Source: Hondaea fermentalgiana
Taxonomy: Eukaryota > Sar > Bigyra > Thraustochytrida > Thraustochytriidae
Reading direction: 5' to 3'
NCBI GenBank assembly: GCA_014084085.1
Contig: NPFB01000001.1
Coordinates: 258,277 to 322,276, forward strand
Length of the DNA stretch: 64,000 nucleotides
Shown here: positions 1 through 64,000 of the stretch, in pieces
Layout: the number at the start of each line of letters is the position of its first letter
How positions within the stretch are numbered: the stretch's first letter is position 1
Translations under genes and position numbers: made by a program
The notes under the pieces: generated by a model
Database searches by the model: none
What the model was told of the DNA's origin: nothing
Seen by the model: the letters and a program-made list of their open reading frames with translations, nothing else

Positions 1-180
1 CGGCGGGGCGCGGCCGCGGCCGCCGTCTCGCTCGGGCTCGCGCGGGTCGGGCCGGCCGGCTGGCTATAGGAGTCTGTCTGTCTGTCTGTCTCTCTCTCTC
101 TGCGCCTGTGTCTGGCTGGCTGTCTGGCCGTCCGGCTGTCTCCCACTGTGCCGCCGCGGCCGCACAGTGGCCTATGCGCC

Positions 181-276
181 ATTCCGCACTTGCGGCGCGC
201 TTTGCGCCAGTGTACGCCGCGCGGCCCGCGCGCGCCGCCTTTGTTCGGGTTCGCGCGCGCGCCGCAAGTGCGGAAT
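181..276. repeat. 20-bp perfect inverted repeat, 56-nt spacer
   Basis: Bases 181-200 (ATTCCGCACTTGCGGCGCGC) are the exact reverse complement of 257-276. The core CCGCAAGTGCG recurs in part near 1108-1118. It could form a long hairpin in RNA or be a paired binding site; no function is assigned. Confidence 0.7.
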
Positions 277-366
277 GCGCGCATAAGTCACTGTGCGCGC
301 GGCCGACTCCTCCCCGCCCCGCGCCCAGGCTGACCGCCCGCGCGTGTCCCCCTCCCTGCTTCCCGC

Positions 367-367
<1 letters not shown>

Positions 368-405
<38 letters not shown>

Positions 406-407
406 TC
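368..407. repeat. (TTTC)n microsatellite
   Basis: About ten uninterrupted copies of TTTC, read directly from the sequence. It sits in the gene-free left end of the window next to several other tetranucleotide runs. Confidence 0.9.
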
Positions 408-499
408 CTTCTGTCTCTCTGTCTGTCTGTCCAAAAGGCTGCAGCCAGCAGGAGGAAGCCGAGCGCGCACACGGACAGACAGACTCACAGACTGACAGC

Positions 500-532
<33 letters not shown>

Positions 533-1442
533 TGACGACACATGGCCAGACCAGACGGCCAGCCCGGCGCGCGGGCCCGAGCCGCGCCGCGCCCGCCTCC
601 CGCGCACGGCCGTCCGGCAGGCAGGCAGGCTCACCGAGGGCGCAGCCGTAGCCAGACAGACAGACGCCTCGCTGCAACAGCAATGAACATGGGAAATGAA
701 AATAAAAATGAAAATGAAAAAAGAAAGTTTTCTTTTGGCTCACGGTGTCCTCGCTCGCAGAGACAAGCAAACTTTCCTCGGCGTGGCCGCACTCTTTGCG
801 CGGCCCGCCGCGCACACCCGCCCCCGCGGCCTCCCTCCTTCCCTCCTCTCCTTCCGCCCGCCCGAGCGCTAGGCTGCGGCCAGCAGCGCGGTCCCGTGCG
901 CAGCGAGCCGGCCTGGCGGGCGGCCGGGGAGGCGCGAGGGAAGGAAGGTAACTACCGGCCGCTGCCGGAAGCAGCCTAACTACCGAACGAGGCGACCCAG
1001 CCTAACCGCGGGGGAGGGCGCTTCCTCCCTTGGCCGCTGTCTTTGCGCACTTGGAGCGCGCGAGAGATCGACTGGCCGAAGCGCGGATCCACTGTGAACA
1101 AATGAGCCGCAAGTGCGCCAGAATCTTCGGTGGCGGCGCTAGCCAGAGAGAGATAGACAGACAGACAGACAGACAGACCATGGAGACAGAATCACATGAC
1201 GGACGGCGAGCAGGACGCCCGCCATCGATGACGACCCGCAGACCGAACGCGAGGCGCAGCGCGGCGGCGCGGCGCAGGGTGAGGAGCAGCTGCTCTGCGG
1301 CCTGCGGCCTGCGATGCGATGCGCAGCGAGTGCAGTGCGAGCGAGCGAGCGAGCCAGCGCGAGCTGCGATTTGAATCGAGGCGGAGCGCGACGATGACGA
1401 CGGCGACAACAATGATGATGGACGACCGATGAAGCGCGCTCG

Positions 1443-1471
1443 CTTGCTTGCTTGCTTGCTTGCTTGCTTGC
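1443..1471. repeat. (CTTG)n microsatellite
   Basis: Seven copies of CTTG in a row. The neighbouring (TAGC)n run at about 1580-1602 and (AGAC)n at about 1154-1178 are of the same kind. Confidence 0.9.
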
Positions 1472-3312
1472 AGTTGCCAAGATGGACCGGAGCAGCGCGA
1501 GAGGGAGCAGCGAAGGAAGCAAGTGGAGCGGGATGGCAACGCGCCAGGAAGCCAAAATGCGAACGCCACAGACAGCTAGAGCTAGCTAGCTAGCTAGCTA
1601 GCCATGGCCGCTAGCCAGCCCGCCAGCCAGCCCGCTAGCCGGACAGCCAGCCAGCTGACTTGGCAGTGGTGGTCGCCAACAGCAGCAGCTGGCAACAGTG
1701 GCAGCAGCCAGAGCGAGCGCAGGCAATCAGACCGCCGCGGCCGTGATCACGGACACGCACTGAGCTAGCTGCCTGTACTGGCCGCTGCGAACGAAGATTT
1801 GAAAAGCTTCAAATCGATGCAAGGTCGGTCTTGCTCGGCGGCCCGTCATGGTGGACAACTCGAACCAAACCATCGCCAGCAGCCATGGCAGCTGCAGCAG
1901 CCAGCCTGCAGCACAGCCAGCCAGCAGCACAACCAGCAGCAGCCATGCGTGCAGTAAGTGCCGCCGCTGTCCGAAGCCATCAGGACAGCCTGCCTGCCAG
2001 TCCCACTAGCCAGAGAAGCAGACTCTGGCTGGTGGACGACCACCACTCGAAACTCGTGCCACCACTGCCACTGTCACTGCCACTGCCGTCAGTGGTGGCG
2101 GGGACAGGGCCGCGGACTCGGCACGGCTGCAAACTGCCAAGGCGAGGCGAGGCGAGGCTCCCTTTGCCTCCAACTTGGTCCAACTAACTTTCTATCTTTC
2201 TCGCGCTCTGCCTGCAGTGGCAGCTGGCTGCCTGCCTGCCAGACGCCGCCAACCAACTCGAACTCGCGACAGCGACCAGGCAGAGGCACGCGTCCGCAGC
2301 CTGGTGCAGCTTGCTCGCTGCTACCGTGACGACGTCGCGGCGCGTCGCGGCGCGTCAACGAGTCGCCGTCGCCGTCCCTCGATGGCACGCCGGGGGAGGA
2401 AGGGGAGGGGGGGATCGCGAGCTTTGAGGCCGCGCCAGTAGTGGCATGGCCACGGCGGCGTGCGTCCGCGGGCGCGTGCCCTCTCTGTTGTCCCTCCTTG
2501 ACGGAAACTAGATCGAGCGGCCGGCCCTGCCTCGAGGACAGGACACGCTCGCACTCTGGTCTTCTAGGCCAGGCAGGCGTGGTAGGTATAGGTAGTATTA
2601 TAGTAGCACGTAGTCTGCTTCCGCATCTTACTAGTTGCCATCAGCCTTGCTGGCTACTGCTGGCCGGACCTCGCTCGCCTTGCTTGATGCTGGTGCGTGC
2701 TCTGCTGTTTGTTCGCCGGGCTGGCCACGGGCGGCCGTACTCGCCGCCCGTGGCACCTGCCACGGCTGGGCGGAAAAAGAGCGGCCTGGACTGGCTGGAT
2801 CATGCGTGGCCCGAGAGACTCTTGAGTAGGCCTCGTAGCTTTTGTCACGGCTTTTGCGTGGCTGGAATCCTGCCGTCCCCGCGACTCAGAACTGGACTGG
2901 ACGTGGTGGCAGTTGGTCGCGACCAGGCCAGGCCGACCATTGTGCATTCAACCAACGCTCATCGATCGAGATTGTTTTTTCGGAGCAGCTGCACCAAGGA
3001 GCGAGCGACGGCGATGGCGATCGCGAAGCAGCGAGCAGAGCCTCGGGGTCCCCGCATGCTGCGGGTGTGCGGCGAGCGGGGATACTAAAATGTGTTGTGC
3101 AAAAAGGTGTGCACACGCTGCGGCACGCGCCGGCCATTCGAGCAGCCAGCTGCAGCAGCCAGCCAGCTTGTGCTGGGGAAAAGGAGGGTGTGTGCGGAAA
3201 GTAGCAAAAGCTCTTCAGAACCAAACGCGAACGGACGCGAGTGACGTGGGCGAGTGCAGACGAGCAACCCGGACGGACGAACCGGACGGACGGTGGAACG
3301 CGAGCACGAACG

Positions 3313-5298
3313 ATGTTGCTGCTGGTCGACATCCCCGGCGATATCATCCTCGCGCTCGACGTTGATCCCACTTTTGCCGTGGCCGACGTGCTTGAGCTCG
3401 TCGACGAAGAGGTACCTGGCCTTAATATTCTTGCCCTCGAAGCGCGCACTCGCAAGTCTGCCTCGCGCAAGCAGTTCACGGCCGATGACGAGGGTACTCT
3501 TGCCGACCTCTTTGATTTTCCTTTCATCTTTGAAGTTCGTCTTATCCTTGCCGACGACCAAGAGGATGCAGAAGAAGACGACGAGAATGGTGACGACGTA
3601 CTCGCAAGGGCTGAAGGAGACCTTCTCGCGTTCGATGACAACGAACCACCACCACCATCAGCAGCAGCAGCAGCAGCAGCAGCCTCTACAACAAGGAGAA
3701 AACCACGCACCAAGAAAACCATGAAAAAGAAAATGGCGCAGCCCACCATCCCCTTGACCGTCAAGACTCTGACGGGCAAAACTATCTACCTCGACACCTT
3801 ACAAGGAGAAACCTGGGGTGAAGCCAAGGAACGCATTTTTGATCGCGAGGGCATCCCTCCCGACCAGCAGCGCCTTATCATTGCCGGCCAGCAAGTGCTT
3901 GATGACCAACTCGTCTCCGAAAATGGATCAAGTGTCGACGCTTCTCTCGTACTGCGTCTGCGCGGCGGCGAAGTGCCTCCCACGGTCCCAGACACCATTG
4001 CTCGCATCTCCTCGGCAGATGAACTCGATATTGCCTATTTGAACGCCTACGGCCCTGCCAAGGCAGTTGCCCCCAAAGAGACCTTTATTCTCACATTGAT
4101 GGCCTTCGCAGACGCTATGGACCCCAGCGGGGCCACAGGCGGCAACGTCCAAGTCGGTATGCACGGCCCGGTCCTTCTTAAGCGCAACCAGAGCTATCCC
4201 GTTCACCTCGACTTTGACCAAAACTATTTTCAGTGCGCAGAGCCCGAAAATCTCCTGCTTTGGACAGGAACAAAGTCGATGGTCTCTTTTGCCGTAACCA
4301 GCATCATGCAGGATGCTGTGCGCTCCCACATCATCACAGCCTGCCTGACGCTGCCCTCTGGCGCCCAAGCTCGCGTCTTCTTCTCCGTTGGCGTTCAGGG
4401 CCAGAGCGCCAAGCCAGAAATCGCTCCAGACGATTTCTTTGCGGCTCAGACCGGTGCGCGTATTGAAAAGGGTTCCACCGGGACAAGCTACTCTGTCAAA
4501 GATCTCCGCAAATTTTTAACCTACATGAGCGGCCTGCAGACTCCCTCGCTGTCAGCGGTCCGGCCCGGCATGCAATACGCTCCGCCTGCACCCGACATGG
4601 CTTCTAGTGACGAGGGCACATCCAATCGCGTCCTTCCTCAAGACTTTGCCCTTCATTTACCGGACTCCAACAAGTATGACCACGACATTTTTATCTCGTA
4701 TCGCCGTGCGCAGCTCGACTTTGCGGATCGTCTGCGTTTGCACCTCGAGCGATTCGGCTATACTGTCTTTCTCGACGTCAGCGATGACCACGGTCTTGGT
4801 GCGGGCAACTTTCGAGCCCAACTTGATCGTGCTGTCAAGCGCTCCCGCGTACTTATGCCTCTCTTTACGGCGGCGCCTTCCGGCGGGGTGGCTCCGGCCT
4901 CCGAACTCTCGTCTGCAACGCTCATGGCCAGGAATCACGCCAACGGTGTCACCGATTGGTGCCTTGAAGAGCTTCGCCTGGCGTGCGCCAATCCCAAAAT
5001 GCTCATTGTTCCCGTCTTTCGCGAGCACGTTGACATTGGCGCCGAAATGAGCGTCCTTCCTGACGGCCTGGACCGCGTCAAATCGTCCAACGCGCTCCCC
5101 ATCTACGATGCCGTCTTTGGTATGTGCGTGCGCAAAATCAATCGCGATATCCAGGACTTTTTTGCGGCCTCCAACCCCGGTGCTCTGGCAGGCAAGCGCC
5201 CTTCACGGCGATCATCGGCAGCCTCTACGGCCTCGCGTCTTTCCCAACGCATTATCCGGCAGCCAGCACAAGATCGAAGTGGATGTCTGATTTGCTAG
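3313..5298 (+). CDS. Ubiquitin-like / TIR domain protein with C-terminal CaaX-like box
   Basis: A 661-residue protein; the frame is open further upstream but the first ATG is at 3313. Residues 1-80 look like a divergent beta-grasp fold, followed by an acidic linker and a poly-Ala tract. Residues 146-219 are unmistakably ubiquitin-like: VKTLTGKT, EGIPPDQQRLI and a final LRLRGG are kept, with the equivalents of L8, I44 and V70 present, while K48 is Gln and K63 is lost. Residues about 250-390 look like a beta-sandwich (LLWTGTKSMVSFAV, VFFSVGVQG). A TIR domain spans about 454-625, with DIFISYRR, VFLDVSDD and DWCLEEL; the last holds the glutamate that is catalytic in NAD-cleaving TIRs. The protein ends in CLIC, a possible prenylation box. 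It may be a membrane-tethered immune or stress NADase. The RLRGG-Glu junction could be cut by deubiquitinases. Domain calls are firm, the function is inferred. Confidence 0.88.
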   Translation: MLLLVDIPGDIILALDVDPTFAVADVLELVDEEVPGLNILALEARTRKSASRKQFTADDEGTLADLFDFPFIFEVRLILADDQEDAEEDDENGDDVLARAEGDLLAFDDNEPPPPSAAAAAAAASTTRRKPRTKKTMKKKMAQPTIPLTVKTLTGKTIYLDTLQGETWGEAKERIFDREGIPPDQQRLIIAGQQVLDDQLVSENGSSVDASLVLRLRGGEVPPTVPDTIARISSADELDIAYLNAYGPAKAVAPKETFILTLMAFADAMDPSGATGGNVQVGMHGPVLLKRNQSYPVHLDFDQNYFQCAEPENLLLWTGTKSMVSFAVTSIMQDAVRSHIITACLTLPSGAQARVFFSVGVQGQSAKPEIAPDDFFAAQTGARIEKGSTGTSYSVKDLRKFLTYMSGLQTPSLSAVRPGMQYAPPAPDMASSDEGTSNRVLPQDFALHLPDSNKYDHDIFISYRRAQLDFADRLRLHLERFGYTVFLDVSDDHGLGAGNFRAQLDRAVKRSRVLMPLFTAAPSGGVAPASELSSATLMARNHANGVTDWCLEELRLACANPKMLIVPVFREHVDIGAEMSVLPDGLDRVKSSNALPIYDAVFGMCVRKINRDIQDFFAASNPGALAGKRPSRRSSAASTASRLSQRIIRQPAQDRSGCLIC

Positions 5299-5716
5299 CA
5301 CATACATAACGCATGTGAGATTTTATACAAACTATCAAAAGAGAGCCATTTTGCGCTACGAAACATCACCGTCACTCCACGCTCCACTCCGAATTCCCTT
5401 CTCGATGAATAGTCTGCCGATGGTTTTCGTTTCTGCGTGCGGTGGTCACGTCACGAGCAAGTTTCACAGATGACGGCCAACAGAATTTCGAGACACTTGC
5501 CAGAATAACAAATTTAATTGGCATGTGGCGATCAAACGCTTATCGAGCCGAGTCTCGGACCAGACGGTCCGCCTTTGGCGCGGTGAGCGTGCGCGCTCAG
5601 CCAGGCTAAATTGGCTTCGAAAGAAATGCTGCCATCGATCGCTCACACCAACAAAAACACCGTCGAAATCATAACCAAAATTGAAAAATCAGTTGCTGGC
5701 CGCAGCGCGCAAGAAT
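5299..5716. other. Intergenic, TIR gene 3' end to YEATS4 promoter
   Basis: 418 bp between two genes on the same strand. It should contain the 3' UTR of the TIR gene and the promoter of the YEATS gene. I see no further gene or strong motif. Confidence 0.5.
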
Positions 5717-6610
5717 ATGACTGCCGGTGGAGCGGGGGGGGCGGGCGCCGCGCCGGGCACCGCGCCCGGCAAGACCGCACCCGCCTCTGCGCCATCGACA
5801 ACGACCACGGCAGCTGCGCGGCCTGTCATGCACGGCAAAACCGTGGTACGGCCCATCGTGTACGGGTCTGTGGCCTTCTTCTTGGGCAAGCGCAGCACGG
5901 AGGATGCCACGCACGAGTGGAGCATATACGTTCGCGGTCTCGATGACGAGGATCTTTCGTACATGATCCGTCGCGTCATTTTCACGCTGCATCCAAGTTG
6001 TCAGGTCCCCGTGGTTACGTGCGATAAGCCGCCCTACGTTGTGACACAGTCCGGCTGGGGCGAATTTGATGCCAAAATCACGGTCGTGCTTCGGGATGAG
6101 GACGAAACCTCGTTTGACATGATTCACTTTTTGCGTCTCTATCCCGCCGGAAGCTCGGCGGCAAATGTCGCTACTCTGAAGAAGAAACCCGTCGTTGAGG
6201 AGCGCTACGAGGAAATTATCTTTCACGAGCCAACCGAGGCATTTTACAAGACACTCTCTGAACATGACATCAACAAGTTGCCGCGAAACGTCTCGCCTGA
6301 GCAACTCCGGCCCTGTTTCACCACAGTTTCCGAGACCGAATGTATGAAGTCTCTTGTGGCGGCGCAAAAGTTTGTTTCTCAGGAAATCGACCGCACCTGC
6401 CAAGAGCTCTCTGAAATGTCTGCGCTCGTCACTGAGCTGCGCGAGATCAAGAGCGAGGCGGCAAAGACAAGTGCAGCCTCAGGGAGAAACTCCACTGCTA
6501 CTGCGACGTCTTCCTCCTCCTCCTCCTCCTCATCATCATCATCATCATCCACAGCGCAAGCGCGTCCGCCAGGTCAGCAAGGTGTTGCATATGCGGGCTC
6601 AGCGCAGTAG
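5717..6610 (+). CDS. YEATS4: YEATS domain histone reader, GAS41/Yaf9 type
   Basis: A 297-residue protein from the ATG at 5717 (the frame extends upstream only through a TTG). After an Ala/Gly/Thr-rich leader, residues about 43-165 form a YEATS domain: VYGSVAFFLG, HEWSIYVRG, FTLHPSC, the aromatic SGWGEF motif that recognises acyl-lysine, and the closing HFLRLYP. A YEEIIFHEPTE segment and a predicted coiled coil follow, as in GAS41, then a poly-Ser tail encoded by (TCC)n/(TCA)n. In animals and yeast this protein is a subunit of the NuA4/TIP60 acetyltransferase and SWR1/SRCAP remodeller complexes and binds acylated histone H3. An Eaf6 homologue, another NuA4 subunit, lies at 55608-56214. It is convergent with the next gene. 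Confidence 0.9.
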   Translation: MTAGGAGGAGAAPGTAPGKTAPASAPSTTTTAAARPVMHGKTVVRPIVYGSVAFFLGKRSTEDATHEWSIYVRGLDDEDLSYMIRRVIFTLHPSCQVPVVTCDKPPYVVTQSGWGEFDAKITVVLRDEDETSFDMIHFLRLYPAGSSAANVATLKKKPVVEERYEEIIFHEPTEAFYKTLSEHDINKLPRNVSPEQLRPCFTTVSETECMKSLVAAQKFVSQEIDRTCQELSEMSALVTELREIKSEAAKTSAASGRNSTATATSSSSSSSSSSSSSSTAQARPPGQQGVAYAGSAQ

Positions 6611-6752
6611 CCTTGGTCTACGTCCAGCCTTTTGGGCCAAAAAAAAACAGTAAGCTAGTCATTCATTCGTATCAACAGCCACACAACATGGTGCGCACTC
6701 TGTGCTCTCTCTCTTTTCTTGTCCTAATCACATGTGTCACAAACCAGTATTC

Positions 6753-8492
6753 TTAGAACTGTCGCTTGGCTTGATGTTCCTCCACAACGTGATGCAAACC
6801 CTTGGCAAAGTAATAAAAACTTAAACCCGTGAAAAGGTGCCAGCAGCCATGCGCAATACGCAGCCAGTCTGTATCTTCATCGAGGCCCTTGACAAATCCC
6901 ATCACGCCCAGACCGAGAAGAGCAAACGCGCGGCTAAAGGCTCCCTCCGGATTACGGCTTAATGACGCACGTATGGGCTGATTCTTATAAAGGTATATCG
7001 CAAGCACAGCAGATGACGCCAGCACGGGGATCAACGTGCATTCCAGACGCCACGGCCCAATCTCTTGTAGCAAAACGGTCAATAGTAAAAACCCCGTGCG
7101 AACCTGCTGCATCGTCTGCGAGTCGATCGTCGCGTCGAGCACATACAGCTGCACCGATACAAAGCTCAAGATTGCGAAAATATTGTCCAGACGATGCCAG
7201 TTTCCCTCAGTCATGCCCAAGACAGTGTTGTCGATCGTGTCTGCAAGATGGTACAGGGTAGAAAACACGATTGTAGCCATTGCAATGATAGATGGGCTCA
7301 CTGTCCCGTTGCGCCACGTTGAAAGGGCGACAGGGATTCCGCTCAAGTTTGTCAAAACTGTTATAATTGTCATTGCGCGCACCTCGGGCGACCACACCGT
7401 AGTCCCTCGCTCAAAGTGGTGAAACCAGCGCATGCCTCGCGTTGCATGATTGCACTTCCCGCCCTCAACTAATGGACGCAAGCAGCACCAGCGACCCATG
7501 TTCCCGGCACCTGCAGCGTCTCGAGCAAACAAGGGCAATATTTTGGGGGCCATGAGGATGGAACTCAGTGCTGCCAAGCATGGGATCCCAAAGGCAATGC
7601 TCGCAAGTCTATTTCCACGACACGCCGCACAAATGCTAGCCACGCCCGGAAGTGCCACGAGCGGCCAGGCCAAAGCAGCCCAAAGTCTCTGATCCGGCGA
7701 AGCTGTGTGCGCCATAGAATTGGCATCGGGGCCCATCTGCATGTCGTCAAAGGCCGGCATCAACAGAGACAAGGTCGCGAGCGCAATTGCAGTCACCAAA
7801 AGGACGCTCCTTTCGAGCCGCAATCGTCGACGTAGCAAAATGGTTGCACCCATTGCCAAAAGTGGAATCAGCGTGCTCTGTAGAGGCCTCCACAATAGCT
7901 TTTCTTGCGCAAAAGTAATGATAACGGCAAAACAATACTCTACGACTTCTTTTGTTCGCCTTTCAGCGCTGCTTCCCAGACATACGGCGCTCAGCATCGA
8001 GCATAAATGCATCAAACTTGCAACATTGGCCACACGCATCCATCCCAGAGGGCTCAAATCCAACATCTTGGTGCAGCGCATTTGCGTAAAAGCACAGCCC
8101 ACAACAGCAAGCACGGACGCGATCCGAGTGAGAACCAAGGTTTGGTCCGGAATATCTGCAAAAATAAGTGTTTCGCCCAAAAGAGTCACGACGGCAATGA
8201 TACAGGCAAGTGCCGCGAAGCCGCCGGCCTGCACGTCAGCGTCTCTTCTCTTGGCGCTGCCGCGCGCCAGCAGCGGGCGGTCCTTTTGCTTCGTGTCTTC
8301 CTGCACCCATTTATAACCATATCCGGCAGCCCCGCACGATGAAGGCGCTGCGCCAGTCCCTAGTGGTTCGCAGCACGCCATCACATCGCGGCGTCCGCCG
8401 CCCGCCCTGGCCTCAGCGCGAGCGGCGCAGCAGGCGAGCACGAGGACGAGTGCCACGAGGGCGGCGGTCATTTTGACCACCATCTTCGCCAT
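6753..8492 (-). CDS. Multi-pass membrane protein, CREST/DUF3522 (TMEM8-like), internally duplicated
   Basis: A 579-residue protein; the ATG at 8492 gives a classic signal peptide (residues 1-30, hydrophobic core then ARAEARA). About twelve membrane segments follow. The C-terminal half (about 370-565) has the histidine/aspartate pattern of CREST-superfamily hydrolases such as TMEM8/PGAP6, myomaker and alkaline ceramidases: STLYHLAD (H415), NWHRLDN (H433, D436) and RIAHGCWH (H548, H552). The N-terminal half (about 90-290) aligns with it, for example QSTLIPLLAMGATILL against ECTLIPVLASSAVLAI, but lacks the histidines, so it looks like a decayed copy. It may act as a GPI or lipid hydrolase in the secretory pathway; the substrate is unknown. 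It is divergent from the TPR gene at 8819. Confidence 0.75.
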   Translation of the reverse strand: MAKMVVKMTAALVALVLVLACCAARAEARAGGGRRDVMACCEPLGTGAAPSSCGAAGYGYKWVQEDTKQKDRPLLARGSAKRRDADVQAGGFAALACIIAVVTLLGETLIFADIPDQTLVLTRIASVLAVVGCAFTQMRCTKMLDLSPLGWMRVANVASLMHLCSMLSAVCLGSSAERRTKEVVEYCFAVIITFAQEKLLWRPLQSTLIPLLAMGATILLRRRLRLERSVLLVTAIALATLSLLMPAFDDMQMGPDANSMAHTASPDQRLWAALAWPLVALPGVASICAACRGNRLASIAFGIPCLAALSSILMAPKILPLFARDAAGAGNMGRWCCLRPLVEGGKCNHATRGMRWFHHFERGTTVWSPEVRAMTIITVLTNLSGIPVALSTWRNGTVSPSIIAMATIVFSTLYHLADTIDNTVLGMTEGNWHRLDNIFAILSFVSVQLYVLDATIDSQTMQQVRTGFLLLTVLLQEIGPWRLECTLIPVLASSAVLAIYLYKNQPIRASLSRNPEGAFSRAFALLGLGVMGFVKGLDEDTDWLRIAHGCWHLFTGLSFYYFAKGLHHVVEEHQAKRQF

Positions 8493-8818
8493 TATCTCGC
8501 GTCGCGACGAGAGCTCTCGCCGTCCTCTTTGCAGGCGCCGGGCCAGGCGCTGCTGCCCAGCTCGCTGCCTGCCCGGCGGCGGCCTCTCGCGAACGCCGTC
8601 GTGCGGCCTGCGCGAGCAGACCTGGTTCACGTTCTACGTTCTGCGAGACAGACGCCAAATTTTCAAACGTCGTTTTCAAAACAGAAAACAGAGAGCACGA
8701 TGACGAAATTCAAAACCCGCTGCGCAGAGAAGGCGGCCAGCAGACCTTCATTCAATTCAACGGCCGGCCGGCTGGCGACGCTGACGACGGCGGCGACGGC
8801 GGCAGCGACGGCGGCAGC
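8493..8818. promoter_or_regulatory. Divergent intergenic region between CREST and TPR genes
   Basis: 326 bp between two ATGs on opposite strands, so it should contain both promoters. A (GGCGAC)-like GC-rich run sits just before 8819. No clear TATA box seen. Confidence 0.4.
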
Positions 8819-10321
8819 ATGGCGACGACGGAAGCAGGCCCCGCGGTCGGGACCAGGCCCGGCGAGGCGAGTGCAGATCGACTCGGCAGCCAGCTCGAGG
8901 AGCTGCGAACGACGTCCGGTGACGCGAGCCCGCGGCGCGACGAGCAAGAACTCAGAGCGAGTGTCCCGCCTCCGCTGGCAGACAGCGACGAGGAAGACGA
9001 GGACGGGGAGGACGAGGACGAGGAACAGCACGAGGACGGAGAGGAGGTTTGCGATGTGACAAAGTCGAATCAGCATGAAATGGCACAGAATAACGTCCCG
9101 ATGAAGAACGCCGAGGTGCCGCCAACGCAAGACGGGGAGGATGGCCCAACGCTCATGGAGCAAATGCAAGCAGCTAGCGAGGCCGCTCAAGCGAAAATCC
9201 AGGCGCAAAAAGAGGCAGAGCGCAAACGCATGGACGAAAGCTTTGGCGCAGGACTTGCAGACGCCATGAAAGCCAACCTTCGGCGACAGAAAAACCGTGC
9301 TGCAGAGCTTGACAAACTCAAAAACCTGGGCAACACAGCCTTTAAGGAGTCCAAGCTCGACGAGGCGCGCACCACGTACACGCGTGCCATCGAGCACTGC
9401 AAGGCCTCTGGGTTTGAGCCCGGCTGGTATGAAGACGAGGCTGCGCTCTTTTGCAACCGTGCGCTCGTGGCACTCAAGCTCGGCGATGCCAAAGCTGCAG
9501 AGGCGGACGCAACAGAGGCCATTTCGCTTCGACCCACATGGGCCAAAGCCCACGTCCGTCGCGCACTCGCTCTTCGCACGCTTGGCCGTCACCAAGACGC
9601 CAAACAGTGTCTCGAGCGCGGTTCGTCAAAAGTGAGCGCCAAGGAAAAGCCTGCTATGGAGCGCGAATTCCAAAAAATGTACCCAGACGCCTACGATGTC
9701 TACAAGATGCCGGTCATTGGCGGAAACAAACAGCGCGACAGTAGTAGCAAAGAAAACAAGCAAGGCACAAACTCTAAACCCAAAAGCGAAGACGCCAGAT
9801 GGGAGATTCCAGAGGCGCAAAAGGTAGTGCGAGAGCTGGAAAAGGGCGACTGGGCCAACCAAAAGCTTCAAGAAAGAATTCTTGCTAACCCAATCCTCGC
9901 ACGGGGCATGGCGGATCCACGGAGCGCGGCCCTTTTCCAACGCATCCAGGAGAACCCGACAGCCGCAATGAAGGAGTATGGTACGACACCTGATGCTCGC
10001 GCGTTTATCGAAGAGTTCATGAAAACCTTGGGTGAACACTTCACTGAGATGGGCACAGAGCTTGAAAAACAGCAAGTTCAAGCTGCTGTCGAAGCCACAG
10101 CACCAGCGGTCATGACGCAGGAAGAAGCCAAGGTCCAGCGCGAGGTGAAAAAGGTCCTGGCTCGCGACGATTTACGCGAGATTCTCTCGGACCCTGAGAC
10201 GCAAGCTGTCATGCAAAAGTGCGCTGCGGACCCTACCAAGCTGCAGGAGTACATGCAGGATCCAAAGTGGCGCAATCGTTTTGCACTGATGCGTGACAAT
10301 GGTCTCATTCGATTCGAGTAA
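8819..10321 (+). CDS. TPR / STI1 (DP) domain co-chaperone, Hop/Hip-like
   Basis: A 500-residue protein starting at the ATG at 8819. Residues 1-100 are acidic and disordered. Residues about 155-275 form three TPR helices pairs, opening with LKNLGNTAFKESKLDEA and including the carboxylate-clamp-like Asn and Lys/Arg residues seen in Hsp70/Hsp90 binders. Two STI1/DP modules follow: about 360-410 (ILANPILARGMADPRS, then NPTAAMKEYG) and about 440-500 (VLARDDLREILSDPETQAVM, DPTKLQEYM, ending in NGLIRFE). This order, TPR then DP, resembles Hop/Sti1, Hip and related co-chaperones, but only one TPR block is present, so it is not a full Hop. It probably acts in the cytosol in client transfer between Hsp70 and Hsp90. 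AATAAA occurs at 10348, shortly after the stop. Confidence 0.85.
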   Translation: MATTEAGPAVGTRPGEASADRLGSQLEELRTTSGDASPRRDEQELRASVPPPLADSDEEDEDGEDEDEEQHEDGEEVCDVTKSNQHEMAQNNVPMKNAEVPPTQDGEDGPTLMEQMQAASEAAQAKIQAQKEAERKRMDESFGAGLADAMKANLRRQKNRAAELDKLKNLGNTAFKESKLDEARTTYTRAIEHCKASGFEPGWYEDEAALFCNRALVALKLGDAKAAEADATEAISLRPTWAKAHVRRALALRTLGRHQDAKQCLERGSSKVSAKEKPAMEREFQKMYPDAYDVYKMPVIGGNKQRDSSSKENKQGTNSKPKSEDARWEIPEAQKVVRELEKGDWANQKLQERILANPILARGMADPRSAALFQRIQENPTAAMKEYGTTPDARAFIEEFMKTLGEHFTEMGTELEKQQVQAAVEATAPAVMTQEEAKVQREVKKVLARDDLREILSDPETQAVMQKCAADPTKLQEYMQDPKWRNRFALMRDNGLIRFE

Positions 10322-10575
10322 GACTGCTGTAGTTTTTCCTTATAAATAATAAACAGCAAAGACCTTTGGTCTCCTGCGTCACCGCTCATCCGAAAAGAAG
10401 GAACGCCGAAGTCAGAACTGCGTTTTGGGAATTCAGAAAGATCAAATAAGGAAAAATGCAATTGATACTTTTGCATGTGAAATGCAAGGTTTTGTATGAT
10501 ACACAGGCTTGTGGTACAAAGTAATGCCCCCGCCCCCCTCCCAGAGAGGACAATTGTTCTCAAGCTTTTGCTTTT

Positions 10576-13014
10576 CTAAGAGGACGGCAGCCGGTTGCGT
10601 GAAATGAGGAAAAAGGCATAGACGCGCTGACAAGGATCTGTAAAATCCGTCGCGGCGAGGTCGTACATGCCAGCTCCCAAAACGAGCGGGTCCTCGGAGG
10701 TTGCGCTTGAGGGCATTCGGAACTTGATTGATCGCGTGTAATTATTGTAGTTTCCTGCCGTAAGCAGAAAGGGCGATCCGGGGACTCCCAGATTGATTTT
10801 TGCCGTGTACATTTCCGCATCTGCAGGATAAATGTCCCTCGTAAGCATGACATTGTTTCCAGTAACCCAGAAAGTTGGCGATCCATCAGCGGGAATGATC
10901 TGTGATGCGGCATCTACGCGCCGCCTTCCCTCCCCGCTTCTATCACTATCGCTGCCGCCAACCGTGACCCCATCGTACGCCTCTCCTTCATCAAGAGAGA
11001 CCGAGGACAGGATAGAGGCACTCTTGGCAGCCATGGTCGTTTCCGTCTCGTTCATATAGTACGCAGACTCTTCAATTGGGGGTGTCGTTCCATCGATTTC
11101 GGGATCGCTGCCTGAGTTCATAGCCACATAGTCGCTATAGACTTGGACAAACTCCTCGAGACCCGATTGAGAGCAATTCCATTCGCCAAAAACAGTTTCA
11201 CGCGGAGCCCACGCGAGACTCAGCTCAAAACCGGTACGGTTCATATCGCTCCAGTACATGTATTTGCTCGTACTGCTTGTGGTCGACGTTGAGGCATTGT
11301 CGTAAAGAGGCGCAATGTCCCAAATGGTAATGCCATTTACCAAGAGACCGAGCAGGCCAGCTTGAAGGACGATCGAGTAGCGCAGTCGCGGCTGACCCTG
11401 GAAGAGCATCATACCGAGCCCGCCGAACATGTAGTGATGCAGGTGCAGAGACAAGTAAGACGAGGTGGCAATCGAGACAATTAGGACTATGACTGCCGTT
11501 CCAACAGCATAAAGAAGGACCTCTTTCAACATTCTGGCGCGATAAAAGAGTCCAAGTTGCACGGCGACGAGAGGCGTGCCAATGCCGACGATGAGCGCAA
11601 TGCCTAAAATCGCGCCCGCCGAGGTAATGCCGCCGCTCGTGAGTATTGTGTCAATGCCCACGTTTGCAAACATGTCAAAATGAATGCCAAACCAAAAGGG
11701 CAAAAAGTAAAAGAGAAGTCCGTCGATGGGGTGCGAGCGAGGGTCGGGAAAAGTGTTTCGGGCGATACGCGGCCATAATGCCATGCCAAAAAGCACAATG
11801 ACCAAAAGGCGTGTCGAGCGGTCATTGAGGACCTGTGCAAAGCTCGAATAGTACCTGTACTCGGTCACTAGGTACAAGTAGCCCGAGCAAAGCATGACGA
11901 GGAAAAGATACCACGGCGAAGGCCTCACAAAGAGAAAGGTGACCACCATGACGAGGAAAATGTATACGTCAAGATACGATCGCATGGCATTGCATTGGCC
12001 ATTGGCCACAGCTCGAAGCTCAAAGCTGCGCGGAAACCATCCTTCGTACGCCTCTGCGACCACGCCATTTCGCGTGGAGCTCGTGTAGTTGGTCTGTGCT
12101 CCGGTGAATTTGATCTCAAAGCATCCCCCGTCTTTTGCCTCAATGACACCGGCATGAATTGCAGCAGCGCAGACGCGGCTCGTCGCGGTGTAAACCTCAG
12201 ACCCATATACGGGCGAGCTGTAGTCGTTAAGACAGTGGTCCGGGCAGCGCAGGGTGTACCATAGTTCCGTTTCGAGTGGCCTGCAGTCCATGCCACCAAG
12301 GCCGCAGTCCATGTCGAGGGCCGAGGCGTTTGACCAGTACTGTGCCGAGCAGCTCACTGGCGTAGGGCGCTCGCCGGACATGCCCATGTAGTCAATGTAG
12401 GCCAGCCCAAAGAAGGCGCCAAGAATGATGCACGTGTACATGGCCAGCATCCAAGGTCCGTACTTTGCGCGAACGCGTTTGCCGCATCGAAATGTCTTGA
12501 GGACGTGCGAGGTTCCCCAGAAGCCGCTCTGCAAGCGCGGCAGAGGCGCCTCACGGAGGTCCATGCAGAGCATTTGGTCCTTGTAGCACCTGCAGAAAGA
12601 GACTCGTTCCCTATAGTAGTGCACCTCGCTGTCCCCTTCCTGGCTTTCCAGGTCACTCTGCGCACGATGTCTTTGCATCGCAGCTCGCGAGGTATCGCAG
12701 GGGTGCGCACAACCGCATCCCGGCATGAACTCCTCGCCAAAGATGAAGATGCGTCTCTCCAGCACATGGTCACCGGTCTCTAGACTGCTTGCGACCTCCC
12801 TCCGCTGGTGCCTGCCCTGCTCGCCGTCCCTGGCAGCCTGGCCTGGCTTCGCCGGCGAGCTCCACGCCGCCTCGGCCGCCGCTTGCGCGCGGTGCACCTC
12901 GTCCATGCCTTCTTCATGGTCATCCCCATCCCTGTCGCTCGCCGGCGTGGACGCGCCCGACGACGAGTCCGACTCGCGCCGGAAGGCCGTGAGTCCTTGC
13001 TCGTCGGCGCGCAT
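10576..13014 (-). CDS. LCCL domain multi-pass membrane protein
   Basis: An 812-residue protein; start taken at the ATG at 13014, as the longer frame begins only with GTG. The cytosolic N-terminus is acidic and has a Cys-rich stretch (GCGCAHPCD, FCRCYKDQMLCMD). One membrane segment (MLAMYTCIILGAFFGLAYI) is followed by an LCCL domain, roughly residues 240-330, with the hallmark RCPDHC, VYGSEVYTATSRVCAAAIHAG and GCFEIKF. At least eight further membrane spans follow, then a 250-residue Ser/Asp-rich lumenal or extracellular tail that closes with QRVYAFFLISRN. This arrangement, an LCCL domain before a bundle of helices, resembles fungal LCCL membrane proteins, which are of unknown function. It is convergent with the TPR gene. 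Confidence 0.8.
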   Translation of the reverse strand: MRADEQGLTAFRRESDSSSGASTPASDRDGDDHEEGMDEVHRAQAAAEAAWSSPAKPGQAARDGEQGRHQRREVASSLETGDHVLERRIFIFGEEFMPGCGCAHPCDTSRAAMQRHRAQSDLESQEGDSEVHYYRERVSFCRCYKDQMLCMDLREAPLPRLQSGFWGTSHVLKTFRCGKRVRAKYGPWMLAMYTCIILGAFFGLAYIDYMGMSGERPTPVSCSAQYWSNASALDMDCGLGGMDCRPLETELWYTLRCPDHCLNDYSSPVYGSEVYTATSRVCAAAIHAGVIEAKDGGCFEIKFTGAQTNYTSSTRNGVVAEAYEGWFPRSFELRAVANGQCNAMRSYLDVYIFLVMVVTFLFVRPSPWYLFLVMLCSGYLYLVTEYRYYSSFAQVLNDRSTRLLVIVLFGMALWPRIARNTFPDPRSHPIDGLLFYFLPFWFGIHFDMFANVGIDTILTSGGITSAGAILGIALIVGIGTPLVAVQLGLFYRARMLKEVLLYAVGTAVIVLIVSIATSSYLSLHLHHYMFGGLGMMLFQGQPRLRYSIVLQAGLLGLLVNGITIWDIAPLYDNASTSTTSSTSKYMYWSDMNRTGFELSLAWAPRETVFGEWNCSQSGLEEFVQVYSDYVAMNSGSDPEIDGTTPPIEESAYYMNETETTMAAKSASILSSVSLDEGEAYDGVTVGGSDSDRSGEGRRRVDAASQIIPADGSPTFWVTGNNVMLTRDIYPADAEMYTAKINLGVPGSPFLLTAGNYNNYTRSIKFRMPSSATSEDPLVLGAGMYDLAATDFTDPCQRVYAFFLISRNRLPSS

Positions 13015-13514
13015 GGCGCCCGTCCGTTGCCGCTCTGCTCCGCAACGCTCTGCTCGGCCGCGCGCGCAAACCGCGCAAGGTAAAGTAGGTATGTATGCTA
13101 TGGCTTTGGTGCGCACACCAAAGTGGGACGCGCGGCGCGAGTCCCCGCGCGTGCACCGCGCTCTCTTCCTTCTTCTCCTTCTTCGCTCTTACGGCGCACG
13201 CGGTGCTTAGCGACCGCGACGAGCTCGCGCCGCGCGTGCTTGCTTGCTCGCTTGCTTGCTTGCTTTCCCAATCTGCTGCGCTCGCGCGGATGATTGGCGA
13301 GCGCCGGGGCGACGCGAGCCCAGGCCGGAGCAGGCCGAGCGAGGCCGGCTGGCGGCCGAGGTCGCGCGGGAAACGGGGCGGGAAGCGGGGCCGAAGCGAG
13401 GCGGAGCTTCGATCGACGCTAAAGCGCGATCAGGAGAGCGACGACCGCTTTCCTCCGCTCGACGCCAAGCAAGCAAGTGAGACCGCCGCCGCCGCCGCCG
13501 CTGCTGTTCTTGTT

Positions 13515-13540
13515 GCTGCTGCTGCTGCTGCTGCTGCTGC
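13515..13540. repeat. (CTG)n triplet repeat
   Basis: Uninterrupted CTG triplets in the 3-kb gap upstream of the LCCL gene. A second (TGC)n run lies at 14041-14072. Confidence 0.85.
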
Positions 13541-13603
13541 AAATGATGATGATGCGAGAGGAACTTGAGGCCGACGCCAAGACTGGGCTCGGAGGGCCCT
13601 GCG

Positions 13604-13629
13604 CAGCTAGCTAGCTAGCTAGCTAGCTA
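13604..13629. repeat. (GCTA)n microsatellite
   Basis: About six copies of GCTA, self-complementary, in the gap between the LCCL and methyltransferase genes. Confidence 0.85.
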
Positions 13630-14038
13630 ATTGCCTGGACGCGAGCCAGGCGGACCTTGCAGCCAACTTTTAGAGGTTTGTTTGGTCCTGGTTGGTGTGT
13701 TTGCTTGGCGCGCCGGGGTGCAAAGAAAGGAAGGAAGAACGCAAGCAAGCGCGAGGGGCGCGACCAGTCCCGTCTGCCCGGCCAGAGAGAGCTGTGAATG
13801 ACCGCAGCTTGGCCAGGGCGGGGTGGAACGGCAAAATCGCAGCGAACCTGGGTCAGCCTGAATTGCTTTGCTGCTTATGAAGCAGGACAAAGTGTCGCTG
13901 ATTCCAGGTCGGCTTGGCCTGCGTTCGGGCACAAGGACCACCGCCAAATTCCTTGACTCGACGATGGTGGCGGGGAAGGGAGAATGGTTGAGCGATGGGT
14001 CAGACAGACGACGATAGCTGACCGTTTGCACCGCTTAC

Positions 14039-14040
<2 letters not shown>

Positions 14041-14072
<32 letters not shown>
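14041..14072. repeat. (TGC)n triplet repeat
   Basis: About ten TGC triplets, non-coding as far as can be seen. Confidence 0.9.
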
Positions 14073-14074
<2 letters not shown>

Positions 14075-14310
14075 TCTTGTTGCACCGCGCGCGCTGCAGC
14101 TGCAAGCCTTGCACCGCGTGCGAGCGTGCGCGTGCACAGCAGGTGTCTCCGTCCCAGCCGACCCGACCCAGCGACGTTTCGGAATGGGAGGGCCTTTTCT
14201 GCTGCTGCATGCACCCACGCTTACGCACGCAAGACTGACCGCATCGCGGTTGGCAGTGCAGCTGGAGCAAGCAGGTTTCATGAGAAGGTTGACCGATGGC
14301 TTCTCCGCGG

Positions 14311-14361
14311 CAGAGCAGAGCAGAGCAGAGCAGAGCAGAGCAGAGCAGAGCAGAGCAGAGC
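14311..14361. repeat. (CAGAG)n pentanucleotide array
   Basis: Ten tandem copies of CAGAG in an otherwise gene-free region; read directly from the sequence. Confidence 0.9.
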
Positions 14362-16037
14362 GATCGGCCGCCATCACTCAGTAGCAGCAGCTGCAGCTGC
14401 AGCAGATGGCTTTGTTTGTACAATGTGCCGTGGCCGATCACTGGGCCTGCTTGACTGATGCGACTGACCCCCCGGCAACTCCAATTCGCCACCACGCCTG
14501 CCCCAGCGCCGCTTGTTGGAGGCTCGGCCCAGCGATAGCGACAGCGATCCGCGGCCGTAAGACGACATGCAGATGGTGAGAGGCCGCGCGAGAGGCACGA
14601 AGCACGCGACAGCGCCAGGTACGCGGCTCCTCGTCCGAGGCGAAACGCCTGCGGTGAGGCACCCAAACTCGAAGAGACCACGAGCGTGGCGACATACAGT
14701 AACGGCGGGAAGAGCCGTTAGGGTCGCTTTGAGATCATCATCGATCCGTGATGTCACCGTGACTGCAGGCCTTGGTAAGACTCATTGCGTCGCCCTTCTC
14801 AGTCGGACGGCCCAATTCTTTCGCACGCACGATGCAGCGGCCACTGCATCCTACGAGAGTGGGTGTAAACAACGACAGATGATGTCAGGAACTGCAGGCA
14901 TGTGGAACAAATGCTTGCCAGCTCACCAGCCAGCCAGCTAGCTAGCCATCCAGCCGATGGCGCCGGATGGCGTGCTTACCAATGGCGTGGCTGCGGACGA
15001 ATTGTAAACCGCAGTTTTCTGATCGTGAAATCGGGATGGATTGAGACAGAAAATGCGACGAAGGAGGCCTGCACCGCGTCTACTTTCGACCGCAAGTCAC
15101 TGTAACATGGCCTCGTTGCTTAAGGTCGCGTTTCACTTGGGCTCGATGACACTGAAGAAATCATTTGGTCAAAAGAGCAGCTTGCAGCAGCAAGGGACGG
15201 ACCTCTTGCCGCCTCCGCGAATTGAACACCGCGGTTTCGCGTGTGGATATCTTGAAGAAAGGCGCACGGTAACTTCCCAACTTCGATCAATAGATGCGCC
15301 TTCTTTGGAGACACTTGAAGAGCAGCAGTACCCGTGGGAGAGTATCGCGAATCCCATGTTCTCGTTTCGCAGCTTCGACTGCAGGATTGGTGTGGCGCTC
15401 CTTGAGCAGTTCATGAATAAAAGTGCTTTGTTCCGACGACCAGCGCCGCTCATTAACTAGTTATGCTGGGACGACGTCGAAAGCAAAGGTCGCATTGCCC
15501 CTAAACATATCTTACACTTGTGTTCCAAGGTACAGTATACTCCTTAAGTGAGCAAAGCCAGTCTCCAGGCGCAAGGACCGCACTTGCAGCCTTCTCGTCG
15601 AAGCTGCGCTCGCCTTTTCTTTTGCTTTTGTGCCTTGCGTAGCTCAACGTTTGGATGTGCCTTGATCCACCATTGCACGTCACTTGCCAAGATTTTCGAT
15701 CTCAAGTTTTTCAGCAGACACCTTTTCGTTTCGTTTTTCATGCAAGGTCATTCCTCGTCGTTCGGATTTGCCGTTATGCTTAGCGGCGATATAAGCGCTG
15801 CGTGTGGTGTTCCGCAGATGATGCTCTCTTTGCAGCGGATTCGAGCTCCCGGCTGGTGAGCATGTTCACCTGCAAGTCCGCCTGGCGATTTTCTACATTC
15901 ATTGAGGCAACGCAGCGCAAAAGCGGTCTGTAGCCGGTGTTCTGGCGCTGATGATGTAGGACGTCTTCGACGGACGTCTAGCAGTCGTCTTTGCGCACAA
16001 TTTTCGCCACGACGGCAAATCGCACTCTGCGAAGACC

Positions 16038-16934
16038 ATGAAGCGCGAGGGCGAGAGCGAGGTTGAGGGCGAGGGCGAAACCACGAAGCGCGCGCGAGGC
16101 GGCGAGGCCGATGACGAAGCCAAGGGTGCGGCCATAGACTCGCACAGCGGAGACGGCGCAGCCGCCGCGGCGGTAGCCGCGGGCACCACCAGCGCGAACA
16201 ACGACGAGGACGAAAAGGAGGAGGGCGAGCTGAGCGAGGACGAAGGTGAGATCGACGACGCGCCGGGCGGCTTCAAGGCGCGCGCAGACAAAGCGTGGCG
16301 TCTCGATCTCAAACGTCCCTCGCGCGACCGTATTGCCAAGATTCCGCTCGAGTGGGCCTGCTCGCGCGGCAAGCCCTTGGAGGGCCTGTGGCTCGAATTC
16401 GGCGTCTTCTCCGGCAAAACCATCAACCTTATGGCGCGCCACGCGCCGCCCGGGCGCACCGTCTATGGATTCGACACATTCGAGGGCCTCCCCGAAAGCT
16501 GGCGAGATAAATTTGACAAAGGTACCTTTGATTGCAAAGGGAAATTCCCCAAGGTTGCCGACAACGTCACTCTCGTCAAGGGTCTCTTTCAGGATTCCCT
16601 CGAGCCCTTTTTGGCAAAACATGACGGAGCCGAAGACCAAAAGGTTGCTGTGGCTCATCTTGATGCCGACTTGTACTCGGCTACAATATATACCTTGCGC
16701 CAGCTTGCGCCGAGAATTGTCCCTGGGACGCTTCTTGTTTTTGACGAACTCATCAACTATCCGGGCTTTGAAGAGCACGAGTGGAAGGCGCTTCTTGAGG
16801 CTGCCGAAGAGTTCGGGTGGACTTTCGAATGGGTTGCGCAGAGCGCCGCGCTCGAGGATCCTATCACTGTCGAGATTCCAGAGGCCCAGCAGGTGGCCTT
16901 GCGCATCACGGGCACGAACAAGTTTTTCAGTTAA
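16038..16934 (+). CDS. SAM-dependent O-methyltransferase, TylF/MycF-like fold
   Basis: A 298-residue protein. The first 90 residues are highly charged and disordered, with a basic patch TTKRAR that could be a nuclear signal. The catalytic domain runs from about 100 to 298: motif I is WLEFGVFSGKTI (residues 118-129), followed by VYGFDTFEGLPE (D145), then HLDADLYSAT (D209, D211) and VFDELINYPGF (D236, E237). The acidic residues fit the Mg2+ site known in TylF/MycF macrolide O-methyltransferases. The family match is good, but the substrate is unknown and macrolide chemistry is not implied. The gene is convergent with the LRRC9-like gene, with 194 bp between the stops. Confidence 0.8.
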   Translation: MKREGESEVEGEGETTKRARGGEADDEAKGAAIDSHSGDGAAAAAVAAGTTSANNDEDEKEEGELSEDEGEIDDAPGGFKARADKAWRLDLKRPSRDRIAKIPLEWACSRGKPLEGLWLEFGVFSGKTINLMARHAPPGRTVYGFDTFEGLPESWRDKFDKGTFDCKGKFPKVADNVTLVKGLFQDSLEPFLAKHDGAEDQKVAVAHLDADLYSATIYTLRQLAPRIVPGTLLVFDELINYPGFEEHEWKALLEAAEEFGWTFEWVAQSAALEDPITVEIPEAQQVALRITGTNKFFS

Positions 16935-17128
16935 TTCAATGTCATGTGCAGTGCAACGCAGCGCGTCTCCTTCTTGTGCGGCAGTCAACTCATCCGCACA
17001 AGGAACCCGTGCCCGAAAGCAAGTTTTTTATGAAGACAAACAAGTTCATCAAGAAATCCTCTTCTTTTCTAATTCCATTTATAGCATGCAATTCACAGAG
17101 ATCTGAAGCGCTGCGGACTTCCAGTTAG

Positions 17129-20100
17129 TCAGCGACGAACCGCCTGTACAAAGGAGCGTCTTCCACTGCGCGAACGCTCCGGCGGCGTCTGCCAGATGGC
17201 CTTGTGGTTGTGGGTATTCGCAAATAGCTTTTGAAACTCGGTGAGACCCGCGTCCTCCGCCGGTCCCGTACTCGACTGCGGTGTCTGTGCAGTACTCGTC
17301 GGAGAAGAAGAAGAAGAAGAAGAAGAAGAAGAAGAAGAAGAAGAAGACATGGACGAGTTTGACGAACCAGACGATGAAGCGCGAGGATGCGTTGCCTGCG
17401 TCTCCTTGCCGACAGGCGTGCCACTTGGAGACTGGCCGTCAGGGCTCACGCGGGGAAGACGCACACGGTCTTCTGGATGACCAGGTCCTCGAGCAACTCT
17501 CCGTTGCGTTTGGTTCGAGTTGTTTACAATTAGATTGAGGTCTTCCGCCGGCTTGCGCGAAACAGGAATGCGGATCCGCGAAGACGAGGTGCGCCGAGAC
17601 CCAGATCCCGCGATCTCCAGGGTCCTCCCGCGTCTTGCCGGACTTTTCGCAACGCCAGCTTCACTTTCCGCGCTGCTGCCGCCGCCGCTACTCCCATTCA
17701 GGCCACCCTTGCCACTTGCAAACCCACCTCGTCCGCACACACCAAAGACTGGCGCTTTGGCGGGGACCTTGCCTGTCACGGTCAAAGCACCAAGATTGAA
17801 GCCACTGGCCCGCTCTCTTGAGTCAGGATTCGAGCTGGCCGGAAGCGTGAGGCCGGAATCTTGGTATGAGCTAGCAATTGGGTCCAAGGACTCAGGCCCC
17901 CCTTGACTCAGAAGTGCATCGGTCCGCAGCCGCTCCTCGTTGGTGATCTCCTTTCCGTCAAGAAACTTGAGTGCCACCATACCAAAAACAACTCTGGAGC
18001 GGTACATTTTCTTGCGCGCCACAGGATTGCCTGCTACCGAGAGCTCGAGCAAAAAGGGAATGCACATGAGTCTGTCGAGCTCGTCGAGGTCAAGCAGACG
18101 ATTGCTGTTGAGGTGCAGCGAATGAAGCTTGACGCATTGCTTTAGATCCCCCAAACTTCGCAAGCCATTGTCTTCCATGTGTAAGCACCGAAGATTTGCC
18201 AACGCAGGCACTTCGCGTTCAAAGGACTCCATCGAACGAAATTTGTTCTTGCTCAGATCCAGTTCACGTAGCCCTGTACAACCCTCGAGGCCGTCCACGA
18301 TTGAGATTTCGTTCCCATCCAGACGCAACACCCTCAGCTCCTTGCAACTGCCCAAATGAAGGTCTTTGATGCTTTCGATTCGGTTCTGACCGAGCTCGAG
18401 ATGTTGCAGCCGGGGAAGGGATGCAAGGACCTTGGCGCCAAGTCCCGTGAGGCGGTTTCTCGACAGCTGCAACACGGTGAGCGACCCCAGTCCTCGGATC
18501 GAGTTCACCGAGACTAGCGTGTTTGCGCCGAGATCAAGAGAGCAAAGATTCGGAAAATGCTCTCCCGTGAGACAGCCCTTTTCGATATCACGTAGCTTGC
18601 TCTGCGAAAGATCAAGCTCGTGTACTTGTTCGTAAAACCGATGACCCACTTGGTCCGTAAGAAATTCTAACGAGAGCCTTCCTGCAAAGCGCTCACGTGC
18701 AGCCGCAACCTCGGTGCGCTCAATACCCACGCCATCAAGCACTTTGAGCTTTTTCAGATAAAACACCACATACAAGCGGTACGCAGACTCCCGCGAGACT
18801 GGGTTCCCCAATGTGTCCAGAATGAGCAGACGCGGCAACCCTCGGAGCTGCTGCAGCTCGCGCAGACCTTCGATCTTATTGTTGCCAATGTACAACTCCA
18901 TGAGACCCGTGAGTCGCGACAAGCCCGACAAAGTTCGAATGTCGTTGTCCTCGAGGCTGAGCTGCGCCAAGTTCGTCAGCCCTTCAAGGCCGCTAATGCG
19001 CGAGATGCGGTTCTTGCCTAGATCGAGCTTTTTCAAGAATTTGCACTCTTGCAAACCGTCCAGCTTGGAAATGCGATTCTCCTCAAGATTCACCTCTTCG
19101 AGCAGCTGGCAATGCGCAAGACACTCCACTGATATCAAATCGTTGCCCGCAAGGGAGACGCTTCGGAGAGACGTCAGCTTGTCAATACCAACGAGGTCCG
19201 GAAGGTGCGCCTTGGTAATCTCGATCTTTTCGACCTCTTTCAGAGAACTGGCCGTAATCGAGGGAGCCAGGCGCCGCGCAAACTGGGCAAGGGTCTCGTC
19301 GTCCAACACGACGATGCGTGCCGCCTCGAGGAGACGATCCCGATCCGTTACTGCCCTTCCGTCCAGCTTGGTAAGCAGCGGAAAGGTCTCGAGGCAGCGT
19401 TTCGTGTACAGAGGTGCCTCGCAAACTGCGTTGCTACTAAGATCCAGCTTGTCCAAGGCCGGGAACCGCGGTCGCATGGCAGTAATATCCCCGAGGCGAT
19501 GAATGAGGTTGTTGTTTAGCTCCAAGTTTTGTAGCTTGCAGAGAGCATCGAGCCCGCTGATGAAGCGAATTGCGTTGTATCCAAGATCCAAATGAACGAG
19601 CTCTACATTCGTGTCGAGACCTTGGATCTCTTGAAGCTCGTTAAAGGAGAGAATGAGAGTCTTGAGCGATTTGCACGTTGCCAAGCCTCGAATCTCCCGC
19701 ACATTGTTACCGTGCAGATTGAGATAGGTGAGCTGCGACAGGCTTGGCTGGCATGTCCAGTTGAGGACAACGAGTTCCGACATTTCCGCAAGTGTTTCAC
19801 GAGCGCGTACGCGAGGCAACATGGCCATGACTTGTTCACAGCGCTTTGTGGTGGTGCCGTGCATCGTCTCAAAACGAGGCAATTGATTCAGGAACTCCAC
19901 GAGTGGCTCGAGCAGTGGACCCACGTCCCCGCTCAAATCAACTTCGCTTGCCTCCACAGTCGCTGGTGTTCGACACGTGGAGGCGGAATCGATCCCAGGC
20001 ATTGTACACTGACGAGCACTCAAGCATTCCTCTGGCACGCAACGAAGACGCACAATGAACTCGGGCAAGACCAGTCGTTTGTCAAAGACAAGGTACTCTT

Positions 20101-22051
20101 TGCGTTTGTGCGCTGAGCTTTGGTCTGGCGTACGTTTGGAAGACTGCGCGCCGACTTCGTTTTGGTCGCCAGAGGTCGACGGAGCTTCGTTGACCAAGAC
20201 ATGGAATCCGCGAAAGCGAGTGGGCAATACCGTGTTGGCCCCTACGCTCTCTGGTAGAAACATGGCACTTCCAGCATCCTGGGAACCCCAGAGCCTTTCC
20301 TCGTAGATCTGCTTGCGCGCTTCGCGGTGCGGGGGCACAATGATTTGCGCATGGGTACGTTTGCGGAGCGGGATCTGGGCTTCCACGGCTTGCTTGGATG
20401 CCACGAGAGCGCACGCTTCGTCTGTGCTGGCATGCCGGCCCGGAAAAACTTGCGCGACCACGATTGAGAACTCGTTCGTCGACGGGAGTCCAGTGCGTCT
20501 TCCTCGCAGCTCTCTTGAGTCGAGAAAATTACGCAAAGGAATGGCAGCGTGTCCAGTACCGGCCAAAAAGGTGGCTGGGTCCGGAAATCCTCCTGCGGCA
20601 ATCTCATCGCTGGAGACAGGGCCGTCTTTGTCAACAACAAAGAACGCGTACTCGATGGGAACGTTTGAAATCCCTGAGCCTTCTGTAATTTGTGCAACAC
20701 GCTGCTCAAAGAGAACCTTGAGGCTCTTGTTATGCACACGAAGAACTTGCTCCGGCTCGACACCTTTGAGACCAAGAGCCTTGTACGCCGTCGCGTCCAC
20801 TGCGTCGCGGCAGAAGTCGCGAACCCAGTCAACAAAGGAATCAGTGCCGGGCTTGCCCTCGACGAGACGAAGATTGCCTCCGCTCTCAAGCTCCAGGTTC
20901 AGGTACTCGATGGCCTTGGCACCAATCTGCTGCACGTTTTTGCCAAGCTGGATCTGCGCGTCCGCAATGGCAGCAACTTGCGCGCGCCGACCTGCAACGC
21001 AGGCGTCAAGCGCGAGCTGCTTATTTTCGAGTTGCTTGACGGTTGCGGCATCCACGCTATCTCGCGAGGCGCCTCGGCGCTCGCCATAAATGCGCAGTTC
21101 GTCGAGCTCGCGTTGCACTTGCTTCCGTTGGCGCACAAGGACACTCAGACTCATGTTGATGCGACTCTCGCTGGCTCCAGCCATGTCCTTGGCCTTTCGC
21201 AGAACATTCGTCATGTTTCGCTTGAGCGTTTTGATGCGCATGTTGTAATACATGCGCTTTTTGTAAAAGGTGGCGTCTGTGACAAGCTTGATTTCTTCGT
21301 CGATGCGGCTCCCATCAAAGCTATTCAGAGATCGCAAGTGGCAAAGTATGTAGGTACGGTAGTTGCTGAGTAGACACACTGGATTGCTGCCAAAGTGAGG
21401 ATCGTTGAGGGTGAGTTGGTCGAGTTTGGGAAGACGCGCAAGATTGAGCACCTCCTTGAAGGTGCGGAGCTCATTCTCGGCCAGATTGAGTTCGCGTAAC
21501 GAATGAAGTTTGTCGAGGGACGTGCCGATTTCCGAAATAAAGTTCCGGGCAGCCCAAAGCTCCTCGAGCGTCTCGAGCTTGCTCACGTCCTCCAAGGAGG
21601 TGAGTTGATTCTCGTTGACCCAAAGTTTGCGGAGATCGCGCAAGGTTTCGAGCTCACGAATGCGGGTGAGCTCGTTATTGGAGACGTCGATGGAAATGAG
21701 ACGCGCACAGTTTCCAATCTCAGTACCCAATCTACGTAGTCCGCAGTTCGTAACCCAAAGCTTTTCCAGTAAGACGCAGGATCCAATGCCGCGTAGCTCT
21801 TGCACTCCACTCTGACTCATGACGCGCAGCTCTACAAGGTCTGGAAATCGGGCTGTGAAACGCATGGTGTAGAGATCGGCGAGTTGGAACACTTCGAGCT
21901 CCTTCACGTCTGCGTACACCTCCATCCTCGCCCTCCTGCGAGCATGTTCGTTCGTCCCGCCATCACCGTCGGCACTCTCGCCAGGCAAGCGAAGGTTGTT
22001 AAATGTGCAGACCTGTGCCACCGTGTGCTCGACGTCTTCCACGTTCTGCAT
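17129..22051 (-). CDS. LRRC9: LRRC9-like giant leucine-rich repeat protein
   Basis: A 1640-residue protein from the ATG at 22051. N-terminal SDS22-type leucine-rich repeats cover about residues 50-260 (for example LRKLWVNENQL), closing with an LRR cap that reads YRTYILCHLRSLNSFDG. A helical middle (about 280-720) contains FVDWVRDFCRDAVDATAY and LRVHNKSLKVLFEQRV, typical of LRRC9. A second, longer LRR array fills about 740-1400, with further caps such as YRLYVVFYLKKLKVLDG and MYRSRVVFGMVALKFLDG. The C-terminal tail is disordered and holds a poly-Ser run encoded by the (AAG)n seen on the plus strand at 17307-17347. LRRC9 is found in ciliated organisms and is thought to be cilium-associated. At 1640 residues it is somewhat longer than vertebrate LRRC9. 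Confidence 0.82.
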   Translation of the reverse strand: MQNVEDVEHTVAQVCTFNNLRLPGESADGDGGTNEHARRRARMEVYADVKELEVFQLADLYTMRFTARFPDLVELRVMSQSGVQELRGIGSCVLLEKLWVTNCGLRRLGTEIGNCARLISIDVSNNELTRIRELETLRDLRKLWVNENQLTSLEDVSKLETLEELWAARNFISEIGTSLDKLHSLRELNLAENELRTFKEVLNLARLPKLDQLTLNDPHFGSNPVCLLSNYRTYILCHLRSLNSFDGSRIDEEIKLVTDATFYKKRMYYNMRIKTLKRNMTNVLRKAKDMAGASESRINMSLSVLVRQRKQVQRELDELRIYGERRGASRDSVDAATVKQLENKQLALDACVAGRRAQVAAIADAQIQLGKNVQQIGAKAIEYLNLELESGGNLRLVEGKPGTDSFVDWVRDFCRDAVDATAYKALGLKGVEPEQVLRVHNKSLKVLFEQRVAQITEGSGISNVPIEYAFFVVDKDGPVSSDEIAAGGFPDPATFLAGTGHAAIPLRNFLDSRELRGRRTGLPSTNEFSIVVAQVFPGRHASTDEACALVASKQAVEAQIPLRKRTHAQIIVPPHREARKQIYEERLWGSQDAGSAMFLPESVGANTVLPTRFRGFHVLVNEAPSTSGDQNEVGAQSSKRTPDQSSAHKRKEYLVFDKRLVLPEFIVRLRCVPEECLSARQCTMPGIDSASTCRTPATVEASEVDLSGDVGPLLEPLVEFLNQLPRFETMHGTTTKRCEQVMAMLPRVRARETLAEMSELVVLNWTCQPSLSQLTYLNLHGNNVREIRGLATCKSLKTLILSFNELQEIQGLDTNVELVHLDLGYNAIRFISGLDALCKLQNLELNNNLIHRLGDITAMRPRFPALDKLDLSSNAVCEAPLYTKRCLETFPLLTKLDGRAVTDRDRLLEAARIVVLDDETLAQFARRLAPSITASSLKEVEKIEITKAHLPDLVGIDKLTSLRSVSLAGNDLISVECLAHCQLLEEVNLEENRISKLDGLQECKFLKKLDLGKNRISRISGLEGLTNLAQLSLEDNDIRTLSGLSRLTGLMELYIGNNKIEGLRELQQLRGLPRLLILDTLGNPVSRESAYRLYVVFYLKKLKVLDGVGIERTEVAAARERFAGRLSLEFLTDQVGHRFYEQVHELDLSQSKLRDIEKGCLTGEHFPNLCSLDLGANTLVSVNSIRGLGSLTVLQLSRNRLTGLGAKVLASLPRLQHLELGQNRIESIKDLHLGSCKELRVLRLDGNEISIVDGLEGCTGLRELDLSKNKFRSMESFEREVPALANLRCLHMEDNGLRSLGDLKQCVKLHSLHLNSNRLLDLDELDRLMCIPFLLELSVAGNPVARKKMYRSRVVFGMVALKFLDGKEITNEERLRTDALLSQGGPESLDPIASSYQDSGLTLPASSNPDSRERASGFNLGALTVTGKVPAKAPVFGVCGRGGFASGKGGLNGSSGGGSSAESEAGVAKSPARRGRTLEIAGSGSRRTSSSRIRIPVSRKPAEDLNLIVNNSNQTQRRVARGPGHPEDRVRLPRVSPDGQSPSGTPVGKETQATHPRASSSGSSNSSMSSSSSSSSSSSSSSSPTSTAQTPQSSTGPAEDAGLTEFQKLFANTHNHKAIWQTPPERSRSGRRSFVQAVRR
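17307..17347. repeat. (AAG)n triplet repeat inside LRRC9-like gene
   Basis: Trinucleotide run that encodes a poly-Ser tract on the minus strand near the C-terminus of the LRRC9-like protein. Confidence 0.85.
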
Positions 22052-22640
22052 TATCTCAGTCGGCTCGTACGGCACGCGAGCCGAGAAGGGTTGGTGCCTG
22101 CAGCCGCGCCGCACTCGTAGGCTGAGGCACGCGGACAGCGCACGCGCATCTATCGCGACACCACTCGTGCGTGCGATCGCCAGGCCTGGCCTTGTTTTGT
22201 TTTGACTTGCTCTGAGTCGCCTTGGTGTGGCGACTTGGGCGCTTCTCTATCGTCTTAGGACTTGGTTTCCGTCGCGTCAGAATTTGTGCGCTCACCTCGC
22301 CAGCCGTATTTCTCTCTCTCTCTCCCTCAGGGGCAAAGGAAGATCACTATCAATTTCACCACAGGCCGGCCACCGGCTGCTCGAAAGAAAATGCAAAGCG
22401 ATGATGAGGTGTAAACGAATGATATTTGATAATTGACCTGGCAGAGGTCAGGTCGATGGCTCTATGCCTGCCGATTATGTGCAAAGAATGTCTTGCGGCG
22501 CTGTCGACGTGTGCGACCGACCGGCCGACTGGTGGATGGATTGATATATAGATACCATAGCGTAATCTGCCTGCTTGCTTTTCTTCCTCAATGCATCCGG
22601 CTAGGGCCGCACGGCCCCAGCCTGCTAGAAACACACACAT

Positions 22641-22681
22641 ACACTCACTCACTCACTCACTCACTCACTCAGTCACTCACT
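22641..22681. repeat. (ACTC)n microsatellite
   Basis: About ten copies of ACTC with one substitution, between the LRRC9-like and deaminase genes. Confidence 0.85.
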
Positions 22682-22783
22682 CGCAGCCTGAGCTGAGGAG
22701 TGTGTTCGTGAACGGATATCTGGTTCGCCGTCGACCTTGTTGCGGTACCCCGAAACATTTGGAGCTTGCACAACCCATCAATT

Positions 22784-22832
22784 TGCGCAACTCTTTCTTC
22801 GAGGCCGAGGTCAAAGAAAAAAGAGTTGCGCA
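22784..22832. repeat. 13-bp perfect hairpin
   Basis: TGCGCAACTCTTT at 22784-22796 is matched by its exact reverse complement at 22820-22832, leaving a 23-nt loop. It lies about 250 bp upstream of the deaminase ATG. Confidence 0.7.
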
Positions 22833-23080
22833 GGGTGGCATGAGGCGCTGACCACATTTTCGGGCTCCTGCGAACTCAGAGCAGACCAGGCTGAGAAGAC
22901 ATCTTGCGGCGCGGTGGACCCGCTACCGCGGACACGTCGCAAGCAACAGCAGAGGCTAGGACACGTCGAGAGTCATCGACGTCAGAGGTAGTAGAATACT
23001 TTGGTCCCACGACACGCGACACGACTCGCGACACGTGACAACGCGACTCGCGAACGCAGCGCAGCGCAGCGCAGAGCAGG

Positions 23081-23569
23081 ATGGGTGACGAGCTGGACGA
23101 GAAGTTTATGCGCGAGGCTATTGAGCTTTCCAAGGAAGGCGATTGGCCTTATGGCTCCGTGATTGTGGATGGAAATGGCAAAGTCTTGGCAAGGGCGTTC
23201 AACACTGGTGTCAAAGATCGGGATTGCACGCGTCACGCCGAGATGAACGCCATCCGTATAGCTCAGCATGCGCTCCCAGACGATACCGCCGACCTGGAGG
23301 GCTGCACGCTTTACTCAAGCAGCGAACCGTGCCCGATGTGTGCGACTGCAATCGTGTGGAGCCGCGTCTCGCGCGTTGTCTTTGGCGCAACGATTAAGCG
23401 GCTCATTTCCGAGGCGGGCCAAATGCAAATCAGCATCTCTTTTGAGGAGGTTGTCAAGGCCGCCAAACCGTGGACAACTTGCAGTGAATTTCGTCAGGGT
23501 GTGCTCGAGGACGAGGCACTGGAAGTCGTCAAAGAAAAAGCGTCTCCTCGACTCGAAGAAGCGAAATGA
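23081..23569 (+). CDS. CMP/dCMP-type deaminase, guanine/adenosine deaminase-like
   Basis: A 162-residue zinc hydrolase of the cytidine deaminase fold. The zinc and catalytic residues are clear: RHAEMNAI (H52, E54) and EPCPMC (C84, C87). The segment PYGSVIVDGNGKVLARAFNT fits the substrate-binding beta-strand of the COG0590 group, which contains guanine deaminase, guanosine deaminase (GSDA) and TadA tRNA adenosine deaminase. The C-terminal residues VLEDEALEVVKEK resemble bacterial and plant guanine/guanosine deaminases more than TadA, so a role in purine salvage is more likely than tRNA editing. It is a complete protein of the usual family length. It is convergent with katanin (272 bp between stops). 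Confidence 0.85.
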   Translation: MGDELDEKFMREAIELSKEGDWPYGSVIVDGNGKVLARAFNTGVKDRDCTRHAEMNAIRIAQHALPDDTADLEGCTLYSSSEPCPMCATAIVWSRVSRVVFGATIKRLISEAGQMQISISFEEVVKAAKPWTTCSEFRQGVLEDEALEVVKEKASPRLEEAK

Positions 23570-23841
23570 GGACGAGGCGTGCAGCAATCGCGATTTTTCA
23601 TAGCTTCTCCACGGCCTTGCAAACTGACCTTGCAAACTGCAAACTCTATTTCCGACGGAAACTTGTCCAAATCAAAATGGGAAAATAGAAAAGAAGGAAA
23701 AAAGAAAAGAAAGAATAGATATCTGTCAGCGCAAGGAAATGCAGGATGTAACCCAATGTGTTGATTCTACGTTTTTCCATCTCGTCATCGATCACACGAG
23801 GATAAAGGCCACGCATGGACAGGCGTAGTCGTTGTTACAAT

Positions 23842-25563
23842 TTACAGTGCACCGTATGTGTCCATCCATGTCTGATATTTGGAAAGGTCGCGGTCGCCGA
23901 CGGAGCTTTGCACGTTGCTGAGAGCGACCTCAAAGTCGGCCTGCGCAACGGGAGGACTTGACGTTGCCGACTCGCCAATTTCCTTGAGTTTCTTGATTTC
24001 CTGGCGGAGCCCGCCTCCCGCGGCACGAACATCACGCGTTGCGCGCTCAACGATGCGTCGCACTGGCATCATCGAGGCTTCCGTGCACACGTTGGAGATG
24101 TCAGCGCCACTGTAGCCCTCACTGAGACGCGCAAGCTCGTCAAAATCGACATTGTCCTCAAGCTCCACAGACCGCGTGGCCAGCTTGAAGAGATCGCGAC
24201 GACCAGCTGCGTCGGGGAGCGGAATATAGATGCGCTTCTCCAACCGTCGGCGAATCGCATCGTCGAGGTCCCAAGGCAGGTTCGTGGCGGCCAGCACAAT
24301 GACTGTTTTTTCCGCCTCATCGGAAACGCCGTCCATTTGCGTGAGCAGCTCTGATTTGACGCGGCGACTCGCCTCGTGTTCCGTCGATGACCCACGGGCT
24401 GATGCAATGGAATCGACTTCATCAATAAAGATCGTCGAAGGTGCATAGAAGCGTGCCATATCAAAGAGAATACTGACCATCTTTTCACTCTCTCCGCGCC
24501 ACTTGGACGTGAGTGAGGAGCTGGCCACATTGAAGAAACACGTTTCGCACTCGGATGCGATCGCCTTGGCCAGCATCGTCTTGCCTGTGCCAGGGGGACC
24601 AAAGAGAAGAACGCCTTTCCATGGTCGGCGAATACCCTTGTAATATTGTGGCATGATTTGAGGATATAGTACAGCCTCTTGAAGCACACGCTGAGCTCCT
24701 TGAAGACCCGCAATTTCGTCAAAGCGCACATTCGGATTGCGCGTAAGCATGGTCGATTCAATCTGTTTGATAAGCTCAAGATCAGGACTGCCCTCCATCG
24801 CTTCGGCGTACGTTGTGGGTTCGTTGCTCGTGGATTTGCTGGCTCCGCTTCGCTTTCGTCGTGCCTTGCTCGCTCCGCCTCCGGCGCGCTCTGCTCCGCT
24901 TTCCCGTCGAGACGCCGAAGGACCGGGTGTGCGCTGATTCGATCCTGTAGACTGTCGCTGTACCCTGCGCGGTCCTGGTCCTCGTGTTCTCGCTGTCCTC
25001 CCAGACGTAGGTCGTCGCTGCGGGTCAGCGCTGCTCGGAGCAGCCTGACGCCAAATCGGTGTGTCGTGCGGAGAGTTTGAGTTTTGGTCATCGTCATCAT
25101 CGTGAACGCCACCGTTACCGCCACCGTTACCACCGCTGCCGCCACGGCCAGGGGAACACTCGTCTTTAGGAATGCCTCGACCACCTCGAGCATGTTTTCG
25201 GCGATCTTGGCCGAAGCCTGGGGTAATCAGAGGGGTGGCTTTGGCGCATTTCCCCTCGAGAGTCGCTCGCAGACCTGCGACCACAGACCTCTCCTGTGCC
25301 ACGGCGCTCAAGACGTTTTCCCAGGACGCAAGTGCCCTTCGAGCCTCGCGATCTTTGGCCGAAAGGTCATCATCACCGTCGTCGAGCCCATCCGAATCAA
25401 CCCTGCGTTGCGCAGCAATTTTTTTGCACGAGGCAACTTGTGCCTTGGCCATTCGATGTGCGTCGTCGAGAAGCTGCTCGCCACGGCTGTAGTCTCCCAA
25501 GAGAGCGCTCTCGCGCGCTCTCTGCACGAGCTCGGGCAAGTCCTCCACGACAGCGTCCGCCAT
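23842..25563 (-). CDS. KATNA1: Katanin p60 catalytic subunit, microtubule-severing AAA ATPase
   Basis: A 573-residue AAA ATPase, start at the ATG at 25563 (the longer frame lacks an ATG). Residues 1-75 are a helical MIT-like domain (LVQRARESALLGDYSRGEQL). A basic, Gly/Ser/Pro-rich linker of about 170 residues follows. The AAA domain covers about 265-573: FDEIAGLQGAQRVLQEAV, Walker A GPPGTGKTMLAKAIA (about 321-335), the pore segment SSLTSKWRGESEKMV, Walker B IFIDEVDSIA (about 375-384) and the sensor ATNLPWDLDDAIRRR. The katanin/spastin C-terminal helix is present, ending in KYQTWMDTYGAL, which matches the katanin p60 signature rather than spastin, fidgetin or Vps4. It is expected to sever microtubules at spindle poles and basal bodies. 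Confidence 0.92.
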   Translation of the reverse strand: MADAVVEDLPELVQRARESALLGDYSRGEQLLDDAHRMAKAQVASCKKIAAQRRVDSDGLDDGDDDLSAKDREARRALASWENVLSAVAQERSVVAGLRATLEGKCAKATPLITPGFGQDRRKHARGGRGIPKDECSPGRGGSGGNGGGNGGVHDDDDDQNSNSPHDTPIWRQAAPSSADPQRRPTSGRTARTRGPGPRRVQRQSTGSNQRTPGPSASRRESGAERAGGGASKARRKRSGASKSTSNEPTTYAEAMEGSPDLELIKQIESTMLTRNPNVRFDEIAGLQGAQRVLQEAVLYPQIMPQYYKGIRRPWKGVLLFGPPGTGKTMLAKAIASECETCFFNVASSSLTSKWRGESEKMVSILFDMARFYAPSTIFIDEVDSIASARGSSTEHEASRRVKSELLTQMDGVSDEAEKTVIVLAATNLPWDLDDAIRRRLEKRIYIPLPDAAGRRDLFKLATRSVELEDNVDFDELARLSEGYSGADISNVCTEASMMPVRRIVERATRDVRAAGGGLRQEIKKLKEIGESATSSPPVAQADFEVALSNVQSSVGDRDLSKYQTWMDTYGAL

Positions 25564-26236
25564 GTTGTTGTCCTTGTTGTTGGTGGTGCGCCACTGCGCA
25601 GGTCGATGGTATCGCGCGTTACAATACGCGCGACCCTCGCCGTTTGGCCCCTGTGCTCTCTCCCCTTCTGGCTCGCTCTTCCTCTTGCGCAAGCGAGACC
25701 TGCGAGCGGATGAGTTCGCTCGCGCCCAGCAGGGCCCGCTGCCGCGTCCTTAATAAGACGCGCAGCTCGTCACCTTGTTTGTATTTTGCCGTTGAGCAGA
25801 AAAAAGAGTAGGGGCCCATCATGGCGCTGACCGGGACTCAGACAGAGTGTCTCCGAGGTCTAGTAAAGGCCGCGTGCCGCAGGTAGCCAGCCAGCCGGCC
25901 AGCCAGTCCGCCCACTAGCAAAAGGATGGAGGCTCCATCGAGGAGTAATGGGAGCCAAGACGCGAGAGAGGCCTTGACAGGCTAAGCAGCATACTAAAAA
26001 GAGACTTGGGCAAGAACGTGCTCGTGAGGAGACGCCAGCAACAACGAACGAGAAGGAAATGGAAACAGAATGGGTCGGTAAAATCGTTCCTTCCTGGATG
26101 GAGGTATGATATTCAATGTACAATTTCATTTCAGCGGGGCAAGCATGACTACGATCTCTCGCTCTCAGAATGTATGCCATCTTGCCATGATGTGAATATC
26201 TCGAAAGCTAAAGTCGCAGCGCCAAGCCACGAGGAT
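25564..26236. other. Intergenic, katanin promoter to elongin-A-like 3' end
   Basis: 673 bp between two minus-strand genes. It should contain the katanin promoter and the 3' UTR of the elongin-A-like gene. No other gene or clear repeat seen. Confidence 0.45.
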
Positions 26237-26911
26237 TCAGCGATTCGGTTTGGCGCGAGTTAGATTTGCAGACTTGCCAGCGAGTCGCATCACCTTGGCC
26301 ATGCGATCCTCTGGAGGTCGCGAAGTACGAATTGCTCGGGATGCCCCGCGTGTGCTCCGCGGACGAGAAACACCAGGGTTCATAAAGCCGTCCTGGAGCT
26401 GACGGTTCGTTGGCACACGAAGGCCCGAATTCATGGACATCGGCTTGACACGTTTAGCCTTGCGAGACTTTTCGTCTTCTCGCTTGCGCTTCTCGGCAAG
26501 ACGTTCTGTGGCCTTCATGCGTTTGTTGAGTTGTTTCTCCAGGTGGCGGTAACGACGACGCCATGTTTTGTGTCGTTCCAAGGCCGTCTCCCAGGAGGTC
26601 CGAAATTTGCGTTTGCAGACCTGCTCCCAGAATGGTTCGAGCATGTCGCGCACAGTTGCATCTCCATCGCGGTCTTCATCGATCTTGCGCAGGAGCTCTG
26701 GCGAAACCTGCGAGCCCGCAATCTTGAGCACTTCCTCGAGCGCCACGTCCGGCAGGTGCAGCGGCTTCCTCTCATAGTCGCGCAAGCTCGCCACCAGACA
26801 CCTTTTGCAGAGCTCCACGAGCGTCGGCACGCCGTCGCTGTCTTGGGCCTCTTGGCCCGCGCCCAGGAGGTCGTCGTCCCTCTTGGCGTCCTTGTCGTCG
26901 CCCGCAAACAT
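26237..26911 (-). CDS. Elongin-A-like (SIII p110) protein
   Basis: A 224-residue protein from the ATG at 26911; the frame upstream is arginine/alanine-rich noise with no ATG. Residues about 28-50 (VPTLVELCKRCLVASL) fit the BC-box/F-box-like start of the elongin A domain. LPDVALEEVLKIAGSQVSPELLRKIDE and WEQVCKRKFRTSWE follow, close to the order seen in elongin A of animals and Ela1 of yeast. A basic helix (RYRHLEKQLNKRMKATERLAEKRKR) and a basic tail end the protein. Elongin A binds elongin C and is part of an RNA polymerase II elongation factor and ubiquitin ligase. The N-terminal TFIIS-like domain of animal elongin A is missing, as in fungal Ela1. It is divergent from the ankyrin gene. Confidence 0.7.
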   Translation of the reverse strand: MFAGDDKDAKRDDDLLGAGQEAQDSDGVPTLVELCKRCLVASLRDYERKPLHLPDVALEEVLKIAGSQVSPELLRKIDEDRDGDATVRDMLEPFWEQVCKRKFRTSWETALERHKTWRRRYRHLEKQLNKRMKATERLAEKRKREDEKSRKAKRVKPMSMNSGLRVPTNRQLQDGFMNPGVSRPRSTRGASRAIRTSRPPEDRMAKVMRLAGKSANLTRAKPNR

Positions 26912-27156
26912 GGTCTTTTGCACCACCAGCACCGCCACCGCCAGGACCGCTGCCGCCGCTTTGGCCTCCGCTTCTCGGCCGCGTCTACGGCGGCCGCGCG
27001 CGAGTCGTCCACGAGCGCCTCGCGCCCTCCGCGATGCGCTTCTCTCGCCCTCGATCGCGGCAGCGGAGCGGCGGCGCGCGAGGTGAGCTCCGCTTTGCTC
27101 GGGCTCCGAGCCTCGTGTTCGCCTCGCGTGTCGAGTATAAAGAGGAAGACTGGCCA

Positions 27157-27497
27157 GAAGGAGGCGGAGGAGGGGAACAGGGCGATGCTCGAGGAGAAGA
27201 ACTACGCTACGGCCTCCGACTGCGTCGACGCATGGACGGAGAGCAAGACCTGAAGAATCTTGCAGCGCCGGTGCACGTTGTCCTTTGCCGCTGCGGATCG
27301 TGAACATTGACGAGGAGGTCGACGAGGAGGAGGAGGAGGCGGAGACGATGAAAAGGAAGACAGACGTCCAAGAAGGAGGAGGAGGGAAACATGGCGATGC
27401 TCGAGGAGAAGAACTACGCTACGGCGTCCGACTGCATCGACGCATGGACGGAGAGCGAGACCTGAAGAATCTTGCAGCGCCGGTGCACGTTGTCCTC
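27157..27497. repeat. Tandem duplication upstream of ankyrin gene
   Basis: A block of about 120 bp occurs twice, at about 27160-27283 and about 27372-27495 (offset 212 bp at GCGATGCTCGAGGAG), differing at only a few bases. The 30 bp after each copy are also related but inverted: 27284-27313 matches the reverse complement of 27496-27525 at 27 of 30 positions. The block reaches a conserved GAGACGATGAAAAGGA that includes the ankyrin start codon, so the start itself has a duplicate at 27348. Confidence 0.85.
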
Positions 27498-27542
27498 GTC
27501 GATGTTCACGATCGGCAGCGGCAGAGAGGGAGGAGACGATGA
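27348..27542 (+). CDS. Upstream ORF whose stop overlaps the ankyrin start (ATGA)
   Basis: This frame opens at the duplicated ATG (27348) and runs 64 codons to a TGA at 27540-27542. The ankyrin ATG is at 27539-27541, so stop and start overlap as ATGA. The peptide is charged (MKRKTDVQEGGG at its start, rich in Arg and Asp) and has no recognisable domain. It may be a regulatory upstream ORF that allows re-initiation at the ankyrin start, or simply a by-product of the duplication. Whether it is in the transcript is not known. Confidence 0.35.
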   Translation: MKRKTDVQEGGGGKHGDARGEELRYGVRLHRRMDGERDLKNLAAPVHVVLVDVHDRQRQRGRRR

Positions 27543-29017
27543 AAAGGAGCTTCAGGAGCTCGTCCATGTCCATGTTCGAGTCCGAGATCGTCACAGCGGA
27601 AGGCGTCGCGCGCCAAGGCAGTCTACTTTCGCGCGGCGACGCGGAGGGACGCGGAGCGGGAGCGCGAGGGGCGGAGGCGGCGGCGATGGCGGCGGCGACG
27701 GCGGCGGCGGCGACGACGGAGGGCGCCTCGTCGTGGCTGGCGAAGGCGCTCGGCGAGTACTGCGCGGCGCGGGCAGCGAGAATGATGACCCCGACGACGC
27801 AGCTACAGCAGGAGGCGCGCGGCGACGGCGATGGCGGCGGGGGCAGCGGCGTGGCGGGTGCGGAGGAGGAGGTGCTGGAACTCCACGAGGTCGATGAAGA
27901 AGAGTCCGAGGCGGCCGTGCAGAACCTGAGACGGACACAGGACTCGCCGTGGTGGGCGAAAGCCGCGCTCGGAAAGCTTCAGGACGCCGGCTTGCCCGAA
28001 CTGTGCAAGGTGCGCGGCCTGGAGACGATCTTCTGCGAGGCGGCCAAGCAAGGCCGCGTTGATGCCATGCAAATGCTTCTCGACACCTTTCCCGGCGCCA
28101 TCAACCCCGGGTGCATGCAGCAGGCTGCGCTTCGTGAGAGCGCCCGCTTCGGCCATCTTGCGTGCGTGAGACTCTTGCTCGACCTCGGCGCGGATCCGAA
28201 CCTGAGCGGAGCACTGCGCTTTGCCGCGGTTCAGGGACATGCCGAGGTGTGTCGTCTCTTGCTCGCCTCGCACGTCAACTTTGACGAATACAGCCTTGGC
28301 GGCGCGCTCCGCCTCGCGTCCGAGGAAGGCCATCTCGAGTGCGTCAAGCTGCTTTTGGCGCACGGCGCAGACCCGAGCACCATGTACAGTCGTGCATGTC
28401 AGCGCGCTGCCATGCAAGGCCACGCTGCAGTGGTGGCAGTACTTCTCGAGGATCCGCGAACCGACATTCCGGCGTCGCGCGTCGAGGATGTCTTCCGCAA
28501 GGCCTGTGTGAACGGTTGGACCGACGTCGTTCGCGTGCTTTTGCGCCGTTCCAAGCTGTGTCCCTCGTCGTCCATATTTTCTGCCACGCACGGCGCCCCT
28601 TTGGACAGCGACTGCATTCTTGAGCTCTTGCGCTCCAAGGCTCTCCAGCGTCGCCTCGTCGCGACCGCTCGTATTTTTCAGTCACTCTCATCTTCCTCTT
28701 TTTCCTCCTCTGCGGATGACACGGACGATATTCAACATGCTCGCGCGGCCAGCGTCGAGGCCATGGCTCTCACTCGTGGCTTACAGAGAGTCTATTTGCG
28801 CAATCTCGTCAGGCCAGCGCGTCACGAAACAGCTGCGCTCGGTAGTGTTTTCGGCCACATGTCTTCGCGAGTCAGCGCGCACCTCGCGGCTCGCATCGTG
28901 GCCCTTGGCTTTGCGGACGACTTGCTTGTATCCTTTGAGGGTCCAGTCAGCTTGCCACGCCGCATGGACCGATGCTCGCGCTTCTTGCTCTCGCTCTTCG
29001 CCCCGCATGCCTCATGA
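27539..29017 (+). CDS. Ankyrin repeat protein
   Basis: A 492-residue protein. The first 130 residues are rich in Ala, Gly, Glu and Arg and are probably disordered. Residues about 150-345 carry at least five ankyrin repeats, recognisable by LETIFCEAAKQGRVDAMQML, ESARFGHLACVRLLLDLGAD, FAAVQGHAEVCRLLL, LASEEGHLECVKLLLAHGAD and RAAMQGHAAVVAVLLEDP. The C-terminal 150 residues have Ser-rich and helical stretches with no clear domain; they include LARIVALGFADDLLV-type hydrophobic segments. The protein probably acts as a scaffold or adaptor; a partner cannot be named. The leader is duplicated and an upstream ORF overlaps the start, so translation may be regulated. An alternative start is a downstream in-frame ATG near 27566. 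Confidence 0.8.
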   Translation: MKRSFRSSSMSMFESEIVTAEGVARQGSLLSRGDAEGRGAGARGAEAAAMAAATAAAATTEGASSWLAKALGEYCAARAARMMTPTTQLQQEARGDGDGGGGSGVAGAEEEVLELHEVDEEESEAAVQNLRRTQDSPWWAKAALGKLQDAGLPELCKVRGLETIFCEAAKQGRVDAMQMLLDTFPGAINPGCMQQAALRESARFGHLACVRLLLDLGADPNLSGALRFAAVQGHAEVCRLLLASHVNFDEYSLGGALRLASEEGHLECVKLLLAHGADPSTMYSRACQRAAMQGHAAVVAVLLEDPRTDIPASRVEDVFRKACVNGWTDVVRVLLRRSKLCPSSSIFSATHGAPLDSDCILELLRSKALQRRLVATARIFQSLSSSSFSSSADDTDDIQHARAASVEAMALTRGLQRVYLRNLVRPARHETAALGSVFGHMSSRVSAHLAARIVALGFADDLLVSFEGPVSLPRRMDRCSRFLLSLFAPHAS

Positions 29018-29630
29018 TGAGGGAAAATGAAAAGGAGAGGGAAAGGAGAGGAGAGACGAGAGACAGAAGGAGGAGCCTGCGCACGCTAACGAAGCGCGCA
29101 CTTTTTGGCGCTGACTTTCGACGGCACCTGTGCCGCCGCTGTCTTCATGACTGTAAGCTATCTATTTTTGTTTATGTATGGGTAAACTTATCGTATGCAC
29201 GCACAACACACTAGCTCTTGTACCTGCCTGCCTGCCTGCCTTTGAACTGCAGTCTCCCCGCCTCATGCTGCTTTTCGCTCCCTCTTCGCCATGCCTCTCC
29301 CCCCCCCCCCCCCTCGAAAAGTACGGGAAAGGGACAGGCTTGCGCCGCCCTCGCTTCCTCGCGACCCCCTGCATCCTCCCCGCACGCTCCGGCGCGGCGC
29401 TCCCTTCGTTTCTCGGCCCTCCGCCCCACAGGCGGGTGGGTCCCTCTGCGGGGGAGTTCAGCGCGAGGGCGGACGCGGCGTGGACCCAGCCTTGGCCGAG
29501 GGTCGCCGAGGACCGCGCGAGAAGGAGATTCCTGCGGCGAAACGCGCGCCGAGGCCGAGGCGGGGCGGGTCGAGAGCCGAGATGAGCTGAGCTGAGCTGA
29601 GCTGAGCTGAGATGAGGTGAGAGATTGAGA

Positions 29631-29679
29631 TGAGATGAGACGAGTCGGGGTGAGATGAGTTGAGATGAGACGAGTCGGG
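29631..29679. repeat. 30-nt tandem direct repeat
   Basis: TGAGATGAGACGAGTCGGG occurs at 29631-29649 and again at 29661-29679, in a region rich in GAGCT and GAGAT words. Confidence 0.75.
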
Positions 29680-29835
29680 ATGGGAGGAAGCCGCGGCGAG
29701 CGAGCAAAGCGGAGCAAAGCTGAGCCACGCGAAGCAGGCAAGGCAAAGCCCAGCAAAAAGCAAGCGTCACGCGCCGCCAGGCTCTTCTGCGCCGGCGTCA
29801 TCGGCGGCAGAGCGAGGAGGCTGGTCTGGTCGGAG

Positions 29836-29880
29836 AAGGAAAGGAAAGGAAAGGAAAGGAAAGGAGAGGAGAGGAGAGGA
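29836..29880. repeat. (GGAAA)n / (GGAGA)n run
   Basis: Purine-rich pentanucleotide repeat on the plus strand, read directly. Part of a 45-bp polypurine tract. Confidence 0.85.
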
Positions 29881-30459
29881 GAGGGAAGGAGGAAGGAGGA
29901 AGGAAAACGAAGCAACGATCCAACGAACGCCGCCGCAGCCGCGTTTGCGAGAAGGCCCAAGCAGCTGCAGCTGCAGCTGCAGCAGCTGCAGCTGCTGGTG
30001 CAGGCATCGTTCGTTCTTGGTCTTCTTCTTCTTCTTCTTCTGTCTCGTAGGTCTCCGCTGCCGGCTTCTTGGTCTTGGGACCTCCGACCGACCGCGGACT
30101 GACAGTGACCTCAGCTTACGACCATGAACAAGCGGCGGTGGGGAGAGGGGAGACGGAGATGACGCTGAGCGCGGCTGGACCAGCGATGCGGGCGGAGGGG
30201 AACTCGGCGCATGCGCGGAGGTGGAGGCCGGTCGATGCAAGCAAACCCGGAACGAGCCAAGCGGCAGCAAGCAAACCTCGAACGAGCGCGAGGCCGAGCA
30301 AGAGAGGCCAGACAACAGTAGAGTAGAGCCGCGGCAGAGCCGAAACCCGCGCAGGGCACGACGAGAACCCTTGGCGCATTGGGTGCTGCTGCTGCCGCAG
30401 CCTGCGTAGTCCTGGCAGTCGCGCTAAAGTCGTGGGGCAAGACACCCGAGCAGACGGAG

Positions 30460-31656
30460 ATGAATCAAGTCAAGACAGCCGCGACAAAGATGCGCGCCGT
30501 GGTGATCGGCGGCAGCTACGCAGGTCTCATGGCCTGCAGAGCACTCGAACCCCTCGGCGTGGACGTGACGCTCGTCGAGAGAAACGAGTACTTCTTTCAC
30601 AAAATTGGCGGCACGCGCGCGTGCGTCAAACCCGGGTACGAAAACGAGGCCATCCTGCCTCTCAACCAAGCCCTCAAACGACCGGGATCCCGCCTCGTGC
30701 ACGGGTCAGCGCTCAAGGTCGACCCTGCGGACAACAAGGTCAAGGTCGAGCTGGCCAATGGCGAGCAGGAAACGATCGACTATGACAACCTCATTCTCGC
30801 CATGGGCCTCAAGCACGGCTATGGCCAGCTCCCGGAACGCATTCTCTCCAAGGACGACATGCTCAAGTACATGACATCCGAACAGGAGCGTTTGGCCGAT
30901 GCCGCGGCGGTGGTCGTCGTCGGCGGCGGCGCTCTCGGCGTGGAGACCTCGACCCAGATCAAGGCCACCCACCCAGACAAGGAAGTTCACCTGTATCATT
31001 CGCGCGATAAGTTCCTCAGTGCTGCCAAGCCTCCCATCGCCGATGAGACCTCGAATGCCGTTCTCGAGAAGATGGACCAGTATGGCGTCAAGCTCCATCT
31101 CGGTGGCGGGCGTCTGAGTGAAGAAGAGATTGCCAAAAAGCATCCGGGCGCGGTAATCATTCCCACGGCTGGCTGCCAACCGAGCGAAACGACCCTTTCG
31201 ATGCTCCCTAGCGAGTGGCTGCAGCCGGGTACCGGTGAGGTCAAGGTGCTCCCGACCATGCAAGTCGATGGGGCTCCATCGAACGTGTATGCAGTCGGCG
31301 ATCTCGCCGCGTCCGGCGACTTCAAGCAGGCAAAGTGGGCAAAGGATCACGTTCAAGTCGTCGCCAAGAACATCATGGGCGAAAAGGCAGAGTACGACCC
31401 CAGCCGACCAATCCCGTGGTGGTCGCTTCCCTATTCGCTGGCAAAATACCCGTACGTGCGGGCACGCACGTCTTCCCCTACGATGATCAACATGTACATT
31501 GGCGAAACCGACAGCGTCACACAGGCTTGGGGCATTCTCTTTAATGACAAGTTCACCCCAAATGTGAACCATCCTGACAAGGGTGCGAGCAAGGCCAAAA
31601 TGTTCGTTGGCATGCTCGACGGCAAGAAGGAAGGCAAGAAGAAGTCCAAGCTCTAA
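30460..31656 (+). CDS. FSP1/AIFM2-like FAD oxidoreductase A, C-terminal SKL
   Basis: A 398-residue FAD/NAD(P)H oxidoreductase from the first ATG (30460). The first Rossmann fold starts with AVVIGGSYAGL, followed by the conserved THRACVKPGYE-type loop (here TRACVKPGYE). A second, NAD(P)H-binding, fold has VVVVGGGALGVETSTQIK. The flavin-binding NVYAVGDLAASG motif is intact. This arrangement fits the AIFM2/FSP1 (ferroptosis suppressor protein 1) branch of type II NADH dehydrogenase-like quinone reductases. The protein ends in KKEGKKKSKL; SKL is a canonical peroxisomal targeting signal (PTS1). The upstream frame would add a hydrophobic AAAAAACVVLAVALK segment but lacks an ATG. A paralogue lies 820 bp downstream on the same strand. 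Quinone reduction is inferred. Confidence 0.85.
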   Translation: MNQVKTAATKMRAVVIGGSYAGLMACRALEPLGVDVTLVERNEYFFHKIGGTRACVKPGYENEAILPLNQALKRPGSRLVHGSALKVDPADNKVKVELANGEQETIDYDNLILAMGLKHGYGQLPERILSKDDMLKYMTSEQERLADAAAVVVVGGGALGVETSTQIKATHPDKEVHLYHSRDKFLSAAKPPIADETSNAVLEKMDQYGVKLHLGGGRLSEEEIAKKHPGAVIIPTAGCQPSETTLSMLPSEWLQPGTGEVKVLPTMQVDGAPSNVYAVGDLAASGDFKQAKWAKDHVQVVAKNIMGEKAEYDPSRPIPWWSLPYSLAKYPYVRARTSSPTMINMYIGETDSVTQAWGILFNDKFTPNVNHPDKGASKAKMFVGMLDGKKEGKKKSKL

Positions 31657-32476
31657 AATCTTATAAAAATCTTTGTCTCTTCTTTTCTCTCTCTCGCTCG
31701 TGAATTTCGTAGGCCCTTCACAAAGCTCATCTAAAACCGTTGTCTCCCCTTCCCGGCGGTTCTCTTGTGAAACATTTATCGCCCCTCCCCTCGTGAGCGG
31801 AGGCAACTTGTGCACATCGCCATTTCGTGTAAATAGTACTTGCTTTTCCGCCTTCTTGTCGTCCTATGTCAGAATCGAGGCCGGCGGGCGGTACTGCGAC
31901 ACCTTCGACACCGGCTTGCGTCTCGCTCACATCCGTCGTCCTAAAGGCCATGTGAGTGGTCATGACCAGCCAGCCGCTAAGGCCAGCAGTGCCGCCCTCC
32001 CGTCTCCCACCTGCTTGCCAAGTATATATATATGCATAATAACGCACCCCCGCACGCACGCGCGTGCACGCGCTCTGGGGCCGCATGCAGACAATGAATG
32101 TACGAAAGAATGCCTTGGCGCGGGCACTTCTCGGAAGCGCCATTGCGTGGCGGCCAAGCGCGCGCGGGCAGCCTGACAGAGTCTGCCAGGTTGGGTTGGG
32201 TAGGAGTTGCAGATGGCAGAAGTATACCATGGTATACTCCCAAAGACTTGGAAGGTTGGCTGGCCTCGGCGGGCGGGACGCCTGCAGCGGACGAAGGCCA
32301 TGCTGAGACCTCCGGCAGATTGCAGATGGTGACGGTGAAGGCAAGTCCCAAAAGAACAAGCCGCCGAGCAGGCTGCCTGGGTGGTGGCTGGCTGACTTGG
32401 AGCTAGCCTATAGCTGGCGAGGCCTGACAGTGATGAGTCGGCAGCAAAACGGAAAAGCGCAAGGACTCTCAAGACG
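31657..32476. other. Intergenic between the two FSP1-like genes
   Basis: 820 bp. It holds the 3' UTR of copy A and the promoter of copy B. Notable items are a (TA)n-rich stretch around 32021-32034 and an 18-bp perfect palindrome at 32221-32238. No other gene seen. Confidence 0.5.
32221..32238. promoter_or_regulatory. 18-bp perfect palindrome
   Basis: AGTATACCATGGTATACT is its own reverse complement. It lies 239 bp upstream of the copy B start in an otherwise GC-rich spacer. It could be a dimeric transcription-factor site; chance is possible. Confidence 0.5.
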
Positions 32477-33610
32477 ATGCGAGTCGTAGTAATTGGAGGC
32501 AGCTATGCGGGGATCGCCGCAACGAGGGCGCTCGAGGCCAGCGGCATCGACGTGACCCTCATTGAGAGAAACGAGTGGTTTTTTCATAAGATCGGCGGCA
32601 CGCGCGCGTGTGTCAAGCCCGGGTACGAGACAGAAGCCCTCTTGCCACTCACCCGGGCCGTCAAGAGGCCTGCGTCGCGGCTCGTGCATGGCGCGGCGCT
32701 TAATGTCAATGCTGCGGAGAACAAGGTCGAGGTCGAATTGGCCAATGGCGAGCACGAGACGATCGAGTACGATCATCTCATTCTTGCCATGGGTCTCTCG
32801 CACGGCTTTGGACAGCTCCCGGAAAAGGTCATGTCAAAAGCCGAAATGCTCGAGTACCTTAGGGCCGAGCAGGAGCGAGTTCGGGCTGCAAATGTCGTCG
32901 TCATCGTAGGCGGAGGCGCACTCGGAGTTGAGACTTCGACACAGATCAAAGCCACGCATCCAGACAAAGAGGTCCACCTGTACCACTCGAAAAAAACATT
33001 CCTCAGCGCCGCGACCCCTCCTGTCGCGGATGAGTTCTCGGATGCAGTCCACGAAAAACTCGAACAAATGGACATTGTAATGCATCTTGGCGGTGGTCGT
33101 CGCACAAGAGAAGATCTCGAAAAGGAACATCCAGGTGCGCTCGTCATTTTCACGGCTGGCTGCGCGGCAAGTGCATCGACGCTACAAATGCTCCCCGAGG
33201 AATGGCTTTCATCGAGTGGCGAGGTCAAGGTGCTTCCGACGCTGCAAGTTGACGGTGCGCCGTCCAACGTCTACGCTGTAGGTGATCTTGCTGCCAGTGG
33301 CGATTTCAAACAGGCAAGGTGCACAAAGGATCATGCCAAGGTCGTCGTCAGTAACATCAACGGTAAGAGAACAGTCTACAACCCAAGTCGTTCAAATCCA
33401 TGGTTCGCCTGTCTCGTTCCGTATCTCTGCTCTAGCTACGTGCGCGCTCGCACATCGTCAACGACTCAGGTGAGCCTGTACATTGGTGAGACAGATGGAA
33501 TTACGCAGGGCTTTGGTCTCGTCTTTTCTGACAAACTTGCCGCCAAAGCAAATCATTCTGACAAGGGAGTCAGCAAGGCGAAAAAGTATCTTGGCCTCGG
33601 TGACGTTTAA
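32477..33610 (+). CDS. FSP1/AIFM2-like FAD oxidoreductase B
   Basis: A 377-residue paralogue of the gene at 30460-31656, probably from a tandem duplication. The same motifs are present: VVVIGGSYAGIA (FAD), TRACVKPGYE, VVIVGGGALGVETSTQIK (NAD(P)H) and NVYAVGDLAASGDFKQA. The two differ along the C-terminus: copy A ends in SKL, whereas this one ends in GLGDV and so lacks PTS1. This suggests that one copy acts in peroxisomes and the other in the cytosol or on another membrane. Neither has the N-terminal myristoylation signal of animal FSP1. AATAAA occurs at 33760 on the plus strand, 150 bp after the stop. The gene is convergent with the receptor-like gene. Confidence 0.85.
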   Translation: MRVVVIGGSYAGIAATRALEASGIDVTLIERNEWFFHKIGGTRACVKPGYETEALLPLTRAVKRPASRLVHGAALNVNAAENKVEVELANGEHETIEYDHLILAMGLSHGFGQLPEKVMSKAEMLEYLRAEQERVRAANVVVIVGGGALGVETSTQIKATHPDKEVHLYHSKKTFLSAATPPVADEFSDAVHEKLEQMDIVMHLGGGRRTREDLEKEHPGALVIFTAGCAASASTLQMLPEEWLSSSGEVKVLPTLQVDGAPSNVYAVGDLAASGDFKQARCTKDHAKVVVSNINGKRTVYNPSRSNPWFACLVPYLCSSYVRARTSSTTQVSLYIGETDGITQGFGLVFSDKLAAKANHSDKGVSKAKKYLGLGDV

Positions 33611-33831
33611 AGTAATGCAAGGTGGGGGAAGTTGAACTTCGTTTTTACTTTGTTTCAGCAAGGCAGGATCGCCGAACTGTGAGCGTTTAATCTGTTTTCT
33701 AAACTTGCTCAGGATAGGCACAAAACACTTTGGTAGATCCCTATCTTTCCAAGAGCACCAATAAAATATAAATTTGGTTGAACACATTTTTTCTTCCACT
33801 TTTGTTTCGACCAAACTGGTCAATTCCCATT

Positions 33832-36800
33832 TCACAGATCCAAGACGACACTTGCAGGACACAGACGCCGAATAATATCCAAACATTCCTCTGAAAACGC
33901 ATTCTCTGTCAGACAAACTGCCGAAAGCGTACTGTTGGCCGCTTTCTTCTCCAAAACCTTGGCGATGCGAAAGGCAACTTCGTCCGTGAACTCGTTGCGA
34001 GAAAGGTCCAGGCCGCATAGTCGTGGGCACCCACGAAGCTCGACTGCAGTACAAATTCGCTCAGCATCCTCGTTATTGAGGTCGCAGCGCTGCAGCGAAA
34101 TGTTCTCGAGGCAAGGAAGGACCAGCGTTGGAAGCACAAGGCCCGGATTGTTCGAAAGGTTCAATCGACGCAGCCCCGTCAAAACAGGTGGGTCATCAAC
34201 GGAAGATTCAGGGGCCGCCACAAGCTTCCACAGTGGTCCTACGTGTATGAGACCGCAGTGTGCCAATGCGAGCGTCTCCAGTTTAGTCGCGAGAGGTCCG
34301 TCCCGCAAAGCCTCTGCAAGCGCGTCGAGATCTACATTCTCATTGCCGTCCAAGATGAGCTTGCGGAGCGACTCGTTGACGCAAAGTCCTTTGACGCAAA
34401 ATCGAGCAAACCCAGCCTTGCTAAACGCACACTGGTCAATGTAAAGCTTGACAAGGGTACATCCTGGAGAAGTAAGTGCCTTCGCTAAGCTATCGAGACC
34501 AGCATCGCCAATTGGATTCATGGAGAGCTTGAGGCTCTCGAGTGCAATTGCAGGGTCTGTCTCAAGCATATCTGCAAGGCCGACAACTATATCAGGCTTC
34601 AGATTGCAGCGACGAAGGTCCAGCGAAACGAGTCGCCGCAAAATGACGGTTTCCTTGAGCGACACGAGTGAGAGCTCGCCAAAGTGATTGCCGGATTTCC
34701 AGTCACCGAAATTGAGCTTGCGCAAAGCGACACAATCTTGAAGTCCTGTCAATACTTCGGCCACCCCGTGGTCCGAAAGCGTTCGCCCTTGAGGTAGACC
34801 GTGAATCTCCACTTTTTTCACCTTGTAGTTACTTGCAATGATTGGCATCAGAGCACAAGCCTGAGCATCGGACAATGACGCCTCTTCAACGAATTGAATT
34901 GTCTCCATCTCGCGCTGAAGTTGTAAGATGTTCAAATCGCCAAACCCAACATTGAGAGTCTGAATGACAGGGTTGGTTGCAATTCCACACCCAATCCGCC
35001 TCGCAGCCTGTCGCATGACCTCCTCCTGGACGGCGCTTTCCGCTTCGTGCTGGGGAATGCTCACGCGCTGCACATGTTGCAAAATGTGAAGTAGCCCTTC
35101 AACCAAAGCCACGCTGCCTGGGTTTCTTTCAAAGTTCGTGACGTCGATTTCGGACGTTCCTGCGTGAGCAATACGGTTGTTGTCCAGGTGCAGGCTCGTC
35201 AACGTACAAAAAGGTCCGATACGCTTGAGGGCGAGGCCAACATGTGTGGTGTGCTCCTCCGTGAGACGAAGCTGAACTTGAAGACGGTGCGAGAATAGTC
35301 CTGGAGAGCTGCACGTCTCGTACAGTAACGCATTTATCCCCCCCTCTGGATCTTCTACGGCGCGATACATGCGCTTTGAGATATTGACCTTGAGTATGGT
35401 TAGATCTTGGCCCAGGGAAAGGATCAAGGTGCGCTCTTCTGGTGCCAACACAGACTTGTCATGAAAGGTCTCATCCTGACCGACGAAAAAGTGCACGCTC
35501 AAATGACCACCGCAGTCAAAACGTGTCAGAGGCACCTGCGTCGAATCTTCGCGCGCAGCGGCGATGCGCTTACGCAAAAGCAAGCCAATCTCTTTGGCGT
35601 ACTGAATGATATTAAGATCCGAATGGGGTCTCATAAAAAAATGAATAATGGAAGAGCTCCTGCTCAGCGCATCCAGTACGCTCAAAAATGTCTCTTTGGA
35701 CGTTTCAACTGTCTCGCCGAGACGAAGCGTGTGCAGCTCGCTCATTGTAGGGACGACGCTTGCGATTCGAGCCAAGACTGCATCCTCGAGAGGAGTTTCG
35801 GAAAGATCCCAAACACCGAGTGGTGCGACCATTGTGCTGAGCATATCTGAAGGGGACCCGCAAAGTGCGAGTCGTCCTGTGGGTTCGCTCTCCAATGCAA
35901 AGAGGAGATCCGACTTGTTCACGCCGAACGTCTCGAGATCAGATGCTGCATTGGCGGTAATCAGCCTTCGAAGCGCGACACCTGCTAGTGGCTCCTTCTC
36001 CGCAATGGCCCCAAGATGTTGCACGAACTCCTTCACTTTCTGTGCGCGCGGACTTTCATGCAAAAAAACGCTGACGAGGAAGTCGAGCGTGACCCGGAGT
36101 ACGCGCTCTCGAACACTGGCAGCGGGTGACGTGGACAATGCCTGGAATTTGCACGCTTCGATCTGCGCCATCGAGCGACGGCGATTTAGCCGCAGGCCCA
36201 TGAGAAAGGGGACCGGCAGGATGCAGCCCGCTATCACGAGCGGCCACGTGCGCCGGTCCTCCCGCGACACCATTGCATTTTGTAGAGAGATTAGGCTCGC
36301 AGCGACACATGCGTAGACCAACATAAGATGAGAGCCAGCGAGCACATCATTTGTGAGAGCCGCACGACCCAGAGCAGGCTGCATTCTGCGTACCTCATAG
36401 AAAAGCTTGAAAAATATGATGCTGCATATGAAAAGAAGAGGCATCGAGTCTCGTAGGTCGTTCGTAGAATCTACCAGTCCGCTTGACGTTGACACAGCAT
36501 ATTTGGCTATCACCATGAGTACACGATACCGCGTGACCGTATTAACGTGCAAAAGGTCAGCATCGCTATCGCGAGCGGCATATTCAAGGCTCATGTAGTA
36601 GTATGTGCCTCCAATTACAACAGAGCCGGCAGAAAGCAAGAGGTGAATCGGGTTGTACCAACACTGCAAATCTGCAGCAAAAAAGTTGCGCATCACGACC
36701 TGGTCCTCGTACTCCAAGTACTCACCGTCATCATCTGCATATGCGCAGTCGAGAGGTGCAAGGAGAGTCATGAAAATGGGCACAAATAGAATCTCAAAGG

Positions 36801-39351
36801 CAACAAAGCGCGCCGCACAAGACAGCTCCGCACCACGTTGCTCCAAGCGGAAGATTCGTAATGCCGCGCCAGTCAAGAGCGCACACCCCAGCACGGATCC
36901 GGCGACAATTGAAGCAGTAAGAAAGCCCATGATGGGCAGCACGTGCACTGCAATGAGATGCGTCCACCAAAAGGCAATATCTTCAGCTGCGCCTCCAGCG
37001 CGCTGGATACTCGGGTTCCATACGAGGAGCGCCAAGAATTGCGCAGGCTCAATGATACGTTGCAAGCGCGAGAGAAGCTTGATCAATTGTGGCGCGGGCC
37101 GTTTGATGAGGGCGCGCACTTCGTACTCTCGAGACCGCCCCGCGAAAAGTAGAAAACATGGTGCCGTGAGCAGCATTCCGAGTGTGCAGAGAGAGCATAA
37201 GAGGATGGTCATAAAGCCCCGGAGCGGCGGAACGAGGTACGGAGGCGTCACTTGGAAAATGTCGGATACAACGAGAGCTTCCGAGAGGTTTCCGCGTGGC
37301 ATGCGCAAACAGATCACCATATCGCCGTCCAGTGCATCGCGCGGAATGGTCCATCCAAAGCGCGCGGACGAGACGTACGAATCGTTCACTGATGTCGCTG
37401 GCGAAATGGAGATTTGACCAATCTCCTCGAGCGTGACAGGGGCATCAGTGCCGTTGTTCACATCACAAATATGCACGGTCGCAGAAAAGAAACCATACGT
37501 GGTCACGTTTACATTGATTTCCTCCAGACCGCGTACGGGCGCATACGTAATTTCGCTGTACAGCGGGCCATTGTAAGTTGTCTTGTACGTTTCTTCCATG
37601 AAGGCCTCTTCAAGGGTGTACCCCATATAAAGGTATTGTTGAGCGGCGACTGGGCTTTCTTCTTGCCATCGCCGGGCCTTTTCGGGAAGGGTCTCCAATA
37701 TAAGCATTCGTGCTCCGTTTTCGTATGCAAAAGGTGAATGAGCGCGCTCAAGGCAATAGTATCCTTCAGCTTCACACAGCAAAGGTTCACTGGCACCTTG
37801 CGGGCAATAGTGATTAAAAGGACACTTGTTCTGGACCGCAGAGCCAGACCCCGCAGGGCAGTAGTATCCGGCCGCACAAACACCTCGAAGCTCACATTCT
37901 GGATCCAAGCTTATGTCGCACATGCAGTCCTCGAGACGCTGGAGTCCTGTATAGGCGGAAAAGTTTCCGGCAGGACACAAGAACTCCCGGTCCGAGGTTG
38001 TTCCTTCCGGGCAGTACGAGCCGGAGGGGCACAGAGAATCATAGTACAATATCGTGCCAGGTGTGCAAAAGTATGAAGCGGGGCACACGCCCGAACAATT
38101 CGCATACTTGAGTCCTTCTGACCTGCCAAAAGTCCCTCCCGGGCACGGGACACCCGAGGCCACCCCGGGCGGGCAATAGGCTCCTTGCGGGCAAATAAGA
38201 TATGGCAGTGGGGTCCCTGGTGCGCACTCGTAGCCTTCCCAGCAAGTGTTGTCCGTATAGTTCGTCGTCCCACGAGGACAATAATAACCACCAGGACAAG
38301 GCGTCGCTGCTGGGTCTGCGGTTCCTTCTGCGCACCATTGGCCTTCGGGACAAAGGCCAGAGCAGTCTGGGGAGTCAAGACCTTCCTCGTCTCCGTATGT
38401 GCCCGATGGACAGGGCAGCGGAAGCCCAATGCCGGTGCAGTAATGACCCAGTGGACAAGGGATGACATCCTCGCTTGGCGTACTTGAAGAACCCACGGCG
38501 CAAACAAATCCAGGACTTGCCTCGCAAACCGGGCATTCTTCGATGGAGGTAAGACCCACCGCATCATTGTACGTTCCAAGCGGACAGCGAAATGTGTTGG
38601 GACCGGGCGTGCCTTCTGGACAGTAGCTTCCTAATGGACAAATTTCTTGTGTGGCCGAAGTGGAGCCAGCAGGGCAATAGAAACCCGGTGCGCAGGATCC
38701 CGAGCAGGTGGATATTGAAAGCGCAGTAACCTCGCCAAAGGTCCCAGCAGGACACAGAAGTGGCATTGCGCTTCCTTCAGGACAATAGGAACCTTCAGGA
38801 CATATATTGGCTCTCGAACTCGTGCTTGCCGAGGGACAGTAATATCCTTTTTCGCAAAGCCCTGAGCACGTGCTGTCTGTGAGCCCACTTGCGTTGCCAT
38901 ATGTTCCGGCGGGACATGGGAATCGAAAGGTCTCACGGAGACAATAGTACCCTGGACTACAGGCCCCGAGCCGTCCACCACTCTTTATATCCCGCGCAAA
39001 GAATACGTACGTGCTGGCCAGCGCACCGATGACTACGAGTACAAAGAGACAGCATGCAACTGCTCGCCTTCTGTTCTTTCTGATGAGCCTTTTCAGCTCC
39101 TGTTCGCGTGAGACCTTGCGCTGATGCTCGTCATTTTCTGAGATGGCCTCGGAGCCTGCGGAAGAACGTGCGTTTTCCACATCTGAGCTGTTGCCTTCTT
39201 TCGCAAGGATGCGAACGTTTGCCAACGAGGTTTCGTTGGCAGCGAGTTCATCATGACTTGTATTTGGTTTCTCAAGCAGCACGCTATCGCCGCTGCGCGA
39301 CTCGAGTGCAATTTCTTGCGGAGCGACCTTGCTTGACACGGCACGTGTCAT
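33832..39351 (-). CDS. Cys-rich GCC2/GCC3-type receptor-like membrane protein with cytosolic LRR tail
   Basis: A 1839-residue protein from the ATG at 39351 (the upstream frame starts only with TTG). The first 95 residues are polar. A signal-anchor lies at about 97-118 (CCLFVLVVIGALASTYVFF). Residues about 125-590 are a chain of about twelve Cys-rich repeats of the pattern CPAGTYG..TC.G.C..GYYCP, as in ephrin-receptor-like/GCC2-GCC3 modules. Next come about 200 residues of beta-rich ectodomain, then seven or eight membrane segments (about 730-1130). The last 600 residues are cytosolic, with ribonuclease-inhibitor-type LRRs (for example LRKLILDGNENVDLDALAEAL and LCGLDLSRNEFTDE). The whole looks like a surface receptor that joins a large extracellular Cys-rich domain to a cytosolic LRR tail. 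No catalytic domain is seen and the ligand is unknown. Confidence 0.8.
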   Translation of the reverse strand: MTRAVSSKVAPQEIALESRSGDSVLLEKPNTSHDELAANETSLANVRILAKEGNSSDVENARSSAGSEAISENDEHQRKVSREQELKRLIRKNRRRAVACCLFVLVVIGALASTYVFFARDIKSGGRLGACSPGYYCLRETFRFPCPAGTYGNASGLTDSTCSGLCEKGYYCPSASTSSRANICPEGSYCPEGSAMPLLCPAGTFGEVTALSISTCSGSCAPGFYCPAGSTSATQEICPLGSYCPEGTPGPNTFRCPLGTYNDAVGLTSIEECPVCEASPGFVCAVGSSSTPSEDVIPCPLGHYCTGIGLPLPCPSGTYGDEEGLDSPDCSGLCPEGQWCAEGTADPAATPCPGGYYCPRGTTNYTDNTCWEGYECAPGTPLPYLICPQGAYCPPGVASGVPCPGGTFGRSEGLKYANCSGVCPASYFCTPGTILYYDSLCPSGSYCPEGTTSDREFLCPAGNFSAYTGLQRLEDCMCDISLDPECELRGVCAAGYYCPAGSGSAVQNKCPFNHYCPQGASEPLLCEAEGYYCLERAHSPFAYENGARMLILETLPEKARRWQEESPVAAQQYLYMGYTLEEAFMEETYKTTYNGPLYSEITYAPVRGLEEINVNVTTYGFFSATVHICDVNNGTDAPVTLEEIGQISISPATSVNDSYVSSARFGWTIPRDALDGDMVICLRMPRGNLSEALVVSDIFQVTPPYLVPPLRGFMTILLCSLCTLGMLLTAPCFLLFAGRSREYEVRALIKRPAPQLIKLLSRLQRIIEPAQFLALLVWNPSIQRAGGAAEDIAFWWTHLIAVHVLPIMGFLTASIVAGSVLGCALLTGAALRIFRLEQRGAELSCAARFVAFEILFVPIFMTLLAPLDCAYADDDGEYLEYEDQVVMRNFFAADLQCWYNPIHLLLSAGSVVIGGTYYYMSLEYAARDSDADLLHVNTVTRYRVLMVIAKYAVSTSSGLVDSTNDLRDSMPLLFICSIIFFKLFYEVRRMQPALGRAALTNDVLAGSHLMLVYACVAASLISLQNAMVSREDRRTWPLVIAGCILPVPFLMGLRLNRRRSMAQIEACKFQALSTSPAASVRERVLRVTLDFLVSVFLHESPRAQKVKEFVQHLGAIAEKEPLAGVALRRLITANAASDLETFGVNKSDLLFALESEPTGRLALCGSPSDMLSTMVAPLGVWDLSETPLEDAVLARIASVVPTMSELHTLRLGETVETSKETFLSVLDALSRSSSIIHFFMRPHSDLNIIQYAKEIGLLLRKRIAAAREDSTQVPLTRFDCGGHLSVHFFVGQDETFHDKSVLAPEERTLILSLGQDLTILKVNISKRMYRAVEDPEGGINALLYETCSSPGLFSHRLQVQLRLTEEHTTHVGLALKRIGPFCTLTSLHLDNNRIAHAGTSEIDVTNFERNPGSVALVEGLLHILQHVQRVSIPQHEAESAVQEEVMRQAARRIGCGIATNPVIQTLNVGFGDLNILQLQREMETIQFVEEASLSDAQACALMPIIASNYKVKKVEIHGLPQGRTLSDHGVAEVLTGLQDCVALRKLNFGDWKSGNHFGELSLVSLKETVILRRLVSLDLRRCNLKPDIVVGLADMLETDPAIALESLKLSMNPIGDAGLDSLAKALTSPGCTLVKLYIDQCAFSKAGFARFCVKGLCVNESLRKLILDGNENVDLDALAEALRDGPLATKLETLALAHCGLIHVGPLWKLVAAPESSVDDPPVLTGLRRLNLSNNPGLVLPTLVLPCLENISLQRCDLNNEDAERICTAVELRGCPRLCGLDLSRNEFTDEVAFRIAKVLEKKAANSTLSAVCLTENAFSEECLDIIRRLCPASVVLDL

Positions 39352-39938
39352 GAGTCGGAGCCGCTCCGCCGTGGTGCGCGCCTGGGCGGTGTTCCCACCA
39401 GCGCGCCCCTCGCCGCATGAACGTTGGTCCAACTTCTTGTGCGATTTGCGGCTTCACGTCATGACCCGGACTCGGACTCACAACTTGGTGCCTTGACTTG
39501 GCTCGGCTCTAACCCTGACTCTGACTCACTCTGACTCTGACTCTGTCTCTGTCTCTGACTTTGCCTTTCACGTGACGCTTTGCACGGCGCACATTCACTT
39601 CTTAAAAGTTAGTCGGCGGTGCCCCCCCCCCTTCCCATACATGAATACAAGATATGTCTCGACGTTTGTTGCCTTCCTGACAGACAGCCTGCGTGCTTCA
39701 ACGCTTGCTTCCCGCTACCGCTGCCGATGGCTCATGATGATTGATGGCGATGATGATGATGATGACGATCAAGAAAATCGATGAAAGATAGCCGTTGGCA
39801 AGGCCTCGGTTATAAAAACGTTGCACAAGATCGGTTTCGTGGCGGTTATCCCATCGGCCCGTTTTTTCCATTGCGACCGTGCCACAAGGCAGACCAGAGT
39901 TGCGTGAACCCAACGACGGAGGTTTGCGCGCGCTCGCG
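39352..39938. promoter_or_regulatory. Divergent intergenic region, receptor-like / CEP162
   Basis: 587 bp between two divergent starts, presumably with both promoters. It contains CTCTGACT-type repeats (about 39510-39560), a run of C (about 39625-39634) and (GAT)n (about 39745-39765). Confidence 0.4.
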
Positions 39939-42900
39939 ATGGAGAAGAGCTTCGAGAACTACCTCGCGCACTCGGACGGGGCCGCGAGTCTCCTCTCCAG
40001 CCGCGCAAACTCGAGGTACGGGGACGCGCACCTGCACGGCGGCCATGGGGCCCATGGCGGCCATGGAGGCCACGGTGGGTCTCCCGAGTATGCCGCCGAC
40101 CTCGGGTCGAGCGGGTCGCCGCACGCCGGGATGGACGCCCTGATGAGCGCCTCCCCCGGCGGTGCCCCGCTCGGAAGCTGGGACGGCTACATGGACCATC
40201 TCGGTCTTGGTGATGACGGCGACCTGGGCGGGAGCGACCTCGACGAGGTGATCGGGGCCGTCGACACGGATGAGGACAGTCTCGGCATCTACACTACTGC
40301 CCGCGCAAAGTCACTTGGGATGGGTATTGCTCCGCAAGGCGACGCCGCATACGACTTTGATCTCGATCTGAGCAAGCCAAACAAGGATGCGGACAAGAAG
40401 AAAAAGGCCAAGAAGAAGAAAAAACTCAAGCGCGATAAGGAGTACGAACGCGCAGACCGTGAACGTCGCGAAAGACAACGAAGACTTAGCACGGAGGAGC
40501 GTATGCAAGATCTTCTGGGCGAAGTCAAACAAGACTTTGCACGAGAAAGAATGGTCAAGGAAGCTGAAGCCGAGGCACTTGCTAAAAAGAAGGCAGCACA
40601 GGAACAAGAGAAGGCCGCAGCAGCTGCTGCTGCAGCGGATCGTGCTCGACAAGAAAAAGATACTGAAGCAGGTGTTCGCGATGACGATGATCTGCTCTCT
40701 GACTCGCTCGAAATGTCATCGGCAGACTTTCAGGTTGGTGGCTACTTATCCCGTTCAGCAAAAGACGCCGTGGCGAATGTGGAACTTGGTTCCAAATCGG
40801 AGATCGAACACAAGGACTATAGCGTGGACAGCGCCGATGAGGGAGCTCCGGACAAAGGTGTTCGAGGCGAAAGTGCTCAAAAAGAAGATGCCCCGGATGA
40901 TAATCAAGAGGTTTCGGCCCATGATGCAGTGAAAGCACTTCGCGATAAGCTAAGCGAGCACATGAACACCGGCGTCCTGCCAGAAAATCTTGCCAAGGAA
41001 ATCTCCTTTGGGGACCTTTCGCAGCTCATGCAGGCTTCGCATGAAGAAAGTGAAGAAGACGAGATGGGAAATGCGCAAATGGAGCCAACATCGAAATTGA
41101 GCAGCGGTTTTGAGAATGATTTTGAGAACACAGACAGAGATACCGCCGAGCTTCACAATGACGACGCACAAGCAGCAGCAGATCAAATATATCGCTCATT
41201 TGAGGAACACGCTAAAGATGATGATGACGACCCCGACGACGACGACGACGACGACAACGACGATGAGGCTTATGAGAGCGCGGAATTTGACGCTGAGAGT
41301 CCGCGAGGCGAGCCGAACCCCCGCTCTGATGCTGATGAGACCCCAAGTCATCAAGAGCAAAAGTCTTCCGAGAACGACTCAGCAGCGCTTGAATCCGGTA
41401 GCCGTATTCGCGCTCGACTCTTTGACTGGAATCAGTACTATGAGGGCCGTGTATCCAAGGTCCGAGGGGACGGTCTTGTGGATATTTCTTTTGATGATGG
41501 GGAACATGTCGACGGCGTCGATCCGTCTGACATTCAGGTGATCGACTCTTTTCCTCGCCAAGAGCAAAGCGTTTTCGAGGGCGACCGCGCCAATGATGTG
41601 AATGATGAGCAAGACATCGAAGGGACGGCTACGATCGACGACGTGCCCAAACAGAGTACGGAGAAGGCAGTCTTCGAAGCGGGAGATGAGGGCGCTGCTG
41701 AGTCACGAAGTGATGCTCCCCAAATCAAGGCCACCTCGTCCTCTAGCCATGTGCAAAGGTCAAACGAGGGTGACGGTTTCGCTCAGGTAGAGGAAACAGA
41801 CGATGAAGAAGTATCATTCTCTGGTGATGCGCCCGTCGCCAGGCCCGAGACGCCACCCTCACCGTCTCAATCGCCATCACCCTCACCGTCACAAGCTATT
41901 CAAGAGGGCCAGGTCAATTCCGGTGACGAACAAGGTACGCCGGAATCTGATGAGGATCAGAAAATCTCGTTTGCGGGAGAATCCGAGGCATCTGTTGCGC
42001 AAGATGCGGCTTCCGGAGTCAGGCCAGTCGAAGAGACGCAGAAGAAGTCGCGAGCGGATGAGCTTAAGGCAATGTTTTGGGACCCAATCGCATCGCAGCA
42101 CTCGTCTGCGCCTCCTTCGCCGCCACAATCACCGACTCCGCCTCCACCGCCATCGTCGCCTCCATCCCGTAACGTAAAGTCGAGTAAAACCTATGATGTG
42201 CGTCCACACAGAGGCGCGCGGGTTTTTCGGCGGGAAGATGAGGAAAAGATTAGTGCTCGCGGTTCGATGAGGCAAATGCGACGACGGCGACGATCACAAT
42301 CGCCACCGCCGCCACCGCCCTTGGCTCCCCCACCTTTTCGCGCTTCAAGGTATGACCGCAGCGAGGAAAAATCATACGCGACAGACTTTAACGCCACCGG
42401 CTCGCTTTTGCAATGTGATGGAAGTCTCCAGCACCAAGTGCACGAATTACGCCTGGAACTCGCCGCCTCCAAAGAGGCGCTCCACGAGACAGAGCGGGCG
42501 CTCGCACAATCGAAGATGCGTGAGCGGGAGCTATCGACGACGGTTGATGCGCAAAAAGCCGAGATTTTCGGGCTTCATGCCGAGCTCAAAGACACTCGAT
42601 CGACAAATGCGGTGCGTGGATCGCTTCGATCAATACTGCGTGAAAGCACGGAGAATACTCTCCCGCGTGAAGAGCTGATGCGCATCGAACGCGAGATGGC
42701 CGAGCAAGATCGACTTCTGATAGGCTACCAAAAGGAGAACGAAAAGCTGGTGGCACAGCTCGACAAAGCGGAAGCTCGCGCAGAAGAGGTGCGGGAATCC
42801 TTGTACCGCGCAAACATGCGTGCGACACGTGACCTCAACTCACAATCGGGCGTCGAACAAGGTCACAATGACGTAGGCGCTGATCTGAGAAGGAGGCTAG

Positions 42901-44714
42901 CCGCTGATGAGAAAATCCGAGCTCTGGAGGAGGAGGTTGAAGACCTGAAGCGCAGACTTGCGTCTCGGAGACGCGCGGAAGAGAAGACTGCGAGCTTGGC
43001 CTCTTCTGAACCCCATACCAGCAACGAAGAGTCCCCACGGGAACTGATTCAAGAATTGCGCAAGGAACTGGCGGAGGCTCGTTTCGAGCACTTGCGTGAG
43101 GCCAAAGCTCTCAAAGAAAAACTCGCTTGGTATGTGGAGAACCAACAGCTTCTCGAAGAACATGCTGCGGTCATCGAGGAGCAGCGCGAACGCATCCGCG
43201 TGCTTGAAACAGGCAAGGAAAATGATGCGTCTTCAAAATCATCGGTGGCGCTTGTTCCCGTTTCGGCCTCTTCACGTCGACCAAAGCAATCGCTTCCGAG
43301 CGACCTCAAGCGCATTCGCACGCTTGAAAAACAGGTCCGCGAACTCGAGGAGGCCCTCCGTAAGAGAAATCCAGACTGCATTGCAAACCTCATTTTGGCC
43401 GCAGGCCCAACCGATGCAGAAAAAGAGACACGGCGCGAACTTCGGGAGCAAGTGGCGGCTTTGAAGGAAGAGCTCGAAAGCAAAGCCAAGATGCACGCCT
43501 CTCGAATGCGCTCCTTGCGTCAGGAGCACGAGCGCGTTAAAGTGCGCTATGAGCGTCTTTTGGACGAGAAGAGGGGCAGCGAAGGAAGGCCGAGCTCAAG
43601 CAGCAGTACAGGCGCTCCGTCCCCAAGCAAGCATTCGCATATGCCCTCGCACCATCAGGACGCGCATCAGGATAACCCATCAGGTACCCCGTCGCTTTCT
43701 GGGGAGGCACGAATTCAACAGCTCGAGCAAGAGCTTGTCCGCGTGCGTGAATTTTACCGAAAGAAGATCGAGGACTTGTCGAAAAAGTCGAGCACGGCGC
43801 TTCGCGCTGCGCGTCGCGAGGGACCTGTTCCGCCCGCGACGGCTTCGGCTCAGCGTGATCTCGATAGACTCCGCGCGGCGAAGACTGCTCTCGAGGCCCG
43901 CGTTGAGGATCTTGAGGCTGTTTTGTCCACCGACAAATCGAGACGCGCGCTTGCTTCTTTGGAGGCCCGTCTGTCCAGCGCTCAAGAGGAAAATGCTTCT
44001 CTCAAGGCAACACTTGAACACTTTCACGGACAGTCTCGGGCACAGCAGGAAGAAAGTCCCGAAGACCCTGCGACAGACCACCCACGTCCCGAACTTGATG
44101 ATGGCAACGATGTTCGGCCTCCTCGCGACACGGGCATGAGCGATGAGGATGCTAATGATGTTGCCAGCGATGGAGACAACGACGTCGACGAGGAGACTTC
44201 GGCCCTGGTGGCCTTTCTGCGTGAACAAAAACCTGCGCAGCGCAAGCCTGCAGCGGCTCGGACACGAGGCAAGGTCGATGACGCCAAACCGCAAGATCAG
44301 AGTCTTGCGTTGCGCGCCAAAGTGCAGGTCCTCGAAGCGGAGAATGCGCGCGTAGCAGCGCGCTGGACCGCTGCTCTGGAACGATCTGAGGATGCGGTGC
44401 GAAGACTTCGCTTGGCGAACGAGGAGTTGGAAGCGCGTCTACATGAGGCGAAACGCCAGCTTGACGAGCCGCTAACACCGTCCATGGTCCAGCAGCAAGC
44501 ACTTACACGCCGACTCAATGATATGGAGGCTCGTTTTCAAGCGCGGGAGCGGGAGCTTGAACTCATCGTCCACAATGTCAAGCATCGGGCAGAGATGGAT
44601 CTTCACGCGGCGCAATCTCGCTTTGACGCTGCGCTGGCTACAAAGAATGCAGAAATCCGGCATTTCCGTGCCGAGCTTGACGCACTTCTTTCTGCTGCCC
44701 AAAGCTTAGCCTAG
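39939..44714 (+). CDS. CEP162: CEP162 homologue with Tudor-like insert
   Basis: A 1591-residue coiled-coil protein from the ATG at 39939. The N-terminus MEKSFENYLAHSD is followed by Gly/His-rich, basic (KKKKAKKKKKLKRD) and acidic poly-Asp stretches. Residues about 487-540 form a Tudor/agenet-like barrel: RIRARLFDWNQYYEGRVSKV and LVDISFDDGEHVDGVDPSDI. From about 830 to the end it is almost all coiled coil. The segment RIRTLEKQVRELEEALRKRN then PDCIANLILAAGP (near 1148) closely matches the CEP162 signature, as does the following KVRYERLLDEK. CEP162 binds microtubules at distal centrioles and helps build the ciliary transition zone. The Tudor-like domain is not something I know in animal CEP162. 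It fits with katanin, SSNA1 and LRRC9 in this window. Confidence 0.82.
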   Translation: MEKSFENYLAHSDGAASLLSSRANSRYGDAHLHGGHGAHGGHGGHGGSPEYAADLGSSGSPHAGMDALMSASPGGAPLGSWDGYMDHLGLGDDGDLGGSDLDEVIGAVDTDEDSLGIYTTARAKSLGMGIAPQGDAAYDFDLDLSKPNKDADKKKKAKKKKKLKRDKEYERADRERRERQRRLSTEERMQDLLGEVKQDFARERMVKEAEAEALAKKKAAQEQEKAAAAAAAADRARQEKDTEAGVRDDDDLLSDSLEMSSADFQVGGYLSRSAKDAVANVELGSKSEIEHKDYSVDSADEGAPDKGVRGESAQKEDAPDDNQEVSAHDAVKALRDKLSEHMNTGVLPENLAKEISFGDLSQLMQASHEESEEDEMGNAQMEPTSKLSSGFENDFENTDRDTAELHNDDAQAAADQIYRSFEEHAKDDDDDPDDDDDDDNDDEAYESAEFDAESPRGEPNPRSDADETPSHQEQKSSENDSAALESGSRIRARLFDWNQYYEGRVSKVRGDGLVDISFDDGEHVDGVDPSDIQVIDSFPRQEQSVFEGDRANDVNDEQDIEGTATIDDVPKQSTEKAVFEAGDEGAAESRSDAPQIKATSSSSHVQRSNEGDGFAQVEETDDEEVSFSGDAPVARPETPPSPSQSPSPSPSQAIQEGQVNSGDEQGTPESDEDQKISFAGESEASVAQDAASGVRPVEETQKKSRADELKAMFWDPIASQHSSAPPSPPQSPTPPPPPSSPPSRNVKSSKTYDVRPHRGARVFRREDEEKISARGSMRQMRRRRRSQSPPPPPPLAPPPFRASRYDRSEEKSYATDFNATGSLLQCDGSLQHQVHELRLELAASKEALHETERALAQSKMRERELSTTVDAQKAEIFGLHAELKDTRSTNAVRGSLRSILRESTENTLPREELMRIEREMAEQDRLLIGYQKENEKLVAQLDKAEARAEEVRESLYRANMRATRDLNSQSGVEQGHNDVGADLRRRLAADEKIRALEEEVEDLKRRLASRRRAEEKTASLASSEPHTSNEESPRELIQELRKELAEARFEHLREAKALKEKLAWYVENQQLLEEHAAVIEEQRERIRVLETGKENDASSKSSVALVPVSASSRRPKQSLPSDLKRIRTLEKQVRELEEALRKRNPDCIANLILAAGPTDAEKETRRELREQVAALKEELESKAKMHASRMRSLRQEHERVKVRYERLLDEKRGSEGRPSSSSSTGAPSPSKHSHMPSHHQDAHQDNPSGTPSLSGEARIQQLEQELVRVREFYRKKIEDLSKKSSTALRAARREGPVPPATASAQRDLDRLRAAKTALEARVEDLEAVLSTDKSRRALASLEARLSSAQEENASLKATLEHFHGQSRAQQEESPEDPATDHPRPELDDGNDVRPPRDTGMSDEDANDVASDGDNDVDEETSALVAFLREQKPAQRKPAAARTRGKVDDAKPQDQSLALRAKVQVLEAENARVAARWTAALERSEDAVRRLRLANEELEARLHEAKRQLDEPLTPSMVQQQALTRRLNDMEARFQARERELELIVHNVKHRAEMDLHAAQSRFDAALATKNAEIRHFRAELDALLSAAQSLA

Positions 44715-45089
44715 TGGTTCGTAAAGAATAGAGTGTCACTCGTACTTTGTGAGTTTAATTTCTTTTGCTGTCAAGTGTCGACTTGACTTGTTCATTCTCT
44801 GCTGTCAAGAGTCGACTGGACCTTTGGTTTTCTGCTGTCAAATGTCAGCTAGAGTTTTTGAAATTCTACAGTCAGTCAAGGAAGGACAGACAAGGAAAGA
44901 AAAAAAAATAGAACTGTCAAGTTGCAAAAAAGCGTCGGATTGATCGATGCTTTTTTTTTCTTTCAATGAAAGACGGGAAGAGACACAGAGAGGCCTCACC
45001 AAGGTTGATACAAGCACCAATGCATTTTTAAATTTGAATGCATGCAACGGCATCTTGATTTATTGTACGTACGTGATATTAGATCGCAA
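44715..45089. other. 3'-to-3' spacer with ~33-nt tandem repeats
   Basis: 375 bp between convergent genes. A GCTGTCAAGxGTCGACT-type unit occurs three times, starting at 44767, 44801 and 44834 (period 33-34 nt, third copy more diverged). Homopolymer A and T runs follow near 44899-44908 and 44949-44958. These are probably 3' UTR sequences. Confidence 0.6.
44767..44852. repeat. Three ~33-nt tandem repeats
   Basis: The core GCTGTCAA is repeated at 44767, 44801 and 44834, with the following GTCGACT kept in the first two copies. Confidence 0.7.
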
Positions 45090-46208
45090 TTACCTTTCAT
45101 TTTCCGAAGCGAGAGCCCTGATGAGAGAGCTCGGCTTGTCGCGACCCTTATAGGCCTCAAAAGCACCTTTGTCAACACGATGCGCGAGCCTTTTCGATGT
45201 GTGTCTGCCTGCGAGAGCCAACGCTTTGACGCCCCGAAGTCTAGCGTTGAGGACCTGGAGCTGTGCCACGGTTTTGTCAAGCGTCGAGTGAAAGGCCTCG
45301 TCAAAGTCTGATGGCGGTGCCGCTTGCGTCTCCTCGCCAGTGCGGCTGGCTTCCTTGGATGCGGATTCCTTCTCGATAGCGGCTTCCTGTTGTTTGTTCT
45401 CATTATCTGAAGATGCTTGCTGCTTCTTAGCCCGGTCTCTTCTTTGTGTCTTTTGACAGCGCGCCTCCTCGACGCGCTTCCACTCTTCAAGCTCGCGCCT
45501 GTAGTCGTCAATAAGTGCCTTCAATTCCGCCTCACGTTGTCGAAGTTGCTGATTTTTGGGATTTGCTTTCGGCTGCGGGCGTTCCATTTGGTCGTCAAGC
45601 GCGGCACCACTCTTGCCAGTAAACTCTTTGTGTACTCTACGCAAGACCTTTTCGCTGGATTGCCGCAGATCGTCGAGGACGCTCGAAAAGTCGCCAGTGT
45701 ACACATCTTCGAGAGCCTGCAATTCGTTGTTCAAAATTGTCTCGAGAGCCTGATGCACCCACTCGCCGAGCTTTGAGCCATCCGAAATGAGCATGGCCTC
45801 ATCGACGGGAAACGCGATGCCTTTAGGATAGCGAGGTTTTTCCTGCGGCTGCTTTCTTGAGCGCGCTGCCTTGGTCTGGCGCAACACCTCGGCTGCCGAC
45901 TTGCGCTTGCGCGAATTTACAGCTGCGGCGCCGCTGTTCTCTTTAATTCCTTCCGAGCTGGTCTTTTTCTTGCGAAGGTGATCATTTGAGGCGGTCTTGC
46001 TGCCTTCATCTCCGCTGTCGGCCTCGACATCGCTAAAGCTAAACTCCTCGGGTTCACTTTTGCGACGAGAGGTCGTCTTGGGCTTTGTCTTTGTCTTTGT
46101 CGTATCTACGGAGCTTGCTTTGGCCAGCTTTGCTTCAGGAGCTCGCAGACGCGCCGAGCGCCGCTTCACCTGGACGTTGCCGGGCAGTTTGACCACGGTC
46201 CCAGGCAT
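45090..46208 (-). CDS. Basic coiled-coil protein, unknown (nuclear?)
   Basis: A 372-residue protein from the ATG at 46208; the frame upstream has no ATG and is Cys/Arg-rich. The first 130 residues are Lys/Arg/Ser-rich with several basic clusters (RRKSEPEEF, KKKTSSEG, SRKRKSAAE), so a nuclear location is plausible. Residues about 130-200 include a conserved-looking stretch, KGIAFPVDEAMLISDGSKLG then EWVHQALETILNNELQALED. The central part (about 215-290) is a strongly predicted coiled coil. The C-terminus is helical (DKTVAQLQVLNARLRGVKAL). I could not place it in a family; a kinetochore or chromatin subunit is possible but not shown. It is convergent with CEP162. Confidence 0.6.
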   Translation of the reverse strand: MPGTVVKLPGNVQVKRRSARLRAPEAKLAKASSVDTTKTKTKPKTTSRRKSEPEEFSFSDVEADSGDEGSKTASNDHLRKKKTSSEGIKENSGAAAVNSRKRKSAAEVLRQTKAARSRKQPQEKPRYPKGIAFPVDEAMLISDGSKLGEWVHQALETILNNELQALEDVYTGDFSSVLDDLRQSSEKVLRRVHKEFTGKSGAALDDQMERPQPKANPKNQQLRQREAELKALIDDYRRELEEWKRVEEARCQKTQRRDRAKKQQASSDNENKQQEAAIEKESASKEASRTGEETQAAPPSDFDEAFHSTLDKTVAQLQVLNARLRGVKALALAGRHTSKRLAHRVDKGAFEAYKGRDKPSSLIRALASENER

Positions 46209-46830
46209 GTTTCGGGCTGACAGCCAATCTGACCTCTCTCCCCCTGCGTCTTTCTTGCACTGGACCGCAACGCACTGTAACGCACAGCACTGCGCAGCAG
46301 CGCGATGCGCCAGGCCAAACGGCGTGCGATGCGACTGCCACGAACGGTCCTTCAGGCCAGCGTAGCGAGAGCCGCGCGAGCGCGCGCGGAGTTCGAGTTC
46401 TGACTGACAGGGAGTGCTCGAGTGTTGGAGTGCAACGGTTGCGCAACCCAAATTCCACGCGAGGATGGATTCTTTTCTTCGATGTGGACTTTAGGTCCCA
46501 GTGGCATTGGAAAGCGCTTTGGGGCTTGCGAGAGAGCGGATTTGCTCAAATAGACAGACACACGAGGCGCTGATTCGAAAAGGTGAGAAAGATCGGTCAA
46601 ACAGAACTATCCTCGTACGATTCCTTTTGTTTCGGTTCTAGCAAAGATATCGACGCATTCCCACGCGCCAAATTCAGATCCTTGTCGCCTTACTTGCCTC
46701 AGGGCCGCAAAGCCCCATTGCACAGCTGCTCAACACAAGTGGCCCAAAACTTTTAAAAGTACTGCATCGTCGCCAGGCCGTTGCCGCCGCGTATCGCGAA
46801 GGCACCTAACACGAACATACTCGCAATCCG
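46209..46830. other. Intergenic between two minus-strand genes
   Basis: 622 bp with the promoter of the basic coiled-coil gene and the 3' end of MSH1. I see no gene; short CGCACTG/CGCACAG words repeat near 46270-46290. Confidence 0.45.
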
Positions 46831-49800
46831 CTATGACGACGACGACGATGACGAAGGCGGCGGTCGCAAGAGCGAGCCGAGATATTCTCGCACAGCGCCA
46901 ATGACGCGATCAGCATCAGCTTTGCTGAGAGCGTGAACGTCGAGCGCATCGAGCTTGGAGGACAGCTGTGGGAGCGAGAGCTGCGACCATTCTTCGCTGT
47001 CGATGTGGACCCCACCAGAGGGCGCTTCCACAGCGCCCGTCATCGGAGACTTCGTCACAGCGTCAGTCGCAGCGTCAACCACAGCGCCATTGCGCGAGCT
47101 TTGAAGGCGAGTTTGATCGTCGAACTCGAGTAGGAGCTCCTCCGTGCGTCTGAGAACGGTCTCGGGAACATCCGCGAGGCGAGCCGCGTGCACACCATAC
47201 GAGTTGTCAGCGATGCCGGTTTCAATCTCGTACATGTAGATGAGTTCGTTGGTTTTCTTGTCGAGAACCGAATTCATTTTGAGGAGTTCCATGGCGCTGT
47301 CGTCGGGCGCGAGCAACGCGGGAAGCTGATGAAAGTGCGTGGCGAAGAGCGTGCGGCATCCAATGTCCACAAGGGCTTCAAGCACAGATTGCGCAATAGC
47401 GCAACCATCACGCGTTGAGGTTCCGCGACCAATCTCATCAACAATGACAAAGGACCGCGCGGTTGCGCGACGAAGAATTGCAGCGGTTTCCTCCATTTCG
47501 ACCATGAAGGTCGATCGATCAGCAATGAGCTCGTCGGATGCGCCAACTCTACAAAAGAGGCGGTCCACGAGCCCAAGCGTTGCCTCTCTGGCCGGAACGA
47601 ATGCGCCAATCTGGGCGAGGATAATTATGTGAGCGTTCTGACGGAGGTAGGTGCTCTTGCCCCCCATGTTGGGGCCCGTGATGAGCCAAAGTGCGCGCGC
47701 GCTGTCGGCAGCAAGGTTGCCAGACGCCAGCGCCTCGTTTCGCGCAGCAAGTGAGATCGGATTGGGAACGAAGGAGCGTGGGGCGCCTCCAAACCCGCGA
47801 CTTTGGCTCTCCACGACAAGGTGTCGACCCTGGGAAACGTGAGCAACGGGGGCGTCCACGATCATAGGTCGCACCAGGTTCATGTCTTCGGCCAAGACCG
47901 CAAAACTGTTGACCACGTCAATCTCTGCGAGAGCTTCTGCAATCTCACGAATCCTCACTGCATTCATGCGCACCTGCGAAACCAGTTTCTTAGTGATGGC
48001 GGATTCGAGCGCAGCGACCTTGTCTGCTGCACGAAGCATATCGACCTCCAGATTGTTCAGTTCCTGATGGCGGAACCGTGAGCGACCGCGTAGCTCTTGC
48101 AGTTTGCGAAGCTCGGGCAGCTTATCCATGTGCTTGGCTTCCTTTGCAGGCACTTCAATGTAGAGCATGCCGTTGCGACGCATGCCTATTTTCAGCTGCT
48201 CAACCTTGAAGCGCTCCTTGAACTCTTGCTCCTTTTTCTGAACAATGCCGCGCTTGTCCCACTTAAGCTCGCGTGCTATGTCGAGTTCTTCGGAATATCC
48301 TCGTTGGATATCACCAGGCACGAGATGAAGCAAACCATCCTCATTCTCGTGCTCCTCAGCCATTTCGGTAGCGAACTCGTCGAGTGCGTCGCTCTTGGTA
48401 AAGGCCAACTCGATGGGCTCAATTACGAGGCCGCGGTCAAAGGCGTCAAAGAGATCCGAGTGCGAGGAGCGCAGCGTCCGAACTCGCTCGACACTTGTGA
48501 GCAGTGAGGAGGTGGGCAGTTCGGCGGCCGACGACGGCAACGCCAGGGCAGAGTCAGCGAAGGGCTCGGCAGGATCTAGCTCGCTCAGCAACGGCCACAG
48601 TTCGTCGGCAAGAGCGCTCGCTTGATGCAAAGCGATCGCAAGGACGGCAAGGTCCCGTTTAAGCCACGTTGAATCGACGATTCGCTGCAAGCTCCGGTGT
48701 GAATCTGCGAGAAGACCGAGGTGGTCTGAAATAATGTGACGAGCCTCGATCGAGGCCTGCAGGAACTCCACGGCGTCGTGACGCGCCTGGATGTGATCCC
48801 CGTCGATGTAAGGCGCTCGCAGATTTGTGGCAAGGAGACGCGAGCCGCCAGGCGTAATCGTACGGTCCACGGTATGTAGCAAGGATCCGCGCTTTCTGCC
48901 TGTCACTGTTTGCAGCACTTCGAGGCTCTTGAGCGCAGCCGGATCGATCTCCATGGCTGAAGCACGCGCACTAAGAAAGTCGTTGCGCTGACACGCGGAG
49001 ATGTGCGGCGTCGTGTCGCGCAGGACAAATTTGCCATACTCGAGAGCTCCAGCAAGCGCGCGACGTTCCGCCGTAGTCATGAGATCGAGCGGTACGAGAT
49101 CGTGCGCAGCCGTCTGCTCTAAGATCGAGTCGAGATTGTCGTCGTGAAAGCTTTCCTCGGGCCGAAAAGACACGCAGCAGTTACCCAGAGATGGGCAACG
49201 AATTGCATCGAGCTCGTATGGTTGCACATGAAAGATGTAATCGGCATCGCAGCTATCGTCACTGGAAGTCGGCAATCGATTGCGAATACCTTCATCTACA
49301 GCAAGCACGGGAATGCCCGCGAGCTCACGCGAGAGGATGACTTCTTTGGCGGAGAAGCGGGAGAGATTAAACTCGAGTTCCTTTTCCGAACCAAGAGGTG
49401 CAAGCGCAATTTCGCCCGTAGAGAGATCCATTTGAACAAGACCAAAGGATGGCTTGGAACGTTTGCCGTCGGAGGCGATGGAAACCAGATAGCTTGGTTC
49501 GCTTGAACTGAGAAACTCCTCATCTGTCACGGTCCCTGGTGTGAGGATGCGTCGTATTTCTCGAATCATTACCGTTGACTTTTCGCTGTCCTTTTTCATG
49601 TCCTTGTGCTGTTCGCAGACGGCGACTCGTACCTTTTTGTCGAGCACCTGCTGCAAGTAGCGATTTAAAACAGTGTGCGGGATGCCGCACATGTACTCAT
49701 TGTACCGCCTGCCCAAGGTGATTTGCAAGAGTTCAGAAACAGTTTTGGCGTCATCGAAGAAGCATTCGTAGAAATCGCCCATGCGAAAGAGGATGAGGTG

Positions 49801-50220
49801 GTCTGGGAGCTCTTCCTTGAGCTCGAGAAATTGCGCTAGAATTGGCTTGGCCAGGGCCTTCTCGCGGTGCGCCTCTGCTCGTATCCTCTCCTTCTCCTCT
49901 TCTTGCAGCTTCAAAACAGCCTCAACAGGGGAAAGCTTTTGAGGTTTTCTTCCCCTGCGAGTCGCTGCCGTCTTTGTCGTTTTGCTGGCAGACTTTTTCA
50001 CTTTCCTCGTTGTCGTCGACTCGGTTCGGGTTGGGGTCAGGGTCGACGTCGATGCCGAGGTCGATGCCGATGCCGAGGTCGAGGTCGAGGCTTCTTCCAC
50101 TGCTGCTGCTGCCGACCTTGCTCTGCTTGGTGCGAAAGCCGTCCACGCAGGTGTCCACGGAGCGCGCGGCCATCTCCGCAGCGCAGCGCGCGCAGCCCCG
50201 CGGCCTGGCGCGCGCATCAT
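46831..50220 (-). CDS. MSH1: MutS homologue, probably mitochondrial (MSH1)
   Basis: A 1129-residue MutS from the ATG at 50220. The first 40 residues are Arg/Ala/Pro-rich without acidic residues until VEEA, which fits a mitochondrial targeting peptide. A Ser/Thr-rich linker follows. The MutS mismatch-recognition domain starts near residue 125; the FRMGDFYECFFDD motif (FYE at 150-152) holds the Phe-x-Glu that inserts at mismatches. Connector, lever (RHQELNNLEVDM region) and clamp follow. The ATPase domain has Walker A GPNMGGKST (about 845-853), Walker B and the signature FVIVDEIGRGTSTRDG, and a final helix-turn-helix. It has the bacterial MutS1-like domain order with no GIY-YIG endonuclease tail, unlike plant MSH1. 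Expected role is mismatch repair of organelle DNA. It is divergent from RNF113 (170 bp apart). Confidence 0.9.
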   Translation of the reverse strand: MMRAPGRGAARAALRRWPRAPWTPAWTAFAPSRARSAAAAVEEASTSTSASASTSASTSTLTPTRTESTTTRKVKKSASKTTKTAATRRGRKPQKLSPVEAVLKLQEEEKERIRAEAHREKALAKPILAQFLELKEELPDHLILFRMGDFYECFFDDAKTVSELLQITLGRRYNEYMCGIPHTVLNRYLQQVLDKKVRVAVCEQHKDMKKDSEKSTVMIREIRRILTPGTVTDEEFLSSSEPSYLVSIASDGKRSKPSFGLVQMDLSTGEIALAPLGSEKELEFNLSRFSAKEVILSRELAGIPVLAVDEGIRNRLPTSSDDSCDADYIFHVQPYELDAIRCPSLGNCCVSFRPEESFHDDNLDSILEQTAAHDLVPLDLMTTAERRALAGALEYGKFVLRDTTPHISACQRNDFLSARASAMEIDPAALKSLEVLQTVTGRKRGSLLHTVDRTITPGGSRLLATNLRAPYIDGDHIQARHDAVEFLQASIEARHIISDHLGLLADSHRSLQRIVDSTWLKRDLAVLAIALHQASALADELWPLLSELDPAEPFADSALALPSSAAELPTSSLLTSVERVRTLRSSHSDLFDAFDRGLVIEPIELAFTKSDALDEFATEMAEEHENEDGLLHLVPGDIQRGYSEELDIARELKWDKRGIVQKKEQEFKERFKVEQLKIGMRRNGMLYIEVPAKEAKHMDKLPELRKLQELRGRSRFRHQELNNLEVDMLRAADKVAALESAITKKLVSQVRMNAVRIREIAEALAEIDVVNSFAVLAEDMNLVRPMIVDAPVAHVSQGRHLVVESQSRGFGGAPRSFVPNPISLAARNEALASGNLAADSARALWLITGPNMGGKSTYLRQNAHIIILAQIGAFVPAREATLGLVDRLFCRVGASDELIADRSTFMVEMEETAAILRRATARSFVIVDEIGRGTSTRDGCAIAQSVLEALVDIGCRTLFATHFHQLPALLAPDDSAMELLKMNSVLDKKTNELIYMYEIETGIADNSYGVHAARLADVPETVLRRTEELLLEFDDQTRLQSSRNGAVVDAATDAVTKSPMTGAVEAPSGGVHIDSEEWSQLSLPQLSSKLDALDVHALSKADADRVIGAVREYLGSLLRPPPSSSSSSS

Positions 50221-50390
50221 GACGGTCGTCTTCAACGAGAAAGACTTTGTTTGGTGGCTTCATCGGGAGCGCTGCCGGGACTCGGCCTAACCGTAACCAG
50301 TTTTTTCTTCTAAATAAAAAATTCTTCGAGCGTCGAGCTCTCGCTTGGCCTGGGCAGCAGACTCGAGTTGTAGCATCTATCGGCTGCGCG
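50221..50390. promoter_or_regulatory. 170-bp bidirectional promoter region, MSH1/RNF113
   Basis: The starts of MSH1 (minus) and RNF113 (plus) are 170 bp apart, so the promoters must overlap or be shared. An AT-rich block TTCTTCTAAATAAAAAATTC lies at 50304-50323. No consensus site is claimed. Confidence 0.5.
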
Positions 50391-51344
50391 ATGTTCAAGA
50401 AGCGCAGGAAGCGCGCGCGCGAGGGCGCGACGGACGCCAGTGGCAGCGGGAGTCGCGCATTCTCGCTAGCAAACGAAGCGCGCGAAGACGCGAGTCAGGA
50501 TCGCCGCTCCGGCCGCGCAGACGAAGACGACGGACCTGGGAACAAACTCGCCACAACAGGCTCGAGGTCACCGCCGCTGCTGCAAGCGGGCGAGCTGAGA
50601 GGGCCGGCTACGAAGACAGCCTCCAACGAGGATGACGGTGACGATGACGATGACGGCGCGGTGCTGGTCCCTGTGAGTAAACTGGGCGGAAATAAAAGGG
50701 CTAGCGCGGGCGCAGGAAGCGTGTCGGCGAGCTCTGGAAAACCAGCCGTCACAGGCCACGCTTTACGCGAAGCGCAGGAGCAGACCGTGTCTGTAAAATC
50801 TGAGTCAGAAAAGCTGCAAGAGCAAGAGAAACAAGAAGAGGAGGAACGTATGTCGAAAACTAAAAAGCCAACAGGTCGCTATGGCCCGCGAAGCGCCACA
50901 GCCAATATCAAGACCACTGTCATGATGGACTACCAACCTGATGTCTGCAAAGATTACAAGGAGACGGGATACTGTGGCTTTGGTGACAGTTGCAAGTTCA
51001 TTCATGACCGAGGCGACTACAAATCTGGCTGGGAGCTAGAGAAAGAGTGGCAACTTTCGGAGCGGAAGCGAAAGGACGATTTGCGGGCAGGCATACTTGG
51101 AGACGACGAAGACGAAGCGGCTGACGCGGATGCGAGCGGTGGAAAGAAGCGGAAACGGGATATTCCCTTTGCCTGCCATTTGTGTCGCCAACCTTTCACC
51201 AAGCCAGTCGTTACGCTCTGTGGACACTACTTTTGTCGCAAGTGCGCATTTGCGCACAACGCCAAGAGTGGTCGCTGCGCTGTTTGCGGGAAACCGACCA
51301 AGGGGATTTTCAATGCCGCTGACGAGATCATCGCAAACACATAA
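50391..51344 (+). CDS. RNF113A: RNF113/Cwc24 spliceosome zinc-finger protein
   Basis: A 317-residue protein starting MFKKRRKRAREG at 50391. Residues 1-150 are charged and disordered. The segment TANIKTTVMMDYQPDVCKDY leads into a CCCH zinc finger (C-x8-C-x5-C-x3-H: C of VCKDY, YCGFGDSC, KFIHDRGDYKSGWELE). The linker WELEKEWQLSERKRKDDL is a family hallmark. A C3HC4 RING finger follows at the C-terminus: FACHLCRQPF, VTLCGHYFCRKCA, GRCAVCGKPT. In yeast (Cwc24) and animals (RNF113A) this protein belongs to the spliceosome and acts before the first step of splicing. Few introns exist in this window, but splicing is clearly active (see SSNA1, Eaf6). Complete in length. Confidence 0.93.
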   Translation: MFKKRRKRAREGATDASGSGSRAFSLANEAREDASQDRRSGRADEDDGPGNKLATTGSRSPPLLQAGELRGPATKTASNEDDGDDDDDGAVLVPVSKLGGNKRASAGAGSVSASSGKPAVTGHALREAQEQTVSVKSESEKLQEQEKQEEEERMSKTKKPTGRYGPRSATANIKTTVMMDYQPDVCKDYKETGYCGFGDSCKFIHDRGDYKSGWELEKEWQLSERKRKDDLRAGILGDDEDEAADADASGGKKRKRDIPFACHLCRQPFTKPVVTLCGHYFCRKCAFAHNAKSGRCAVCGKPTKGIFNAADEIIANT

Positions 51345-51480
51345 GTGGTAGCCGGACAAGAACGTGACACATTGCAAGGATTCTTTGCTTGTAAATCATA
51401 ATTTTTTTGAGGGCAGATGCATCAAGAAACAAAAGAAGCAATAGGTTTCCTTTTTGAATTTTCGACGAGAGGGCGGCAAG

Positions 51481-53922
51481 TTAGGCTTTGGTTTTCTCCT
51501 CTTGCTTTGGACCAGGGTCAGCACTGGGAATGGTCTCTTTTGTCACCGCTGCACTCGGCGCTTTCTGCTTTGGGGCCTGCTTCTTGCTGGGCTGCTGCGA
51601 GCGCAAGGTGTTCGGCTGCTCGGTGGCCTTATTAGGGCCTACGTTCTCAGCAGGGGCATCTTTGACAGAGGAGGTTACGGGTTTCTGCTTGTTCGACCCC
51701 TTGGCCTTATTGTTGTTTCGCTTGGGCTTGGTGCTGGGCCCTGTGGGCTGGCCCCGCTCCTGCTGCTTTTCAAGAACCGGGGCAACGGGTGCCGGCACCT
51801 CCTCCGAGGGAGAAGACGACTTGGACGCCTCGCCAGTCGCATCTGCCGCAGCTTTGCTCTTATTTTTACCGCCGCGTTTTCCCTTGGACGATACGGACGC
51901 CTTTTGTTGCTGCGGAGCAGGACCAGGAGCAGGAACGGCAGCAGGAGGAGCGGCACTCTTTTCAGACTGCGGAGATTGCGCTTCTGGTTGTTTGCTGGAC
52001 TTTGCCGTTTCCCCTTGTTGCGATTTTTGCTGTTTCTTTGACTTCGTTTCACCATTGACGGCCTTGGATTTCGAACCATTTGCAGATTTCGCAGTAGCTT
52101 TTGCAGCTTTTGGCTCCGAAGCGGAGACAGACGAGGACGAGGAAGACGAAGAGGAAGGGGCTTTCTTCGCGGAGGCCTTGGGTGCCTTGGCGTCACTTGC
52201 CGGCGTAGTGCTGGATGTTGACTCCGAAGAGGTCGTTGCCGCGGGCGCAGCGGCAGCCGCTTGCTTACGCTGTTGCTTTCTCTTCGCCCTCGACTTTGAT
52301 GCTTTTGAGGGGATTTGCTCCTGTGTCTTTTCCTTTTCCAATTCCGAAGACGCATTGGTGGTCTCCTTTGTCGAGGTCTGCTTCTTTTCCTTGGGTTCAG
52401 AAGCAGGTTTTGGCACGGTTGCCTTGCTGCTTGCAGGAACGGGTGGTTTTGCTTCCGTGGTGGTTTTGCCCGCGTTTGCCTCCTGCGTAGCAGCAGCCTT
52501 GTTGGCCTTGGACTTATTCTTGGATGCTTTTGTCGACTTTGTCGGACCAGAGGTCGTCGCTGACTCCGCCTTCTTAATTTGTTGTTTTGCCCCCTTCTCC
52601 TGCTGCGATGTGTCCTTGTCCGAAGAAGGTTTGCTTGCTTTGGCTTTTCCTCCGTTTTCGTTCGTGGCTGTAGCAGCCCCCTTCGACTCGCTTGATGGGT
52701 TCGCAGCGGCAGCGGCAGTGGTAGCGACAGCGGCAGCGACAGCCTTTTTCTTTTTCTTGTTGTTGTTAGAACTCGATGGGTTGGCGCGTGCTGGCTGAAC
52801 CACCTTATCCTTCGTTGCTGTTGTTGCGTCGTCGCGAACAGGTTGCTGAGACTGCGCTTGCTTGGGGGGCTGCGGCTGGCCTGCCCCACGAGCAGCGGCA
52901 GACGTTCCAGCCTTTGGGGCCTTGTTGTTTGCGACATTGTTGTTCTTGGACCCGTGCTGATGCTCCATTTTGGTTTTGTTGTTATTGGTGTTGTTCTTGA
53001 TGGTGGTCGCGAGTTCGGTCACCTTGACCGAGGACGAGCCGGAGCCACGGCTGCGGTGACTGGCGTCGTCGGCCGAGCTCAGAAAGCCATCTCTGCGCTG
53101 CTGCTGTCGTGGACGGGGACCATTGTGCCCAGCAAAGTCGCGGTAGTTGGCATCAATTGCGGAGAGCTGGCGTTGAATATTTGCCTCGTTCACGCGGAGA
53201 GAAGACATTTTCTGTTCGTATTCAAGTTGAGTCTCGACGAGATCTTGCGCGAGCTGCACCGCCTTTTTGGTACCAACAATGCGCAAAAACCTGTCCTTTT
53301 CCACCATAATATTCACGCAGCCAGACTTGCGCATGATCTCCGCAATGTTTCGGCCGCGCTCGCCAATAATCGTTCGGGGCTGACCGGGTTGCAGCGGAAG
53401 CGCAATCTCTTCGTACTCGAGCATGTCGCGCGCACGGCGCACAGCTTCCGGGTCGCGTCCGCGAATTCGGACGACGCGCGTGCGAGCGTCCACGATGATG
53501 CGCTCCACGCCAGTATCTTCCTTGACCTTGGTCACGCGCGCACCACCTTTTCCAATAACGAGACCAATTAGGTTTTCTGGGACAGAGAATTCTACGCGCT
53601 GGCCGGTCTCGAACTCGGCATTGGTTGCGCGGAGGTCCTCTTCCATTTTCTCCGTCTGCTGCTTTCGCTGCTGGTACTCGATTTGGAACGAGAGGTGCGT
53701 CTCCAGCAAAGACCGCGCGGCTCTCAAACAGTCTGCGGACGCGGCCGAGATCTGGAAACTCGCCTTGCCCGGGCGGGCGCTGACGAGGTCAATCGCCGTG
53801 GCATCTGTCTTGCCACGGATCTTCTCTGCGACGGCCTTGGCGTCATCGGATTGAGACCATTGCAAGAGCTCGTACGGAACGTTTACGCCGTCGCGAAGAT
53901 CGCCGCCGCCGGCGCCTGCCAT
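51481..53922 (-). CDS. FMRP/FXR-like KH RNA-binding protein with long low-complexity tail
   Basis: An 813-residue protein. The N-terminal 240 residues match the FMRP/FXR core: a degenerate KH0-like region (about 40-75, FQISAASADCLRAARSLLE), a linker helix, KH1 (about 108-170, FSVPENLIGLVIGKGGARV; GKGG 124-127) with VERIIVDARTRVVRIRG, and KH2 (about 172-230, TIIGERGRNIAEIMRKSG; GERG 187-190) ending in FLRIVGTKKAVQLAQ. The short helix NEANIQRQLSAID corresponds to the FMRP segment that follows KH2. The N-terminal Tudor pair of FMRP is missing. The C-terminal 570 residues are Lys/Ala/Ser/Pro-rich, with stretches of poly-Asn, poly-Lys and poly-Ser, and are probably disordered; this would favour RNA granules. 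Expected role is translational control of mRNA. It is convergent with RNF113. Confidence 0.82.
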   Translation of the reverse strand: MAGAGGGDLRDGVNVPYELLQWSQSDDAKAVAEKIRGKTDATAIDLVSARPGKASFQISAASADCLRAARSLLETHLSFQIEYQQRKQQTEKMEEDLRATNAEFETGQRVEFSVPENLIGLVIGKGGARVTKVKEDTGVERIIVDARTRVVRIRGRDPEAVRRARDMLEYEEIALPLQPGQPRTIIGERGRNIAEIMRKSGCVNIMVEKDRFLRIVGTKKAVQLAQDLVETQLEYEQKMSSLRVNEANIQRQLSAIDANYRDFAGHNGPRPRQQQRRDGFLSSADDASHRSRGSGSSSVKVTELATTIKNNTNNNKTKMEHQHGSKNNNVANNKAPKAGTSAAARGAGQPQPPKQAQSQQPVRDDATTATKDKVVQPARANPSSSNNNKKKKKAVAAAVATTAAAAANPSSESKGAATATNENGGKAKASKPSSDKDTSQQEKGAKQQIKKAESATTSGPTKSTKASKNKSKANKAAATQEANAGKTTTEAKPPVPASSKATVPKPASEPKEKKQTSTKETTNASSELEKEKTQEQIPSKASKSRAKRKQQRKQAAAAAPAATTSSESTSSTTPASDAKAPKASAKKAPSSSSSSSSSVSASEPKAAKATAKSANGSKSKAVNGETKSKKQQKSQQGETAKSSKQPEAQSPQSEKSAAPPAAVPAPGPAPQQQKASVSSKGKRGGKNKSKAAADATGEASKSSSPSEEVPAPVAPVLEKQQERGQPTGPSTKPKRNNNKAKGSNKQKPVTSSVKDAPAENVGPNKATEQPNTLRSQQPSKKQAPKQKAPSAAVTKETIPSADPGPKQEEKTKA

Positions 53923-54509
53923 CTCGCTCCCCCTCCGCTCTCACTCCCGCTCTCGCTTCTTTCCGCACGAGGGCCGTCGCCGTTCTGGTCTCTGTCGTCG
54001 ACCTTCTTTTCGCCGCCGGACTTTCTTTCTCCGTTCAGCCTTGGCTTTGCGCGGGAACGAAAGCAAGGCCGCGCGCGAACACCCTCGTTGTCTTTCCGCG
54101 CGGCGTCGCCTGCGCTGCCGCGGCCCTTCGCGTCCCTGCGCTGCGCTGCGCTGCGCCGTGCCGTACCGCGCCGTGCCGTGCGCCGTGTTGCCCTTTTGGG
54201 ATCTGGCGCCGGTTGCCGCCGCGGCCATGTGCCTTCCGGGTCTGCTTTCATTCGCGCCCACCCTCCGCTTCTGCCAGCCTTTCCCGCCCAACGGACGCTG
54301 CCTATCTCCTACTGCCGCAACCCCGTCGCTCTGGGTCCGGTACCAAATCGCTTACTCCGGGGAAACATGTATCTCCGAAAGAAGCCAGGTCTATAGTCTG
54401 AATGTGAGAAAGGAAGTCGGTAATTTCACCGATACGCCGAGAAAGGGTTGTGCGGATAGGGACTGAGCTGGACGAGACAGATCGGCGACGTTGGACTCGA
54501 GGATGGAGA
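53923..54509. promoter_or_regulatory. Divergent intergenic region, FMRP-like / unknown spliced gene
   Basis: 587 bp between two divergent starts. It is GC-rich with a CTGCGCTGCG/CCGTGCCGT repeat cluster near 54137-54190. No gene is visible. Confidence 0.4.
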
Positions 54510-55352
54510 ATGGCACGACGCCTGGCAGTGACGGCGGCGCCAGCTGGCGCGCTGCGAGCGACGGTTCTGGCGCTGCTAATGTGGATGATGTGCGGAGGTC
54601 TTGACAGTGATCGCGGTCGCTTTGTGGCAGAGGCTGCGGAATATGCTGGTGCGCGTGAGGTCTGGAACCTTGCGGCAAAGCTAGAAGCCCAAGGCCTGCC
54701 GCACAGCGCTGCGGCGTTGCGGCGAGCAGAAGAGGTATGTTGGGCGTGAGATTCTGTGGTTCTTGATTCGGGATGGTGCCATTCTTTTCTCCTTGTAGAA
54801 TAGAAGATCGCTGACATTGGGCTCGTGAAATCTTGACAGGATTGCAATGTGGTCAAGCGAAATCGATATCTCGGATTCCGCTTTGAAATCTCCAAGTGGA
54901 CCACCATCGATAATTTAAACGATGCAGTACCGTCTAATCTTGATGAAAACGATCAAGGCATGCAGTCGCGGAGGCTGCGAAGAGCACAAGCCGCGATCAA
55001 ACGTAAAGCTGACGAACTTTTCTGCTTTGGCTGGACGCAATTTATCGGCGAGCCACATCCACGTGTTGTCGGAGAAGCGCGCTGCGGAGTTAGAGCTGGC
55101 GACGATTTATTGTACTGGCTTGAAGGGCATGCCGGGAGTGACCTTTACGCGCACGTGTATGATGACACGAAGATCAGCCTGCATTTTCCAGATTTCGAGA
55201 TCCTCGAGCCTTCGCGAGAGACCTGTTTTCCCGAGCCCCCACACGCGTGTGAAGATTCGTCTCTGTTCACGCAACGTCTCGTTTCTCCGGATATCATTTG
55301 GCTCACGACGAGAAATTCGGGCCAGTGTCATGTCGATGAAGACGCAGTGTAA
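54510..55352 (+). CDS. Unknown protein with signal anchor, one intron
   Basis: Exon 1 runs from the ATG at 54510 to 54734 (75 codons); a GTATGT donor at 54735 and an ACAG acceptor at 54836-54839 give a 105-bp phase-0 intron. Exon 2 is 54840-55352. The joined protein has 245 residues. Reading through the intron would hit a stop, and the joined frame stays open. Residues 1-45 contain a hydrophobic segment (TVLALLMWMMCGGL) after arginines: a signal peptide or anchor. The rest has FGWTQFIGEPHPRVVGEARC, YWLEGHAGSDLYAHVYDD and FPEPPHACEDSSLF with several Cys, but I recognise no family. A second frame in exon 2 (54922-55425) is also open and is the main competitor. The gene lies 255 bp upstream of Eaf6 on the same strand. 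Confidence 0.45.
54735..54839 (+). other. Intron in the unknown signal-anchor gene
   Basis: GTATGT donor at 54735, CAG acceptor ending at 54839; phase 0. A CTGAC near 54811 is a possible branch site. Confidence 0.5.
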
Positions 55353-55607
55353 AGAAAAAGCCTACGTCGTCTGTGTTGTTATTATTTTTTGGTTTTGCTC
55401 TGCTCGACTCTGCTCGCGTAATTGATTTTTAACATGAAGCAAGTGTTACACTCACAGTCAATCATTTTTAGAAAACTCTGCTTGCTGCTGGCCGATCGCG
55501 ATCGCGAATGCGAGGCAAGCTCTGCAACTTGTTGTTGTTGTTGTTGGTCGCCTTTACTCACAGTCACTCATTGTCAAGTCAAACACCAAAACTCAAATCT
55601 ATACACG

Positions 55608-56214
55608 ATGAGCGCCTCTTCTGTTGAGTCGATCCAGAAGCGCCGGCAGCAAGTACAGGCGGCCTTGGAGGCTGTCCACAAGCAGCTGGGCGACCTCGAG
55701 AACCGGTACGTGCATCCGCCCCCGCGCTCTGCTGCCTGCGGCCCCGCTCGCGGCAGCGCGCGAGACCAGCCATGAGCTCAACGAGACCATCTGCTGACGG
55801 TGGCTTCGCTGTCTTATCTTTCGCGCGTGACGATGCTCTTTTGCGCGCGCGCACACGCACGCACGGACGCACGGACGCACGCGCGCATGGTGACGTCCTC
55901 GTTGCTCTTCCTTTTCTCCCCTGCGGCGCAGATATTTGGAGGAGACTGGGACGACGGGCAACGTTGTGCGCGGCTGGGAAGGCTATATTGATAGCAAGCC
56001 TCGGGCTACGCTGACAAACAAGAAGGAAAAGCGTCTCAAGCCGAGCGAGCGGATATTTTCCTACTCGTCTGCGACAGCGCCGGACGAGATCACATCCGAG
56101 ACGGGTCAGACGCAGACTCCGAGCCCTGTACCAAAACGTGGTGCAACGGGTACGGCCACAAGTCGTAAACGTGGACCCTCAAAACGAAAACGTCTCGCCG
56201 AAGAGGAGGATTGA
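55608..56214 (+). CDS. MEAF6: Eaf6/MEAF6 subunit of NuA4-type acetyltransferase (two exons)
   Basis: Exons 55608-55705 and 55932-56214, 126 residues. Exon 1 gives a coiled coil (RRQQVQAALEAVHKQLGDLE) and stops at a GTACGT donor; exon 2 begins after a CAG acceptor. The join recreates an Arg codon across the splice site and gives NRYLEETGTTGNVVRGWEGY, which is the Eaf6 signature (compare YLEDT.GNIIRGWDRYL in human MEAF6). ERIFSYSSATAP then follows, matching the family's RIFSxSS. The tail is basic. Eaf6 is a shared subunit of NuA4/TIP60, HBO1 and MOZ/MORF acetyltransferases and would work in the nucleus with the YEATS4-like protein at 5717. Neither exon is recognisable alone, which is why the gene is easy to miss. 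Intron 226 bp, phase 2. Confidence 0.9.
55706..55931 (+). other. Intron in Eaf6 gene
   Basis: GTACGT donor at 55706, CAG acceptor ending at 55931, phase 2. The join restores a known protein signature. Confidence 0.85.
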
Positions 56215-57347
56215 TGTCATGCCCAAATGTGAAGTTCATTACCTCTGTATACCACTCACCTCAACAGGCGAAATGAGTTTATGTTGACGCGATCATGCTC
56301 TCAGCGCCATGAGCGTGATACCTTGATCGCGCTTTGCATTAATTTTTTGGCACGTGCTGCTTTCATGACGCGTTTTTGCGCACAAGACGTAGGCTGTACG
56401 CCACTTTTCTCTTCTACTTTTCCTCTCTTCTCGACGTTACCTCTACTCTGCTAAGTCATCTTTCCAGCATACACGTCGCCATCGATTTGGGCCAAATCGT
56501 TGCAGCAAGATGTGGAAAAACGAACCCAAAAACTCGCTGTCCCACCAGATCCACAAATTTCGTCATGTGCATCAATCGCCACATTCCCAAAAATCAACGA
56601 TGGCTCAGCGTCTGCCTCGTTAATTGTGCGTACCCACCCCACCCCATGCGAGTGACTGCCAGAGACTGGCAGTGGGATAAACCGTCAACGGACAAACCTC
56701 TAGCGTCCTCATTCTCGCTTCCCGCCGCCTGCCTCTCTCTCCACTGTCATGTAATTTCCCTAACGAATCTCTCCATTTTCTCTTTTTTCTCCACCTCGTA
56801 CCGCCTACACCACTGCACCTTTTCTCCCCCACCTCCACTGGCGTTGCGGTAGGTTGGAGCTTTTCCGCCTTCTCCCCGCGCGGACGGCAGTGGCCGCGGT
56901 CGCGCGGGCGGCGCAGTGGCGGCGCTGGGGCGGGTCCCACTGGGCCCCGTTCTCGGCGCGTTTCGCCCCACGTGAAAACACGGATGAAAACAAAACAAGA
57001 CAAAGCAAAACAGGCGGCAGGCAAAAGCGAGAGCTCGGGAGCAGGAGACGCACGCAGGCGAGCGCAGACGACAGCCAGCCGAGCAGCCGCGCGGTAGAGT
57101 CCTAGCGCACGAACACCAGGTCTGCGCAGCGCCCTCCCTCCTGCCGCACCCGTCCCGGCCGGCCAGGCGGCAGGTGCCTCCTCTGTCTGTCTCAGGGCGG
57201 TCGCCAGCGTGCAAACCAACGTGGCTTCGCGTGGAGCCTGCGTGTGTACGTGCGTGAGCGCTTGCGTGCGTGCGTGTGGTTGGGAGCAAGCGCTGACGAG
57301 GGCCCGGTTGCGGTCGCCGGCAACAACAACAAAAAGAAGAAGGCACC
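56215..57347. other. Intergenic, Eaf6 to SSNA1
   Basis: 1.1 kb between two same-strand genes. It has a pyrimidine-rich stretch (about 56400-56450 and 56770-56835) and CGTGCGTG repeats (about 57250-57280) just before SSNA1. No gene recognised; a 244-residue frame on the minus strand is judged noise. Confidence 0.45.
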
Positions 57348-57822
57348 ATGGCACAGCAGGGCGCTTCGCTGCAAAACTACAATAATGAGCTCGTGAAATG
57401 TAAGTGCGCTCGCTGGACAGGGCTCGCTCGGGTCGGGCGACCCGTTAGGCTCTGGACAAGAAATGCCGAGACAAACGACAAAGACATACTAACGCTGTCC
57501 TTTTGCTTGTACTGGGTCTTACTCTCCTTCATAAACAGGTATCGAGGATTTGCGTAGCAAGAGGGAAGAGGTAAACCGCCAGATTCTCAAGGACGAAGAG
57601 CAAAAGGCAACGATCCAAAAGGACCTGAGTATTCTTACCGATCGTCTGTCCAAAGTAAACGAGTCTCTGGCCAAACACGTCCAGGCTCGCAAGGAGTACG
57701 ACACGACCATCCAAGAGACCGAAGCGGCATACATGAAGATTCTCGAGTCCTCGCAGACCCTGCTCAACGTTCTCAAGCGCGAGTCGATCAACTTGCAAAA
57801 GAAGAAGCAGAGCTCGAACTAA
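57348..57822 (+). CDS. SSNA1: SSNA1/NA14-like centrosomal microtubule protein (two exons)
   Basis: Exons 57348-57399 and 57539-57822, 111 residues. Exon 1 encodes [17 protein letters not shown] and a split codon; exon 2 completes Cys and continues [16 protein letters not shown]. The joined start is nearly that of human SSNA1 ([22 protein letters not shown]), and the rest matches too: [20 protein letters not shown], then [20 protein letters not shown]. The whole protein is a coiled coil of the normal family length (about 119 in human). SSNA1 polymerises into filaments, nucleates and branches microtubules and sits at centrosomes and basal bodies. It fits with the other ciliary genes here. Intron 139 bp, phase 1, with a perfect TACTAAC branch site. 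Confidence 0.95.
57400..57538 (+). other. Intron in SSNA1 gene with TACTAAC branch site
   Basis: GTAAGT donor at 57400, CAG acceptor ending at 57538, phase 1. TACTAAC at 57487-57493 is an exact yeast-type branch-point consensus, 45 nt before the acceptor. Confidence 0.9.
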
Positions 57823-58509
57823 TTTTGCACGCTCCACTATGTGTTGCGTGGCAATCGCGAGTGCCTTAGAAAAAGCAAGAGGGTGCGAGCGAGGCAAACA
57901 CGCGCCCCGCGCCCCGAATGCTCGCTCGTGTGAACGTTGAAAAGGATTGTGGGTCAATCAACGTGGGATGGCCTGCAATACAAACGCATGTGCATGCTCA
58001 AACATATGGAGGGTGAAAGTCGGTGGGCAAGGGCTTTGCTAGCGCGACTGGCTTGATCATGCGCATGTCTTTCTGTTTGCTTTGAGTTGCTCAGGAGAAA
58101 ACAAAGGAGAGGGACGTGAAAAAAAAAATCAAGAACCTTGCATCGAAGAGCTAGCTTGCGTCGCCTGCGCACACGCTTGTCTGGCAGACCGACCCATCTA
58201 TCTAATCTATAGGAAATTCAGTCAGTTAGGAGAAAAAACAGCCGGCGAGCTGTTCGACGTCCTGAAGCGGGAAAACAAAAACAAGAAGCATTTCGGAATT
58301 TGTGTGACTCTCTTTTCTTTTGTTTTTTCTTCTTTTCTCCCTCTTCCACTTTTTTCGTGCGACCGACGAAATTGCGCCACTCACCTAGCCAGACTATCTA
58401 CAATCAGAAGGTATCTGCTTGCATTGATCCTGACAGCGCCAGCATGAACGCGCTCTGTGACCTCCAACAAAGCCCAAACAGAAGTCATTTCAAATCATTT
58501 GTATAACAT
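57823..58509. other. Spacer between convergent SSNA1 and fusion gene
   Basis: 687 bp; 3' UTR sequence is likely on both sides. No gene or clear repeat seen. A pyrimidine tract lies at about 58313-58350. Confidence 0.45.
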
Positions 58510-61185
58510 TCACAAGAGCTGAAAGCTACGTGCATACCACGCCAATACACCGCGGGTCTTGGACCTCAATCGAGGGGCCAAAATAGTAGGGTCAACCGGT
58601 CGAAAGGTGACGGTGTAGCGGCTTCCGCGCGTCATTCTAAGAGGAATCGAATGGCACAAGCTTGTCCACTCGGTGATAAGACTCCGCGGCTTGACCACTT
58701 GCAATGGTTCGGAAAGTACGACCGCGCCAGCTTGCGAGCGCAATTCAATTTCCAGTCGCGGGTTCACAGCGTCTTCCTGGCCGCCCCACATGAGACCCAC
58801 AATCTTGAGGTATGTTGCGTTCGAGGTGACGTGTCGCCACTGCTCCACACGAGTAGCCGCTGCGGAGAGGCCTTGCTTGGCGTGCCAGCCATAGGCCATG
58901 GTGGATGGCGCCTTTTGCATATGCACGCGCGTTCTGAACTCGTTCATTTGCCCCGTTGGCTTGACACGACGCGCATCAACAAATTTGACGAGTCTCACCC
59001 ATTTGATACATGTGCACCCATACCAGTTGGGCACCACAAGACGAATGGGAAATCCATGGTTGGGCGGAAGCGGCTCACCATTGAGCTCCGTGGCAAAGAA
59101 CATTCCCGTGCTTATAACCTGATCCCACGTAAAAACCCAGCTCGCGCCCTTCGCGCCACCTGCGGTCTTGATGTGCTCGTCGTAGCCCTCGACAAGAATG
59201 GCGCGGCCGTCGGAAGAAGCGCCGGCCGCAGGAAGGTAATCTTTCAAGAGGTCACGTACTCTGACGCCACGAGTCCACTGTGCTTGTGACAAAAGGCCAA
59301 AGTGCCACACGCGCGTGTTTCCCGAGCACTCCATGACGCCAGTGCCTACGTGCGATCCAACGTCGTGGATCTCCTGAGCCGAGAAAGTGTGGAGAATTTG
59401 ACCACTGACAGACTGCACTTGCACCTTCCACGTCTCCCTCGAAAGCGCCATGGCATCCAGTGTACCAGGGAGTCCGGTCCGAATGTAAAAGGCCGACGCA
59501 GGGGTGGTCTGCAAGAGCGGGGGCGTGAGTAGGGCGAGGTCGACAGAGAGTCGCATGGCTAGCTCTGAGCTATGGGGAGTTCCAAAGGTTTTGCTTCGGC
59601 CACGAGCATATTTTTCCGAGAAAGGAGCTACAGCGTCAAGTTCCCACTCGCCCTCCCGTGCAAGCTGTGTGGGAGGGCCAAAACACGGTTCGCCTTGCAC
59701 AGGTTGACGAAATACGCGTCGCTTGAGCCCGAGGGAGTCTGTCTCGTCCACATCGTCAACACCGTCATCAACAGGCGCAGACGGCACGATCTCTCCTGCA
59801 TGAATGGTGCCGATTCGGTACATGCGCGTCGTTTCAATCGCTACATCTGAATGGCCCTGTTCATCGAATGTTTCCGTAGCATTGTATCCAAGATACGGTA
59901 ACATGATCTCTTTCCCGCCAGGATGAAAATCAAGCCAACGCGTCACGTCGAGCACATCGCGACCGAGAACTATCCATGCGTCATGTGCGCTTTGGTGCTT
60001 TGCGACCTCTGCAGCCGAAAAAAGTGCACCTGCAGGAGGCTCGCGTTGACCTGAAGCGTGGGAGAGCGCCCCATTGGAGTTGCTCGTCGCTTCTTGCACA
60101 TTGGCGAGGTTACTTTTGGATCCGTGCTGAGACGGCGTTGCAGCTTCTGCAGCGGCGTGCCGCGCAGCGAGTTCGTCCAGAGTAGGACCAAAGTGACCGT
60201 ACCCAGTCTCTTGCATTTGACCCATGTAGACAGTAGTAGCAGTTCCGAGCACAAGAACGAGCGCGAGAACACGAAAGTGGCGACGGCTCCACGTCTTTAT
60301 CGACGCAGCTGCATGAAACAGAATGCGTGGCATCAAACTCCACAGTCCGCCAACGAGAAAAAACCAGGTGCCCACAAATTTTTGCGGGACGAGGAGCAAG
60401 AGTGCATTGGCAAAGGGATCTGTGTATCCTGAAAGGAATGCAAAGTTGCTTGCAAACGTGGTGTGGTGGACATTGTGATGTGCGTGGGAAACAAAGACCA
60501 AATTCAGAAGCGGGGCGGACGCCCACGTCTCGCTCACGTGCGAGTACCAGTGGCCCACGTATGCAAGCTCAAAGAAGGCAGAGATGGCGAGCGTGCACCA
60601 GCGCAGACGAGCATTGGTGCTCGAGGCTGCCAGAAATACCAATGGAAGGAGAAAACAGAGCGGCGGAGCAGACAGCTTGGTTGGGTCAATGTGATGCTCT
60701 TGGAAGGAGTCCGCACTTTGACGAAGAATGGGCCATCGATGGAGCACTTCTGGATTATCCAACACGACATGAGAGATGGCGCTGCCCAAATCGCCCCATA
60801 GATATGCAAAGATAATTGGAAGTGCCATCGTCCACCACCACGATGCGTGTTCTACGGGGACCTTTTCCTTGTTTGCGCGCTGCAAACGCTGCATGTGGAG
60901 ATCTTGCCAGTCTCGAACGACGAGAACAGCAAGGTAGAGCAGGATTCCGGACGTGACGAAGTCCAGAAACCCGCGCACAAGATCCGAGAACGAGAAACCC
61001 CAATGTGGACGGGCCTCGCTATCTTGAGCGGCATCTTGATTCGAACCATCACAAGATATACTGTCTGCATCCACAGAAAGTGAGGTGAGCGAGTCCGCGC
61101 GGGAAGGGTCCGAGAGTTGGTCGCGGCGCTGGGGCGGAAAGTCGTCGTCGGGTTGCCATACGCAACATGGGTCTCCAAGCTCCAT
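58510..61185 (-). CDS. Three-module fusion: TMEM189/PEDS1-type desaturase, cytochrome b5, sulfite-oxidase-like Mo domain
   Basis: An 891-residue protein from the ATG at 61185. Residues about 70-300 are a TMEM189/Kua (CarF, PEDS1) membrane desaturase: three to five hydrophobic segments with the His boxes SHVVLDN (H139), FQEHHIDP (H164, H165), GHWYSH (H212, H216) and SHAHHNVHH (H234, H236, H237, H240, H241). Residues about 388-465 are cytochrome b5: WIVLGRDVLDVTRWLDFHPGG (heme ligand H421) and EQGHSD (H445). From about 570 to 770 comes an oxidoreductase molybdopterin domain: GVMECSGNTR (C620, likely Mo ligand) and ELNGEPLPPNHGFPIRLVVP then WYGCTCIKWV. The last about 100 residues look like the Mo-cofactor dimerisation domain. 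Plasmanylethanolamine desaturases need electrons delivered by cytochrome b5; here the donor and a Mo reductase or oxidase are in one chain. The pairing with a Mo domain is not one I know. It is convergent with SSNA1. Confidence 0.85.
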   Translation of the reverse strand: MELGDPCCVWQPDDDFPPQRRDQLSDPSRADSLTSLSVDADSISCDGSNQDAAQDSEARPHWGFSFSDLVRGFLDFVTSGILLYLAVLVVRDWQDLHMQRLQRANKEKVPVEHASWWWTMALPIIFAYLWGDLGSAISHVVLDNPEVLHRWPILRQSADSFQEHHIDPTKLSAPPLCFLLPLVFLAASSTNARLRWCTLAISAFFELAYVGHWYSHVSETWASAPLLNLVFVSHAHHNVHHTTFASNFAFLSGYTDPFANALLLLVPQKFVGTWFFLVGGLWSLMPRILFHAAASIKTWSRRHFRVLALVLVLGTATTVYMGQMQETGYGHFGPTLDELAARHAAAEAATPSQHGSKSNLANVQEATSNSNGALSHASGQREPPAGALFSAAEVAKHQSAHDAWIVLGRDVLDVTRWLDFHPGGKEIMLPYLGYNATETFDEQGHSDVAIETTRMYRIGTIHAGEIVPSAPVDDGVDDVDETDSLGLKRRVFRQPVQGEPCFGPPTQLAREGEWELDAVAPFSEKYARGRSKTFGTPHSSELAMRLSVDLALLTPPLLQTTPASAFYIRTGLPGTLDAMALSRETWKVQVQSVSGQILHTFSAQEIHDVGSHVGTGVMECSGNTRVWHFGLLSQAQWTRGVRVRDLLKDYLPAAGASSDGRAILVEGYDEHIKTAGGAKGASWVFTWDQVISTGMFFATELNGEPLPPNHGFPIRLVVPNWYGCTCIKWVRLVKFVDARRVKPTGQMNEFRTRVHMQKAPSTMAYGWHAKQGLSAAATRVEQWRHVTSNATYLKIVGLMWGGQEDAVNPRLEIELRSQAGAVVLSEPLQVVKPRSLITEWTSLCHSIPLRMTRGSRYTVTFRPVDPTILAPRLRSKTRGVLAWYARSFQLL

Positions 61186-62170
61186 TCCGTTCGTCTCGCC
61201 ATCGCCATCGGAGTCACGTCCACAAAGGCACGCCGACCTGTGAGTTCGTCAACAACAACATCAACAACAAAAACAGCAAAAAGGAGGAAGGAATGCGTCG
61301 TACCCCGGTTTGTGAATGGTTAGATGAATTGTTTGTTTGTTTGTTTGGTTGGTCTGTCTGTTCAACGATCATTGTTCATCATCCGTTCTCGTCGTCACCC
61401 TGACAACATCATAGGTCGACGTACCATTGCCCATCGCAAGCAAGGAAGTCAATGCCAAAGGGAGACAAGGGTCCGCCTCCCACGCCCTCGCTATGGCCTG
61501 CTGCTGGGAAAGCTCTTCCGTTTGGAATACGTAGCGCGTTCACCGGAAACCCGAGCGCGGTCGGGCCCTCGGTGGTGACCTCGGCCATGCCAAAGACAAG
61601 GGCCGTGGCGCGGGCGGCCGACGAGGTTGCACGGCGTCTTCGCTGGCGCAACAGTTGCGCGCGCTGCGCACATCCCCTCTCATCTTTGCCCATGGTGTCT
61701 TGTCTTTCTTGCACAGGACGTGAAGGTTTTGCTGGTGCTTGCTTGCCCGGCGCGCCGCGTGACGGCAACTTTATATGTCCGATTGAGCGTCCCGAGGTTC
61801 GCTCTCACCTTTGTGATGTGACGATGTTTGTTGCAAATGATGATGATGGTGGCGTTGGCGCGAAGAGACAAAGAGACAAAGAGAAAGACGGACGGATGGA
61901 CGACGAAGCCCAATTAGTAATATGAAAAACATAACCAAACTCTGCGTATCGAGATTTGGCGGCCATTTTTGAGCGAACTTGTCATGGTTCCGTTTTTGTT
62001 GTGGCTCGGGTTTCGGCAGGGCCAAGAAGACGATTTGGAGGACTGCACATCACGGTGACAAAAAGTAAACATGAGCTTGATAAGAGAGAAATGAAAAAAT
62101 ATAAAGGACAGGGTCATGAGGGCAGTCAGGGTTCAGAGTTTCGTAGCCATGTTTTTCGATTTTTGGTTCG
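61186..62170. other. Intergenic region upstream of fusion gene
   Basis: 985 bp between the start of the fusion gene (minus) and the stop of the orphan gene (minus). It holds the fusion gene promoter. A weak 157-codon frame at 61452-61925 is listed separately; otherwise nothing is recognised. CAACAACAT-type triplets occur near 61250-61280. Confidence 0.4.
61452..61925 (+). CDS. Doubtful small ORF with two CxxC pairs
   Basis: A 157-codon frame opening at an ATG. It contains CARCAHPLSSLPMVSCLSC, two CxxC pairs spaced like a zinc ribbon, and a charged C-terminus, but no family match is evident and a competing open frame exists on the other strand (61409-61768). It could be chance in a GC-rich spacer. 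Confidence 0.2.
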   Translation: MPKGDKGPPPTPSLWPAAGKALPFGIRSAFTGNPSAVGPSVVTSAMPKTRAVARAADEVARRLRWRNSCARCAHPLSSLPMVSCLSCTGREGFAGACLPGAPRDGNFICPIERPEVRSHLCDVTMFVANDDDGGVGAKRQRDKEKDGRMDDEAQLVI

Positions 62171-63997
62171 CTAGCGATTCGCACGTGGCATTGCTGCGCG
62201 GGACTCGCCGAGAATACTGTTTTCTCGCTCGACAACTTCCCCCAGCGAGGGCATGGCCATGAGGTTTGGGTACAGGTGACTGACATTTTGGAAACATGTA
62301 TGCACAGTGTCACCGACGATCTTGTACTTGGAGCGAGCAATCATGGGTTTGCCTTTATAGGTATTCCCAAAGGATTGCCAGACGAGCTCACCACGCTCCA
62401 TCAGCATGGGGATAACGTGGACAACGACCATCCAAAACTGTAGTGGGTGCAAAAACTTTAGCGTTGGACTCCCTTCCACGGCACCCTCAAGAATTGTTCG
62501 TGCAGTGTGGTCAGAGGATATGTACATGAAGGTATTGAGGCAGAAAATATTTCTGCCGACCGGGTGCGACGGAACGAGGTCAGCGTCTGGAAGGAGGAAA
62601 GAGCGTGCAAAGCGCGGGTCTCTCAGATTGACAGGAAGTCGCGTGATTCTGTTGTCAAAAATGCCGTCAGTCTGTGTTGTTTTCGCGATGCTCATGAGAG
62701 AAAGGAAATGGTGCGGGCGAAAGTACTTTGTCATGACGCGAAGGCCTGCAGCGCGTAATGTCAAAGGGATGTGGTCGAGGCGCAAGATATCTGGGACGCG
62801 TTCGATGGAGGGAATGGCTTCGTCCTGAATGGACTCGTCGAACTCGCAGAGAGGGATGCCCATCGTCTCACACGCTATGACGACGAGGTTTGGATTTTGC
62901 GACCATTCGGTTCTGTTTGCAGGCACGGCGTTTGGGTTGAACCGCATGCTGGTGTTTGCGCCAGCCTCGCTGCAGCTCGTTCCGTCTTCGCCACTGCTCA
63001 CGCTGCCCGCAAAGGGGCTCGGGGCAGCAGCACTTCGTGCTCCGGACTGAGCTCGTTTCCGCTTCGAGTCTCTGGGGTCGGCGATCTCCGCATCCGCGAT
63101 CGAATATTCAGCCTTGAGCGGAGATGGCGAGGTGGTGTGAGACAGTGGTGTTGTTGCCGTCTCGTTGAGGTTATAGCCAGAAAGTATGGGCGGAGGCGGA
63201 CGCGGGCGCGGGATGGGCGGGGGCGCGACGCCACCAGGTGCATGATAAGCATGAGGAAATTGAGGGTGTGAAGGATGAGGAGGATGTTGTTGATGAAGAG
63301 CAGGAGGAGGGGCAGCGCGAGGGGCATTCGGTCGACTATGCGGACCGTTGCCGTCGGAAGTACCCGCGGCGTGGTTTTGCTGCCGAGGGCGCGCAGCGCT
63401 GGTGTTGCGACGGGACTTGCGCATGTTTTCCGGAAGTCGAAGGTTTTCGTGGTAGCCCTGGCCTCGGAAACCGTGCTGGCCAATGTTTATCGGGTCCCCC
63501 TTGGCCGTGGTTCGATCTGCAAAACAGGGCCATACATTTTGTCTGCGCAGCTCGATCAGGACGGCGGCCTCGACCTCGCGAAGAAAAGGTTTTCGCCCGT
63601 CGGTGCCAGTACAGTGTGCTGTGATTGTTTTCCGAAAGGCCTCCTCGGGGCGTTTGAGCTGACCTTGGCGCGTTTCAAGCCACTTGGTAAAGCACGGTTT
63701 GGTGAGGATTCCACTTGCGTTGACGTAGACTTCGCCGGTGTGACGATTGCAATAAAAAGCGCAGAATTCCATGAAGACGTCGAGCGAGCTGTTTTCGCCG
63801 CTCGGGCGATAGGGGCTTGGCGCGCGTTCCCAGAGAGGGCTATGCCAAGGGTTGTGGTTGTGCGGAATTTCGCCAGGTCTGCCTGCGTAAGCGTTCGCCG
63901 AGCCGTGTGCGATCATGGGCTGCGCGAAGCCGCCGCGGTAGGGAGGGTTTGGGGGCACGGATGTCAGCGGTGCGTGCAGCATGCTCGGCATACCCAT
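62171..63997 (-). CDS. Orphan protein, may extend past the window
   Basis: 608 residues from the ATG at 63997 (three bases from the window end, so a further upstream start cannot be excluded). The N-terminal 190 residues have a compact region with DVFMEFCAFYCNRHTGEVYV and CFTKWLETRQGQLKRPEEAF. A Pro/His/Arg-rich low-complexity linker covers about 190-330, with HQQHPPHPSHPQFPHAY. The C-terminal 270 residues look folded: NPNLVVIACETMGIPLCEFD, VMTKYFRPHHFLSLMSIAKT, FCLNTFMYISSDHTAR and YKGKPMIARSKYKIVGDTVH. I do not recognise a family. A regulatory or DNA-binding role is possible given the architecture, but unsupported. Confidence 0.65.
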   Translation of the reverse strand: MGMPSMLHAPLTSVPPNPPYRGGFAQPMIAHGSANAYAGRPGEIPHNHNPWHSPLWERAPSPYRPSGENSSLDVFMEFCAFYCNRHTGEVYVNASGILTKPCFTKWLETRQGQLKRPEEAFRKTITAHCTGTDGRKPFLREVEAAVLIELRRQNVWPCFADRTTAKGDPINIGQHGFRGQGYHENLRLPENMRKSRRNTSAARPRQQNHAAGTSDGNGPHSRPNAPRAAPPPALHQQHPPHPSHPQFPHAYHAPGGVAPPPIPRPRPPPPILSGYNLNETATTPLSHTTSPSPLKAEYSIADAEIADPRDSKRKRAQSGARSAAAPSPFAGSVSSGEDGTSCSEAGANTSMRFNPNAVPANRTEWSQNPNLVVIACETMGIPLCEFDESIQDEAIPSIERVPDILRLDHIPLTLRAAGLRVMTKYFRPHHFLSLMSIAKTTQTDGIFDNRITRLPVNLRDPRFARSFLLPDADLVPSHPVGRNIFCLNTFMYISSDHTARTILEGAVEGSPTLKFLHPLQFWMVVVHVIPMLMERGELVWQSFGNTYKGKPMIARSKYKIVGDTVHTCFQNVSHLYPNLMAMPSLGEVVERENSILGESRAAMPRANR

Positions 63998-64000
63998 GGT

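Follow-up and report, generated by a model that had tools for sequence, protein, structure and literature searches.

The window, a 64,000-nucleotide stretch of a Hondaea fermentalgiana contig, encodes on its minus strand an uninterrupted reading frame of 891 amino acids (58510-61185), in which Pfam recognizes first Lipid_desat, then Cyt-b5, and last Oxidored_molyb. This agrees with the original prediction of a single-chain fusion of three modules, a desaturase, a cytochrome b5, and a molybdenum (Mo) oxidoreductase. Its view of the gene's extent is borne out in part: the frame is intact, but the gene is predicted to begin upstream of 61185, with a further exon and an additional N-terminal Temptin domain that is split by an intron. 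The features are as follows, with ORF residues numbered on the 891-residue frame:

61425..61693, minus strand: predicted exon 1, with the start ATG, a basic leader, and the first half of the Temptin domain
61693-61691, minus strand: start ATG, in the context ACACCATGG; the choice of this start codon is a prediction
61238..61424, minus strand: predicted intron of 187 nt, GTACGT...CACAG, of the GT-AG type
58510..61237, minus strand: exon 2, with the remainder of Temptin, the desaturase, b5, the Mo half, and the stop codon (ORF and joined reading)
61102..61534, minus strand: Temptin_C domain (residues 54-135 after splicing), with the intron falling inside it (profile match)
60202..60990, minus strand: membrane part of the desaturase (ORF residues 66-328), whose hydrophobic helices amount to about six segments (hydropathy)
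60412..60804, minus strand: Lipid_desat (PF10520), ORF residues 128-258, 25.9 bits against a cut-off of 26.4
60769..60771, minus strand: H139, the first essential histidine (mouse TMEM189 H96), followed by D143 (alignment)
60691..60696, minus strand: H164-H165 (mouse H121, H122), with F161 just upstream (alignment)
60538..60552, minus strand: H212-x3-H216 (mouse H187, H191), in all four fusions (alignment)
60463..60480, minus strand: H236-H237-x2-H240-H241 (mouse H215, H218, H219), in all four fusions (alignment)
59803..60015, minus strand: cytochrome b5 domain, ORF residues 391-461, haem ligands H421 and H445 (Pfam, 62.2 bits)
58969..59442, minus strand: Oxidored_molyb (PF00174), ORF residues 582-739 (Pfam, 98 bits)
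59326..59328, minus strand: C620, the Mo-binding cysteine (chicken sulfite oxidase C185; alignment)
58513..58878, minus strand: sulfite-oxidase dimerization fold, ORF residues 770-891 approximately (fold of the predicted model)

The 891-residue frame opens with a weak Temptin_C stretch; the homologous protein P0002 begins with a full Temptin domain, and in the window the missing half lies upstream. Unspliced, the window contains Temptin_C matches at 61102-61233 (45.6 bits, the share of exon 2 alone) and at 61382-61537 (22.4 bits), the latter lying below the cut-off and extending into the intron across one TGA. Removal of the predicted intron, whose length is not a multiple of three and which carries three stop codons in each frame, brings both Temptin parts into frame and gives a predicted protein of 998 residues, on which Temptin_C scores 78.3 bits (cut-off, 27); the scores of P0002 and P0007 are 79.3 and 71.2 bits. 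The frame of exon 2 is free of stops from 61248 down to the stop codon. Exon 1 resembles the N termini of P0002 and P0007 in sequence, and by eye its leader is more basic than theirs. The order predicted for the 998-residue chain is Temptin, Lipid_desat, cytochrome b5, and, as the last part, the complete fold of a sulfite oxidase.

Elsewhere in the window, Pfam matched nothing in two long open frames, one of 608 aa immediately upstream of the fusion gene (62171-63997) and one of 1630 aa (39819-44708), and two adjoining frames with Pyr_redox_2 flavin oxidoreductase domains (30322-31650 and 32414-33604) perhaps represent a tandem duplication. The genome encodes a second Temptin redox enzyme (L014, C14:529042-529329 region), in which Temptin precedes a copper type II monooxygenase and a cytochrome b561 domain.

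The architecture was also found in other proteins, as the original prediction had proposed to look for. P0002 (923 aa, 44% identity over the entire length) and P0007 (870 aa, 45% identity over a 552-residue C-terminal piece), both JGI data and probably metagenomic, carry all four domains in the same order. P0001 (698 aa, 59% identity over 77%) starts inside the desaturase and continues with b5 and Mo; it stems from the MMETSP transcriptomes and is labelled complete by its source, although it may be cut at its 5' end. These three were the only fusion carriers among the matches listed, and since the searches scored the best 8000 word-sharing candidates (7999 with the desaturase piece), more fusions may exist. 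One search returned 5 matches from 8000 scored; that with the C-terminal piece, also 8000 scored, yielded the best 120 of 459 matches, of which the 117 others carry a Mo domain only, according to precomputed Pfam labels. The desaturase piece retrieved one protein, P0006, which consists of Temptin and Lipid_desat. A Temptin-desaturase thus occurs without b5 and Mo, and the Mo subfamily is found by itself in bacteria; in the fusion, a b5 links the two. The shared domain order of P0002, P0007, and, from mid-desaturase on, P0001 argues that it is not a chance arrangement.

The fusion of desaturase, b5, and Mo in one chain is real. That a faulty gene model or assembly joined neighbouring genes is extremely improbable, the evidence on exon 2 already weighing against it: no support for it was found, although the intron is a prediction, while both junctions are crossed by one open frame, P0002 and P0007 show the same fusion, and the transcript-derived P0001 covers desaturase, b5, and Mo. 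Every residue named in the original prediction is present (H139, H164/165, H212, H216, H236/237, H240/241, H421, H445, and C620), and alignment indicates conservation of all eight catalytic histidines as well as of the two haem ligands and the cysteine that binds Mo.

The desaturase is a marginal match to PF10520: against the cut-off of 26.4 bits, Lipid_desat scores 25.9 on the 891-residue frame, 27.3 on the genome, and 27.8 on the N-terminal piece after splicing; P0002 scores 40.8, P0007 30.2, and the half domain of P0001 23.9. In mouse TMEM189, eight histidines (96, 121, 122, 187, 191, 215, 218, and 219) are reported as essential (PMC7149458). All eight align with histidines in the window protein, P0002, and P0007, as do five of five in the portion covered by P0001, so that the His boxes of the original prediction withstand alignment. 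A ninth histidine (131) is conserved in TMEM189 and not in FAD4 (PMC7149458; PMC9131029), and its mutation strongly reduced, without abolishing, the activity of the mouse enzyme (PMC7149458). At this position (mouse H131, CarF H113), the window protein has P174, P0002 likewise a proline, and P0007 a valine; the histidine is present in P0006 and in 34 of 36 aligned bacterial PF10520 proteins, which are mostly best-scoring loci rather than a random draw. The CarF model NF045946 found no match in the window protein (E <= 1), in P0002 or P0007 (E <= 0.01), or in the genome (E <= 10); the CarF-type controls L107 and L109 reached 345 and 250 bits, both below the cut-off of 500, and L104 and P0006 reached 36.6 and 41.2 bits. 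In a tree of 42 rows, which has long branches, includes hand-entered human PEDS1 and FAD4 sequences, and had its AU groups named after it was seen, the fusions are united with 100/100 support on a stem of 3.44; their clade joins P0006 (92/30) and lies apart from the CarF/PEDS1 set. The p-AU was 0.022 for the fusions with human PEDS1 and L107, 0.056 with the whole CarF set, 0.059 with FAD4 alone, and 0.43 (not rejected) with P0006 and FAD4.

The label "plasmanyl-type" in the original prediction is therefore supported only in part: membership of PF10520, the eight essential histidines, D143, and F161 stand on its side, whereas P174, the missing match to the CarF model, and a tree position that appears marginally outside the CarF/PEDS1 group do not, and PEDS1 identity stays putative. 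One possibility, to which we give a minority weight, is a PEDS1-type plasmanyl desaturase that makes plasmalogens, with b5 and Mo as accessories. The genome (36.0 Mb, 238 contigs) encodes an alkyl-DHAP synthase (7e-137 to 4bby) and a fusion of fatty acyl-CoA reductase with a GNPAT-type acyltransferase (L017, C163:253990-254214 region; NAD_binding_4, Sterile below cut-off, Acyltransferase, and GPAT_C), which resembles Dictyostelium FARAT as described in PMC7375469; on the strength of these two genes the organism likely makes ether lipids. The fusion is, moreover, the only PF10520 match found in the genome at E <= 0.001, and no canonical CarF/PEDS1 was found, both in a six-frame search that can miss intron-split genes. 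The departures just listed, including the p-AU of 0.022 with human PEDS1 and L107 and of 0.056 with the whole CarF set, weigh against it. An acyl-lipid desaturase akin to plant FAD4 and to P0006, acting on a phospholipid acyl chain, is an equally tentative candidate: the desaturase leans weakly to the FAD4/P0006 side of the tree (p-AU 0.43), and P0006 and the fusions have Temptin and an H-I/V-V-L-D-N motif in common. This grouping, on the other hand, involves a hand-entered FAD4 sequence, the long fusion stem, and the 92/30 join to P0006, the p-AU with FAD4 alone is 0.059, and the genome search found no light-harvesting match and hence no obvious plastid role.

The b5 domain retains its haem ligands H421 and H445 in all four fusions, and the top-scoring b5 chain in a PDB search was a cytochrome b5 type B. 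Elsewhere in the genome, a 937-residue frame (C187:311617-313947) gave five separate b5-part matches, apparently several cytochrome b5 domains in tandem. In the Mo half, C620 is conserved in four of four fusions and in 117 of 117 listed single-domain relatives (best 120 of 459 matches), and the residues that bind the cofactor and substrate in the sulfite oxidase family align (C620, R569, R625, H710, R715, and K728). The counterpart of the sulfite-binding Arg (chicken R450) would be R872 or R878, the alignment being ambiguous. The active-site Y322 of the chicken enzyme is replaced by F750 in all four fusions, and among the listed relatives (best 120 of 459 matches) 86 of 117 have F and 31 of 117 have Y. 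For Mo-co_dimer (PF03404), which the original prediction listed for the domain scan, Pfam found no match in the fusion protein, but in the predicted model residues 531-891 adopt a complete sulfite-oxidase fold, dimerization region included. The SorA, SorT, and SoxC models of NCBIfam scored 52.7 to 66.9 bits, below cut-offs of 420 to 600. The Mo half, which has the motif WYGCxC, falls into a subfamily of bacterial and for the most part exported proteins. Bacterial members L018-L097 carry the motif WYGCxCIKWV, and the three that were scored were all under the curated NCBIfam cut-offs. Two other Mo genes were found in the genome. One encodes a nitrate reductase; the product of the other (L012, C66, 1285-2397) is a distant PF00174 protein of 370 residues that has a hydrophobic stretch at its N terminus and is remote from MsrP/SorT (E about 0.002-0.005, NCBIfam). 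No second sulfite oxidase was found by the six-frame search, which can miss intron-split genes.

The low-confidence model (mean pLDDT 59.4) places desaturase helices at 66-105, 114-142, 192-217, 268-298, and 301-328, with shorter ones besides. For CarF, all histidines are reported to be cytoplasmic (PMC9131029). Of 36 CarF-type proteins, 32 were compared (four were dropped because the motif or the length was insufficient): in 30 of them, K/R residues are more numerous in the 20-residue stretch that precedes TM1 than in the loop between TM1 and TM2, and in none are they less numerous. The Temptin-desaturases that hold the N-terminal part show the inverse in four of four cases, with counts for the TM1-TM2 loop versus the pre-TM1 stretch of 5 versus 1 in the window protein, 9 versus 3 in P0002, 4 versus 2 in P0007, and 9 versus 1 in P0006. 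In the fusions, loops 3-4 (3/3) and 5-6 (4/4) carry a net positive charge, and the loops that hold the His boxes are neutral or net negative; the charge after TM6 is -2, +3, 0, and -1, with P0002 off the pattern. Taken with the N-terminal Temptin domain and the exported Mo relatives, this charge pattern, read across membrane-segment borders that are uncertain, suggests that the His boxes, b5, and Mo would share one face, luminal or outer, opposite to that of CarF. A luminal active face would explain the built-in electron donor. According to PMC5817353, molybdenum enzymes are all but missing from the secretory pathway, which counts against a luminal placement or makes it more remarkable.

The protein is best read as one four-domain membrane enzyme with an electron relay from Mo through b5 to the di-iron site within a single chain, a proposal that we hold at even chances. 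The Mo centre would oxidize sulfite, the likeliest donor, or a similar small compound; the b5 haem would be reduced by intramolecular transfer from Mo, as in animal sulfite oxidase, and would pass single electrons to the di-iron site, which would use O2 to introduce a double bond into a membrane lipid, either a plasmanyl ether lipid or an acyl chain. Desaturase, b5, and Mo would all be on the same side of the membrane, probably towards the lumen or the outside. The main competing scheme assumes the conventional direction of electron flow: there an NAD(P)H-cytochrome b5 reductase feeds the fused b5, and this b5 forms a hub between desaturase and Mo, the latter acting as a reductase (cf. nitrate reductase, mARC) or as a lipid-independent sulfite oxidase. 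To our knowledge, however, an NAD(P)H reductase is not expected on the luminal face, if that is where the fusion works; and at H304 the fusion retains a His, in contrast to the Arg of the nitrate reductase encoded in the same genome. We therefore judge the hub rather unlikely.

The most specific form of the Mo-to-b5 relay, a self-powered lipid desaturase of the luminal or outer face, where NAD(P)H is not expected, in which Mo oxidizes sulfite or a reduced sulfur compound and b5 wires the electrons to the di-iron site, is offered only tentatively. We know of no precedent for a desaturase driven by an inorganic donor or for a eukaryotic molybdenum enzyme of the secretory pathway. Known membrane desaturases are supplied with electrons through NAD(P)H or ferredoxin chains. 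If true, the self-powered reading would couple the oxidation of sulfur to the modification of lipids and might provide a one-protein tool for desaturation. The fusion also makes testable whether PF10520 enzymes can work on a luminal face, and whether, and by which enzyme, plasmalogens are made in a protist that has ether-lipid genes and in which a canonical PEDS1 was not found.

Among known systems, PEDS1/TMEM189 and CarF share with the fusion PF10520, the eight essential histidines, and the Asp and Phe required for activity, and PEDS1 depends on b5. The fusion differs in that it has no ninth His, no ITRHDFxETNG segment, and no match to the CarF model; it has gained Temptin, b5, Mo, and additional membrane helices on the C-terminal side, and its charge pattern is inverted. 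P0006 likewise has Temptin followed by a desaturase and the TM1-TM2 charge pattern of the fusions, but it stops after the desaturase, keeps the ninth His, and is 25% identical in that domain. The thraustochytrid TMEM189-domain genes AuFAD1.2, ObFAD3.1, and ObFAD7, listed as FADs (PMC12258536, 2025), encode, like the fusion, PF10520 proteins of a heterotrophic protist group and might be relatives; the main text of that paper contains no word starting with "molyb" or "cyt". In open-licence PMC papers we found no description of a desaturase-b5-Mo fusion, which is in keeping with the novelty that had been suggested for it.

Animal sulfite oxidase has the order b5-Mo-dimerization, whereas the fusion is membrane-bound and linked to a desaturase, carries a conserved CFGxP block in the b5-Mo linker, Phe in place of Y322, and WYGCxC, and has a dimerization domain that Pfam does not recognize. 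The bacterial exported sulfite-oxidase-like proteins (P0008-P0124; L018-L097) belong to the same Mo subfamily, with WYGCxC and the C-terminal region, and are 32 to 43% identical to the fusion among the 117 matches listed; 86 of these 117 have a twin-arginine motif within the first 60 residues, and the b5 HPGG motif is absent. Eukaryotic nitrate reductase, also present in the Hondaea genome (domains partly assigned by eye), resembles the fusion in uniting Mo, dimerization, and b5 in one chain; that family has the order Mo-b5-FAD and a flavin reductase of its own. All parts of the Hondaea protein thus come from known families, while their combination, and perhaps their orientation in the membrane, is new.
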